A stretch of 64,000 nt of DNA from contig JAIWNF010000031.1 in the NCBI GenBank assembly GCA_025093555.1, positions 62,001-126,000 on the forward strand. The letters are read 5' to 3'. Shown here in pieces: positions 1-64,000 of this stretch. The first letter of the stretch is position 1, and each line of letters starts with the position of its first letter. Both the position numbers and the translations under genes were made by a program. Source of the DNA: Circinella umbellata (Eukaryota > Mucoromycota > Mucoromycetes > Mucorales > Lichtheimiaceae). The notes beneath the pieces were generated by a model, which saw only the letters and a list, made by a program, of their open reading frames with translations, was not told the DNA's origin and searched no databases.

Positions 1-40
1 ATATACATTGAATATTAATAATACAATAGAAAATGCTTAC

Positions 41-1956
41 CATGATATGAGGAGGCATGTGGGCGTTAGGGTACTGAATTGAATAAATTTTTAAGATATG
101 ATATAGTGACCGTTGATCGATTGGCATGTAAGCCACTTGATGCTTTGCAACAGGAAGTACAGTCCACCGTCTTACACCATTTTCTTCTATTTGGTTCAGT
201 AAATATACTAAATAAGTAGGCAATCGTTGATAAATGTTTACTTGTTGCACGCTACTTGGCCTTTCAATGATACTTTGGGCATTTTCATCAGCAAACGCTG
301 TTTGAAAAGCTTGATGATGTTCTCTGCGTGATGTAAAAGCAAAAGAAAAGAAAATAAGTTCGTTAAATACATAGAATAGTATTATACAGTAAAAAGTATC
401 AGGTACTGTAATAAAAAAAAAGTGACACTTACGCATAATAATTATTTACTCTGTTTCGGATGGCAGCGGGAAACATAGAAATAATATTGTTCGGGAGATG
501 ATCAGATCGGTCCACGAGTTGCTTGTAAATTTTATTTGCTGTTAGATTAAAAAAAAGAAAGATAATAAGAAGTTATTATTTATTAATTTCAGCAATGTTA
601 ACAGTAAACATAAATTATAATAGCAAAGCATGATTTAATACGTTACCCAAAGTATTAGGTGATTGTCGTAAGTTTATATTAAGCTCGGTAACCAATCCAT
701 TAATGTAAGATAACCATACTCTTTTCAAAAAGTTAGGAATATTCATAAGCAAGTGATTACGGGCATCTATTATAAATGGTAATAAATGACAAAAATTAGA
801 CTCTTGTATAGGTAACAAAATAAAATATAGAATATTAAGGGACGACGATAAAATTCAACAATACATACTTGTCATCGCTTTTCTGGCAAAATTTCTTCTA
901 ACTTCGGCACGTAAACCAGGATCCCATGCAGGTACTGCGTAATAAGCTAATAGTATTTAATTAGAGCCTATTACAGTACATAATCATGCACTATTTGGTA
1001 ATTCATAAAAACAAACGTAAAGCTTACCTTGACCATTATTTTGTACACGAGCAGGATTAAAGTGATTTGTAAATGTATTATCAAGTTCAGGGTAAGGTGT
1101 TGGCTAAACAATATATGTATATATGTATATGGTTAATAAGTTATTCATGTTAGGCATGTGGACAGTCAATACATAACTCTATAAACAAAACTTACTCGAG
1201 CAAGAGCTTCACCAGGTGGTGTCGTCACCAAATGAAAGGCATTTTCCCAAAAGTTTTGATCTGTTAATACAGGACGAGTGACATTGGCAGGATCTTCAAC
1301 AGATCGTAACACATGTAACGTTACAAGGTTCATTGCATCCCGTCGAAGAATAGTATATTCTTCTGCAAGTCGACGTATGAAATTCTATAAAAAAAACCAC
1401 AATTCAGTAAATACTTTTCATTATATATTTGCACGTGAAGTTTTAACTACAACAAAAAAAAAATGCATATATAATTACCAACATATCCGGCGTACCAGGT
1501 GGTGGCTGCCTTGCACCTGCCAAATAAGGATTTTCTAGAATGGTTTGGAGTTTACATTTACGTGTAACAACTCTGTTACGTCTTCTTGCTGCTCTGTGAT
1601 TATCGGGGAAAATTTCTCTCAAATATGCTCTAGCTCGTTCTCGTCCTGATAAAACACATAATAAAAATAAGTAAATACATCTAATATTGTTATATTGATA
1701 TGCGTGTGTGTATAACATAAAGTACTACATTATCCAAATACTTACGTTCCGCCAATGTTTCCGGTCTTGGATTTGGACCCCGTGTTACGGGGAATACCAC
1801 CTCTTGGTCTTCAATAATATCAGCATCAGATCGATTACTTAGAAATGAAAACCCTGACCCGTTTGAATTAAATGAATTTATGGAATCGATTGACATGGCA
1901 TCCTCAGTGTCATCATCACCTACGCTGTCGGCACTATCAATATCCATAGGCTCCAT
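41..1956 (-). CDS. Fanzor nuclease, copy A (partial; exons 1-8, rest lies left of the window)
   Basis: This is the 5' part of a second Fanzor gene, read leftwards from ATG at 1956. Every position from 1 to about 2139 equals position +14052 in copy B, with no difference that I can find, introns included. By that correspondence exons 1-8 occupy 1956-1746, 1645-1479, 1384-1196, 1103-1028, 946-869, 802-647, 538-433 and 323-41, encoding about 422 residues; 1-40 belongs to intron 8. The RuvC motifs and zinc ribbon would lie outside the window, so it cannot be said whether this copy is complete. Nothing in the visible part is broken. The perfect match over introns implies very recent duplication or gene conversion. 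The N-terminus is acidic and serine-rich, followed by a basic stretch near residue 90. Confidence 0.85.
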
Positions 1957-1982
1957 GGCTGGAGAATAAGAACAAGTAGCAA

Positions 1983-2050
1983 TAAAGAAAATGTAAGAAA
2001 ATGTAAGAAAATGTAAGAAAATGTAAGAAAATGTAAAAAAATGTAAAAAA
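1983..2050. repeat. short tandem repeat of a 10-bp A-rich unit upstream of Fanzor copy A
   Basis: About five head-to-tail copies of aaaatgtaag, then two degenerate units, lie directly upstream of the Fanzor start codon. The same array, with the same copy number, lies at 16035-16102 upstream of copy B. It falls in the presumed promoter/5' leader. Confidence 0.85.
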
Positions 2051-2138
2051 AAAAGAGATGATGAATAATTTTATGAGGTTTGCAGAGACCGTTCTTTTAT
2101 ACTTAACCGTTGGCTAAATAGATCATTTTCAGAACAGC

Positions 2139-2325
2139 CATTTTATCAATGACTACTTTTTATCAATGAACATTTTATCAATGACTATTTTTTATCAATG
2201 ACCATTTATCAATGACTATTTTTTATCAATGACCATTTTATCAATGACTATTTTTTATCAATGACCATTTATCAATGACTACTTTTTATCAATGAACATT
2301 TATCAATGAACATTTTATCACTAAA
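2139..2325. repeat. minisatellite built on tatcaatga units, short allele (copy A)
   Basis: Tandem units of the form tatcaatga followed by mainly ctattttt, ccat or acat alternate for about 185 bp between the Fanzor promoter and the 3' end of the MULE remnant. The equivalent array in copy B is about 830 bp, so the repeat has expanded or contracted more than fourfold since the copies separated. Confidence 0.9.
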
Positions 2326-2800
2326 AATAAAGATAGGAAAAGAGAGAGAAAAAGCCAATGAGACCTCAAAAGAACAAAATTTAATTGTAGCCAATATAAT
2401 TGAGGTGTAGTCAATTAAAACAAAATATCCTCTCTATTTATACATGAGATCCTCATCATCACTTCAGCAGGATGTATCAATTATGTTTCTGAGAATTGTG
2501 ATAATAAAGAAAATGATTTTTAAATTAAACTTTGTGCGGTTGACGACATGATCCGTCTACACAGCTGTTACCCATTTGTAGGCGAAGGTCATTGTAGTCT
2601 CCCATTTTAATAAATATAACTTTTAACCTTTTATCATTTTTAAAGACCGCGGACGTCCGTATTTCTGAAACACCCAGTCGTCAGATTAACAGCACCAGAT
2701 ATACTTGTGATTATATCTTTTACTTTAAGCAAGAAAATATGTGTACCATAAAAAGAAAGGGAACAAGATAAATGGTGTACGTACAATAATTACGTATTGT
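2326..2800. other. non-coding spacer inside transposon copy A
   Basis: AT-rich spacer between the minisatellite and the 3' remains of the MULE transposase. No coding pattern is seen. It matches copy B 17022-17580 with scattered substitutions. Copy B has about 27 bp near 17281 that copy A lacks near 2581. Confidence 0.6.
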
Positions 2801-4820
2801 ACCATTTAGTATAAATGTTTTGATTTAATTATGAGTATATGATATAATGAAAGCAAAGAATAATGGTTAATTCCATTACCGGAAAAAGATTTATTGAGAA
2901 AAACAAAAAGTTACTTTGAATACTACTTTTTGTTTGTTGTTATTCAATATAATAATTATACAGTAGAGGAAAAGTGTTTGATTGTTATTGTTACTACGTA
3001 CCAACAAATATTACGAATACTTTTCTACAGTATTTCTACGTATACGTACATGTTGTTATTAAAAATTATGATACATACAGGTCTCCAAGCTTTACACCAT
3101 TTCTCTCTTTTAGGGTACCAATATTGGTACATATAATCATAGAATTCAACATAACCATTTACATCGTGCCACATTGATTTAAACGAATCCTATAGAAGCT
3201 CAAACAAATCAATACTATCACAATTCATCAAAAGATTCAAAGAATTACGAGCTTGCCATTGTTGTTCTTTTGTTTCATGTGTAGAATTTTCGACTTTGAT
3301 CTTATAGAAATTAAAACAATGAGTTACAAGTTAATACATCGTACCAAAACAAATAATAACGTTTCATATATAAAATAAAACCAAATTCACTTACCATTTT
3401 TTTTATATGTTTCTCCCATGCTCTTTTAATGTGCCAATGACACAAAAGAACCTGAACAACAGCACCCTATACTTGGTTTATAGCATTTATTTCAACAGGA
3501 CTACAATCGATCATTATAGACTTAGGGACAAAGTTGATGACACTTTTTAACCATTCAAACCAACTAGCAACAGAGACTGTGGTTTCCGAGTTTGTTATCA
3601 TAAACCCAACAGGACAACCTTTGTTTGTATCAAGATTTTTGCAAACAATGGTAAATAAATAGCAACTATCAGAACTTCGAATAAATGATTTACATGTTTT
3701 ATGTGTCGAATCAACACAAACAATATCCTGCCTTTGAAGAATCTAAAAAGAAATACCATAATAATCAATATCGAATCAATCATCAATTAACAACAGATCA
3801 TTTTTACTTACTGGTTTTTGCCATTTGGATATCCAAGCAATTGTAAATCTATTATTATCTCCATCAATGTTTGACAATACATCATATCCTTCATCATCAA
3901 GATACTTAAGCCAAAGACGTACACTATCTTTATCGAGTGCTGCTTTTTTTGAAAGTCGAGCAAGTTTTGTTTGAATGAGATTTTGGACGTCTTTATAATG
4001 AATAAGTTCTGACACAGGCAACAAGTTTGGGTTATTATCAAGCTATACATTTGTTTTTTTATAACAATTAGTATTACATCATTATTATCATATATTAAGT
4101 TTACAAAACATACGTAATCTCTTTCTTTACGCGTCAAACGCAATGCATTCTGTATAGCTTCCCAGTCCATATTTTTATCAACACGTTCAATAATCCATTT
4201 GCGAGCTTCTTCAGGTAAACGAGATGCAATAATACTTTCTGAATTTGTAGGATCATGATTATGGTGATACCAATAATAAACAGCTTCGTATGAATCATCT
4301 GAATACTTATACAAATCAATCTTAGCAGGACAATCAACTTTAGGAATCATTTTGGATGGATCACGTTTGCGTTTTTTGGAAGGAGATATTGATGATGATG
4401 ACGACGAAGAAGAAGCACTTGATGCTTTACGAGGTTTTCCACCATGGTTACAAATAAAACGATACTTCATTTGATATACAGCAGGACGGCCAATTGTTTC
4501 TGACTTTTCATTGTTATTATTATCATTATCATTATTATTGTTGCTATTATTGATGCTGTTGCTGTTGCTATAGTTATTGTTATTATCATTATTATTATTA
4601 TCATTATTATTATTATTACTTCGTTGCTTTGCCTAGGCTAAAACCATTACGAATAAATGTGGCATGATTTTGAGGAACTGTTTTAAACCATGACTGCCAT
4701 TCTTCTTCAGTGTTAAAGCTTTTACAAAAAGGATGTACGTCGTAATTGGGAGATAAAACCTAGTTCGTCAAGTAACGAACCTTTAGAGAAATGTTGGGGG
4801 TTTGAAGGAATGGCAGCCAT
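2800..4820 (-). pseudogene. MULE (Mutator-like) transposase remnant, copy A
   Basis: Read leftwards from ATG at 4820. The recognisable parts are a FAR1/MULE-like N-terminal zinc module (residues like CNHGGKPRK, DCPAKI and a YWYHHNHDP block, 4470-4110) and a DDE core (about 3750-3410). The first catalytic Asp is present (VDSTHKT; codon 3710-3712), followed by GFMITNSE, MIDCSP and CHWHIKRAWEKH. Then comes a C-terminal exon near 3290-3080 ending KWCKAWRP. Lesions: relative to copy B, 11 bp are missing after 4752 (frameshift) and about 46 bp near 2895; the frame also changes at the AAT microsatellite (4500-4640), and there is an in-frame TAG at 3467-3469. It is therefore dead here, although the first Asp survives, unlike in copy B. 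In a living element it would move the whole Fanzor-bearing transposon. Confidence 0.8.
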
Positions 4821-4914
4821 GGTCAAAGAGGAAAGTAAACAAACAAAAAAAAAGTTTTATAAAAATTGCGGATGTATAATTTAATTTACGTCACGACTTT
4901 CTGGTGATTTTTAG

Positions 4915-4923
4915 CTACGCCGA
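4915..4923. mobile_element. right terminus of the Fanzor-MULE element, copy A
   Basis: Copies A and B are alignable up to ...ctacgccga (4923 and 19711) and then diverge completely: copy A continues actgcggcg, copy B continues tgattaatg. This fixes the right end of the transposon to within a base or two. The next gene (F-box, ATG at 4982) starts only about 60 bp away. Confidence 0.75.
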
Positions 4924-4981
4924 ACTGCGGCGTGTCTTTATTACTTTCTACTTTTACCCACCATTTTTTTTGACTATCACT

Positions 4982-6808
4982 ATGAATAAGCTCAATAATG
5001 ATCTTATGGGAATTGTAGCTCTAAACTGTAATTCATGGAATGATATTTTTCAACTTCACTTGGTCAACCGACAATTTTATGATGCTGTTCTTGTCCAACG
5101 ATTTGACTTACCGTGGGTATTCTATTCCGACGACAATAGAACCTCTCACCTGCCAAAACAAACAGCAACAAGAATCATAGTACTTGACCTTTCCAGTAGT
5201 ACGATCATTGGATTATTTGCTCAACTTCAAAAATACCACGTCAAGACAATTGATATTATAAGAGGTGGGCAATACACTTGTGTCCAGGCAGCTTAACTTT
5301 GAAGCTCCCCCATTGAAAGTTTGAAATTTCAAGCCCAGAATTTTACTATAGTGAGTGACAAAATCAAGTGATGGAGGTAATTTTTTTCTTCTTCTTGAAC
5401 TTATCTTTAATAAAAAGACAAATACTTTCTGCTTTTTGATAATGCCGGGTCTATTTCTTTTCTTCATTATACATTAACTTAATTTTTTTTAAAGATGATC
5501 AAAAATAAAAAAAAAAAAAGGAAGAAAAAAATTACCTCCATCGCTTGATTTCGTCACTCACCTATAGTAAAATTGTGGGCTTGAAATTTCAAACTTTCAA
5601 TGGGGGAGCTTCAAAGTTAAGCTGCCTGGACATAAGTATATTGAAGATGTGGGCCAGTCTCATTTAAAAAGGCAAAACGTTTAATTACAGGAATTATCGA
5701 TTTCAGCAGGGTACTCAATATTAGTTTACTTGATTCACAGTACTTCATTGTGAACGCGGCAAAGACGCGTCAACTTGACAAACTTAATGAACAAGATCAA
5801 ATCAACCTAATTGTCTCAATACCATTACTTGCATTTCATCCACCAACACCACAGTCATCAACACAACCAGATAATGATGTCGATAATGAGGCTCAAAATA
5901 ATAATATACTTGTTCTTGATACGACTAAACGAGATCATACAAACGGTAAGAAAAAAAGACTTTTTATATTATCTGCCAGAACATAAAAAATCGCACACTA
6001 ACATATCCTTGCTGCTTATGTCTATGACTACCTATGAAAAATGTTGTTTAGATAATGCCTTAAAAACCAATCACGAGCCTCCAGCACTTCTACAACAGCA
6101 AGAACAATATCAATCTCTTCACCTTTATCAACAAACGGCATCGCCAAGTTCAACAGGTCCACTGCTACCACCATCTATTATGCCACATTTCGCTCCATTT
6201 AGTCATACTTACAAAGACATCAATTTGGATAATTACGATACGCCTAAAATTGTTAAAGAAGTTAAACAATACATGAAATATTTAAAAGTGGTTTCGGGTA
6301 GAACAACATTACGCAGCAGCGACAAGAGAAGAAGAAATAGAGGGCGATGCTGTTTCACCCCCTGTTGTCCGTCTTCTTACAACAAAAGCTTGGAAAAAAC
6401 AAATCGCATCAAAGGTTACTTCTACTCCTGATGTACAAAAAACTATAGATGAAAAAAAGATGCGTCGAAATGAAGGTTTTGAAGCAATGATAGCGATGAT
6501 GAAAGCAGAAACCATAGATGACTTTAATTATTCCTATGAAGATTTTGAATTTATGGTGTCAGGTTGAAGAACCATACTTCATAAACAAAGAAAATGCCTC
6601 GAACGATACGTTATTACACCCAGTAACAACACATACGGTTTATAGTATTTTGGTAGTAATGAAAAAATATGCCACTCGATTTATTGAAAGTGTATTGCTT
6701 TTTGGAAATCATTGGTTCTTTATCACTGCTATTGATGGGTTCATGCATAATGAACCTTTGGATGACGCTGCTGAAGACGGGCCATCTACTTTGTACGAAG
6801 AGTTGTAA
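4982..6808 (+). pseudogene. F-box-like gene interrupted by a MITE and two frameshifts
   Basis: ATG at 4982 opens an F-box-like N-terminus (LNNDLMGIVALN, then a W..IFQLHLVNRQFYDA block), a usual substrate-adaptor module for SCF ubiquitin ligases. The frame runs to IDIIRGGQ and stops inside a MITE (5270-5643). If the MITE and one copy of its target duplication are left out, the frame continues without stop through ...KKAKRLITGIIDFS... to KRDHTN at about 5943. An intron (about 5946-6047) leads to a Q/P-rich exon. Further on, single extra G residues near 6297 and 6558 shift the frame twice; the open frames then carry on to a stop at 6806-6808. The C-terminal half is not a recognised family. Without a sequencing check the G-run shifts could be errors, but the MITE break is real. 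Confidence 0.6.
5270..5643. mobile_element. 374-bp MITE with ~120-bp terminal inverted repeats
   Basis: 5281-5392 and 5522-5632 are near-perfect inverted copies (starting tgtccaggcagctt, ending aagctgcctggaca). The similarity extends outward to 5270 (caatacacttg) and 5643 (taagtatattg). The flanks are aagaggtggg (5260-5269) and aagatgtggg (5644-5653), a 10-bp duplication with one mismatch. The long TIRs and 9-10 bp duplication fit a Mutator-type MITE. It has no coding capacity. It interrupts the F-box gene at 4982. Confidence 0.85.
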
Positions 6809-7345
6809 CACCCATACGTAGATAACCTTAATTTATAAGGAAAACAGCACGATATACTCTTGTAGCAACAATCAATTCATAAATTTCTTATAAACAGAGA
6901 GAAATCAAAGTTACTTTAACTTATAACACAAACAGAATTATTATGACTGAATGAATACTTTATTTTTGGCCTACTCAAAAGTCATGATATTATTTATCTT
7001 CGTATATTAAAAAAAAGAAACGTATTGAATTATTAGATCGGGCAATCATAATTGCCTACGTATGAATAACTATTTATTTAAAAATTATATAAAGTAATAA
7101 ATGTATATATATTAAGTGTTTATACAAGAAAAGAAAAAATCACCAATAGAAAAAAAAAGTTTATACAAAGGAAAAAGAAAAAACACGGACACAACAACAA
7201 CAACAACAACAATACAATAGTAATAATAATAACTCTTTAGAGCCCCATTTCTGTTGTTACTTCTCCTTCTTGACCACCTTCCTTCCATCATTCATACATT
7301 TACAACCGTAACATCAATTATAACAAACTCCTCCGCCCCCACATG
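6809..7345. other. gene-free interval
   Basis: AT-rich sequence between the F-box pseudogene and the 3' end of the sugar transporter, probably two 3' UTRs. It contains a short CAA microsatellite (about 7190-7215). Nothing else is seen. Confidence 0.5.
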
Positions 7346-9836
7346 TTATCGTTTTTCCAAATCGTGTTGATCTATAGCAATAGCTGCATCTGATGATGAT
7401 GATAATATTCGTATATCATTCCATACCATTTGTTGATCACCCTGTGCTAACCTTCTACGTCGATCTTTGGATTGGATTTGTTGCATTTTTAAAAGCGCTT
7501 CTGCTGCCGTTTCAGGATGATGGGCACCGGGTTGTTCATCCACTAATGCTCCACTGAATATCAAATTCACTTCTTCTAATGATCGACATCGTGTTTCTGG
7601 GAAATAGCGATGAATTGTAATCGCTATTATAACACAGAATCCACCAAAAAGTACATAGGTGCCCCAACGTATCGTTTCAAATAGAATAGGTGTCACTAAC
7701 GTAATGATAATATTGAACAAATAACTTGTAGCGGTGGTGACTCCCATTGCATTGGCTCGAATTAATTGTGGATAGATTTCGGCCGGATAGATCCATCCTG
7801 CAGGACTTATCATAATAAAACATGTACATGTCAATAACAAAAAAGTATATAGCAAAGCTGATACTAAAAAAAAAAGATAACTTACCCCCAAGTCAATGAA
7901 AAAGTAGCGATAAATACACATAATAAAACAATAATAGTATAAGTGATCGTAATACTATGTATTTCTATAGTAATCCCATCAATTGAGGAAGTTGGACTCA
8001 TGTGGATTCGAGCTGGTGACACCATGGTACTGTATCCACCCACAAGACCTGCAACAGTGAATAAACAGGCTGCCATAAGAAGTGCTCCTGTAACAAGAAT
8101 TCGTCGTCTTGGCCATCGATCTATCTTTACTTGAACATTTTAATATTCCTGAAACAAAAGGATAGTGTTGCTGACCCTGTTCCTCCTTCTTCCGCGCCCC
8201 CCCCCCAATAAAAAAAAACTTACATAAAAAAATACAGGTATGGTCCCAAGCATATTAACTATTCCAGCAACACCATTCCCTATTGTTTAAAAAAAAAAAG
8301 AGGAAACAAAAGGTCAGCTGAGAAGAAGCTTTTTTTTTTATAAAATAACGCAAACAAAAGATAAAAGACATTTTTTTTTTACCTATCAAAACGGAATGGA
8401 CTTCACCTAAGCCTGCTGTTCGTAAAATTCTGGGTAAATAAAATCTATTATAATAATTATGGAATATGTATATAATAGAAACTTAGAAAAAAAAACCATT
8501 GATCACAAACCCCTTTCCCCGCCTAATTTTATATAAAAACAACTTACAATAAACCATTGGCACCCGTCAGCTGAGTGAAAATATGAATTCCTGCACCTAA
8601 TACAGTTCTTTTTCGATAATTCTCAATGCCTGTTTTGAACAATGCAAAAAAAGTTTTAGAAGTATAGGTTCTGTCAAAGGTTACATCTTGAACAATGCTA
8701 GTATATTCCATTTGAACTTCCGTATCATCCGGTTTATTCCCACGGATTTGAGCAAGAATAGCTAAGGCTTGACTATATTGATCACGCGCAATTAACCATC
8801 GTGGGCTATACTTATAACAACTTTGAAAGGTTAATCTTTGTTTTTTTTTTTCATTGTTCTTATAGATTTGTCCTTTGTTCATCTTCTCTTTACCTTTCAG
8901 GAATAAATGATAATCCAAGTAATAGAATACCACCGGGTACAATCTGGATACCAACAGGAATTCTATTAGGAATGGGGATTATTTAGTTATTTTGTCAAAA
9001 GATCATGCATTTTAATTGTGTATAACTCTTACCTCCAAGATAAATTATTGATGAGATCCGCGGTACCAAACGCAATCCATGAAGATAAACAAAATCCAGT
9101 TGTAACACCCAATTGATAAAGAGCAATAATTCTACCACGATTTTGAGAACTCGCCATTTCACTTTGATCTATCAAATAATATTATTTTTCATTATAGGTA
9201 AATTTAATGGAATCACAAAATGCTTTTTTTTTTCAACTTACATAAAGGGACTGACATGCTAAGCATCCTGGATAATGACCATATCGACATAAAAAAAGAA
9301 ACACAAGTTAATCCCATTGTTCTGTATTTTTTTTTTTGGGGGGGGGGAAGGATGGGGGGGGGAGAGAGAATGGGAGAAGAGGGAATATCATCATATTTCA
9401 TGCGATTATCTCTCTCTCCCTCCCCATTGTTCTCCATAAATAGATACTCATTATAAAAAAAAAAGTTACCCAACAGTAGAGCCCGTGATGACTCGTCCTA
9501 CTAATAGTGCACTCAGTTGCAAATCGACCATCTGAATAACACTTCCGATAATATGAAAAACTGCTGCAACATAAAAGAATTTTTTTCGTCCAATGGAATC
9601 AGCAAGAAAGCCTGATATCTAGTAAATGATTATTAATAGCCAAAATGTTTTGATGAGTCATTTCGAATGATATATACGCGACAACCCAACTTTTGTTTTT
9701 TCATACCAGTGATACAAGAAAGGATGCTGAAAGAGAAGCTACACTAGCTGCAACACCATTCGCATCATTATTTAATGAAAAAACATTACGATATTCTGGT
9801 AATGCAAGACATGCTGTAAGAACGGCTGTATCGTAC
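7346..9836 (-). CDS. MFS sugar transporter (first exon not found)
   Basis: Hexose/polyol-type carrier of the major facilitator superfamily, plasma membrane. Ten exons fit in frame: 9836-9707, 9618-9470, 9267-9242, 9168-9033, 8962-8894, 8805-8548, 8444-8383, 8279-8224, 8124-7886, 7805-7346 (527 residues). Signatures in order: YDTAVL at the start of the first found exon (normally preceded by GG..FG), GFLADSIGRKK (motif A, loop 2-3), SMSVPLYQSEMA, RGRIIALYQ, PESPRWLI after TM6, QLTGANGLLFY in TM7, IDRWPRRR in loop 8-9, WGPAGWIYPAEIYP in TM10, and PETRCRSLEEVNLIF after TM12. All are classic sugar-transporter landmarks. The exon for the N-terminus and TM1 is missing: nothing convincing with a phase-2 donor lies between 9837 and the transposon at 11355. 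It may be short, or the insertion of the Fanzor element upstream may have separated or destroyed it. Confidence 0.88.
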
Positions 9837-10725
9837 CTAATAAAGAAATAGTGTGAATAATTTTTTTCCTATTCACATCACATCCCTTAATGACATAGTT
9901 TGTGTGGCAAAAACTTACCCATACTTATTTATTTATCCATAATAGTAATAACAACAAAGATATAAAAAAAACCATTTTAGTGAGTTGCTTTTCTCTTTTT
10001 CGTATAAAAATATATATGAAAATAAATAATAATACCATTAATCCACCAAGGGATACAAAACTATTTTTTGTTATAATAATGAATTAAAAAATTAGCATTA
10101 TCAAGGGAAAAAGAAGTAAAACTTGTTTCAAACTAAAAAAGTTTCGTCTTTTTTTAGGTTACGGTACCTGCAAATTAAATAGAGTCTTGTATCCTTCATA
10201 TCGTTTCTATTTTTTTTATATATATCCTTCTTTCCTTTTTAATATGCCAACAATAATAGTATGTTGACACTAAGGCTATATTTTAGTTGTTTGTACAAAG
10301 ATCGTAAAGAGAACAAAAAGTACATGAGGGCCAAAAAAAAAAAAAAAAAAACAAAAAAAAAGATTTTCTTTTTTTTTCGTCCTCTATAATTTATCTACAT
10401 GTTTCCCGCGTAAATGAATCCTTTCTTTTTTTAGTGTCATCGATGATCATCGCGTGCAATTGAATAAAAAGTATTTTATAGAAAAAAAGAAAAAAGTACC
10501 GATATTTATTGAATTTACAGGTATGTTTTGAAAAAAAAAAAATAGATCGAACTTTTTGTACTAGACGAAAATAAAAAAGAAAGGAAGAAAAAAGAAAGAA
10601 AGAAAAAAAAGAAAAGAGGATAAAATATATAATTATATACACACACTGAAAAAGACTATGCAAACATAGCACAACACAACAACATTTCACGAGCAACGTG
10701 TTTATAAAAGCAAGGATTACTTCCG

Positions 10726-10761
<36 letters not shown>

Positions 10762-11343
10762 AGAGAGACACGCATTGACATGGCAACAAAACTGTACGCT
10801 GTATTTGGGTTATCACCATTGAAATTTAGCTCTTTTGTGTTACATCTTTTTTTCCCTCAAAAAAAAAAAGAAATATCATGAAGTTTCCGGAATAATAAAT
10901 ATGTGAAAAAGAACGCCCACCGGGAATATCAATTCTTCTTCTTCTTATGAACATGTATTTATGGTCTCAATCAAAAAAGAAAATGATAAATAAGTATCAA
11001 GGGGGGAAAAAGAGTTTTAAACCTTCTTTAAAGATTGACATTTAATCGAATATATTAGGTGAAGGAAAACGAGGATATAATGAACACCTTTTTTTTTTTT
11101 CTTGTTATGGATTTCCCTCTCTCCTAAACTCCATGAATCCATTATCTTTATATAATATAATTGAAAGGAAAAAAAAAAAAAAGATAAATTACATAATAAG
11201 CTTAAAAAAGGGCGCAGTTTTTTTTTTGTTTATAAAATGCCTTCTTGTTTTATGCAGTTTGAGTATATTTTTATTATAAAAATAGAAATGGAGATCACCT
11301 CTCACAATCATCTGGGGGCTTATTTATTTTTGTCGGAAAACAA
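9837..11343. other. gene-free interval left of the Fanzor element; contains a CA microsatellite
   Basis: Low-complexity A/T-rich DNA with many homopolymer runs and a (CA)n tract at about 10729-10758 followed by (GA)n. It should hold the promoter and first exon of the sugar transporter, but no convincing coding exon was recognised. Confidence 0.5.
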
Positions 11344-11354
11344 ATGATTAATGG
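11344..11354. repeat. left copy of an 11-bp direct repeat (candidate target-site duplication)
   Basis: atgattaatgg occurs here and at 19711-19721, immediately outside the right end of the element defined independently by where copies A and B diverge. Mutator-type elements duplicate about 8-11 bp (usually 9). Confidence 0.65.
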
Positions 11355-11551
11355 AGTTCTTTATTTATCAGAAAAAATTACGTCATAAAAAAAATATAAT
11401 TCACATAAAAAAAAACTGAAGTCAGCGCACAGCATAAATTTTTTTCATGTTAACCAGAAACAAAAGAAACAAGTACTTACTTCACCCCAGTTATTTAATA
11501 CATGAATGCCAGCACATCTTTACTGGCAGTTTTAGTTTTCTTTTATAGCTA
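11355..11551 (-). ncRNA. candidate guide (omega/f) RNA region at the element end
   Basis: In TnpB and Fanzor loci the guide RNA scaffold overlaps or follows the 3' end of the nuclease gene and runs to the transposon end, so its guide copies the flanking DNA. Here about 200 bp separate the Fanzor stop (11552) from the inferred left end (11355). A hairpin with a perfect 6-bp stem (tgccag/ctggca, 11507-11528) lies about 24 nt beyond the stop. No promoter or terminator is recognisable. The RNA is inferred from position only. Confidence 0.3.
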
Positions 11552-14500
11552 TTATTCTTCTTCACTCGCAACTTCTTCTCGAACAAGTTCTTCTTCTTGC
11601 ATTTGTGCATTAATATGTTGGTTTTGATTATCAGGACGTCGAAGGTATAATGGTCTTGAGTTAGGATCACCATTGCTATTGATATAAGCTGTAAATACTC
11701 GTCCAATATTATTTGCAGCGTTAAGATCCCTATCTATTACACGACCTAATACATTTTCACCATTCTCGTCAATTCCTCGTTCACAATGTCGACACCATCG
11801 ATATGGATATACATTACGCCTATAACCAGCTATATATACAATATTATTATTACGTATTATTTTAAAAAGAGAAGAGAAAGTATGATCATTTAGTTTTTAA
11901 AATATTCAATAGTAGCGTGATATTTTTTCTTTTCAAAAATCATCAAGTTGGAAACGATACAAACCAGCACGCACGCGATCAGGACATTGTGATGTACGTG
12001 TTAATGGATTATTTTCTTCATCACAGCACCAAAGTATCTTTCTTCCCTTTCTGTTATTTCCAGTAGTTCTTCTTATTTTTTGTTTTCTATATTTTAAGAA
12101 GAAATAGAGTTAGTTTCTCACTTGAATAAAAAGAAAAACAATTAATATGATTTATCTTACCGATGATTTGTACATATCCACATATCTCTATCTGGATCAC
12201 CCCGACTTTGATGAACTAAAGATACTGTACGATTATGACATACAGAACACATTATACTTGTGTAAGACTCGTTAGTTAATATAACTAAAGTCCGACGTGC
12301 CAACACTGCACGAAATGTCTATATAATAATAAAGAAAAAGAGGTTGAAAAATGATTAAAATCCTGAATTTGTATGATATGATGCTTTAATGTATATAAAT
12401 GGTCACATACTTCCACTGGAGTAGGTTCATAACCCCTCATACTTGGTCTAAGCCTACCGTCACCATAAGCAACAATGGTTGGCAAGGGTGGCACATATCC
12501 AGGTTGTCGTCGTCGTTCTCGACGAACTGCTCGTCGATGATTTTTACGTTCTTTTTTTGAATGTCTGAAAAAGGTAGGGAGTTGAGGCGGAAGTTGTGGC
12601 TGTAAATAACACAAAAAAAATTAGCAATTTCATACCAATGAATTTAATAATACAAGTGGATATACATACATCGTTTTGTTCATCCACACCAATTAGCAAG
12701 TTGGCTAACATTTCCAAGGCACTACGATGTGCTCCAAAATATCGCATACGCATTTCACGATGGCGGTAATGAAAATTAAAGTTTTCATATATTCTATAGT
12801 AAAGAATGTTAGCTATTATGAAGTGTTGCGTGCAATATAGACTTTTTTTTTAAAAAAAGAAAAAAAAAACTACTCACTCTGTATGAAATTCACCTATCAT
12901 ACGAATGTATTGAATGAAATTTCCAGTTGTAGTCACTGTTGCTGGAACAAATCCCATCATATGGTAAAGCAGATGTAAGTCGGTAGCTTCTCGACCACGT
13001 AATGCTTCTTCAGCGACGTATTGACGTCGGTTTTCAAGCTCTCTGTATTGAGACCACTTGAACAAAGATTGGACTCTATTATTTAGGTAAATAGTTATAA
13101 TATAATTAATGTATGCCAATTATAATAAATTATTATCTTAGTTAATATTACTACATATTAAAAGAAAAAAAAACATACTGATATTGTCCGTTATGTAATT
13201 TTATTGTGTGCTGTTCACGTTGTTGATCTGTTTCCAGCGCATCCAGTGTATCCACAGCAGTGACCAAAGAACGAATGCCTATTTGTTTTATTAATATAGA
13301 TAATTTTTTAAATAACAGTAAGTACACATTTGCTCTTTGGTAAAGCACAGTTATAGCAATGTAACAATAAGTACGTTTATTACTGTACCTGGATCAATAT
13401 ATACTAAGCGAGAGTCAGCGGCGCGTTGTTGAGTTAATCCCTGAGGATTTTTAGAGAGATGATACATCCCACGTCGCCATGCTGTCAAGTCTTGATTACG
13501 AGGATATCGTACAACTTCTCTAGAGGACTGTGGCAATCGCTCTAAAATCATATACGATTAAAGTTAAAAAAAAAATAATGGGATATAAACATTTTGGTAC
13601 AACATCAAAATAAAGTTGTAATAAGCAGTATATTTACCACCACGGATAGTTGCGATTGGTCTTCTGAACGTCAGTGACACCCCAACACCATCAGTTTCAA
13701 TATAATTGTTGAACAAATACCGTTCACGATGTTGAGATGGAAACATACCGGCTTCTATAAATTAAAAGGACACTCGTGCTATTCATCAGTTTTTGCTACG
13801 CCTTGAAGAAAATCATTGAAAAAGATCTTATTTCAAATAAAGAATACTTGCCGTCAGTTTCCCAATATGTACAGCGGCGAGGTATAACGTGATTCAAATT
13901 AAATATATCCTCCCATATTTGTTCCATTTGAACAGAAGAAAGTGCTCGAAAGGCAGCAATTGTGATTAGTCGATGTTGTCGTCTTCCTCTTGGTGGGTTA
14001 GGTGACTAATAGCATGTATCCAACGTTTATATTAGAAGATACTCTGTTTAAAATATACATTGAATATTAATAATACAATAGAAAATGCTTACCATGATAT
14101 GAGGAGGCATGTGGGCGTTAGGGTACTGAATTGAATAAATTTTTAAGATATGATATAGTGACCGTTGATCGATTGGCATGTAAGCCACTTGATGCTTTGC
14201 AACAGGAAGTACAGTCCACCGTCTTACACCATTTTCTTCTATTTGGTTCAGTAAATATACTAAATAAGTAGGCAATCGTTGATAAATGTTTACTTGTTGC
14301 ACGCTACTTGGCCTTTCAATGATACTTTGGGCATTTTCATCAGCAAACGCTGTTTGAAAAGCTTGATGATGTTCTCTGCGTGATGTAAAAGCAAAAGAAA
14401 AGAAAATAAGTTCGTTAAATACATAGAATAGTATTATACAGTAAAAAGTATCAGGTACTGTAATAAAAAAAAAGTGACACTTACGCATAATAATTATTTA

Positions 14501-16008
14501 CTCTGTTTCGGATGGCAGCGGGAAACATAGAAATAATATTGTTCGGGAGATGATCAGATCGGTCCACGAGTTGCTTGTAAATTTTATTTGCTGTTAGATT
14601 AAAAAAAAGAAAGATAATAAGAAGTTATTATTTATTAATTTCAGCAATGTTAACAGTAAACATAAATTATAATAGCAAAGCATGATTTAATACGTTACCC
14701 AAAGTATTAGGTGATTGTCGTAAGTTTATATTAAGCTCGGTAACCAATCCATTAATGTAAGATAACCATACTCTTTTCAAAAAGTTAGGAATATTCATAA
14801 GCAAGTGATTACGGGCATCTATTATAAATGGTAATAAATGACAAAAATTAGACTCTTGTATAGGTAACAAAATAAAATATAGAATATTAAGGGACGACGA
14901 TAAAATTCAACAATACATACTTGTCATCGCTTTTCTGGCAAAATTTCTTCTAACTTCGGCACGTAAACCAGGATCCCATGCAGGTACTGCGTAATAAGCT
15001 AATAGTATTTAATTAGAGCCTATTACAGTACATAATCATGCACTATTTGGTAATTCATAAAAACAAACGTAAAGCTTACCTTGACCATTATTTTGTACAC
15101 GAGCAGGATTAAAGTGATTTGTAAATGTATTATCAAGTTCAGGGTAAGGTGTTGGCTAAACAATATATGTATATATGTATATGGTTAATAAGTTATTCAT
15201 GTTAGGCATGTGGACAGTCAATACATAACTCTATAAACAAAACTTACTCGAGCAAGAGCTTCACCAGGTGGTGTCGTCACCAAATGAAAGGCATTTTCCC
15301 AAAAGTTTTGATCTGTTAATACAGGACGAGTGACATTGGCAGGATCTTCAACAGATCGTAACACATGTAACGTTACAAGGTTCATTGCATCCCGTCGAAG
15401 AATAGTATATTCTTCTGCAAGTCGACGTATGAAATTCTATAAAAAAAACCACAATTCAGTAAATACTTTTCATTATATATTTGCACGTGAAGTTTTAACT
15501 ACAACAAAAAAAAAATGCATATATAATTACCAACATATCCGGCGTACCAGGTGGTGGCTGCCTTGCACCTGCCAAATAAGGATTTTCTAGAATGGTTTGG
15601 AGTTTACATTTACGTGTAACAACTCTGTTACGTCTTCTTGCTGCTCTGTGATTATCGGGGAAAATTTCTCTCAAATATGCTCTAGCTCGTTCTCGTCCTG
15701 ATAAAACACATAATAAAAATAAGTAAATACATCTAATATTGTTATATTGATATGCGTGTGTGTATAACATAAAGTACTACATTATCCAAATACTTACGTT
15801 CCGCCAATGTTTCCGGTCTTGGATTTGGACCCCGTGTTACGGGGAATACCACCTCTTGGTCTTCAATAATATCAGCATCAGATCGATTACTTAGAAATGA
15901 AAACCCTGACCCGTTTGAATTAAATGAATTTATGGAATCGATTGACATGGCATCCTCAGTGTCATCATCACCTACGCTGTCGGCACTATCAATATCCATA
16001 GGCTCCAT
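11552..16008 (-). CDS. Fanzor1-type RNA-guided nuclease (TnpB-like), intact, 18 exons, 952 aa
   Basis: Eukaryotic homologue of TnpB, the RNA-guided DNA endonuclease of IS200/IS605-type elements; expected to act in the nucleus. Exons: 16008-15798, 15697-15531, 15436-15248, 15155-15080, 14998-14921, 14854-14699, 14590-14485, 14375-14093, 14005-13852, 13754-13638, 13541-13389, 13278-13179, 13075-12878, 12793-12670, 12599-12411, 12318-12161, 12086-11965, 11829-11552. They sum to 2859 nt, with no internal stop; intron 9 is GC-AG. Motifs: ETDGVGVSLTF before the core; RuvC-I LVYIDPGIRSLVT (Asp562); AYGDG near 750, where TnpB has its RuvC-II Glu; TNESYTS with Glu784; zinc ribbon C791xxC794...C873xxC876; RuvC-III DRDLNAANNI (Asp895). 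A basic block near 716-735 could bind nucleic acid or serve as a nuclear signal. All catalytic-site candidates are present, so it looks functional. It sits inside a MULE whose transposase is dead. Confidence 0.93.
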
Positions 16009-16034
16009 GGCTGGAGAATAAGAACAAGTAGCAA

Positions 16035-16102
16035 TAAAGAAAATGTAAGAAAATGTAAGAAAATGTAAGAAAATGTAAGAAAATGTAAAAAAATGTAAAA
16101 AA
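16035..16102. repeat. 10-bp A-rich tandem repeat upstream of Fanzor copy B
   Basis: Same aaaatgtaag array as at 1983-2050, directly 5' of the Fanzor ATG (16008). Confidence 0.85.
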
Positions 16103-16190
16103 AAAAGAGATGATGAATAATTTTATGAGGTTTGCAGAGACCGTTCTTTTATACTTAACCGTTGGCTAAATAGATCATTTTCAGAACAGC

Positions 16191-17021
16191 CATTTTATCA
16201 ATGACTACTTTTTATCAATGAACATTTTATCAATGACTATTTTTTATCAATGACCATTTATCAATGACTATTTTTTATCAATGAACATTTTATCAATGAC
16301 TATTTTTTATCAATGACCATTTATCAATGACTATTTTTTATCAATGACTATTTTATCAATGACTATTTTTTATCAATGACTATTTATCAATGACTACTTT
16401 TTATCAATGGCCATTTTATCAATGACTATTTTTTATCAATGACTATTTTATCAATGACTATTTTTTATCAATGACTATTTATCAATGACTATTTTTTATC
16501 AATGACCATTTTATCAATGACTATTTTTTATCAATGACTATTTTATCAATGACTATTTTTTATCAATGACTATTTATCAATGACTATTTTTTATCAATGA
16601 CCATTTTATCAATGACTATTTTTTATCAATGACTATTTTATCAATGACTATTTTTTATCAATGACCATTTATCAATGACCATTTTTTATCAATGAACATT
16701 TATCAATGACTATTTTTTATCAATGACCATTTATCAATGACTACTTTTTATCAATGACCATTTATCAATGACTACTTTTTATCAATGGCCATTTTATCAA
16801 TGACTATTTTTTATCAATGAACATTTTATCAATGACTACTTTTTATCAATGGCCATTTATCAATGACTATTTTTTATCAATGAACATTTTATCAATGACT
16901 ATTTTTTATCAATGGCCATTTTATCAATGACTATTTTTTATCAATGAACATTTATCAATGACCATTTTTTATCAATGAACATTTATCAATGACTATTTTT
17001 TATCAATGACCATTTTATCAC
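16191..17021. repeat. minisatellite built on tatcaatga units, expanded allele (copy B)
   Basis: About 830 bp of alternating tatcaatgactattttt / tatcaatgaccat-type units, with variants acat, ggccat and ctactttt. The variants are interspersed rather than blocked, which suggests repeated slippage or unequal exchange. It lies between the Fanzor promoter and the MULE remnant. Confidence 0.92.
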
Positions 17022-17580
17022 TAAAAATAAAGATAGGAAAAGAGAGAGAAAAAGCCAATGAGACCTCAAAAGAACAAAATTTAATTGTAGCCAATATAAT
17101 TGAGGTGTAGTCAATTAAAACAAAATATTCTCTCTATTTATACATGAGATCCTCATCATCACTTCAGCAGGATGTATCAATTATGTTTCTGAGAATTGTG
17201 ATAATAAAGAAAATGATTTTTAAATTAAACTTTGTGCGGTTGACGACATGATCCGTCTACACAGCTGTTACCCATTTGTACTACAAGGAAATGACCACAT
17301 GCCCATTGGCGAAGGTCATTGTAGTCTCCCATTTTAATAAATATAACTTTTAACCTTTTATCATTTTTAAAGACCGCGGACGTCCGTATTTCTGAAACAC
17401 CCAGTCGTCAGATTAACAGCACCAGACATACTTGTGATTATATCTTTTACTTTAAGCAAGAAAATATGTGTACCATAAAAAGAAAGGGAACAAGATAAAT
17501 GGTGTACGTACAATAATTACGTATTGTACCATTTAGTATAAATGTTTTGATTTAATTATGAGTATATGATACAATGAAAG
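17022..17580. other. non-coding spacer inside transposon copy B
   Basis: AT-rich spacer between the minisatellite and the C-terminal remains of the MULE transposase. No gene is seen. Confidence 0.5.
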
Positions 17581-17599
17581 CAAAGAATAATGGTTAATT

Positions 17600-19363
17600 C
17601 CATTACCGGAAAAACATTTCCGCTTAACAAAATTGTAAAAAAAAAATTATTGGCTGAAGATTTATTGAGAAAAACAAAGAGTTACTTTGAATACTACTTT
17701 TTGTTTGTTATTATTCAATATAATAATTATACAGTAGAGGAAAAGTGTTTGATTGTTATTGTTACTACGTACCAACAAATATTACGAATACTTTTCTACA
17801 GTATTTCTACGTATACGTACATGTTGTTATTAAAAATTATGATACATACAGGTCTCCAAGCTTTACACCATTTCTCTCTTTTAGGGTACCAATATTGGTA
17901 CATATAATCATAGAATTCAACATAACCATTTACATCGTGCCACATTGATTTAAACGAATCCCATAGAACCTCAAACAAATCAATACTATCACAATTCATC
18001 AAAAGATTCAAAGAATTACGAGCTTGCCGTTGTTGTTCTTTTGTTTCATGTGTAGAATTTTCGACTTTGATCTTATAGAAATTAAAACAATGAGTTACAA
18101 GTTAATACATCGTACCAAAACAAATAATAACGTTTCATATATAAAATAAAACCAAATTCACTTACCATTTTTTTTATATGTTTCTCCCATGCTCTTTTAA
18201 TGTGCCAATGACACAAAAGAACCTGAACAACATCACCCTATACTTGGTTTATAGCATTTATTTCAACAGGACTACAATCGATCATTATAGACTTAGGGAC
18301 AAAGTTGATGACACTTTTTAACCATTCAAACCAACTAGCAACAGAGACTGTGGTTTCCGAGTTTGTTATCATAAACCCAACAGGACAACCTTTGTTTGTA
18401 TCAAAATTTTTGCAAACAATGGTAAATAAATAGCAACTATCAGAACTTCGAATAAATGATTTACATGTTTTATGTGTCGAACCAACACAAACAATATCCT
18501 GCCTTTGAAGAATCTAAAAAGAAATACCATAATAATCAATATCGAATCAATCAAAATAAATCATCAATTAACAACAGATCATTTTTACTTACTGGTTTTT
18601 GCCATTTGGATATCCAAGCAATTGTAAATCTATTATTATGTTCATCAATGTTTGACAATACATCATATCCTTCATCATCAAGATAGTTAAGCCAAAGACG
18701 TACACTATCTTTATCGAGTGCTGCTTTTTTTGAAAGTCGAGCAAGTTTTGTTTAAATGAGATTTTGGACGTCTTTATAATGAATAAGTTCTGACACAGGC
18801 AACAAGTTTGGGTTATTATCAAGCTATACATTTGTTTTTTTATAACAATTAGTATTACATCATTATTATCATATATTAAGTTTACAAAACATACGTAATC
18901 TCTTTCTTTACGCGTCAAACACAATGCATTCTGTATAGCTTCCCAGTCCATATTTTTATCAACACGTTCAATAATCCATTTGCGAGCTTCTTCAGGTAAA
19001 CGAGATGCAATAATACTTTCTGAATTTGTAGGATCATGATTATGGTGATACCAATAATAAACAGCTTCGTATGAATCATCTGAATACTTATACAAATCAA
19101 TCTTGGCAGGACAATCAACTTTAGGAATCATTTTGGATGGATCACGTTTGCGTTTTTTGGAAGGAGATATTGATGATGATGACGACGAAGAAGAAGCACT
19201 TGATGCTTTACGAGGTTTTCCACCATGGTTACAAACAAAACGATACTTCATTTGATATACAGCAGGACGGCCAATTGTTTCTGACTTTTCATTGTTATTA
19301 TTATCATTATCATTATTATTGTTGCTATTGATGCTGTTGCTATAGTTATTATTATTATCATTG

Positions 19364-19397
<34 letters not shown>

Positions 19398-19609
19398 TTA
19401 GTTGCTTTGCCTAAGCTAAAACCATTACGAATAAATGTGGCATGATTTTGAGGAACTGTTTTAAACCATGACTGCCATTCTTCTTCAGTGTTAAAGCTTT
19501 TACAAAAAGGATGTACGTCGTAATTGGGAGTTTCTTTTGAGATAAAACCTAGTTCGTCAAGTAACGAACCTTTAGAGAAATGTTGGGGGTTTGAAGGAAT
19601 GGCAGCCAT
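17600..19609 (-). pseudogene. MULE (Mutator-like) transposase remnant, copy B
   Basis: ATG at 19609 starts MAAIPSNPQHF, with a WQSWF block typical of FAR1/MULE N-termini. The frame shifts by one at the AAT microsatellite (19330-19397) before an Asn-rich linker and the zinc module (19251-18895; CNHGGK, DCPAKI, YHHNHDP). Then follows an exon to about 18600 and the DDE core (18518-18175): GSTHKT, GFMITNSE, MIDCSP, CHWHIKRAWEKH. A C-terminal exon ends KWCKAWRP near 17855. Inactivating lesions: the microsatellite frameshift; TAA at 18752-18754 (CAA in copy A); the first catalytic Asp changed to Gly (codon 18481-18483); and TAG at 18238-18240, shared with copy A and so older than the duplication. 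It cannot be a working transposase. Confidence 0.82.
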
Positions 19610-19710
19610 GGTCAAAGAGGAAAGTAAACAAACAAAAAAAAGTTTTATAAAAATTGCGGATGTATAATTTAATTTACGTCACGACTTTCTGGTGATTTTT
19701 AGCTACGCCG

Positions 19711-19721
19711 ATGATTAATGG
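19711..19721. repeat. right copy of the 11-bp direct repeat (candidate target-site duplication)
   Basis: Exact match to 11344-11354, abutting the end of the element. The first a also belongs to the part shared with copy A, so the duplication may be 10 or 11 bp. Confidence 0.65.
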
Positions 19722-19853
19722 GGGATCAGCAAGTTTACTTGGTATATGTTTATATCCATCCACTGCGTTGTCTACTATATGAACACCGAAATAGGAAACA
19801 ATAGAGTTACCCGTCATAAAAATATAAATGTGATCAATGATAGGAACAAAGCT
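19712..19853 (-). other. open frame at the right flank of the Fanzor element, possibly a disrupted host exon
   Basis: On the minus strand a frame following an AG at 19854-19855 stays open for about 47 codons up to the transposon end (IVSYFGVHIVDNAVDGYK and so on). If the element and one direct repeat are left out, the frame continues across the junction for about 16 more codons and stops at 11295-11297. This is compatible with insertion into the last exon of a host gene. It could equally be chance: no upstream exon or family was recognised. Confidence 0.25.
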
Positions 19854-22169
19854 CTATTTGTATTAGTGATATAGAGATTAAGCTTATATTGATTTATCTA
19901 TTTATCTGCACCACACCACACCTATAGAGTAGCATGGTACCGACTGACTATACTAGGTATCGTCTAATATTCCACAGAAAATCAACTAAGATGGAATTTT
20001 CTATAAGCTAATAAAGCTTATTTGATTCCGAACCCACTTGCGTGCTCGCGCGGTTTTAAGTTGAGCTTTCTTTTTATATAATTATTAAATAGGTACACTA
20101 TTGTTCAAACAATTGGCAGAAGTAGTCAAACTACAATTATAAAATTGTGTAATAAATATACTTAACAGCAAGCATCTGTAATTCTATCCTCAAACATTTC
20201 AGCATCTGCTAGCATATATCTTCTTTTTACAAGTTTCTTCAGTGTTTCAAATATGGAGAGTAGTAGTCTTTTCATTCTATAATAAGGATGGGCCTTTAAC
20301 ACACTAGGGAAGCTTTATATAAGTGTACCTAGTTATAATATTAAAATCCATTTTTACATCGAATATCTTTACAGAGTCGTTCATTATTTAAAGATAACCT
20401 TGTAAATAAAATATAAACCACGAGAAGTATTTTTAAAAGTTGAAACTCTTTCAACAACGACTTCTTTACACTGCCCATTGTTGTGTGAAGTAAGGTTTTT
20501 CTTTCACTTGCTCTGTCTGTAATTGTGTAGATTTCAACCATTCATTGCTGTTTTGAAATATTTTTTTTGTTGCGCCTCGATTCTTTAAAGCTGATTGAGT
20601 CAATACCCCCTCACCGTACCATTTCCCTCCCCCCCCCCGTTCAGTTCATTAGTCAATTGAGCCATCTCTTTTTGTCTTTTTATGTATACTCGTTCACTGT
20701 TTAACCTTTCTTTAAAAAAACAAGAAAGTTTTATACGTAACAAAAGAAAGCAAAAAAAAAAAAAATACGTTCTTGTAAGCTATAAGCTAGTGTGTCACCC
20801 ACCAACCAAATTTGGACCTTTGCGGAAAACTTAATAAGTCTTTTTCTCAATCAACTTTATAAGCTTTCCCATACCTTGGAAAAGCATTTCTTGGAGAACT
20901 TTCCGCAGCTTGCGGAAACCTCAGACTCCAAACGTTTCCGAAAAAAGTCACGTGATCTATTTAAACCAAAAATATATTTTCTGTTGTATGCATTGAGAAT
21001 GAGATCAGAGTGGTCAACAGATTTTCGATTGTATATGTTCAAAGTTACTTAGCTTTCGAAAAACGTTGAAAAGTTTTATTACTTGTTTAAGATTCATTCT
21101 ATATCATAAGCAGTTGCACTTTGTTTACACTCCTGGCTGTATGTACTTTTTATTTTATTATTCTGTTTCCAATAATAAGAGTATATTATCATTTTTCGTG
21201 AACTCATGGAAAAAAAATTACCTCTTGATTCTATGTTAGTTGGCTTTTCTATCTATTCGTCTTGACTTTTTACATCTATTATAGTAATTGGAGTTTATGT
21301 ACGTATCATTCAGGTTTTACATATCAAAGTCTTATTTGGTTTTTATGTACGCTCTTTTTAAAGTTTCTATATGTATTATTTTCCCTTCCATTTGGAATAA
21401 AATTATTTCTTCAGACGCACAAACAAAAATATAATTATCTATCAGAGAATACAATATCATTCTATTATTATTATTATTGATAATCCTAAGTATTAGACAA
21501 ATATTTATCAATTGAAACAATACAAAAAAGAATGACTGTATTGTCAGTTAAATAATGTATTGTATAATGAGATTTATGCACCGGTAGTTTCAATATTACC
21601 TTGTTCGTTGTATGAATACTTAAAAGTATAGTTGAAGAGTACCTTTCAAAATGGTCAGTGAATAAAGAGTACGTAAAGTAATATGTACATAGTGATTACA
21701 TACTATTGAAAAAGGGTCTTACAAAATAATAATCAGAATACTCACAGCGGTGACCCTCAAAGAGAGTTTAGTTGTTGATAAATGACGCATTAAACCTTAC
21801 TTTTACACACTACGTATGCAAACTAAATAAACAAATTTTCGTAGCGAGCCCTAAAACATTTTTTTATAAGGATCAATAAAACCTGAGGCAAAGAGTGATA
21901 CGAAAAACAGTTGAGTTTATCGTACATAATAGATGTATTTCGGTGTGTCAGTAATTATACTTCCTGTGTGTTTTTCATGTCAAATACTATTATTAGTTTT
22001 TCATATAGAATAGATTTGTGACTTTTTATTAACCTTTTCATTATTATTCCATGAAAGGAAGAAGAGAAAGGAAAAAAAAAACAATGGTGTATATATAGAG
22101 TTATTCATGATAATAGAAGGTGAAATATATGTGCGTAGTAGGGATAATGATATAATATGTACAAAGTAT
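19854..22169. other. gene-free interval
   Basis: About 2.3 kb of AT-rich DNA with a C-run near 20630-20640. Short open frames (for example 20792-21052) have no family resemblance and overlap frames on the other strand. No gene is supported. Confidence 0.5.
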
Positions 22170-24086
22170 TTATGAAGTTACATGACGTACAGTATGTGCC
22201 CATCGTACCAATCTTTCAAATGTAACGTCCAGATGTTCAGATGAATAAGGAGAACTTCCTAATGCCCGATTTTTATCTCTTTCTGCCTCCAATAAAGCCT
22301 TTTCATATTGTGTCCTATGATTTTCGCATACATCATCAGGAGAATTACGCATTGATGATACCAAATTCTTGTGTTGTCGACATATACTCAATAGTGAATT
22401 ATAAGGAGTATCCCAAACCACATTATCCACACGGTCAATGAAATATTGTACTTGATCAAACAAACGTGCTTTTGTTCTCCAATCTTTCATAGCTTTTCTG
22501 AGATCATCCATACTATTAAATCCAAGATCATTTAACATTGTCTGGTTTTTTTTTTTTTATGTTATTAAAATATAATCATTTCACCCTTAACGTCAATCAT
22601 AACCTCAATTCCACAAATTTTGTATTTATATGTTTAAACTATACCTCAATGAGCTCGATATTTTTTGACTTGGCTTCGAGATCACTAATCTGATGAACAC
22701 CTTGAATACTTGTTTGGGTACCATAATCCATTAGATCGGGTTTTTCTTCGACGGTTTGTATACTTGTTTGAGTTGCATAATCAATTAGATCAGGTTTTTC
22801 TTGAATACTTTGTATACTTGTTTGAGTAGCATAATTAATTAAATCAGGCTTTTCTTGAATGCTTTGTATACTTGTTTGGGTGGCATAATCGATTAGATCA
22901 AGCTTTTCTTGAACACTTTGTATACTTGTTTGAGTAGCATAATCAATCCGATTAGACTTTTCCTGAATTTGGCTAACATATTCACGAGAAACTTCCATAT
23001 CGTCATTTGCTTTTTGCATCTCCTCTTCCAACATCTTTTATTTTTTTTAAAAAAAAAAAACGTTAGTAACGATAATATATATAGTAAAGCCCGTTGATTA
23101 AAAACAAAAGATATGTGATAAAAAATAAAGATTAGGTTACCTTGATCCTTGATTCCAACGAGGCTGTAACTTGTTTATATCGTTCATCCATAGCATCCAT
23201 TGTTTTTTTCTGAAAGTTTGTTTCCCAGGCATGATAATTGGCATTTAATTCAGGTTGACTCATTTTCCGTGTAATATTTCTTTTTCTCGTCTCTTTTTCT
23301 TCTTTTGGTACGGTATATTTGTTTGTTACTGGCGTTGTATATTCATGTTCATGATATGGCTCATGTTTATTCGTGTCATTTATTTCATCATTAATTTCAT
23401 CATCATCATAAAACTCACTACTTTTTGATAGTGTTGATGGTCGTGATATAGATCTCGCTTGTTGTTCTCGTATATTTGATAATGATTTTTCAATACGTAA
23501 TCGAGTTTCAGAAGGACTATCTGAAAGTACATCCTCAAATCGTTTACTTTGATGATCTGAGAACGAAAAAGAGGACGCTGATCGACTATTTTCATATGTG
23601 GATAAAGAATTATTTGCGTAACGTCGTTTGGTATTAGGTGTTGGTTCAGATCCAAACGATCGACTATTACCATGAGTACCTTCTAAAAAAGTTGTTTCTA
23701 CAACAGGTTGTGACGATGCGCGTGGTCGTTGATCTAATCTTTGTTGTTTCCCTTTTTTTGATCGTTTTGACTTTTCTAATATGTTAAAAAGAAGATAGAA
23801 TGAATAAAAGCTACCATGGGTGAAGTAAAAAAAAAAACCTTCTTCTACTCTCCACTCCCAAGATTGTTTTTCGCTTATTTTTCACATTCAATAGATTAGA
23901 CAGTAATTTATATATACTACCTACTGTATTGCTACCACGAGTTGAATGATAGTGATGGCTGTTATTATTGTCTGATATTAAAGAATAGCTAGAAAGATTA
24001 TCAACACTGGGGTGGTTGATGCTTCCACCACCACGAAAACTATAACTGTAGTCAATCACTGATTCATATTCAGACCATGGGTCCAT
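22170..24086 (-). CDS. coiled-coil protein with five tandem TQT (dynein light chain LC8-type) motifs, 520 aa
   Basis: Four exons fit in frame: 24086-23921, 23775-23141, 23034-22645, 22541-22170. The N-terminal 260 residues are Ser/Asn-rich and disordered, with a basic KSKRSKKGK patch. From about residue 220 the protein becomes helical and charged. Residues 298-380 hold five near-perfect 18-residue repeats (DYATQTSIQSIQEKP type) with TQT at 301-303, 319-321, 337-339, 355-357 and 373-375. xTQT is the core of the motif bound by dynein light chain LC8 (yeast Dyn2); tandem arrays of it, as in yeast Nup159, make LC8 staple two chains into a rod. The C-terminal 120 residues are predicted helical (MLNDLGFNSMDDL...). 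The overall family is not recognised. A role as a multivalent LC8 scaffold (spindle pole, nuclear pore or cortex) is inference. Confidence 0.8.
22700..22945 (-). repeat. 54-bp coding minisatellite (18-aa TQT repeat)
   Basis: Five tandem 54-bp units in exon 3 of the gene at 22170-24086. Reading frame and the TQT codons are kept in every unit; the variation falls in the linker positions. This points to selection on the motif rather than passive slippage. Confidence 0.85.
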
Positions 24087-26090
24087 TGTATAATAATTAT
24101 AATAAGAGCACGAAAAAAAAAAAGAATGGAAGAAAAATAAAGAACGTGAAGGTCGTTTGGTAAGTATATATTTTAAAAGGGGGACAAAGAAACGCGACTT
24201 TTGTACCTGTTTCCCTTAACAAGGTTTACTCCGCATTTAGAATCTAAAACAAAGACTCTATATTTTATGCACCAAACATACATATATCGCTGATTGATTT
24301 GAGTGGTCGATTGTATCCTATTATTCTTAAAGCATTTGCCAACACAAAAATATCGTGTGATTCATACTACGATGGACGGATCATTTGTCTTGAATTGTAT
24401 ATATATTTTTAGCTTTTACAAGAAAAGAAGATATTAATACTATTATTCATATCTACTTATTGTGTACGTAGAAGAGAAAAATATTTTGATAGATTCAACA
24501 TTTAATAGTGACCTCCATGATAACAAACAACAATAAATATAGTCAGTCATTTTAATTTCTTTCACTTTTTAAAATACTCAACTATAATAGTAGCGATTAA
24601 TTGATGAGATAAACTATATCTTTTAATCATGCCAATCTTTATTCCTGTTTCAATTCCATTCTGTTCGAAAGAAATATAATATATATATATATATATTAGA
24701 AATGATTAGGTGTGAACTGACACTACCACATCTGTGGATTCTCAAGTTTCGATAATCGTTACTGCGTATAATTATGAATTTAGATTAAAACGATAATATT
24801 GGTATTTTGTATTCATAGTACTATACTTGCAATTTTAATTAATTTGAAATGTGATGACTTTTCTGATATTCACCAGTTTGGACCCACCAAATTAAATGCT
24901 ACGTATACATCTTGTATTTTTAATACCACAACATGATACTACCCATAGAAACATTTATCTCGCTTTCGTAATGTATTTTATTTTTAGCGTACTACGTACA
25001 ATTATTTAATTATAAAGAAGACCACAAAATAGCAGCATCACAAGTAGTAGCTATCAGCAAAATGATGTTTGTACCACTCAACGCACTTAACCATCAGTTG
25101 TAGATGACACTAGTTCTAGTAAAGGTTCATCGACAAAAATAAATTGTCACTACCATCATACATCTTAGCATTTACAACAAAAAGCTCAGGAGTATTTAAA
25201 CACCATTTATCGTGGATCTTTATTGCTATATTTTATGGACAAAATATCCTGACACCAAGAATTTTTAGCATCATAATATTTTTAAATGTCACTCATGTTT
25301 CGTATTCATTAACGATAGGTACATAGACTATTTTTTTATTTGTCAAGAAAAGTATTTGCTAGCACGATACTGTACAATAAGAATATACTGTATATTATAT
25401 ATATATTATGTTTCATTATGTAGATGTGCTACTGAAAGAGACTTGAATAATATTTAATAATACCTTTCTTCAAACAAGATCAACTTGTTCTTTGTTAACA
25501 ACTCTCGATTTGTTTCGTTACTATGTAGTTAAAACTTTATATAGTAAGTCTTGCGAATCTTTTCTATACAATGATACGTAGTAGTAATAAAATAATAGGT
25601 ACGTAGTACGTACTTCCTCTTTTTTATCAATAAAATCAATAATTGAACGTTATACATAGTACCCCTTTTTCTTTACAAACATAATGAGAATGGTTCAACA
25701 ATGCCACAACTTGAATGACCACATACACATCTTTGCTATTGATTGATTGTTTGGATTTTTCCATGTATAAAAAAGTAAGTCATTGTTTTTTATTGGTTTA
25801 TTGTTCCTGCTTGATTCATACGCTGAAGTTTTTTTTCCTTTATGCGCTCTTAACTCATAGAGAACATCTTATTAGACTTTCTCTTTATTCTTTCTTGATA
25901 CAATGAATGAAAGAGCCATGGTAAAAAACCAAATCACACATATAGTAAATATATATAAAAGAAAAATAAAATACCTCTTTTTTTTTTTACCACTATAGCC
26001 AAATTTCACACCATCTTTTATATTTTCAATTTTAATTTTTTATTTTTATTATTGCTGTTTTATTCGTAAGGTCTATTATACGTATTCATC
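24087..26090. other. gene-free interval between divergent genes
   Basis: Two kilobases of AT-rich DNA between two divergently transcribed genes, so it should contain both promoters. There is an (AT)n tract near 24680-24697 and several TACGTA/ACGTAC palindromes (for example 25600-25612). No gene is supported. Confidence 0.5.
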
Positions 26091-27458
26091 ATGTCACCAC
26101 AAACTAGATCTAAATCAAAACGTTCAAACGAAAAAAATGTGACAATATACACTCAACAATTCAGACCGAACACGTCAAATGTAGCAAGTAACGCGGAATC
26201 ATCTGCACAAGCAGCGGCACGGAGCAAGACTACCCTAATAAACCAACAAAAACAACCCGCAGCATCTATTACAAAAAAGACGCCTGCAAAACAGTTATGT
26301 AAAAAGGTTATTGGAGTATCACAAATTGAACAAGAACCGAGACCACAAGTTCCAGCAGCAGCAACAGCAACAACAATAAATGGAGTTCATAAAAAAACTC
26401 AGGTCCCCGAAAATGACAATGATAACGATCAAGACAGTAGTAAAGACGATGAACAAGAGCCTGATGAAAATCAACAAGCGCATTTCAGTGAAAAACAAAA
26501 TATTTTTTGTTTTAAGGGCGAAGGGAAATTTCATCTCAACTTTCCAATTCCCTTATTTTCTGCAGGGATATCCGATACCTCATTGTTGTGTGGCAACAAA
26601 AGTAATAATACCTTTGTTCCTACAATTTCTGCAACGAAACATGTCCAACATAACAAAATACGTGGTAATTGGTTTTATTTTATTTTATTTTGCTATTTTA
26701 GACTTCACTATTTCTATTATTTTTGTCAGTATATTCTACTAATAAAAATTATATGTATGCTTCTTTGTTATACATAATAGATGATACTAATAATATTTCA
26801 AGCCACCTTAAAGATGATATTAACCGTATTTTGGAAAATCTTAGAGATATGTCAAAAACAATTAAAACACTAACAAGAAGAAATGAAAACTATCGTAAAC
26901 GTGGGTATAGTGCCATAAGTGACAACTACTATGAACAACAACAAGAAGAAAAACAGATTCTGAAACGTCCTCGCCGTGCGCAAAGTGAAGATACAAGTGG
27001 AGGTGACAGGTAAAAAATGTTCAAACTTGTTTTAAACTATTTTGTTATATTTGATATTTTAATATGATTATTATTACTATTATTACCATCAACGTCGGTA
27101 TGTACGGCTTATTAATAAAAAAAATATATACTACGTAAACTATATCCATTTTATATGTAGTCTCTTTTCAGAAGTTTCTTCTCGTGTCCTGGAACTTCGC
27201 GATCAAATCAAAAAAGGAGAGGAACAATTAAACTTGTTACATAATCAGTATGGACAACTGGAAAAACTTTACCATGAGGCGTTTGGAGTTATTCATTGTA
27301 ACAATAAGATTGCAAGAAATGCGGCAGTTATCCAATTTTCACATAAAGCGAATACTATTGCATCCAATACATCTAGTCTTTGGAATTCGTCGGATAAACT
27401 GGATAAAGATGCCAAACAACTGATGGATATTTTCATGGATGAATCATTCGAAGGATAA
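26091..27458 (+). CDS. unrecognised coiled-coil protein, three exons
   Basis: Three exons fit: 26091-26664, 26781-27002, 27172-27458 (about 360 residues), with ATG at 26091. The first 150 residues are low-complexity and basic, then acidic (MSPQTRSKSKRS..., ...NDNDNDQDSSKDDEQEPDENQ), typical of a disordered nuclear protein. Exons 2 and 3 read as amphipathic helix (SSHLKDDINRILENLRDMSK; LELRDQIKKGEEQLNLLHNQ) separated by a basic KRPRRA patch. This could be a chromatin- or kinetochore-associated coiled coil, but no family was recognised. The middle of exon 1 (about 26500-26660) reads less like protein, so an extra intron ending at the ag of 26562-26566 is possible. Confidence 0.65.
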
Positions 27459-28499
27459 GAAGAAGGGTACACTGATACGTAAAATAAAACAATATAAAGA
27501 AAACCAATAAATGTATGTATGAAATATATAACCTTTATTCATTAATTATAGCAGAAGCAGTTTAATTTTCACATGCTTTGCCCGCCCTTTATATCTTTCC
27601 CTACGTACCTCTCTCTCTCTCTTTCTCTTTTCTTTTTAATCGAATATACTACGTCACTGACATCTTTTGATATGAAATATAAATAAAATTAATACGTAGA
27701 ATTATTGTTTAAGATATTAGTAATTGAATTGATGACTTCGGAAACCCTTAAAATATTTTTCAGCGATAACATTAAAATATAAAAGTGAATATACCTTATG
27801 GTTACGTAAGTTTCCTGCTTTTACCGTTCCATTTTTTTTTTTTTTGGGAAATCTCAATAAAAAATAGAATGGATATAACAATAGTTGTTTCCAAAGATTG
27901 CTTGTATGTAGATACATTTTACAAACTCAACTGAGAACAAATAAGTGAATGGTATATATGTCCTTATCTCCAACATTAGAACCAAAAATAAATGTTGTAA
28001 AATATCTAACCAACAGAACTTAATTCATGAAAAGCGTATGGTTTATCCAATGGAGTAGAGGAAGTAATGGTATTTTTGCGGGAATTCATTACTTTTGACA
28101 ATTTTGTAGATTAGTAGTTGCTACCTTTATGGAGATATCCAGTTGTATGTCATAAATTTGCCGTGGTTTTACGTAAAGTAAATTCATTCAATCTTCTGTC
28201 TTTATTATTGGCCTCGTCATACGTATTCCATTTTTACTACTAATGGATGATCAAAAAATAAAAAACATCAGTATCAAACAGCCATATTTATATACGTATT
28301 TTATTTATACGTATAATGTTGAAATACGTAATTAATTTTTTTTTTATACTGCCTCTACTTAAATACCCCTGTATGTTAATTATATTATCAAGAATTAACA
28401 AACGGGATTAATATAGCATTACGTAGCTGTTTGTTATTATAATATATTATGCGCTTTTCATGCTTTTTGCTAACTAATTTTTATGCTGCAGTGGTACGT
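27459..28499. other. gene-free interval
   Basis: AT-rich DNA with the 3' UTR of the preceding gene, a CT-rich microsatellite near 27610-27635 and poly-T at 27831-27845. No gene is supported. Confidence 0.45.
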
Positions 28500-29350
28500 A
28501 ATTCCATTCTCGTTCTCCCAATCTCATGACGAACGTTTTTGTTTTCAATAATGCCACATTGTTTGTTTTCATTTATTCCGTGATTTCTTTTCAATTGTTT
28601 TCTACGACTATAATCACTTCTACCCGAGGAGCTGACACCATCAACGCAAATGTAGAATGCATTATTGTCGTCATTATCTTCACTGCTGGATTATTAAAAG
28701 AGGAATCACCATTATCTTCATATTCAATGTAGCTATTAGCATTGTGCGCCTCGTCATTTGACGCGGCATTGGAATGAGATAGATGAACACACGTGTTGTT
28801 GTCATTTTCAAATTCAAGCCCTTCATCAGTTGCTTGTAACCTATATAAACATTACCTAATATATATCATCCACTATCCTTCGTGTAAGATGTTCCACACT
28901 AACATCATCATCCATATTTTCCACTAGTGAGCCCAAATACTAATTAAAGCCAAGTTCAGTATTGGATCCATTTTCTACCGAGTTACTGTAATAAATTATT
29001 AATTACACCAACATTGTAAATCATCATCAATCCATAATGTACCTTTTCTTTTAAACCCACTAAATGCGGATTCCCTTCATCTTTCCGGACATGAGTGTCT
29101 ACCATAAATTAATCAATAAATAACTTAGGCAAGCTAATATATTAGTAGTACTTTATTATGCCCCTCTGACATTATCAATTCATCAATTAGAACAGCTTTT
29201 TCATTGATTTTTTTCCCTTGTGTTTTATACTCTGTTAAACATTTGCCTAGTGCTTAGATACAAGAAGATGGGAATCCCAGTGACCAAGAATGCGTGCCTT
29301 AAGAGGAATAGTATAGCCAATACATGACATTTTCGATCCCTTTCAAAGAC
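28500..29350 (-). pseudogene. decayed gene fragments (downstream part), unrecognised
   Basis: Minus-strand pieces read like protein but are broken. About 29330-29150: IPLKARILGHWDSHLL, then after a stop YKTQGKKINEKAVLIDEL. About 29108-29040: VDTHVRKDEGNPHLVGLKEK, before a possible donor. About 28990-28870 there is an in-frame TAG after ELGFN. About 28840-28500: FENDNNTCVHLS..., with a frameshift near 28690 into SSEDNDDNNAFYICVDG... and a basic tail. These are likely remnants of the same locus as 30500-32160, split by the element at 29544-30353. The family is not recognised; a transposon-borne or host gene are both possible. Confidence 0.35.
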
Positions 29351-29543
29351 TGTAGTTGAAAGGGGTTTAGTTCTTTTTAGTCAGATTATTAAACGTTATT
29401 ATCTATCACATTGCATATCATGCGAATCGTATAAGTCGATCATATTCTTTGTTTTTCTTCTTACGGATCAAAATTTTTTATCTTTGGACGTTTTAAGAAT
29501 AGACGAATAAACACAATTCCATTTTGTTGGGGTTGTCGTCATA

Positions 29544-30353
29544 CAGTGAGTATTCGCTAAACCGGTGCTCGTTAAACCGGTATTTCGCTACGTAAACCGG
29601 TAGTATCTCTTAAATATTTTTTATATACTTAGTAAAATACCGGTGATCCGCTAAACCGGTATCCGGTGAGCTTTCTTAAATATTTACCGGGTTTATAATA
29701 GTATTATTCTATCTTATATCATATAATATCAATCTTTTATTGGTAACATTATTGACACGCCCTTCCTTTAACGTCATCTAAGCTCTTCCCTTTGTTTTCA
29801 GTTGGCTACTTTGTTTCCATAGAAATTGAAAATATACAAATCATTCTTGCCGTCAAAAGAAACCTTCTCAGCACCTTGTTGATAACAGTGTCTCTTTTCA
29901 CCAACTTTACACAGATGCTTTTTCTTCTTTCTTATCTGGGTATGTATGTATTTTTTTTCAACTTTGTCACGTACTTGTTTATTACCATTGAGTACTGTAT
30001 GTAATTATGTTGTTGATACAATTCATTTTTTCTCATTTCTTCAATCGCTAACCATGGTCCATATTTTGAACACACTTTGTTGTACATTCACTATTAATCC
30101 TGTCTCTGGTTAACTATCACTATTCGATGAATACTGTACACTAATATCATTTTTATCAATAAAATATTAGCTCATAATGGCATAGATACATTATATCCGC
30201 CATCATTTTTTTATCTTATCCGTACAGCTTAGTTGTTTTTTCAGTATATCTACATATTAGTACCAGCTGCGTTTCAATTCGTTAAACCGGTAATTCGCTA
30301 AACCGGTACAAACCCTCACATATATTGTGTACCGGTTTAACGAATACTCACTG
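29544..30353. mobile_element. 810-bp pogo/Tc1-type non-autonomous element with TA duplication
   Basis: The left end cagtgagtattcgctaaaccggt (29544-29566) mirrors the right end accggtttaacgaatactcactg (to 30353), and both are flanked by TA (29542-29543, 30354-30355). Extra aaccggt motifs recur subterminally inside both ends (29564-29670 and 30290-30306). The interior shows one short + strand open frame (29792-30004) that is not a transposase, so it is non-autonomous. CAGT termini plus TA duplication are typical of the Tc1/mariner-pogo superfamily. Confidence 0.85.
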
Positions 30354-30459
30354 TATAATGTTTATTTAAATCAAAAGGCTGTTGATGTAAGTGTTACAAA
30401 CGGCATCAATATATTTTTAATATTTGTTAAATCCAATTACATATCCATTTTTTGCCCAT

Positions 30460-31380
30460 CCTATTCGTCAGAGATATAACATAATGATATCAACACATAA
30501 AAATGATCGGATTTTTGAAAACCCCTACTAATGAAGTTTTATTAGTTTATATATTTCTTACCTATGTGCACACCAACACCCTCATACTTACAATTTCATG
30601 TATCATTAGTCTTGTTAGTTCTTCTTGCTCAACTGAGCCTTGGATTCTCATTGTATATCTATATTTATCTCTAAGTATACGAGTTTGTGCACATGAAAAT
30701 TGCTCTATCATGGCAACGACAGCTTCTCGGTTGGCTTGTAATAAAGTTTATTAGTTATAATAATAAATCCAACATTATCTTAAAACAATTCTTTCTTTTT
30801 TTTCGCTATTTCTCCTGTCCCTTTCTGTTTTTTATTTTTATTTTTACACATAGATGTTCAATTTTTACCTTGATTGATAAAAAGTTGTGCTGACGGATAT
30901 GGAAGTTCGATTTTATATTCTACCTTTGGTTTACGCACATAAACTTTCCCTGGTGAACGACCATATTTTTTAATCAACTCTTTATACAGTAAAATCCCGC
31001 TTTTTGCACCCTCGATTTTTGCACCCTCCTTCTTTTTGCACACCTTTTGGCCAAAATCCCACTTTGATTTTATTATGTTTTCGACCCCACTTTCTGCACA
31101 CCCCCGGTTTTTGCACTACTTTCGAGCCAAATCCCACCTGTGCAAAAAACGGGGTTCAACTGTAATATTTTTTGTGTTTCATATCATTATCATCATCCAC
31201 TATCGGCTCTTCTGGAGCAGTGACATAACTGGAAATTGATGATGAATCGCTATCCATCATAACATCATTATCGATTTCATTAACTGTAGCAAAAGGATTT
31301 TCAACTTTATATTGAGTGTGTAATTCGAAAGTGTCATATTCATTATCTTCGTTTTTCTCTTGTTCAATGGAGAGTGGCTA
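30460..31380 (-). pseudogene. decayed gene fragments (upstream part) carrying a MITE insertion
   Basis: Minus strand. An exon-like frame at about 31375-31165 (PLSIEQEKNEDNEYDTFELH... to MKHKKYY) resumes on the other side of the MITE 30987-31162 as YKELIKKYGRSPGKVYVRKP... to 30870. An intron-like gap follows, then ANREAVVAMIEQFSCAQTRI to a GTAAGT donor near 30590. The exact resumption across the MITE shows that the element landed in coding DNA. The protein family is not recognised. Confidence 0.4.
30987..31162. mobile_element. 176-bp Tc1/pogo-like MITE
   Basis: Termini cagtaaaatcccgctttttgcac and, on the other strand, cagttgaaccccgttttttgcac; flanked by TA at 30985-30986 and 31163-31164. The interior repeats ttttgcaccc-type segments. 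It has no coding capacity and interrupts the decayed gene around it. Confidence 0.85.
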
Positions 31381-31559
31381 CATTTTTAGGAGTGATTAGC
31401 ATATACATAGTGCACAAAATACACATGTATTTGGCTGTGACCCACTGTGACTCCGACAACATTTTTGGCAGTGGATTTTGTGACCCAAGTGACCTGGAAG
31501 ATTTATACATTACTATAACCACACTCATATTATAATAACAAAATTAAAGAAATAATACA

Positions 31560-32161
31560 ATACCTTACCAGGACATTCTTCCTCCTCGTATTCATAGTCT
31601 TTCTCCTCTTGATAATATACATCATGTTGAGACTGCTCCTCCTTGCCTTGAGATCGAGATTGTCCATCCTTTTCTTGAGTCTGTTTATCTTCTTCTTCAG
31701 ATACCTCGTTGTTTTTATTACAATAATGTTGACATCGTGAGCGACACTTGATCCCAGACGGACATCAAGTATAGATCTCTAATGATCCTCATCAGCTTTG
31801 GGAACATGAATTTCGATTTTCTGCTTAGACGAGATGGCGCATTTGAGAGGAATGATCTGGAAGCACTTTTCGATATAAAAAAAAGCTTGTTAAAATGATG
31901 AAGTCTCGTGCGGAGCAATATCGTTTGCATAAATTACGAACATTGCTGTTAGTCTTGAAAACTTTTGAATCGATCCCCCAGTCGACGAGTAGTTTTGTCT
32001 GGTAATCGTGAAAGTTTTTGAATAGTCATAGAAGTACAATTCCATGGTGTAAAATTATGTGTCATGTGGATCATACAATATAATTGCTTACAGCTGATTC
32101 CGAATTCCAATCCATCTTTCCAAGAAACCAAGTGGTTGAGGATTTCTTTGAAATGCATCAA
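31560..32161 (-). pseudogene. decayed coding fragments, unrecognised
   Basis: Minus-strand frames at 32161-31949 (HFKEILNHLVSWKDGLEFGI...) and 31930-31718 are separated by two stops. They are followed by an acidic, Glu-rich frame (EVSEEEDKQTQEKDGQSRSQ..., about 31715-31575) ending at a GTAAGG-type donor. They probably belong with the fragments at 30460-31380. No conserved domain was recognised. Confidence 0.3.
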
Positions 32162-33988
32162 TCACAAAATGTGAATCACTTCGTGCTGCGCACGATGTAG
32201 ATTGCAGTATTTGTTATTGTTGTTACTGTAATTGCAGATACATGTGTGTTTGTTGTGTCATGCGTTATGCTAGGAATGTAGCTGATAATTTCAAGAGATT
32301 GAAAAAAAGGATGGTTCAAAAGGAACGAAAGAAAGTCTGACGAAATTGTAGTTTGAATGAATAAAAGCAGATCAAATTAATTGTTCCCAATTAGGAAATG
32401 GCCCCAGTAGCGAGACGAAAGGGAGATTATTCTATTGCAAAATGTTATAAATGAATTTGAGTTTATAATTATTGTTAGCTATTCGTTATACGTACTGGAT
32501 ATGTGATGTTTAAGCATTTAATTGTCGAAGTAATCAAATGGTCATGTTCGAGAACATATATTTTGTTTTTTGTCGTTCCCTTTACACTCAATGGTGCCCC
32601 AAATAGTACATGATTTTAATTCTTTTTACAGACGCCTTTCTGCTATCTGTAAATATCTGGAGTGCTATAATAGAGTTTGAATATGTTAACACTTAATTAT
32701 GTTGCAACTACAGTTAACACTTTTAAAGACATACTTATCACTTCAAATAAACTCGATTCCGTAGCGCTGCATTCAATGGCAGTGGTTCGATTAATGATAG
32801 ATTTCTTATAAATGGTTCGGTTGGTCGACAATGTTCTTGGATTCACTAACAACAGTAGAATTTTCATCAAACGCAATCAGGAACTCTCCATTAGAAAATG
32901 CTTTTGTTCCATTAATTTTTCTCGCGGCATTCGGATTTCTTGCTTCTGTTTTTTTCACGTTTTTTATTAAAGTTATATTCCAATATTGACACTATTGATA
33001 CAGTCCATGACTTTTTTTTAAAAAAAAAATATTGACGCTAATAAAGAACTATCATGAACTTTCTTCTCTCTTATGCTTTATGCTACGTGTTTAAGTCTCA
33101 GCAACATGTCATAGTCAAAATTGATTGGCTAAATCCAAAACGTCATAATCTCTTTTTATTGGTTTTCATTGCCTCATTCACTTTGGCCATTGCAGTTCTT
33201 TTTAAAAAATAAAGATAGTTATATAAAATTAACAATATTTCTCTGCTTAATCTGTCTTGGACCCCAAAACCCTATCGAAATATCGTTGTATCAAAGATCG
33301 TTATAGCGAGCGGTGACGGTAAATTTTAAAAAAAAAACTTTGTATGATACAATTGGATTTCATAGCTTAATCATACACTTGATACAGCTTTCTATAATAG
33401 GATACTATGTTAAAGCTTTTTTTTTTTTTTTTTTACAAAACTTAATATTTATTGTGGGGTATGCACTATGAATTAAAACCAAAAATAAAAGCTTTTTTAA
33501 CTCTCACGACCTCATGACTTACACCATATACCTAATATCAATATTATAAAATATAGGTTGCATACTTACTGACTTCAACCGTAAAATATGAGTTAGAATA
33601 AGAATTGTTAATATTTTCAGAGTCGTAAGATATGTCAAGTTAAGTGACTTGAAGAGATGTTCTTACAGAAAAAAAGTATTTCCTATTGAGTTTTTCACTT
33701 TAAAGTTTTGTCTAAATATGATATTTCAACAAGTAACGCCAATATTTAGACAGAGGGATAAGCAGCATGTAAAGTAAAACTATACGAAAGAATGTACTAT
33801 TATTATTATTATCAATAAAAATTGCAATATATAAACACAATATGAAAAAACTTTGCACAACTGATCCTGCTTCTGGTTTTATTTTCATTTGATTACTTCG
33901 ATATGATACGTAATCAAACTTTATTTACATTTAATAGCCAAAAAACACAATGATAACATTAATTTTTTTTTTTTGGTTATTGGTAGTA
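32162..33988. other. gene-free interval
   Basis: AT-rich DNA with several homopolymer runs (poly-T 33419-33434). A segment near 33270-33315 (atatcgttgtatcaaagatcgttatagcgag) resembles one end of a pogo/Tc1-type element, but no partner end or TA-flanked boundary was found. Confidence 0.45.
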
Positions 33989-35656
33989 TCATTGACGACC
34001 TTCACCACAAATAACTACTCTATAATGTGCCTTGCCATCCATAATAATTCCTACACCACGATTTACTTCTTCTAAAGAATTACCCACACGATCAATCCAT
34101 GGTCGAACGCCAGTCTTGGACGCAAATTCCAACATTTCGTGTAAATCCTCACTACTACCAACATAACTTCCAATAATACTGATATGTTTATACACAAATG
34201 CGGGTGCTGAGAAAGGTACTGGTTGTTCAGGAATATCCAAAAGCACCAATGTACCACGTAACTTGATTAAGCTCAACAAAGCATCCCAATTGGTAGATTT
34301 ACCTGACCCACATACGAATAAATAATCAACGGATTGTTGATACTTATCTACTTCACCCAAGGTGGCGAATTCAGAGGCACCTAATTTAATGGCTTCTTCA
34401 CGTTTATTGTCGGACGAAGAGAACGCGAGAACTTTTTTACAGTTTTTAGCACGAGCCCATTGAACCTAAACATAACATATATTTATCTAGTCAGATTAAT
34501 TATGCTTTAATCAAAAATTTGATGAAACACTTACAGCCAAATGGCCAAGACCACCGATACCAACAACCCCGACAGAATGTTTTTCACCAATGTTTTGATG
34601 TTTGAAAGGAAGATAACTATAAACGAAATAAGTTAGATACCAACATTCAGTTTCTCATTGATCCAATTTGTTTATTTTTCTTAAGCTACTAAGACTCACG
34701 TAGTAACACCTGCACAGAGCCTATTAAAAAATCAAGAAAACAATGTATCATAGCAACAACAGCACCATAGTAGGAATGATTAGTAACAAATTAGAAGAAA
34801 AAGTGAGCATACAATATATTAAATAAAACTTACAATGGGGCCCCTTCCTCGCTACTAATATTTTCGGGTACCTTGATAGCCCATGTGGATTGAACGCGTA
34901 CACGATCTGCATAACCCTATAATTTTTTTTTGTGGAATAACCCATCTTCCCTAGTTTAGTAAACGAATACTTTTTTCTTTTATATAACATATAACTTAAA
35001 ATTAAACTGGATAATGATACTTACACCATAAGTCATTTGGCCCTTGTATTTACCATTATATGTAGTAACTTTAGAAGGACACAATTGTCGATGTTGGGTA
35101 GCACACTGTTCACATTCATTACAACTACGAGAAACAGGACTTACACCAACACGTTCACCAACTTTATGTTCTGTTACTTTATCTCCAACAGCAGTAATAT
35201 GTCCAATAAATTCATGTCCTGGAATTAAAGGATAAGTTGCTCGACCCCAACCCTATTATAAACTTTTATCAGCTTTTTTTTTTCTCTCTTTCTTTTTTAT
35301 TTCTGTATAGTCCTGTTTTTTTATGCAACCACTTTTTCAGTTCCTTACGTTGGTCAAATGGTGAACGTCCGATCCACAACTATTATTTTAAATTTCGAAA
35401 AAAAACACAAGAGAGAATAAACAAAGAAACGTAAATATAGGAGTGGTGTAATAATAAAATTGCTTCTTTTTTTTTTCAGTCGTATAACAATACATAATGT
35501 TGTCATTATGATTTGTCAAACTTACATTCCACAAGCTTGAACTTGAATCTCTACTTCGTCTTCTTCAAGAGGTCTAGCTTCGAATGTATATGACTCTAAT
35601 GTAGGAGCGTCAATAGGTTGTAAAGCAGCATATCCAGTAAATGTATCAGCGGTCAT
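33989..35656 (-). CDS. zinc-dependent alcohol dehydrogenase (NADP-type, cinnamyl/Adh6-like), 350 aa
   Basis: Medium-chain dehydrogenase/reductase, cytosolic; members reduce aldehydes to alcohols with NADPH. Seven exons in frame: 35656-35526, 35379-35349, 35252-35025, 34916-34834, 34720-34700, 34616-34535, 34465-33989 (1053 nt). Catalytic zinc ligands: Cys in ACGICGSDVHHLT and the His-Glu pair in PLIPGHEFIGH. The structural-zinc cysteines are in SRSCNECEQCATQHRQLC. TYNGKYKGQMTYGGYAD and APLLCAGVTTYLP are signatures of the CAD/Adh6 branch. The NADP-binding Rossmann glycines are in VGVVGIGGLGHLAV, followed by FSSSDNKREEA, where Ser favours NADPH. The length is normal for the family. Two very small exons (31 and 21 nt) are needed, but both restore family-conserved residues. 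Confidence 0.93.
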
Positions 35657-37502
35657 TGTATAAATATCAAATAAAGATATAAGAACAAGATAAAAAAAAC
35701 GAAAACAAAAACAAAAAGAAAGGGGTTATAAGTAACTAATACAAAATAAAGTTGGTTACGTACTTGCTTATCAAAAAAAAACACAGATCGGTGATTTTCA
35801 TACAGAGTATGTATATATAATTTCTGTCTTCTATCCCCATGTTATCTCTCGATGACGAATAGGGTCACACAAGATACTTTAGGTATAACAGGTATTCTCA
35901 AAAGTAGGATCCACATTTTATTATTTTTTTTCTGTAATGTCGATTATAGGATATATTTTTAATGACAGTACAGTAATCAGGAAGGGCATAGGTCTACAAT
36001 GTTTGAACAGGTTTTTACATACCTATCTAGAAGTCCCCCCCCCTATTATTTTGTACGTACTGTAGAAACAATCATGAGACATCCTATGTTGTTATTGCAA
36101 ATAGCTATAATAATAATAATTGCATTTTATATTGCTACTATCAGTACAGCTCTAATGTTAGAACTTTTACGTTTTTGTAGAAAACAAACTGTCAATTTTT
36201 TTCCCTTGTATTCCATATCAGTCATATTGTTGTTGACCATTATTTTTATTCTTATCATCAAATTGAAATAAGGCGAATCTGTTCACAATAAGTTAGAATT
36301 CGAGAATACCAACAACAACAATAGACTCTTTTAAGTATTAATTCTTTTTGTAATTTAAGTGGTTAGTTTAAATAATTTTCTCACTTGATCCATTGTTGAT
36401 CCATACATAGTGATCGTGAGAAACTTGGATAAGTTGGCGTATTTATCTGCATGCACGCGGAAGGCATTTGCTACATATGACTTTTATTAATTTTATCAAT
36501 AACTACCGAGTTCATACTATGTATAAAAAAAACAGAAGTATAAGTATAGTAATATAACCTAGCAACATAATAAAACAGTGGTTTATATTTAACTTCCCCG
36601 CTAATGTTTATTTTTATCCGCATGCCCTACTATTTTATGGTGTAACACCTATAAAAAATTAAGGGAGGGATTTTTTTCTTAAAGGTTACACAAAAGGCGA
36701 ATGAGCCAAGGTCAACAATTATTTTTTTTTTTTCATTTTGCATGAATTTTTTTTGGCAAGTGATACCATTTTTTGTCACCAAAAAAAAAAAAACAATGTG
36801 GAGTACTATTTTATATAATATGCGATAAGAAAGCTCATATAAATATCTTCTTTCTTAAAATATATATGGACTACATCAACAATTTGAAATGATATAAAAA
36901 TAAAAATGAAAATGATTAATTAAAGAATTTAACATTTTTTTTTTTGCATGAATAAACCTTACTAGTAGTACACGAATTAAAAGAAAAAGATTTGTTGGTT
37001 TACAAAAAGAACCTGTGGTGAACATGTAATTTGTATTAAAAAAAAGCTTATTTTAGTTATACCCTTAAAAGAGTCATGCGAATAAGTACTATGGACATTT
37101 TTAATTTTGAATATGTAATTAATAGGTAATCCTTTGATTTCATCTTTTAGAAACTTACCAATAAGAAAAAACGATTTCGTTTCATTATATCTATGAAAAA
37201 ATAATGAAACCAAACATATCAGCCTAAAACTTTCGCTTTTATCGAAAATAAAAAATAAAAAAAATATCTTATCAAAGGTATCGAACATTCTGTATATCGT
37301 TCCGCTAGTTTCATGGCTGAGTTTTTATATATAGAAACATGGAAAGCCACTTAGCTCTGTGAAGTTATCACTCTCTCTTTTCTTTTCTTACCTGTTTGTT
37401 GTTGCTTTAGTTTATTTACTCCTTCTTTGACCATAACAAAACTACCTTTTTTTTAAAGAGAAAAAATACATATACAAATACACACACACACTATTGCACA
37501 TT
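35657..37502. other. gene-free interval between divergent genes
   Basis: Promoter region shared by the alcohol dehydrogenase (leftwards) and the Sip5 gene (rightwards). It holds an open frame at 35999-36271 with two hydrophobic stretches (90 codons) that has no family resemblance and is probably fortuitous, plus many A/T homopolymers. Confidence 0.45.
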
Positions 37503-38969
37503 ATGGGAAGCAACACGTCAAGAGAAACTGGGAATAATAATACTTCGCGTCGTTCCAACAATCGTTCTTCTTCAAAACAACAAGCAATAGCACAAGAATA
37601 CATTGATTATGGTACCACTTTACCCAATGGACTTTATAAGGCTCAACAGGATTATAATATTAAAAATGTTCGAAAACTGATTCGTGAAAGAAAGCTATCT
37701 CCTTTTTATAAAGGTATTTAATGAAAGAACTCTCATTTTAAGAATCGATAAGGAACAAAAAAAAAAAAAGACTATTTAACACAGAATATTGTATTGTTAT
37801 GTAGGTTTTAACGATCCACCGGAATCACGACCAGAAGATTCTAATTCATCACCACAAACACCACAAACTACAACAATAACGAATAGCACAAATAGACCAC
37901 GGAATAATTCTGTTGCTCAAGAAGATTTAAAGAAACGAACTCTTTATAATAACCCTGTTGAATGCCCTATATGTTTCCTTGTAAGTTATTTAGATACGCT
38001 ATATATATATATAGCTGGTTGGTGGTAGCCATCAAATCAGTCTTTAAATGGTGATGATTAATTAATAATGATGAATATGTATATATGTCTATAGTATTAC
38101 CCATCCAATATTAATCATTCTCGTTGTTGTGATCAACCTATATGTACTGAATGTTTTTTACAAATCAAACGACCCATTGAAACACCTTCTTTACCTGCTG
38201 CATGTCCGTTTTGTATGATAGATAATTTCGGTATCATTTATGAATTACCTGCATGGAGTGACAAGGTAAGGATAGTTTTATACTGATATTTTTATAATTA
38301 CACATATGAGACTAATAATATACTTTTTTTTAGTATCGTACTCCATCGACTGTACCTACATCACCTCAATCTACATCATCATCTAACAATGATAACGATA
38401 ATGATCGATCTAAAGACAGTCCTCGACATACAACATCCGGTGTAAGTGATGGTATGGTTCCACGTCGTAAAAGTATTAATCATCATGATCCAGATGTTGT
38501 ACTTGTGGATCATGTTCGACCCGATTGGCGCGAAGCGCCTGTTCGAACGGGTCGATCACGGCATAATTCAGAATCGCGGGGTAGTAATAACAATAACAGT
38601 AATGGATTTTTACGTGTTGCATCGCCTCTTTTTACGCGACCTGGACGTTCTGCTTCTTCAGCAGCACATTCGGATTATCACCATTATTTAGCTGCTATGA
38701 GGGATATGAATTTGGATTTGGAAGAATATATGGTCATGGAAGCAATTCGAATGTCATTAGCTGAACAAGAACAACAACAAGAGAGAGCAACGGATAATAA
38801 TAGCAATAATAATAATGATTCATCATCAACGACAAATATTAATGATAATAGGAATGGGGATGAGGATGGGGATGAATCACAAGAACAAAATCAACAGCGA
38901 CAATCGCCTCCTATTACAGAAAACAGCAATAATTCAACTCCACTCACTGCTTCACATAATTCATCTTAA
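37503..38969 (+). CDS. SIP5: Sip5 homologue, RING-like zinc-finger protein
   Basis: Four exons: 37503-37713, 37805-37980, 38095-38265, 38334-38969. The core [20 protein letters not shown].. (zinc-ligand Cys pairs) followed by [14 protein letters not shown] and a late CPFC pair is the signature of the Sip5 family. Yeast Sip5 was found as a binder of Snf1 kinase and the Reg1/Glc7 phosphatase and is linked to glucose signalling. Intron 2 falls inside the finger, right after CPICFL. The N-terminus MGSNTSRE fits the N-myristoylation rule (Gly2, Ser6), so membrane attachment is likely. The C-terminal third is Ser/Asn/Gln-rich and disordered, with a conserved-looking [19 protein letters not shown] helix similar to a ubiquitin-interacting motif. 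It converges on ADE2, with about 330 bp between the stop codons. Confidence 0.9.
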
Positions 38970-39299
38970 GAATCATCTTTTCCCTCGCTTGTTTCTTGTT
39001 TTACCCTTTCCACTACTATCTTTTCAAACTTTTGTACATTAAACCCCATCTTTCATTCTTGCTCCATTTTATATATCAAAATCATTCATTAATCCATCCA
39101 TTATCATTCCTCTCTCCTCCTCAAAAAGAAAATGATGTAAAGGGTCTTTGGAGGAACAAAAAAACTTCCTTTTATCTTGTTTTTTTTTTTTGGATGATCC
39201 ATCAACTATGTACATAAATAGGTTATTGTTATAATTTGTCTTTTTTTTTTTCCTCCTAAACATTTTGATTGCTTTTCTTCTCTCTATTTCGTTTTAAAT

Positions 39300-41322
39300 T
39301 CAATATTCTTCCCATCCCTATATACGATGATTTGATTGTTTTATTTCGTTAATAATGAGTGATAAGTTATATGTTTTGATAATGGAAAAATAAAAATAAA
39401 AACACTTTCGAAATTGATAAGTGAAAAAAATGAATTCAAAAACAATAAAAAAAAAAACTTACCACGGAACCCAAGCGTTCGACTTTACCGAGTACTTCAT
39501 TTTCCATTTTCTTCATATAATCATCCATCTTTTCAAGAATATCGGGAATAAATGCACCAAGCATACGAATAGCAAGAAGAGCTGCATTGGTACTATTGTT
39601 AATAGCAACAGTTGCTACAGGAACACCACGCTATATAATATAAATTAATAAATTTAAATTTTGTTTGATGATAACCTCAATCGAAAAAGCTTTTTTTTCC
39701 CCTCCTTTCATAATTAAACTTTTTTCCCCTTTGCCTAGAATGAAAACTTACAGGCATTTGAACAATGCTATGTAACGAATCAACACCATCAAGAGAGCTA
39801 CCCTTGACAGGTACACCAATAACGGGCAAAGAAGTCATGGCAGCAACCATACCAGGAAGATGAGCAGCACCACCAGCACCAGCAATAATTGTCTTCAACC
39901 CACGCTTAGCAGCTGATTGAGCATATTCCACCATACGCATAGGAGTACGATGAGCTGAAACAATTGACAATTCAAAAGGAATGCCAAAGTCTTTCAAGAT
40001 CTTGGCACCAACCTTCATGACAGGCAAATCTGAATCCGAACCCATAATAATACCTACCAAAGGTCGCAACGATAAGTTACGTTCGATTTCAGGTTCCATA
40101 GCCTTCAAAATAGGTTTTAAGCGTTCTTGAGCTTGCATCATAGATTCACCGACAACAGTAATATGGCCCATCTTACGACCAGCTCTACATTCTTTTTTAC
40201 CATACAAGTGAATAGTGGCACCTTCCGTGACAAGAGCTTCATGGCATGGTTTGTAACACTCGGTCATATCTGTAGATGAGCCCAAAATGTTGACCATAAT
40301 CGAAGCAGGCACCTTCATGGCAGTTGAACCCAAAGGCATATCCAAAATAGCACGCATGTGGTTCTCGTATTGAGATGTGTCACAAGCTTCAATAGTATAA
40401 TGACCAGAATTGTGAGGACGAGGGGCAATTTCGTTCAACAAAATAGCACCATCTTGCATTAAAAACATTTCTACACCAAAAATACCAGCACCAGGGAATG
40501 TCTTGATAGCATCCATAGCAATTTTTTGTGCCTTGTTCAAAATAGCCCCATCCACTTGAGCAGGTGCAATGACCAAATGACAAATACTATTTTTGTGAAT
40601 GGTTTCTACCATAGGGTATGCACGGACCTCACCATTGGCACGACGTACGACCATAACAGCCAACTCCTTAACAAAAGGAGCCCACTTTTCAGCATAAAGA
40701 GGTAAGTTTTTCAAAGCTTCCATAGCAGGTTTTACATCTGCTTCCGTTTTGACAACGTAATTGCCTTTACCATCATAAGCCATAGTCTTTGACTTGAGCA
40801 TGAATGGATATCCAAATTGTTTACCAGCAGCCAAAACAGCTGTTTCATCGGGTGTATCCAAATAATCAGCCAAAGGAATACCATTGGATGATAAATGTTG
40901 TTTTTGTGCATACTTGTCTTGAATGGTTTTGACAGTCTTGGCAGAAGGATGAACTTTGACTTTACCTTCAGCTTCGATTTCACCAAGTACATCGGCATCA
41001 ACATGTTCAATTTCGACGGTCAGGACGTCTACTTTTTCAGCTAATTCACGAATCTTGGAGGCGTCTTTGAATGCGCCATGAATATGAGATTGTGTGGATT
41101 CGATTTGTTTAGCAGGCGCGTCAGTAGGTGCATCAAGAATCGTGACGGATAAGTTTAAACGCGAAGCAGCTTCTACCATCATACGGCCAAGTTGACCACC
41201 TGGTTTATTTTATTTTATTTTTAATTTTTAATAAAAAAAAAAGAAGAGTGAATAACTTGGTTAAATAAATAGAATGTTTTATAGAACATACCTCCAAGAA
41301 TGCCCACTTTTTGGTTATCCAT
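39300..41322 (-). CDS. ADE2: phosphoribosylaminoimidazole carboxylase (PurK-PurE fusion), 554 aa
   Basis: Purine biosynthesis: converts AIR to CAIR. Four exons sum to 1665 nt: 41322-41292, 41199-39752, 39630-39463 and an 18-nt last exon at 39317-39300. The N-terminal ATP-grasp (PurK) half begins [18 protein letters not shown], with [33 protein letters not shown]. The C-terminal PurE half begins near residue 390: [40 protein letters not shown], then [16 protein letters not shown]. The last exon supplies GWEEY, the usual fungal C-terminus, and restores a length close to yeast Ade2. Without it, translation would run into the intron after LGSV. Start and end match the family; no lesion is seen. 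Confidence 0.95.
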
Positions 41323-43900
41323 TATTATATCGTGTTTAGTTGACAGGAAAAAGATTCACAAAAGAAAAAAAGTGACAAAATTTTTTTGAAGTTATGAGTC
41401 AAATGGGCATTGCCAAATGCATATCGCAGTTTCATATTAAAAAAAAAAAGAGATTTTTCCTTTCTGATCTAAAAAAGAGTTTCGGATCAATTAATTTAAA
41501 GATAATTGAGGACTAAAAAATTGCTGGAGGGATGAAAACCCCACTTCTAACCATTTTAAAAGGGTGAAGTACCTATTTATTGTATAAATGACATTATTAT
41601 TCTGCTTGTATAATATTTAGATATATTATTCTGCTGCGTTATGGTTATTTTCGGTTTAATATATTTCTTACAAGAGAAGAAAATCACTGATAAGCGTTTC
41701 TATATAAAGGTATTACTAGTAATAGCCTAGCCAGTCAATTGCTAATTGATCATTTTGATATGGAAGTAATATACCTACGTATTTTTCCTTGCATATAAAA
41801 TTATCTTTCTTTTTTTTTTATTTTCGTTCTACTCCTATACTTTCTTCACCATAACAGTCAATTATTCATTTAGTGATCTATTCCTCGAGTGTCTACACTC
41901 AGAATTAACAAAAAAAAAGTGATATACTACGAAATAGAAACGCGCTATATTAGTGTTTTAACAACCATGTTATGTAGACTTGTCACTGTCCACAAGTATA
42001 GAAACATTATATATCACGTATTGGTTCAACAGTACCTCGTATTGGCCATTCAGTACTGTAATTTGATTTTTTTTTATTCCCGCGAAAAAAAAAATTATGC
42101 ATCAAAACGTTAACTCGACTAATAAACAACCGGATCTTTTGTTTTTGACTAATTAGATCAAATATTGCTCTTTCCATGGTAATAGATAAACAACTTGATG
42201 GATTTTTTTTCTTGTCCAATTTTTCAATATATGGAAAAAGAAATAATTAACTATTCGTACCATTTTAGCAGAGTGGATATATAAAGGAGAAGAAGAAAGG
42301 ACAATTGGGTTGTTCAACTCAAATGTAAATCAAATCATAGATTGTTTTACCAAGATACTTTCGAAAGAAAGCTCTTCTGTTACTCATAACACAAGTCCAC
42401 AGGAACAGCAGCGAACGCCACATTTATCCCTTCCCACTAATGAAAGGGCAACTATTGATAATTATTTTTTATATTCTTATTTCATAATTTATTCCATACT
42501 ATTGATACTCGTTACAAATACCTCGTGTTTTTTCGTGATTATACTATTACGTATACTGCTTAATCACGTATAGGTGTGTATTTGACCATCTCATACAAGG
42601 TATCAATCTTTTGGGAATTAAAAGAGAAAAAAGCTTTGTTGTTGTATAAGCCATTGTGGATTGATATGAAAGAAGAGTCAATTCGGCAGATTAGATTCGT
42701 CGTCCTAACAATTTTTCAAGAAGCTTGCTATTCGAATTAATACATGTAAGACCACGATCAAATGGTATCCATTTGGCGTCATTCTCAATAACACCAGACA
42801 TAAATAAATATTTACGTAAAATAGCACAGAGAGAAAAAAAAAAGTCCATTAACAATTCGTTCTGGCTACTTGGTAACATTGACCTTTTTCTGTATAATTT
42901 TCTGATTTTTTCCATGCTCCAAGTTTTTGCTTTTTGTGTCGTGGGATTATGTATGTACGTATTGTTTCTGTGAGAAAGTAATAGAAAGAAGCTACACGAG
43001 AAGAATGAAGTGACATTCTACGGTACTAATTTAGGAGTTAACCAACTCATTTGAAAATTTGGGTGCTGCGCTTTCAAGGGAAATAATAGACTTCAACCAC
43101 ATGCTTTATATATGACCACTGTGCGTAAAACTAATTTAGTATGTTAGAACTGGTCCAAGACATCAGCAATAAACAGTGGTTTTAATTAAAAAGATTAAAT
43201 TTTAAGACACAATCCAATCACTTCAATAAAATTTAAGAATGAATCAATCAAAAAATACATAATTCATTTATTATTCATTACTATTCTATTAACATTATGT
43301 TATTATTATAAGAAAGACATCATTTACTACATAGAGACAAACTATAAAGAAGTTAAAAATACCCCAGACTTGTTTTATTTCTAAATTCATTCATTAATTG
43401 CTACATCATACATACGAATTTTATTTTATTATAAACATATTCATTTCTTTCGCATGTATTCACAGAAGAAAAGTTATCTGTGTAACTTTCTTCCGTTTTC
43501 AATAGAAGCTTCTCTTTTCTCTCACTCCTTTTTGTAAGCTTATTTTTTTTTTAACTGCGGATCATGTGTTAAAAGCTCACATCAAAACAAGACGATAAAA
43601 TTTATAACCATTTCTTTCTTTCGTTTTGCATAATTTACTTATTTTACGTATCAGGTAAAAAATCAAAAGAGTTTTTTTTTTTCCTTTGAAATATTTTAGG
43701 AGCACAATAAATAATGGATAATCATGATGGAAAGAAAAAATTAACACTTTTTTTTTAAAAAAAAAAAAAACATTGTACGCTTAGTTACTACAACAGCAAC
43801 CATTAAATCAACTTTTCTTATCCAGGCTAATCAAAGAACAAATGCAATCAGACTCTTTACGTACTTCCAGATTTTCGGGTTACTGACTTAGTATTAACTG
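41323..43900. other. gene-free interval
   Basis: About 2.6 kb. It includes the ADE2 promoter. Short open frames at 42310-42573 (+) and 42691-42915 (-) have no recognised relatives, although the minus frame reads somewhat protein-like (VIENDAKWIPFDRGLT) and could be a gene remnant. No gene is supported. Confidence 0.45.
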
Positions 43901-43929
43901 AAGTTTCGTTTAAAAAAGTTAAAAAATGC

Positions 43930-46361
43930 AAGTGGCGAGCTTGATTATGAAAGAACTATCAATCTTGCATTGTTCACTATAAATGTCATTAAACGCTCAC
44001 AGCTTACTATTGCTTACGATCATCGTGCCTATGGATTTATACAGCAATACAAGTAGGATGCTGCCGTTCAAGATATTGAAAAATTAGTTGAATATAATCC
44101 AGATTTGGGAACAAATTATTTGAAACTGGCAAATGTGTTGGATCTACAAGGAAAACAAGAAAAAGTATACCAAGTATGTGATGAAGCATTGAAAAGAAAA
44201 AAAATATCGGAGAGTGATTCTCTATACGGGCAAGTGGTGCAATTTAAAAATGCTGCGAACGAAAAGCGTACAAGACGGATAGACCCTTTAGTTGTGCTCC
44301 CTGTTAAATTAGATGGTCGAATATTTTCAGCTTTGACAACGAAAGATCTAGTGGTTCTCATGTATATATCATCATTGTGGCGTCAACGTGTATTGCAATG
44401 TGAGGCTGCGTGGGAAACTGTGTATGATACTTCGAATCATCGACCAAATGCTTTATGTGTACTGCCACAGGTTGTAAAACATGTCAAGAAGACGATATTA
44501 TCTACAGAAAAGACTATTGTAGTGTCAAGGTATTTAAAATTTATTGGAGATGGTGTGTTTACGAAAATCGAAAGACTGAGTCTAAAAGGTAATTACTGTA
44601 TATTTAAATGTACTTATAATTAGCTCACCATTTTTACTCTCAATTGAAAACATTGTTCACGCTTCTATAATTATATTATTGTTGTATAAAATATGAATAA
44701 TATAATATATTTATTAGTGACTGAATCAAAAAACATGTCGATGACAATAACTAATGCTTTTTGGAAAATTCGAAACACGTTGACCAGCTTGTCCCTCGAA
44801 GTACCTAGTTCCACAAATCCTGTACAACTTACCGATATATTGTTTTATTGTAAAAACCTCAAAGCTTTGGAATTTAGAACCGGTAAAGGCTCACTTGCAT
44901 CGGCTCTCGGTGACCTGGAACTTCTGAAAGAATCATATAAATCACTCATTGACCTACGACTATCTGTACCACAAATGACCGGTCAATCACTAAAGACTTT
45001 CATTCGCTGGTGTCCCAACATAAGACGACTTATACTAGATGATACGTCCTTTCCTGATGATGTTATTGATGTCATACTCAACGACTTCAACCGTTTAGAA
45101 ATATTAGGTTATTATTATAATTGCCATGACAACGAAATTTTTTCCTTAGATGATTTGAACACTAACAACAACAGCATCAACGTTAGTAGCGAGAGTAGCA
45201 ACAACGACGGTAACAAGAGCGGCGACATTACTGAAAATAATTATATCTCTACAACCGCGACTTCTATTATTTCCCATCAATCGAGTGATAATAGTTCTGT
45301 TGGGCAGTTACGAATTCTATCCACGCCTACAAAATATGGTTACCATACTCCTGGAGTACCAATAAATCAACTTATACAATTATTACAAAAGCATCAAAAT
45401 TCATTAGAGAAAATTTATGCTAATATGGCCATAACACAAGAACAGCAAGCAAACGGTGAACCACATCCATATCTTCCATATATAGGTGTTGATGTGTTGA
45501 CATTCAATCGGCTTGAACACTTGTCATATATTGCAGATATTTATGGGGCTATGGAGAAGCTTTTTTTAAACTCTATCGAATCAAGCCACTCATCTTTCAA
45601 GACCTTTGAAGTTGTAGATTCTTTCAATATACCAGCAATTGTTGATACACTTATAAAAAATACCACCCGTTCAGAAATTGAACTTTTTCTATCGTAATCC
45701 CCAAGCTAAATACTATACATTCCAATATTACTTTGGTGATGAAGACCAGCAACAAGATAGAGTTACTGCTGAACAAAGCATGGTGCGATTATTCAAGTCA
45801 TACGCTTCCTTTTGTGATAATCCTCATCTTTTTTTTTCTATTGAATTAAATGATGACAATGCTACAAGTCTATTGGAGACTGTTTCGCTCCAAGCATGTG
45901 ATTTTTTTACGGATGATGTTCTCGATGCGCTTGCTGAAATAAAGACCCTCAAGGTGCTCGAATTTGAAAAGATTGATACCGAAGATGGCAAGATTACAAC
46001 ACAAGGTTTCAAATCTTTCCTGATCAAATTAGGCCAAAATACAAAAATTACTAAACTTAAATTGGATACTATGAATAACGTCTTCAAAAAATACCATAGT
46101 GACAATATACTTCGTCTAATTGGTAAAAATATGACCTATCTTGAGATGCTCGATTTGGAAAAACTTGTTTATATTACATATAAGGGTATCAAAGACATGT
46201 TAAATGCGATAAAAGAAAAAAAATTACGCAGTTTGACGATAACCGACTGCGAAGGAACCTCTGGATTGACAGATGAAATTACACACCATATAAGAAAATA
46301 CCACCCATATATAGATTTTTTAGATATAGAATATGGTTGGGATTTCGGTATTTTTGATTAA
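43930..46361 (+). pseudogene. TPR/F-box/leucine-rich-repeat gene, probably broken
   Basis: The frame from about 43930 reads as tetratricopeptide helices (ERTINLALFTINVIKRSQLT..., AYDHRAYGFIQQYK), but has TAG at 44055-44057 before DAAVQDIEKLVEYNPDLGTN. An F-box follows (LPVKLDGRIFSALTTKDLVVLMYISSLWR). After an intron (about 44590-44724) come leucine-rich-repeat-like blocks to 45697. There the frame ends after a run of five T (EIELFLS), while the next frame continues without a gap (YRNPQAKYYTFQYYFGDED...) to a stop at 46359-46361; a single extra T explains the break. The usual architecture of Mucorales TPR-F-box-LRR proteins (SCF adaptors) is otherwise complete. Either it is a young pseudogene or the TAG is removed by splicing and the T-run is a sequence error. 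Confidence 0.6.
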
Positions 46362-46767
46362 TTAATAAACCAAATATAAAGCAAGTAACGGTTATTATTC
46401 GATCGATATTATGTAAAATAGTATGTAAAGCTTTATTTTGTAAAGTGATGAGAGCCAATACGTAATATTATTGCGAAAGTATACGTACGTAGGCATTTTA
46501 TTATTGTTTCATTATATTTTTTTAAACGTACCTAACTTGACAAATAAAAGCAGGATGATTTTTCCATCCTTGCTTTGTAACGAATTCAATTTATAAATAC
46601 AATACTAGATAGTGTATATCATCTTCAATAATACATATTTTATATAAAAAGTACGTATGTATTAATAAATATTTATTTACATGTTCAAAAAAATGAATTG
46701 TTGAATAGAAAAAAGAAAAAAATAATAATAAATATATGTATGTATGTATAGAAAGAGTTGATTTAAT
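46362..46767. other. gene-free interval between convergent genes
   Basis: 3' flanks of the F-box gene and the DHA1 transporter. AT-rich; nothing else is recognised. Confidence 0.5.
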
Positions 46768-49178
46768 TTACAAATTTCGATTTACTCTTTTACGTCGCCA
46801 TATTGCTCCTCGACGCAACTCAAGATATAAACCTATTCTTGAAACTAATAAAATGGCCGAAATAAAAATAAATGACCAACCTACTCCTATAATTTGAATC
46901 AAAGGAAGTACTAGTGTTGTTGCTACTGCACCAAATAAACATCGGAATACATTATTTGTTGCAGTAATTGTTGCAGATCGTTCTGGGAATAAATCAACTA
47001 ATAATGTTTGTACTGCATTAAATATAACTTGAGATGTAAATCCCACTACATAGAATTATATATGTATATAAAAAAATGGTTAGAAGAGGAAATTTTTTTT
47101 TGTCTTTTGCCTTTTCCGGAAAAAATATAGATTAAAAATATTTCTGTTGTTGGGGTAAATACTAAGATAACAAAACTTACAAACAAAGTGTAATCCAAGA
47201 ATAATAGCTAAATGTGCCTTAAGATAAAGGCACCATCCATAGCAAGCAATTATTAAATTCGATATTAAAGCATGAAACCAAGACATACGTAATCTTGCAT
47301 GTTCTATAGGTAAATCATTGTCATCGATAATAGTGTCAGGATTCGGTTCTTTTTGTTGTTGTTCTTGTTGCATTTTTTGATAATTTTGATTTAACATTCT
47401 GCCCTGAATGACAGCCCCCATAACACAACCAAATCCATTGGCAAGATAGGATGCACCAATTTGACTTTCAGTCAATATATATGTTCTTGAAAATAAATAA
47501 GGGAGAGAAGTGGTAATAGCATAACATGCTGCATATTGACCACTATAAAAAATTAATAAAGCAAGAACGTCTTTTTCTTTAGCATATACTAAAGGTTGTA
47601 ATGGCAGTGTTATAATATGCCAAAATGAAAGTTTTGAATTGGAAGTTGTTGTTGTTGATGACTTATTTTCTTTTTTCATTGTTGGGCTACTCATTTCCTG
47701 ATGTTTTTGATAATGCTTATCGTTAGTACTATCAGGGGCGACCACGGTGGCAGCAGTAGAAGAAATACTAAACGTACTAGAACTGTCAATATTTTCATTG
47801 TCAGAGTCTGTGTAGTATTCATTCTTATTTTGTTGTTGTTGTTTTTGAAGCTTTCGACGTTTCCACCATTGTGTTGGAGTTGGATTCGCGTAACATGAAC
47901 CATCGTTGCTTACAAGAGAATGAAGAGTTTCTGGCAGAATAAACCCTAGTATGATCAAATGAATACAACATGTTGCTGCAGAAATCCAAAAGATCCAGCG
48001 CCATCCAAGAAATTCTGATAAAAATCCACCAAAAGCTGGACCTATAAGAGGACCTAGATTTGATCCAAGTGAAAACCAGCCAATGTAACCACCTCGTTCT
48101 GCAGGCGTAGTAATATCGGCTATATAGCATATCGTTTGCCAATAGATGCATTAGTAAATATGTATATTTTTAAGTCTATAAAAAAAGACGAGAAAGATGG
48201 GTACAAAAAAGAACACATGGACTTACAAATGGTGCCAGCACCAATGGAGATCACAGAACTTGCCCCAAAAGCTTGTAACATACGAAATGTCAAAAGCAAC
48301 CAGTATTGTTGACAAAGTGCTATGCCAATACATGCTAATATATAGATAAAAAGTGTATATAGGTATATAGGTCGACGACCGTGACTATCAGCAAGTGTAC
48401 TCCAAAAAGATGGAGATATGGCTTGAAATATCATGAACACAGTAACCGATAAATTTCTATATATATTTAAGATATATATTATATAAAATAAAATAGAAAC
48501 AACGTTAACAAATTTTATATTTATTTTGACCGATAATTATGAATAATATAACTTACACTTGTTGTGAGGTTACCGAGAGTTCCTAGATTACGTATAAAGT
48601 ATTATTATTGTTACTATCATCATTACTATTGTTGTTTCTATTTCTTATTTGTATTCTTTTTTTTTTACCTTTTCAATATTACCCATAGCAGGAAAGTAAC
48701 TATTTGCTGAAAATGGAGCAAAAAATGCAGCAATAGATACTAATAGAATAATCAACCTTTTTCGTGAAGTTGAAAATTGATATTGTAATGGCAATGTATG
48801 AATTGAATTATTATCGTGATGGTAAGAAGGTGATTTAATCAACTTTGGATTCAAAAGTGTTTTTGTTAATTCTTTCGTCGGTAATATTGTAGCGTCCCAG
48901 GGTACTATTCGTCTCATATGATTATTGCAATTACTTTCTCTCCTTGTTTTAATAGTAGTGGTAGTTCCTACCCGTACAATAATACATTGTTGTTGTTTCA
49001 ATTGTTCTTCAGATGATGCTGATGATGGTGGTGCCTGCTCTTCTTGGTGATGTTTCTGATAATGATTTGAAAACCTTTTTTCTATAGCTCGATCATTATT
49101 ATAACTATACCAAACAGATGCTGGTGCACTGGATGATCTTGTATGCTGTTGATGAGAATTATGCTTTATATTTGCCAT
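46768..49178 (-). CDS. MFS drug:H+ antiporter, DHA1 (Qdr-like) family, 660 aa
   Basis: Proton-coupled exporter of the plasma membrane. Five exons in frame: 49178-48669, 48582-48557, 48456-48227, 48119-47181, 47045-46768 (1983 nt). A long Ser/Gln/His-rich cytosolic N-terminus (about 135 residues) precedes TM1 (RLIILLVSIAAFFAPFSANS, with FSANSYFPA typical of DHA1). Motif A is LADSHGRRPIYL. Motif C-like sequence is SLGSNLGPLIGPAFGG, followed by GWRWIFWI, a Qdr/DHA1 hallmark. A large, poorly conserved central loop (about 130 residues, poly-Gln and Ser/Thr) separates the two six-helix halves. The second half has QIGASYLANGFGCVMGAVIQGRML and a closing basic tail (RRKRVNRNL). The substrate cannot be told from sequence. 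Confidence 0.9.
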
Positions 49179-50517
49179 TGTATAAAGATGGCTTCAAAAG
49201 GGAATGGTAGAAGATATTGAAAAAAATTGAAATTATAATTAAAAAAGGGTAATAAAAATAGACAAGATATTTATGGGAATCAAGAATCGTTTTTTAACCA
49301 AACAAATGTTTTGTCAATGTATTTTTTGTGTTTGTTTACTTAAATAATTGATGGTTTCTACTATCAATAGCGTGTGTGTCCCTTTCTCGTACACTTACAT
49401 ACTTTTTCTATATATATATATGTATATATTTCTCTCCTGTATTACATTATGAGATAACCAATAGTGTAGTACAACAAGAGTATATCCTCGTTGATAAATT
49501 TCATTGTCGACTAGATACAAACAAACAAAAAAAAACTGTAACGTATATAATTTTTTCTACTCAATTGTTAATATAAGCTATTAAATGATTTTCCAGTAGT
49601 AAAAGTTGTTTAAAATAGAGTTATACATGTTAAATATATTAAGAAAAAATAGTATATATTAAAATAGTGAAGTTATACCATTATAATAACTCTAAACCTT
49701 TTTTTTGTTCCTTACTGATATTGTGTTATGTATACATTAGAACAGGTACTAGCTAGGGTAGAAAAATTAACGACCGAGACAAATAAACATTATTCCGGGC
49801 AGAATGAAACTAGGTCTTAATGGATATAACAATTCTGATTCTCTTTTTTTGTGAAACTGTGGGAAAATCCTGCCAAAGAGAAAAAAAAATGACAGGAAAT
49901 TTTTTGAGATCGTCTATCTCCTTACTTATATTATCTGTATTGATTTTTCATAATTTTTATATCGTTGTCCATCGTCAATATTTCAATAGGTATAAAAAAA
50001 TAAAACTACTATACAAATTAGATCTTAATGAAACCTTTTCAAAATAGCTTTTGTAAAGAAAAAAAGAACCAAAATAAAACTGTGATAAATATACTTACCC
50101 AAGTAAATTTCTACACCCAAACACTATTTATGATAAAACATATATAAAATGGGAAAAAAAAGGATTGACCGTGAAGGAGAATCTTTTTTCTTACCTTTTT
50201 TTTACCCATTGTTTGGTAGATGAATATACACCGAGAATACATAATTCAAAATAAATAAATATTATTATGCTTTTCTCGGCTTAAATGATAAAATGTTTGT
50301 CATTATTTCGTCATTCTCATGGAATGTTATGCTGATCTTTAATATATTTTTCTGTGTAGTAACTGTGTAGTTCGTCACATATTACAGCAGTACTACGTAG
50401 CGGCCCTTTTTTTTAAAAACTAATACAGATCTTATACCAGATCGTGACCTTAAACTCTTATTGTTTTTATATACAAAATTTATTTTTCAAATGAAAATAT
50501 TATGTACAAATATTCAA
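49179..50517. other. gene-free interval
   Basis: Promoter side of the DHA1 gene and 3' side of the LEA-like gene. AT-rich with poly-A runs; no gene is supported. Confidence 0.5.
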
Positions 50518-51566
50518 TTATTTCTTATTATACCAATCTTTAGCTTTCTTTTCAGCTTCATTGATAGTTTCTTTTGCTTTTTCAACACCTTCAGAAAATT
50601 TTCCACTAGCTTCGCGGTTTAATTTTTCACCTTCATGTTTCCATTCTTGTGCTTTTTCAGACGCTTTCTTTGTAGCATTTTCAGCAGCATTAACCCCTTC
50701 ATTTAGAGTTCCACCAGTCTTTTGATTGATTTTATCACCTGCATTATTTAAATTGACTCCTGTATATTCTTTACCGGCTTCTTTTAAGTCTTCTACCTTT
50801 TGTTCGCCTTTTTGTTTCCATTGTTCAGCTTTTTGTTCACCTTCTTGTTTCCAATGTTCCGCCTTTTGTTCACCTTCATGTTTCCAATTTTCTGCCTTTT
50901 GTTCACCTGCACGTTTCAATTCTTCTACTTTTTCTTCACCGGCTTTTTTGAATTCTTGTGCTTTCTGTTCACCTTCATGTTTTAATCCTTGAGCTTTTTT
51001 AGAAGCAGCTTCAGCAGCACCAACACCTTTGCTTAATTCTTCACCTACTTCATGATTTAATTTATCAGTGGCATTTTTTAATCCTTGAACAGTTTCATCT
51101 TTCTATATAATTATAAATCATATGCAATTGAAAAAAAGAGAAATTACTAAATTATACGTATAACAAAAGTCTTTATATGTATATAATAATAATTAAGAGG
51201 AATAACAATTTACCACATGTTTTAAACTGTCAGTAGCGTGTTCTGCCTTTTCAATACCTTCAGCAAGTTTCTCACCTGCTTTTCTATTTACTTTTTCACC
51301 AACTGATTTAAGAGATTCTGCAGGATGTCGAATAGTTTCTTTAATTTTTTCTGTAGCACCTCCGTGATAATTTTTCTAAAATAACAATTTTTAGTAATTT
51401 TAAAAAAGTCAAAGCAAATAATGATATGTCCTTGAATTTTTTATAATAGATAAGGATCAATTACCATTTGATAGTGCTGAACCAATGCACGACGATATGT
51501 AAGCGATGTACGTTGAATCATATTTGATCCTACAACTTCACGACGAATAATTTCACTAAGCATCAT
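50518..51566 (-). CDS. LEA-like 11-mer repeat protein with a probable mitochondrial presequence, 282 aa
   Basis: Three exons, all phase 0: 51566-51465, 51375-51214, 51102-50518. The first ~34 residues (MMLSEIIRREVVGSNMIQRT..., RRALVQHYQ) form a basic, amphipathic helix without acidic residues after position 10, a plausible mitochondrial targeting signal. The rest is extremely hydrophilic, Lys/Glu/Ala-rich and built of degenerate 11-residue units such as AEQWKQKGEQK, AEHWKQEGEQK and VEELKRAGEQK. This is the hallmark of group-3 LEA proteins, which are disordered in water and become helical on drying to protect membranes and enzymes. GEKVNRKAGEKLAEGIEKA-like 21-mers also recur. A role in desiccation or spore tolerance is inferred from the family. 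Confidence 0.8.
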
Positions 51567-51828
51567 ATTTTTAAGTATATATATATAAAAGAATAAAGAG
51601 AAAGATGAATAAAAAAAAGATTCTCCATATATTTTATATATTTAATGTACATGGGTAAACAATACGTCATTGTTTTAGAGGGTCTTATCTTCTCCAAGCT
51701 ACAACAATCTTTTGATTATATAAACCCAATTCCCCTGTGTTAAATAATAGATGTTTTTTACCTGGACATAAATTGATCCAGCTCAAACACCTATTGCACT
51801 TTGTGTAACATTGAATGACGTTACAGCA
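51567..51828. other. promoter side of the LEA-like gene
   Basis: Short AT-rich interval between the LEA-like start codon and the left inverted repeat of the transposon at 51829. It contains tatatata tracts just upstream of the ATG. Confidence 0.4.
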
Positions 51829-52098
51829 TTGGAAATTGAATTTGTTCATGCAAAAATAAAATGGGCCATGATATTGAATATGGGCTTTTTCAAATTGAGC
51901 TACCTGAACGAAATTGAGCCCACAGACCTTTGAAGTTGAGCCTTACCATGCAAATTTAAGCTATTCAACTCCATTTGTGTTGTAAATATAAAATATTAAG
52001 ACGTGACATTACTCTCTGCTTTTTATTTTATCAAGTTTATTTTATCGAAGAAAAAATCATTTTTGGAATGCGGAGACATGCTTTATACAAGAAATATA
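51829..52098 (+). repeat. left long terminal inverted repeat
   Basis: Pairs with 55185-55454 on the opposite strand. It includes phased blocks aaattgagc...cttcaaagg-type that recur as short imperfect repeats. Confidence 0.85.
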
Positions 52099-52389
52099 TA
52101 ATACTATTGCTATTGTTATTCACGTTATTATACAAAAAAAAAAAGAAAAGGTATCCATGTGTAAATTTATCAGCGGTTTCAAATGAAGATAGCGCGTTCA
52201 CAAGTTTAGAATGATGATAAAAGTTTTGGATGAGAAAAGTTTGAATGAGAAGAGTTTTGAATGAAAAAAATTGGTATATACACGAGTTCGGAAGAGAAAA
52301 TTGTAAAGCGTGGCAGTATAGGAAAAGATATATATCAACAGGAGAAAAGGACATGGGACTTGAGAACGAAAAAAAATAAAGATCAAATT

Positions 52390-53740
52390 AATCAAGAATC
52401 CTTCTTCTTTTTGATGATGATGACGACGTAGTTGACGATGTTGATGGTAAGATAAAATTTTGAGGGGGGCACCAGTGATCATCACCAGTTGACATAGTTA
52501 TTGGCCGAGGAGCGCGATCCAACAATCTGATAGTTTCATCTAAGATCTTTTTTCCTTTACATGCAAGAGTCATCAATGGGAGTAATCGTGAAACAAAATT
52601 TGAATCCCTATGTGGGAAGTTCAATGGTTCAGTTTTTCGAACTCGTGTAATGAACCCAGCAGGGATGTTGACATCCAAAAGCGAAGCATTACCACCTATA
52701 TAAATACATCAAAAGTATCTTCAAGTTAATCCCAGCTTATATTTAAACTATCACCTCTATCCACGAATCTGATGCAAAAATCATACTGACTGTAACACTA
52801 TACCCAATAACATGAGATGTATGCAAAAGACTGGAATTGTACGTGACCGAAAGCAACATTGTTGTATCCAACACATATTATTTATAAAGATAATTATTTG
52901 TCATTCTAATTATTAAAGTATAGCGTATCTTTAATGATTAGAATGACAAATAATTATCTTTATGAATAATATGTGTTGGATACAACAAACGTGTCTCGCA
53001 AGACTAAAGGCATCTTGATCGAACAGTCGCGGAATGTTTTTGTTTGATCTCGACCTGCTCCAAATTCAGAACATCAAGCTCTTGGGATCCATGCTTGAAG
53101 ATAGTATCCCCTCGGCGACCCATCTTCCGATTGCGAATCGGATCGACCGATGATAGCTGACGAGATGAATTTATAGCATTGGTATTCGATTCGCTAGCAA
53201 CATCGGTGCTATAGAATGAAAAAAAATATATGTTAAATCCACCTTTAAATTCATCTTGCTCTATTATTATCATTCCATTTGTCTAATCTCTTACCCTCTT
53301 GCCACAACACCCGATCCAAGTAATATGGTACTAAAGAATCCAAATGCTAGATACTGTTAGTCGGATTCAGGCATATCGGTAATGTTAAATGATCCAGTTT
53401 CCAAGAAAAGTTGTGCGATATATTCAAGTTCCGTTGAAAACCATACTTTCATACGTTCAGTTGAAGGGTCATTGATTTCAATGGTTTTTGAATATTTAAA
53501 CACTCCAGCACTAGTTTCCTATAAAAAAAGCATTCAGTATTCTCGTTATCTTTGTGTTGCTGTTGTTATTGTTGTTGTTAATCTTTTATTATTATATATA
53601 CATACCATCCCATTTAAGTCTGAATAATAAGGTTTCAGTTCTTTAGGCACTTCACATTCAAGTGGACCTCCCTCTTTTTTTATATCATTCAGTTCTGCCT
53701 CGGTGAAAACCTTATTCCAATTCTTATCGGTCACGTCCAA
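52390..53740 (-). pseudogene. broken gene inside the TIR transposon (GRRxDTIF / KMPLVL family), unrecognised function
   Basis: Minus-strand exons read MDVTDKNWNKVFTEAEL... (53740-53606), ETSAGVFKYSKTIEIN... (53519-53296), TDVASESNTNAINSS... with MGRRGDTIFKHG (53211-53000) and MDVNIPAGFITRVRKTEPL... (52678-52388). Lesions: TAA between DMPESD and QYLAFGFF; a shift before IKMPLVLRDT; and a hairpin MITE (52861-52986) inserted right after that block. The combination (GRRaDxIF, later a K-M-P...K/R-D stretch and a DxPAGf.xR block) recalls a family of uncharacterised, often transposon-borne Mucoromycota proteins. The D...E...K spacing is reminiscent of PD-(D/E)XK nucleases, but that is speculation. 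Confidence 0.5.
52861..52986. mobile_element. 126-bp near-perfect hairpin element (palindromic MITE)
   Basis: Arms of about 57 bp (starting gttgtatccaacacatat, ending with its complement) flank an ~11-nt loop, with only a few mismatches. It is inserted in the coding remnant at 52390-53740, inside the larger TIR transposon (nested insertion). Confidence 0.85.
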
Positions 53741-53754
53741 GTAGGGTTCTTAGT

Positions 53755-53905
53755 AGACCGATTCGAATTGGATTGGCACCATTTCGAATCCGATCCGTTT
53801 TGAAACGGATCGGATTTTCGGAAATCCGGATTGTCCACGGATTAGAGAGTTGCAATCCGAATCCGTTTCGTAAAAATCCGGATTGAATCCGTAATCCGTA
53901 ATGCA
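53755..53905. repeat. cluster of aatccg/cggatt motifs in both orientations
   Basis: Within about 150 bp the hexamer aatccg or its complement cggatt occurs over ten times, making many overlapping short inverted repeats. It is much richer in CpG than its surroundings. Confidence 0.8.
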
Positions 53906-54079
53906 AAAGAATCAATTAGATGAAAATTTAGGCTATATAGTAGATGTCACAGTATTTTTTCATGAGAGAAGGTATTTTACAAGATTGTGTATGGTAGTCG
54001 TTTGAGATTGTTTAAGAAAAGTAAAACATTGATAACAGAGGTAGATGATTTTATTATTTTGGTTTGAAGAACATAATAG

Positions 54080-54235
54080 GAAATAAATAAGTTATAGAAT
54101 AAAAAGTTATAGTGGGAAAATGGGTTCTAGTAGAAAAAAAGTTATAATGGGAAAAAAGAAGTTACAATGGGAAAAGAAAGTTATAGTAGGAAAAGTTTAT
54201 AGTGAAAAAAAAAGTTATGGTGCAGAAAAGCATTA
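54080..54235. repeat. degenerate ~20-bp tandem repeat (aaagttatagtgggaaaa type)
   Basis: Six to seven imperfect head-to-tail units in the transposon interior. Confidence 0.75.
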
Positions 54236-54572
54236 TTTATTAGGTATCGTGTTCAGCAACTAAATAAAAGTTCATAATTCTCTTTATCATTACTAGATTA
54301 ATAAAAATAATAATTAAGTTCATTAATCTCTCTTTTTTAATCTTCAATTTTTGTTTTTTTCTTTTCAAATATTTTTTTTTCTATATTAAAGCCATTACTA
54401 CTTTTCTTTTCAACTGCTCTATTCAAATATATAATAATATACAAAAACTTACTCTCTTCTTTATTTGAATATATATATCAAACCATTTTTTTTTTCATCC
54501 TATCTATGGTTTACAATTATTTTCAAAGGGTTCTTTGATACGCTCATTGCCACCCAACAAGTGGACAGTGAT

Positions 54573-54690
54573 GGACCATGTAGTTCATTCTGCCTCTCTT
54601 CTCCCTCCATAACTACACTTTCATTTGTGGTGTTATGTGAAAGACCATGTAGTTCGTTCTGCCTCTCTTCTCCCTCCATAACTGCATGTT
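54573..54690. repeat. 69-bp tandem duplication
   Basis: gaccatgtagttc(a/g)ttctgcctctc... occurs twice head to tail, the second copy incomplete. It lies in the interior of the TIR transposon. Confidence 0.8.
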
Positions 54691-54780
54691 TTTATGCTTG
54701 TTTATATTACACACATCTCATTTTTTATCTCATTTTTTATTAATCAATAATTTACTTTTTACTTCATCCATATCTATATT

Positions 54781-54944
54781 TTAGAGAATACAAGCATATT
54801 AAAATCTGTAAGCAGTCCAAACGAATATGGTGACCAAGAAGGATTGACGAGGTGGAATAATTCTACAGCAAGGTATAAGGATGACGGCGATACGAAAAAG
54901 TTAAAAACGGATGTCGAAGCTTTGGATATCATTTGTCCTGAATA
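54781..54944 (+). other. possible coding exon inside the TIR transposon
   Basis: After an AG at 54782-54783 a frame reads SILKSVSSPNEYGDQEGLTR... and KLKTDVEALDIICPE, then stops at 54942-54944. The amino-acid composition looks like real protein, but no partner exon, start codon or family was found. Confidence 0.3.
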
Positions 54945-55184
54945 ATAAACTACGCTTTTTTTATACTTCTTCTTGTCAAGACCCAATCTATTTGCTATAT
55001 TATCACATGTGGTTTTAATATGTAAAACATTTTAAATAGAATATTCAAGCAGTACATATAGAATCAACTCATAGCCATGACAAAAAAAAAATTATTAATC
55101 TGATCATGCCAACCTAACTGCTGTTGCCAGGATTACTAGCAGCCTCAAAAACGTAATACAAAAGTGCTAACAGAAATCAAGATA

Positions 55185-55454
55185 TTTCTTGTATAAAGCA
55201 TGTCTCCGCATTCCAAAAATGATTTTTTCTTCGATAAAATAAACTTGATAAAATAAAAAGCAGAGAGTAATGTCACGTCTTAATATTTTATATTTACAAC
55301 ACAAATGGAGTTGAATAGCTTAAATTTACATGGTAAGGCTCAACTTCAAAGGTCGGTGGGCTCAATTTCGTTCAGGTAGCTCAATTTGAAAAATATGGCC
55401 CATATTCAATATCATGGCCCATTTTATTTTTGCATGGACAAATTCAATTTCCAA
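55185..55454 (-). repeat. right long terminal inverted repeat
   Basis: Inverted counterpart of 51829-52098. Confidence 0.85.
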
Positions 55455-56200
55455 CTTTGCATATTTCTTTTATATCTTAGAGATCTATTGTTTGCTATAC
55501 ACATATATATGATAATTCGTTTAATAGAATTTCGAAATCTATTCTCTATCTTCTTGATTATCTATTGAAAGATACATATACATATATATACATGCTTAAA
55601 TGCAAGATTAGCGGAAAAGGGTATCTTAATTGGGTCATCAATATATGCAATGATAAAAAAATAAAAAAAGGGGGATTTTAATCATCAACTTGTAGATTTA
55701 GGTAAAAAGTACGTATCACTAAAAGTTGTATTCTGTTTTTCTGTAGTTACGATATGAAATCAAAAAAAGAATCGTGAAACATATAAAGTCATCTGACTCC
55801 AAACATTGTTTTCTTTTCCATATCAAGCTTCTCTTTTGAAAGTGGTTACAAAACTATTTTGTCTTTTCACCATTATTATAATTTTATTTTTCACGTAAGA
55901 AAAAGAAAAGAGATATACATGAAATCATCAAAAAAAAATATGATCATCCATGTACACGAATATCTTAATATGGGTCACGTTACAACTAAGTTACTCTAAA
56001 TATTTTTTTTTGCAACAAAAAAGAACATTAAAGAAGCTGTTCTTTCTTTCACACACAACACAAACATATATAATTCTATTGGCTCAAGATGATCTAATCA
56101 TCATGTAGGTCAAAAAATATAAAAGCATCACAATTTTTTTTTTTTACATCTTATCACTTTCTTGGAATTCCTCTTTTTTCATTTTCACATACAAAAAAAA
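55455..56200. other. gene-free interval
   Basis: AT-rich DNA between the transposon end and the F-box gene; the last part should be that gene's promoter. Nothing else is recognised. Confidence 0.5.
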
Positions 56201-56965
56201 ATGCTCGCCTTTTCTAATTTATTTACTACTACAACAACAACCTCTTCGATAATATTAAATCCATCATCAAATGAAAATAATACGAAAAAGAAACAAAGAC
56301 GACGTATAAGTAGAATATCTTTTTCCTCTGTGACTACTTTATCATCACCTTCCACGACTTTACCTACAACAAAAATAAAAACAACCATAGATATTCTGCC
56401 AAGTGAAATTCTATTACTTATATTTAACAACCTCATTGCCACAGATCTTATCAACATGAGTTCCAGTAATTCATATTTTTACCATCTTATCAATCAACAT
56501 AATCTGTTAATACATAAGCTCAAAGATTCTACTTTACGATTATTTTTTCGACAAGAATCTCGTTGGTGCTGTACCGTTGACATGAAACTTGTTCGACATG
56601 ATGAAAATCGATTAATATTCAAACCCGTAGATCAAGATACTGGATTTAGAATGTTCACTTCCAAAGTATTACGTGATCCATCATTATATAAGATTACCTT
56701 GAATGATCAGCCTGTTATGTTAACAAAAAAATCCACATCACTTAAAATAAAGGAAACCACAGCTTATAGAAAATCTTTGGATACCATGGCAATATTTTGT
56801 TATAGTGTACATCCAACACCAGCAGATTGGGCAAAATTGAGACCAGGTGAGCGGTGGATACTGCCCTTATTATTGGAGTGTCACCCTCTTTGGTTCATGC
56901 AGCATCATGGTTACACCACGGCCGGGAAACAATTAACTCATCGAATGTTAGAAGCATTCTCATAA
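56201..56965 (+). CDS. F-box protein, single exon, 254 aa
   Basis: ATG at 56201 follows an A-rich leader; the upstream in-frame codons have no ATG. A Ser/Thr-rich N-terminus with a basic KKKQRRRISR patch precedes an F-box at residues ~66-110 (IDILPSEILLLIFNNLIATDLINMSSSNSYFYHLINQ), the Skp1-binding module of SCF ubiquitin ligases. The C-terminal 140 residues (RWCCTVDMKLVRHD..., LDTMAIFCYSVHP..., GERWILPLLLECHPLWFMQH) form a compact domain without recognised repeats, which would bind the substrate. No lesion is seen. Confidence 0.85.
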   Translation: MLAFSNLFTTTTTTSSIILNPSSNENNTKKKQRRRISRISFSSVTTLSSPSTTLPTTKIKTTIDILPSEILLLIFNNLIATDLINMSSSNSYFYHLINQHNLLIHKLKDSTLRLFFRQESRWCCTVDMKLVRHDENRLIFKPVDQDTGFRMFTSKVLRDPSLYKITLNDQPVMLTKKSTSLKIKETTAYRKSLDTMAIFCYSVHPTPADWAKLRPGERWILPLLLECHPLWFMQHHGYTTAGKQLTHRMLEAFS

Positions 56966-57437
56966 TCATGTCGTTTTTTTTTTTGTACATATCTCTATTT
57001 CTCCCTTTTACTATATACCCCAGGACTACATATAAATACACATACATATATATGCTACTCCAAGTCATTTCTTTCATTATTATTTTATATATTTTATACA
57101 CCATACATCGTCATGATTAAGTAACCAAGCAACAATAAAAAAGAATTTTTTTTTGGAACTCCTTCCTCCCTCTTCTCCCCTCCTTTTCTCCTTTCAACTT
57201 CTATATACTATATTTTTCTGATTTCAACGTGATTTTCTTTTATATATGTATAAATGCTTTACTATTATTTATTATTTTATGACAAGTTAGACTCCTGAAA
57301 CTATTAAAATTTTAAAACAAGAATCAATAACAAGAATTTTAGATCTTCTCTTTTTTTCGATTTCCTATTTTCTCTCTCTTTTTCTTTCTTTCTTTTATCA
57401 ATTTCTTCTTATATATATAAAATTACATTATTATAAA
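56966..57437. other. gene-free interval between tandem genes
   Basis: 3' flank of the F-box gene and promoter of the syntaxin gene. CT-rich runs (57160-57200, 57360-57390) precede the syntaxin start. Confidence 0.5.
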
Positions 57438-59504
57438 ATGTATAATCAAAATGAATATTATAGTGTTAGTAGAGATCGTATGGCTGAGCTAAGAGTAAGA
57501 TTTTTGTCTCGATGGGTGTAAATCACCTGAAAAAGAAAATAAAAAAAACTAGAATAAGTTTAAGCTTATATTCATATTAACTTTATATTAATGATAATGG
57601 AAAGGCTTTAGGCGTAGATTCATCAGATAGGTACGTAACTATGTTTGAGCTTTACAAAAATATAAAGTACATCCTATGTATTCTCATTTTCTACAATGAT
57701 CATCGATATTTATGTCATTTTTTTTCTTCTTCTTAGCACAGAAGCATTTGGACCTCAGCGAAATAATAACTATAGTCGAGTATCAAAAACAGAAGAATCA
57801 TTACACTCATCATCTCCAATACCTACAACGGAAGAAGCACAACATAATGCATCGAATCGAAAAACTGAACCAGCCGTAGTTCAAGATGAAAAAGTTCAAG
57901 TAGTGGATCTGAATTCAATGAATGAATTTCTTGAGGAGGTAGGATGATGTTGGATATATTGAACCGAATTATAATAACAGTATTAGCAGCTTTTTTTCAT
58001 TACGTAGACAATTAATAGCTCTTATTATTTATTATCTATCCTCGTTGTTATATGTTACATATAGATTGATTCAATTTCAGCTGCTATTCGAGAAGTAAAT
58101 CATAGTATCGACGATATTGGAAAATTACACGATGGCTCCCTTGATAATTTTTTTGATCGTCAGACCAAACGATTAGATGCATCCATTGACGACATCTTTC
58201 GTCAAAATCAAGAAATTAAACAACGAATCGAAGGTATATTTTAGTTTGTATTTATATATATAAATGTTAACAACTAGTGGTTAACTACGAAAATATTTTT
58301 ATGTTGCGGCCTTATTTCCTCTTAATTTTCTTTTCTTTTTATTCAAAAAAGTCAACAACATTCTATAATAATATAAAAGCTTATCATAATCCTATATATC
58401 TCTTTTTCTTCTTACAAGTTTTTATTTTGATTAAATAGCTTTAGGTCCTTATTGTCATTCTGGAGCGGATGTAAGAATTCGCCAAACTCAAAGTAATCGA
58501 GTACGACAAGAATTTGTACTAGCGATTCAACGATTTCAAGATATGGAACGCGGATATGCAAAAAAGTATCGACAACGTGTTGAAAGACAAATTCGTATCG
58601 GTAACAAAATATTATATAAATTATATCAATTCAATAAAATAATTATTTATATATATAATTTTTTTATTTATTTTACCTTTTTAATATATCTGTTTACATA
58701 GTTAAGCCAAATGCAACTGAAGAAGAAGTAGATCAAATAATCAGCTCTGATCAGCAAAATCAGATTTTTACTCAAAGTGTAAGTTAATAATACTAAACCT
58801 ATTATTTTCTTAGCTTTTTTAAATTTTATTCCCGATAAATAATATAATTTTATAATCTATTTATTTTTAGTTAATGAATTCAAATCGTAGTGGACAAGCA
58901 AACGCTGTTTTATCTGAAGTACAAACACGTCATGACGATATTAAGAAGATTGAACGTGCTATTTTGGTAGATAATAAAAAAAAGTGAATTTATATGGTTA
59001 TTATTATAAGCAACTCACAATGAATTTATAATAATATAGGATCTTCATCAATTATTTAATGATATGCAAACACTTGTAGAACATCAAGGAAAGACATTAG
59101 ATCAAATAGAAGATCATATGGATGATACTGTAGCTGATATTGAAAAAGGTGTCAAGCATACAGATGAAGCTATTAAAACAGCAAAACGAACACGTACAGT
59201 AAGTATTGTATTGAATATTCAAGCTGATGATAGTAACATATATATGTTTGAAAATAATAAATATGTAATAACAACATTTACTCTATATACGTAACATAAT
59301 TCTTACTCTAGAAAAAATGGTGCTGCTTCTTTATTTTCATTATAATTATAATTGTTGCAGCATTTCTTATTTGGTGGTTTGGGTTTAATCATAAGGTATA
59401 TATAGTATTATTTCAGCGTCTTCATATACTGTAACAAAAGTGAATATTAATTTTATATATGTACGTGCATATGTATTATACAGGGTGTCGGTGACAATCC
59501 ATAA
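57438..59504 (+). CDS. syntaxin, plasma-membrane Qa-SNARE (Sso1/2-like), 350 aa
   Basis: t-SNARE that pairs with Sec9 and Snc at exocytic vesicle fusion. Ten exons in frame: 57438-57494, 57605-57630, 57737-57938, 58065-58233, 58439-58600, 58702-58778, 58871-58966, 59040-59198, 59312-59395, 59484-59504 (1053 nt). Order: a short N-peptide (MYNQNEYYSVSRDRMAEL); a Ser-rich linker; a Habc bundle starting NSMNEFLEEIDSISAAIREV and running to RQRVERQIRIVKPNATEEEV; then the SNARE helix (HDDIKKIERAILDLHQLFND.. to ADIEKGVKHTDEAI) with the central ionic-layer Gln within MQTLVEHQGKTLDQIEDHM. A basic TKKW and Cys-Cys precede a single C-terminal membrane anchor (FFIFIIIIIVAAFLIWWFGF). Exon 2 is only 26 nt. 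Confidence 0.93.
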
Positions 59505-60371
59505 AAAGCTGCATAGCGCCAATTTTATCTATCACTATTAATATTATTATACGTACCTTTCTTCTTTTTAATATTTTTTTTCCCTTGTGATCATTATTAA
59601 CTATCGATACGGAAAAGATCTTGTGATATCACTCTCTATTTTATTTTTCAGTTTTGATTTCTATTTATTCAACAAATGATAGTATTTACTAGTCCTTCTA
59701 ATTATTATAATACACTCGCTTTATTCTTCTACTACAATCAATATAAGGTTATTTAAATTTATTATTTCACAAAAACGTCTGGTACGTATATGATACGTAT
59801 ACATACTTGAACTGTATAAATTATATTGTATTTTATGTATCGATAATCGAACAGGATAAGTATGATGTAGTGAAAAAAAATTGTTAGAAAATAAATCAAT
59901 ACAAACATATACATAAACCCTCTCTTTTTCAGAATTTAGGAGTTCATTTAACCAAAAATCAATCGAAAAGATACATTTGTTACAACAAAAAACTTATTAA
60001 GTATCTACTAGATTATATTCAAAATTGTTCATTTTTTTCTATGAAATAAAATTGGCATACTGTAGATTAAAATTAAACATGATGTAATGTAGTTATATTT
60101 TGTATGTATATTTATAAGATGAATATGGATGCCAGAGTGTGTATGTGTATAGCAGGGGAGGGAAGAGTATATATATGTATATATATGATTATGCTTTATA
60201 TGTAGCACATATATGACAGAACGCAAAAAAAAACACTAGGTACAATGGGATGATGAATATAAGATGGATTGATGGATGGTACAAGGAGAAGGAAATTTGG
60301 AAGTGTTTAATCTGTATACAGATGATATTGGTATACTCAAACTAATACTTTGTCTTAAAATTTGAAAAGAT
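59505..60371. other. gene-free interval between convergent genes
   Basis: AT-rich 3' flanks of the syntaxin and the following F-box gene, with (AT)n-type tracts at 60165-60190. Confidence 0.5.
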
Positions 60372-61704
60372 TTAATCGAACCAACGCCAACCATGTTTAT
60401 ATAAATTGTCCATAAGCTAAGTGATTATAATAAAGATATATAAAAGACAACAATTAATTTTATATTCTCATCCCATAAACCCATTAATTCCTTTTTCATT
60501 CTATTAATTACCGTTAATCGAAGTTTGGTATCATCTGTAATTTTATATCGATCTGGTAGAAGCCATTCCGGAGGTGGCAACTCTTCTTGTCCATTCAGTT
60601 GTTGTTGTTGTTGTGCTTGCTCATTTTGTGCCATACGAGCTCTTTGTTCAGGTGTTGGATCCGTTGCAAGCCAATCATCAAATGTTTCAAGATAAGTCCA
60701 TAATTGTTCAGCTGCCATATTAACCATCATACACATACTCATAACATCTACAGGTCTTTCAGCAGCTTCACACATTACCAATAAACTCTCTACATCTCCA
60801 GTTACTAATGCTTCCCGTACACATTCTTCAAAAGTACCATCCAAATTCGATTCCAAATATAGACTAGTTACTTTAAATAATTGTCCAAAAAATCGAGCAA
60901 ATCGTAAACGTTCTTTTCGTCGATTTTTATCTTCATTAGATAACAGGACTCTTGTTTTTGTTGTTAATGTTCGCTTTTTACTATTAGCATGTAAAAAATC
61001 TGCTGCATTAGCACATTGTCGTCTCCAAACCCAAGTATATTCTCTTGGTAGAAATGGTGCTAGAGGGTATTTTGTACTTCGTCTTCGGTATTTCTATATA
61101 TAAAAGATATATATATATATATATTTAGATCCAGAAATTAATTTTCGTTATCTCTCTTCATCCCAATCATCCTATATTTGTTTATTTTACTTACTGGATC
61201 ATGAAGTACTCGGATTGATGGACTGTGTAAATACTTGTATCGTATATCCAAACACAGTAATGCATAATCATTTTCAGCTTCTTGGGATATATTATTATTA
61301 TTATTATGAGTCAAAATTCGTTTAATAACTGTACTTTCCAAAATGCCAAGCAGATCACTGAATTTCGTTCGATGTTCATATTTTGGATATTTTTCTACAG
61401 CATGGCATATAAGTTCTAATAACTGATTGGCTATATCTTCCCGTCTATCATTGGTGTCAATGTCATTGTCATTGTTGTTATCGTTGTATCTTAATGAACT
61501 CTGCTTTTTTTCTCTCTTTCTTTTTAAAGACGATTCAAAAAGACGTAACAATGAGCTAACTTGATAATGAAAACGATAATGTTGAAGTAAGTAATGTCGT
61601 ACTATAGGCTCAAGTATTTGGATCTTGTATAGTTCGTCCAAGTCGTCAAATGTCAAGAATTCCATGACAACGCATAATAATTCAGTCGGTAGTTTTTGTA
61701 ACAT
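60372..61704 (-). CDS. F-box protein with long C-terminal domain
   Basis: ATG at 61704 begins MLQKLPTELLCVVMEFLTFDDLDELYKI, a clear F-box at the extreme N-terminus. Exon 1 is 61704-61195, containing an Asn/Asp-rich loop (DNNNDNDIDTND); exon 2 starts at 61093 (KYRRRSTKYPLAPFLPREYTW...). The C-terminal part is helical (CVREALVTGDVESLLVMCEA, LWTYLETFDDWLATDPTPEQ), with a Gln-rich insert. Exon 2 stays open to a stop at 60425, giving 392 residues. Alternatively a very short intron (60451-60417, 35 nt) leads to LMDNLYKHGWRWFD and a stop at 60372, which looks more like a genuine C-terminus. Transcript data would settle this. The family beyond the F-box is unrecognised. Confidence 0.8.
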
Positions 61705-62448
61705 TGGTTGTATATTTTATAAATATCGAATGAGACAACCCGAAAATGAAAAAAAAAACAACAAGAAGAGCAAAGAGAAGAAAAGGAGAGAGAGAGAGAG
61801 AGAAGGAGAAGGAGAAGAAGAAGAAAGGGGGTGTTTGTTTCGAAAGAAGAAAGGAGGGCAGGAAAAAAGTTTAGTTTTATGCTTTTTTGAAGATAATGGC
61901 GGGTTTGCCATTCCGAAATTCTCTTATAAATTTCTTAGGAGCTATAAAAAAACAAATAATAATATGGAAAATGCGTAGCAGCAAGTTTCCTATAAAAAAA
62001 AAAGGTTGGGAAGAGAACTGAGGAGGAGAGGGGAGGAGACATCAAAGGAACGGCTTGGCGTTTTTATCATTACTACTTGACTTTTTATAATGACCTTTAA
62101 TATGTATATACCTCCATGACATTTTTTAGATAGAAATAAAGAAGCTGTCAGTACGTTATGTACACGTACTTAATAGTAAAGGTATATATGTCATGAATTA
62201 TAATTAATCTACGATTTGACTATACACATAAACAATCTTATTTCTATATCTATCCGAAAATAACATTGTAAAAGAAATAAAAAATGGTTTATATGGATCA
62301 ACTTTTTTGTCACTGAGCGAGATATACTTTTGTTCTTATATGATAGCAAAAAAAAACCCCCAAAAAATTGGTCGGAAAAACTCACCTCTTATAGAAACAA
62401 TCACTTTACACCTGTATATATATTTATAGTTAAAAAATAACGATCGCC
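61705..62448. other. divergent promoter region
   Basis: Lies between the F-box gene (leftwards) and SPT3 (rightwards). It has a (GA)n-rich purine tract at 61780-61830, just upstream of the F-box start. Nothing else is recognised. Confidence 0.5.
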
Positions 62449-63857
62449 ATGGAAGCAAAAAAAGTAAGCATTACTATTACTTTTTGAAAAATTTATGTTC
62501 TTTTTTCATTCATTCATTAACAAAAGAAAAACCTATAATTTTTTTTAGTCTAAATATCGTTTTCAGAGTGAAATTCAACAGATGATGTTTGTTGTTGGAG
62601 AAGTATCTGATCCATTACAAGAAACAACACAACTCATTGAAGACATTGTACGATCTCAAGTTATTGAAATTGTATGTTCTTTTATTATATATATATTACG
62701 ACGACTCTATTGATTAAGAAAATGTTAATAATAAAATACCAAGTTAAAAAAAAACTCACATATTATTATACAAATATATATTTAATACACAGGTTATTCA
62801 AGCAGCAGCACAAGCAGCACGACGTAACTCACGATTCTTAAACGCAGAAGACTTGATCTTTTTAATTCGTCATGATCGTGCTAAAGTCAATCGTTTACGA
62901 TCGTTTTTAAGCTGGAAAGATGTTCGTAAAAACGCCAAGGATGCATCCGGTGATCAAGTTGAAGATGTTGTTGAAGAAACCAATACAGGCAAACCATCCA
63001 GAAGTATTATCAAGTTACCATGGGAACTTGTTAATCAATTTATAGATGTTATTATAAAGTCCTCTAATCCAGATGGTGAAGAAGAAGAAGATGACGATGA
63101 ATTGGAAGCTTATAATGATTCGATTCAAAGGTTACGTGACGCAGATGAAGTGACAAGGGCTATGACACGAGAAGAATATGTTCATTATTCTGAATGTCGT
63201 CAAGCTTCTTTTACGTATCGAAAGGGTAAAAGATTTCGTGAATGGGCTAATATGAATGCTTTTGTGGATGTTCGACCGAATGATGATATTGTGGATAGCT
63301 TGGGTTTTTTGACATATGAAATGGTGAGCAAGTTGACATCAACTGCATTACAAATTGCTAAATGTAGTAATGATAAAAATAACGATACTGAAAATAAAAA
63401 GAAATCAGCAACAGCTACTGCGGGTGTTGCTACAACAACTAATATTACTGCTAATTCCGCTATCACCACAACAACCACTACCATAGCAACAGTAGGAGAA
63501 ACGGCAACGGCAACAACACCAGGAGTAACAACAGGCACATCAGTGACATCAACAAATAAAAGAAAACGAGAGGATGAAGATGAGCATGGAGTAGAGGATG
63601 GAAATAATAACACTAATAATAATAATAATAATAGTGGTAATAAAAAAAGTAAAAAAGAGCAACAGCAAGAACATTCATCATCAAGTCAAACAATGTCGGA
63701 AAGTCAAAGTGGAGGATTATTTTCATTACCAAGTACGGAACAGATTCCATTACAGCCGGAACATATTCATGAAGCATTCCGAAGGTTACAACAACAACCA
63801 CAACCACTCAAGAATTTTCGTGGTGGGTTGGTTCGTACAAAAGTATCACTCATTTAA
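62449..63857 (+). CDS. SPT3: SAGA complex subunit Spt3, 400 aa
   Basis: TBP-recruiting subunit of the SAGA coactivator, nuclear. Three exons: 62449-62463 (only five codons), 62549-62671, 62793-63857. The N-terminal histone-fold (TFIID-18/TAF13-like) reads SKYRFQSEIQQMMFVVGEVS, then TQLIEDIVRSQVIEIVIQAA and RRNSRFLNAEDLIFLIRHDR, all highly typical of Spt3. RLRSFLSWKDVRKNAKD follows. The second histone-fold half contains KLPWELVNQF and MTREEYVHYSECRQASFTYRKGKRFREW. The C-terminal part carries a fungal low-complexity insert (Thr/Asn-rich, basic KRKRED) and ends RGGLVRTKVSLI. No lesion is seen. Confidence 0.95.
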
Positions 63858-64000
63858 TAATAACAAATAATCATCCCACTCCTCATCAAATCAATTCATG
63901 CAAAGTAAAAAAAAAAAACTGCGCTTGTGACTTGTCAAACCATCCCTCTCTTTTCACACGTTTCTCTCTCACTCTATAATACCTGTCCATATTAATATTT

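Follow-up and report, generated by a model that had tools for sequence, protein, structure and literature searches.

The question raised by this locus of Circinella umbellata is whether its intron-dense gene encodes a Fanzor, a eukaryotic RNA-guided nuclease, and, if so, which mobile element carries it and where in the genome the protein would act. The window, i.e. the whole 64 000-nucleotide stretch that was analysed, corresponds to positions 62001-126000 of contig C136, and the copy found in it is designated B (a second copy on the same contig is A, the others are named after their contigs). On balance we favour the overall explanation that a Fanzor1-type RNA-guided nuclease resides on a MULE-type transposon and would act through a guide derived from the flanking DNA.

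The Fanzor gene lies on the minus strand (11552..16008), with the ATG at 16008 and the stop codon ending at 11552, and its 18 exons give, once spliced, a frame of 2823 nt encoding 940 amino acids. Exons 1-6 span 16008-15798, 15697-15531, 15436-15248, 15155-15080, 14998-14921 and 14818-14699, exons 7-12 span 14590-14485, 14375-14093, 14005-13852, 13754-13638, 13541-13389 and 13278-13179, and exons 13-18 span 13075-12878, 12793-12670, 12599-12411, 12318-12161, 12086-11965 and 11829-11552, all on the minus strand. The 17 introns are 70-135 nt long, 16 of them being of the GT-AG type and one GC-AG, with its donor after exon 9 (13852). That the 18 exons join into one open frame, as the initial annotation had proposed, is borne out by homologous predicted proteins, conserved splice sites and selection. 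The length of 952 codons given there is wrong, the joined frame holding 940 residues. The coordinates were correct for the gene but not as the extent of the mobile element, which is larger (11352-19710).

An alignment read by eye showed that 12 of the 17 exon junctions, the GC-AG one included, are common to one or both of P0001 and P0002, two predicted Circinella proteins described below. Junctions 6/7, 7/8, 12/13 and 15/16 find no support in either, and at exon 17 the P0002 model takes a later acceptor than the window model. The splice dinucleotides are conserved in copies A, C101, C174, C5 and C197 and in the broken copy C15, and in C195, whose contig ends within the gene, they are conserved at exons 4-18. 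The ends of the last two exons are the uncertain part of the gene model. The donor of exon 17 is weak (gtttgt); some residues of exon 18 are absent from P0002 and could correspond to a 39-nt in-frame intron, with the frame unaffected.

By its sequence, the protein is almost certainly a Fanzor1. All the motifs previously named (RuvC-I, RuvC-III and CxxC...CxxC) were located in the 940-residue product, with the IDPG of RuvC-I at residues 549-552, the zinc-ribbon cysteines in CSVC (779-782) and WCRHC (860-864, C861 and C864), and RDLNAANNI of RuvC-III at 882-890, including D883, after the second CxxC. E772 takes the place of a displaced RuvC-II glutamate, six residues ahead of the zinc-ribbon CSVC (E772-SYTSIM-C779SVC), and D550, E772 and D883 are the candidate catalytic residues. 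The available text of Yoon et al. 2023 (PMC10711439) gives DPG and the displaced glutamate as Fanzor fingerprints, present in less than 1% of TnpB-family homologues, and the layout of the triad resembles that of SpuFz1, GtFz1 and PpFz1 as reported in the accessible parts of PMC10432273 and PMC11423790. The initial assignment as a Fanzor is upheld by both published fingerprints, by the TNB zinc-ribbon profile (weak here, over the cut-off in relatives) and by the Lichtheimia ornata homologue described below. The TNB profile (PF07282) scored 20.8 bits in the window protein (cut-off, 26.3; E value, 4e-4), and its cut-off was exceeded by the relatives P0002, P0003 and P0004; a PF07282 search of the genome gave three matches, the Fanzor locus not being among them. 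The window protein had no match in NCBIfam, and P0004 reached 29.1 bits for guided_TnpB, a family whose cut-off is 100. With 219, 78 and 18 residues, the spacings in the model fall outside the TnpB search pattern of Yoon et al., DPGx(120-160)Ex6CxxCx(12-18)CxxCx(4-8)D, which was made for prokaryotic TnpBs and is not a Fanzor1 criterion; the same source notes that the RuvC and zinc-finger parts of Fanzor1 contain insertions. None of the PDB sequence searches, run with the 940-residue model, with P0003 and with two alignments, matched a solved Fanzor structure, and the structure predicted for P0003 with four relatives had a pLDDT of 36.6, too low for judging a TnpB-like fold with REC, WED and RuvC lobes.

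About 8000 candidates sharing most words with the query were scored per protein-database search, so that the relatives are at least those given here. P0001, a hypothetical protein of Circinella minor (522 residues), matches at 90% over 60% (98% over aligned columns), and P0002, a hypothetical protein of C. umbellata (682 residues), at 67% over 64% (91% over aligned columns). Both are shorter than the window protein, are partial gene models and carry no assigned function; P0001 ends just past RuvC-I, and P0002 is without RuvC-I. A query with the RuvC part retrieved P0003, a hypothetical protein of Lichtheimia ornata, at 32% over 97% of residues 530-930 (E value, 7.5e-42), which like the window protein has DPG and the displaced glutamate. 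P0003 and P0004, also a hypothetical protein of L. ornata, form a lineage distinct from the window Fanzor.

The protein search of the genome returned at least 131 exon-level matches. Full genes were found on C136 (A and B), C101, C174, C5 and C197; two incomplete copies, C195 (truncated where its contig ends) and C15 (disrupted and carrying inserts), were excluded from the full-copy count, and older fragments are also present. The 2823-nt frame is unbroken in five of the six full-length copies (A, B, C174, C5 and C197), with A and B identical over its whole length and a 2-nt deletion in C101. The description of the gene as intact thus agrees with the five unbroken frames and with a signal of purifying selection. 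The variants counted over seven copies are nonsynonymous in 17 cases and synonymous in 25 (omega, 0.21-0.28) where neutrality would give approximately 72-78% nonsynonymous (p from 3e-7 to 2e-5, depending on the assumed transition bias), and these values indicate purifying selection on the gene; the broken C15 differs from B by 82 nonsynonymous and 30 synonymous changes. Variability is higher in exons (41 of 2823 sites) than in introns (11 of 1634; p 0.02), which simple purifying selection does not predict. Synonymous variants are concentrated in codons 543-638, so that part of the variation probably came in by conversion with a diverged copy as the source, and not every variant counts as an independent event. 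The MULE half of the element diverges from B by 0.89-1.53% in five copies, while the gene and right end diverge by 0-0.38%. The element probably underwent a recent multiplication in its Circinella-like host.

The whole element (11352..19710, minus strand) is 8359 bp long; the homology between copies stops sharply at its ends, and the flanks differ. Its left (5') end, at 19710, is CGGCGTAGCTAAAAATCACCAG and its right (3') end, at 11352, is GATAAATAAAGAACTCCA, both on the minus strand, and the terminal repeats are, by eye, imperfect (CGGCGT.. and TGGAGT..). Both ends were located in six copies (A, B, C5, C101, C174 and C197). From left to right, the element consists of a MULE part, approximately 0.8 kb of unique DNA, a minisatellite, the Fanzor gene and the right end. 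The decayed MULE transposase part (17845..19710, minus strand) contains FAR1-like and MULE-like segments with in-frame stops, and its SWIM half is missing; the Pfam scores of these pieces, 22.9 bits for FAR1 (cut-off, 28.1) and 18.1 bits for MULE (cut-off, 27.6), are both below threshold. A fuller relative on C57, the other end of which was not located, retains the SWIM half at 22.8 bits (cut-off, 19.6) and scores 21.8 bits for MULE, below the cut-off. The transposase frames were read in A, B, C174, C37 and C57a, and those of A, B, C174 and C37 contain in-frame stops. The minisatellite (16190..17020, minus strand), just upstream of the Fanzor start codon, has approximately 26 copies of a 31/32-bp unit in the window and approximately six in copy A. 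The last 180 nt (11352..11531, minus strand) are conserved, include the right terminal repeat and are a putative omega RNA scaffold. A search of the 64-kb window with Rfam at gathering scores and a tRNA scan returned nothing. MuDR/MULE elements have terminal inverted repeats and produce 8-11-bp duplications, and the element is very probably of the MULE type. The proposed residence in a fungal transposon held, given the multiple copies, the sharp ends and the target-site duplications, and the Fanzor is encoded in a eukaryotic non-IS607 transposon (MULE-type, with duplications and repeated copies).

The left target-site duplication (19711..19718, minus strand; 8 bp, TTAATCAT) recurs at the right end (11344..11351, minus strand; TTAATCAT), and is directly preceded by CCCA (19719..19722, minus strand), a predicted TAM and/or insertion-site motif. 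Of the six copies with both ends, three have matching duplications, the window copy with TTAATCAT, C197 with CTATGATG and C174 with TGGATCA(C); in the other three, A, C5 and C101, the flanks were mismatched. At its right flank, C101 starts with the duplication seen to the left of C37 (CACACTCT), an arrangement suggestive of inter-copy recombination or of assembly joins inside repeats. The left terminal sequence had 14 genome matches at no more than three mismatches, and eight left ends were assigned to the family, namely those of the six full copies and of C37 and C46, which sit at contig ends with the Fanzor out of view; the last part of C37 matches, at 97%, DNA beside a Fanzor fragment on C142. 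For the older Fanzor copies C142, C189, C79 and C127, no left end was found within approximately 6-7 kb upstream. CCCA stands exactly before the 8-bp duplication in six of the eight family left ends (B, C197, C37, C46, C5 and C101), is one base off in C174 and is replaced by CACG in A; if only the six copies with a visible Fanzor are counted, it is exact in four, shifted in one and absent in one. By taking into account the background of CCCA in the window (0.00172 per base and strand), the binomial probability of at least six in eight is approximately 7e-16.

The claim that this is an undescribed Fanzor stands for the protein, none of the papers searched having both Fanzor and Circinella, but not for its kind, since Fanzor1 in MuDR-type elements of Mucorales (ROr-4, PBl-3 and MCi-4) was described in 2013 by Bao and Jurka (PMC3627910). 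With these the Circinella element shares a Fanzor1 in a Mutator-type element, terminal repeats, 8-9-bp duplications and a host from the order Mucorales. In the available text of PMC3627910, the three are without a MuDR transposase and have 9-bp duplications, whereas the Circinella element retains a decayed transposase half and has 8-bp duplications with CCCA ahead. A near-identical 3' Fanzor half, a more variable 5' half and a fixed insertion-site motif are also features of MCi-2 of Mucor circinelloides, for which the same text gives 11-12-bp duplications of the pattern ATAATTNNNN(N), Crypton-like remains and no recognisable terminal repeats. Fixed insertion-site sequences are not new per se, as PMC3627910 reports them, in the part available, for other Fanzor elements (TTTT before the duplications of CRe-1, 2 and 3; ATAATTNNNN for MCi-2); the position of CCCA directly ahead of the duplication in the Circinella family is a new observation.

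The right end offers a plausible scaffold for a guide (omega) RNA, as its sequence is both conserved and predicted to fold stably. The fold of the right-end RNA (179 nt) has an energy of -39.3 kcal/mol (z, -2.78), with one of 200 shuffles as stable, and in all five diverged or broken copies the right end is conserved no less than intron 17 and exon 18. A search for covariation gave no support to the fold, with one of 32 pairs in the alignment fold and none of 54 in the single-sequence fold, no better than in shuffles. From the position of CCCA, the guide region is predicted to be at 11332..11351 (minus strand), in the right flank, starting with the target-site duplication. With a guide transcribed from the right flank and beginning where the element ends, the empty site would consist of CCCA, as the TAM, followed by the guide target; the occupied right junction reads TCCA followed by the right-flank sequence, one base from CCCA. 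A genome search with CCCA plus 16 nt of the window-copy guide, allowing up to three mismatches, gave 20 matches, equal to the reversed control, and the sole match with fewer than two mismatches was the element's own right junction (T for C).

TAMs directly 5' of the target are documented in the available parts of PMC10432273 and PMC11423790 (CATA, TTAAN, CCG, TAG and ATN), and SpuFz1, GtFz1 and PpFz1 have the guide at the right end and TAMs of 4-5 bases or shorter (CATA, TTAAN and ATN). The window Fanzor differs from these three in its predicted TAM, CCCA, and in the PDB sequence searches without a match. In the Fanzor1s of Yoon et al. (PMC10711439, as far as its available text goes), the duplication lies inside the RNA scaffold, whereas the model proposed for Circinella would place it in the guide; the scaffold arrangement is a poorer fit for the Circinella element, in which the duplication varies behind a fixed motif. 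We regard CCCA as a serious candidate for the Fanzor TAM.

The intact and conserved gene with its Fanzor motifs, the element ends, the duplications in three copies, the position of CCCA and the copy number are direct observations. From them we infer a guide RNA, cleavage, a role of CCCA as TAM, homing or retention, and mobilisation in trans, and RNA-guided action at the element's own empty sites is considered probable, if with some reserve. As the element's own transposase is dead, a MULE transposase supplied in trans would move it and leave the 8-bp duplications. Transcription continuing past the right end would yield an RNA with the conserved 180 nt as scaffold and a guide taken from the flanking DNA, beginning at the duplication. 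The Fanzor with this RNA would cut the uninterrupted CCCA, duplication and right flank, that is, an empty allele or a donor site that the element has left, and repair off an occupied copy would restore or spread the element. At an occupied site, the terminal TCCA of the element would spare the right junction from cutting, and a match limited to 8 nt would spare the left one. We tentatively suggest the more specific proposal that CCCA is the TAM, that RNA-guided cutting rather than a transposase preference sets which insertions persist, that TCCA gives self-protection and that the duplication is the start of the guide. If so, only copies landing directly 3' of CCCA could cut the empty allele and hence be kept or copied, and break-driven conversion would account for Fanzor halves that are nearly identical between copies with differing MULE halves.

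These proposals have to be weighed against other readings of the same data. It is highly improbable that the gene is an artefact of exons chosen by eye out of a degenerate region: the model does need one GC donor and the weak donor (gtttgt) of exon 17, but homologous predicted proteins, conserved splice sites and selection argue against it, and on the same grounds forced splicing was rejected for most junctions. CCCA might instead be a target preference of the MULE transposase, with the left flank mimicking the ...CTCCA end of the element, and the Fanzor TAM might be a different one. The resemblance of the CTCCA right end to the motif speaks for such a preference, as do the restriction of verified duplications to three Fanzor-bearing copies and the fact that C37 and C46, two of the six ends with exact CCCA, lie at contig ends with the Fanzor out of view. 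Against it, five other left ends with an identical or almost identical terminal sequence (C57, C11, C113, C179 and C197:117863) have CCCA in none, as compared with seven of the eight family ends (Fisher p 0.0047), these five being few and mostly diverged; in this count the two same-flank places of C57 were taken as one and a further match on C11, less good and with the flank CTGC, was excluded, and only C179 shows a near-duplication (7/8 bases) at the other end. We hold a transposase preference to be the less probable reading, though a serious rival.

The Fanzor might also be a mere passenger, transcribed and conserved by recent spread alone, with no nuclease role at its own sites now. Three points would suit a passenger: a transposase that is dead in the copies that were read, a Fanzor half whose uniformity (0-0.38%, against 0.9-1.5% in the MULE half) could reflect recent gene conversion, and an exon variability above that of introns. 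The synonymous excess in the live copies (17:25, against 82:30 in the broken C15) and the retention of the catalytic candidates speak the other way, and we judge this reading unlikely.

The role of Fanzors for eukaryotic transposons is described as little known in the available text of PMC10711439. With the present family, the Fanzor1s gain a fungal lineage that is conserved, rich in introns and remote from the solved Fanzors. Being young, repeated and intact, it yields concrete predictions from the genome sequence, namely the TAM (CCCA), the start of the guide and self-protection, so that guarding of, or homing to, insertion sites by a Fanzor becomes directly testable. The landing places of the element suggest which short DNA signal the Fanzor needs, and how the element may persist in the genome.

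The first 4922 nucleotides of the window form the left portion of a second copy of the MULE-Fanzor element, copy A (C136:59299-66922 on the full contig), which lies in tandem orientation with the main element, and the Fanzor frames of the two copies (that of the main element at window 11552..16008) are identical. Immediately upstream of the Fanzor start codon there is a minisatellite with a unit of 31/32 bp, which comprises 26 units in the main element (window 16190-17020) and approximately 6 in copy A (window 2142-2316).

The left and right flanks were found to be mismatched in three of the six full-length copies, namely copy A and those on contigs C5 and C101, and the target-site duplication of the C37 left end was found in the right flank of the C101 copy. 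These flanking sequences point either to recombination among the copies or to an assembly error. On C57, two fuller MULE relatives, at 697887 (+) and 720463 (-), face each other across 22 kb and have their outer flank in common, an arrangement that may represent an inverted duplication or an assembly feature.

Within the C197 copy a 5.9-kb insert is nested, with open frames that appear Helitron-like by eye. A segment of 0.7 kb that lies upstream of a Fanzor fragment is common to the C37 tail and locus L018 (C142), with a match of 97%, and farther along the C37 tail there is a short frame, Myb/SANT-like by eye. A short element of approximately 0.33 kb on C179 (L083), devoid of Fanzor, carries terminal repeats similar to those of the MULE-Fanzor element, and a near-duplication at its ends (7 of 8 bases matching).

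Three additional TnpB-like genes are present in the genome, on C200, C156 and C134; judged by their motifs, two resemble Fanzor2, including the decayed C156 gene, and one resembles a further Fanzor1.
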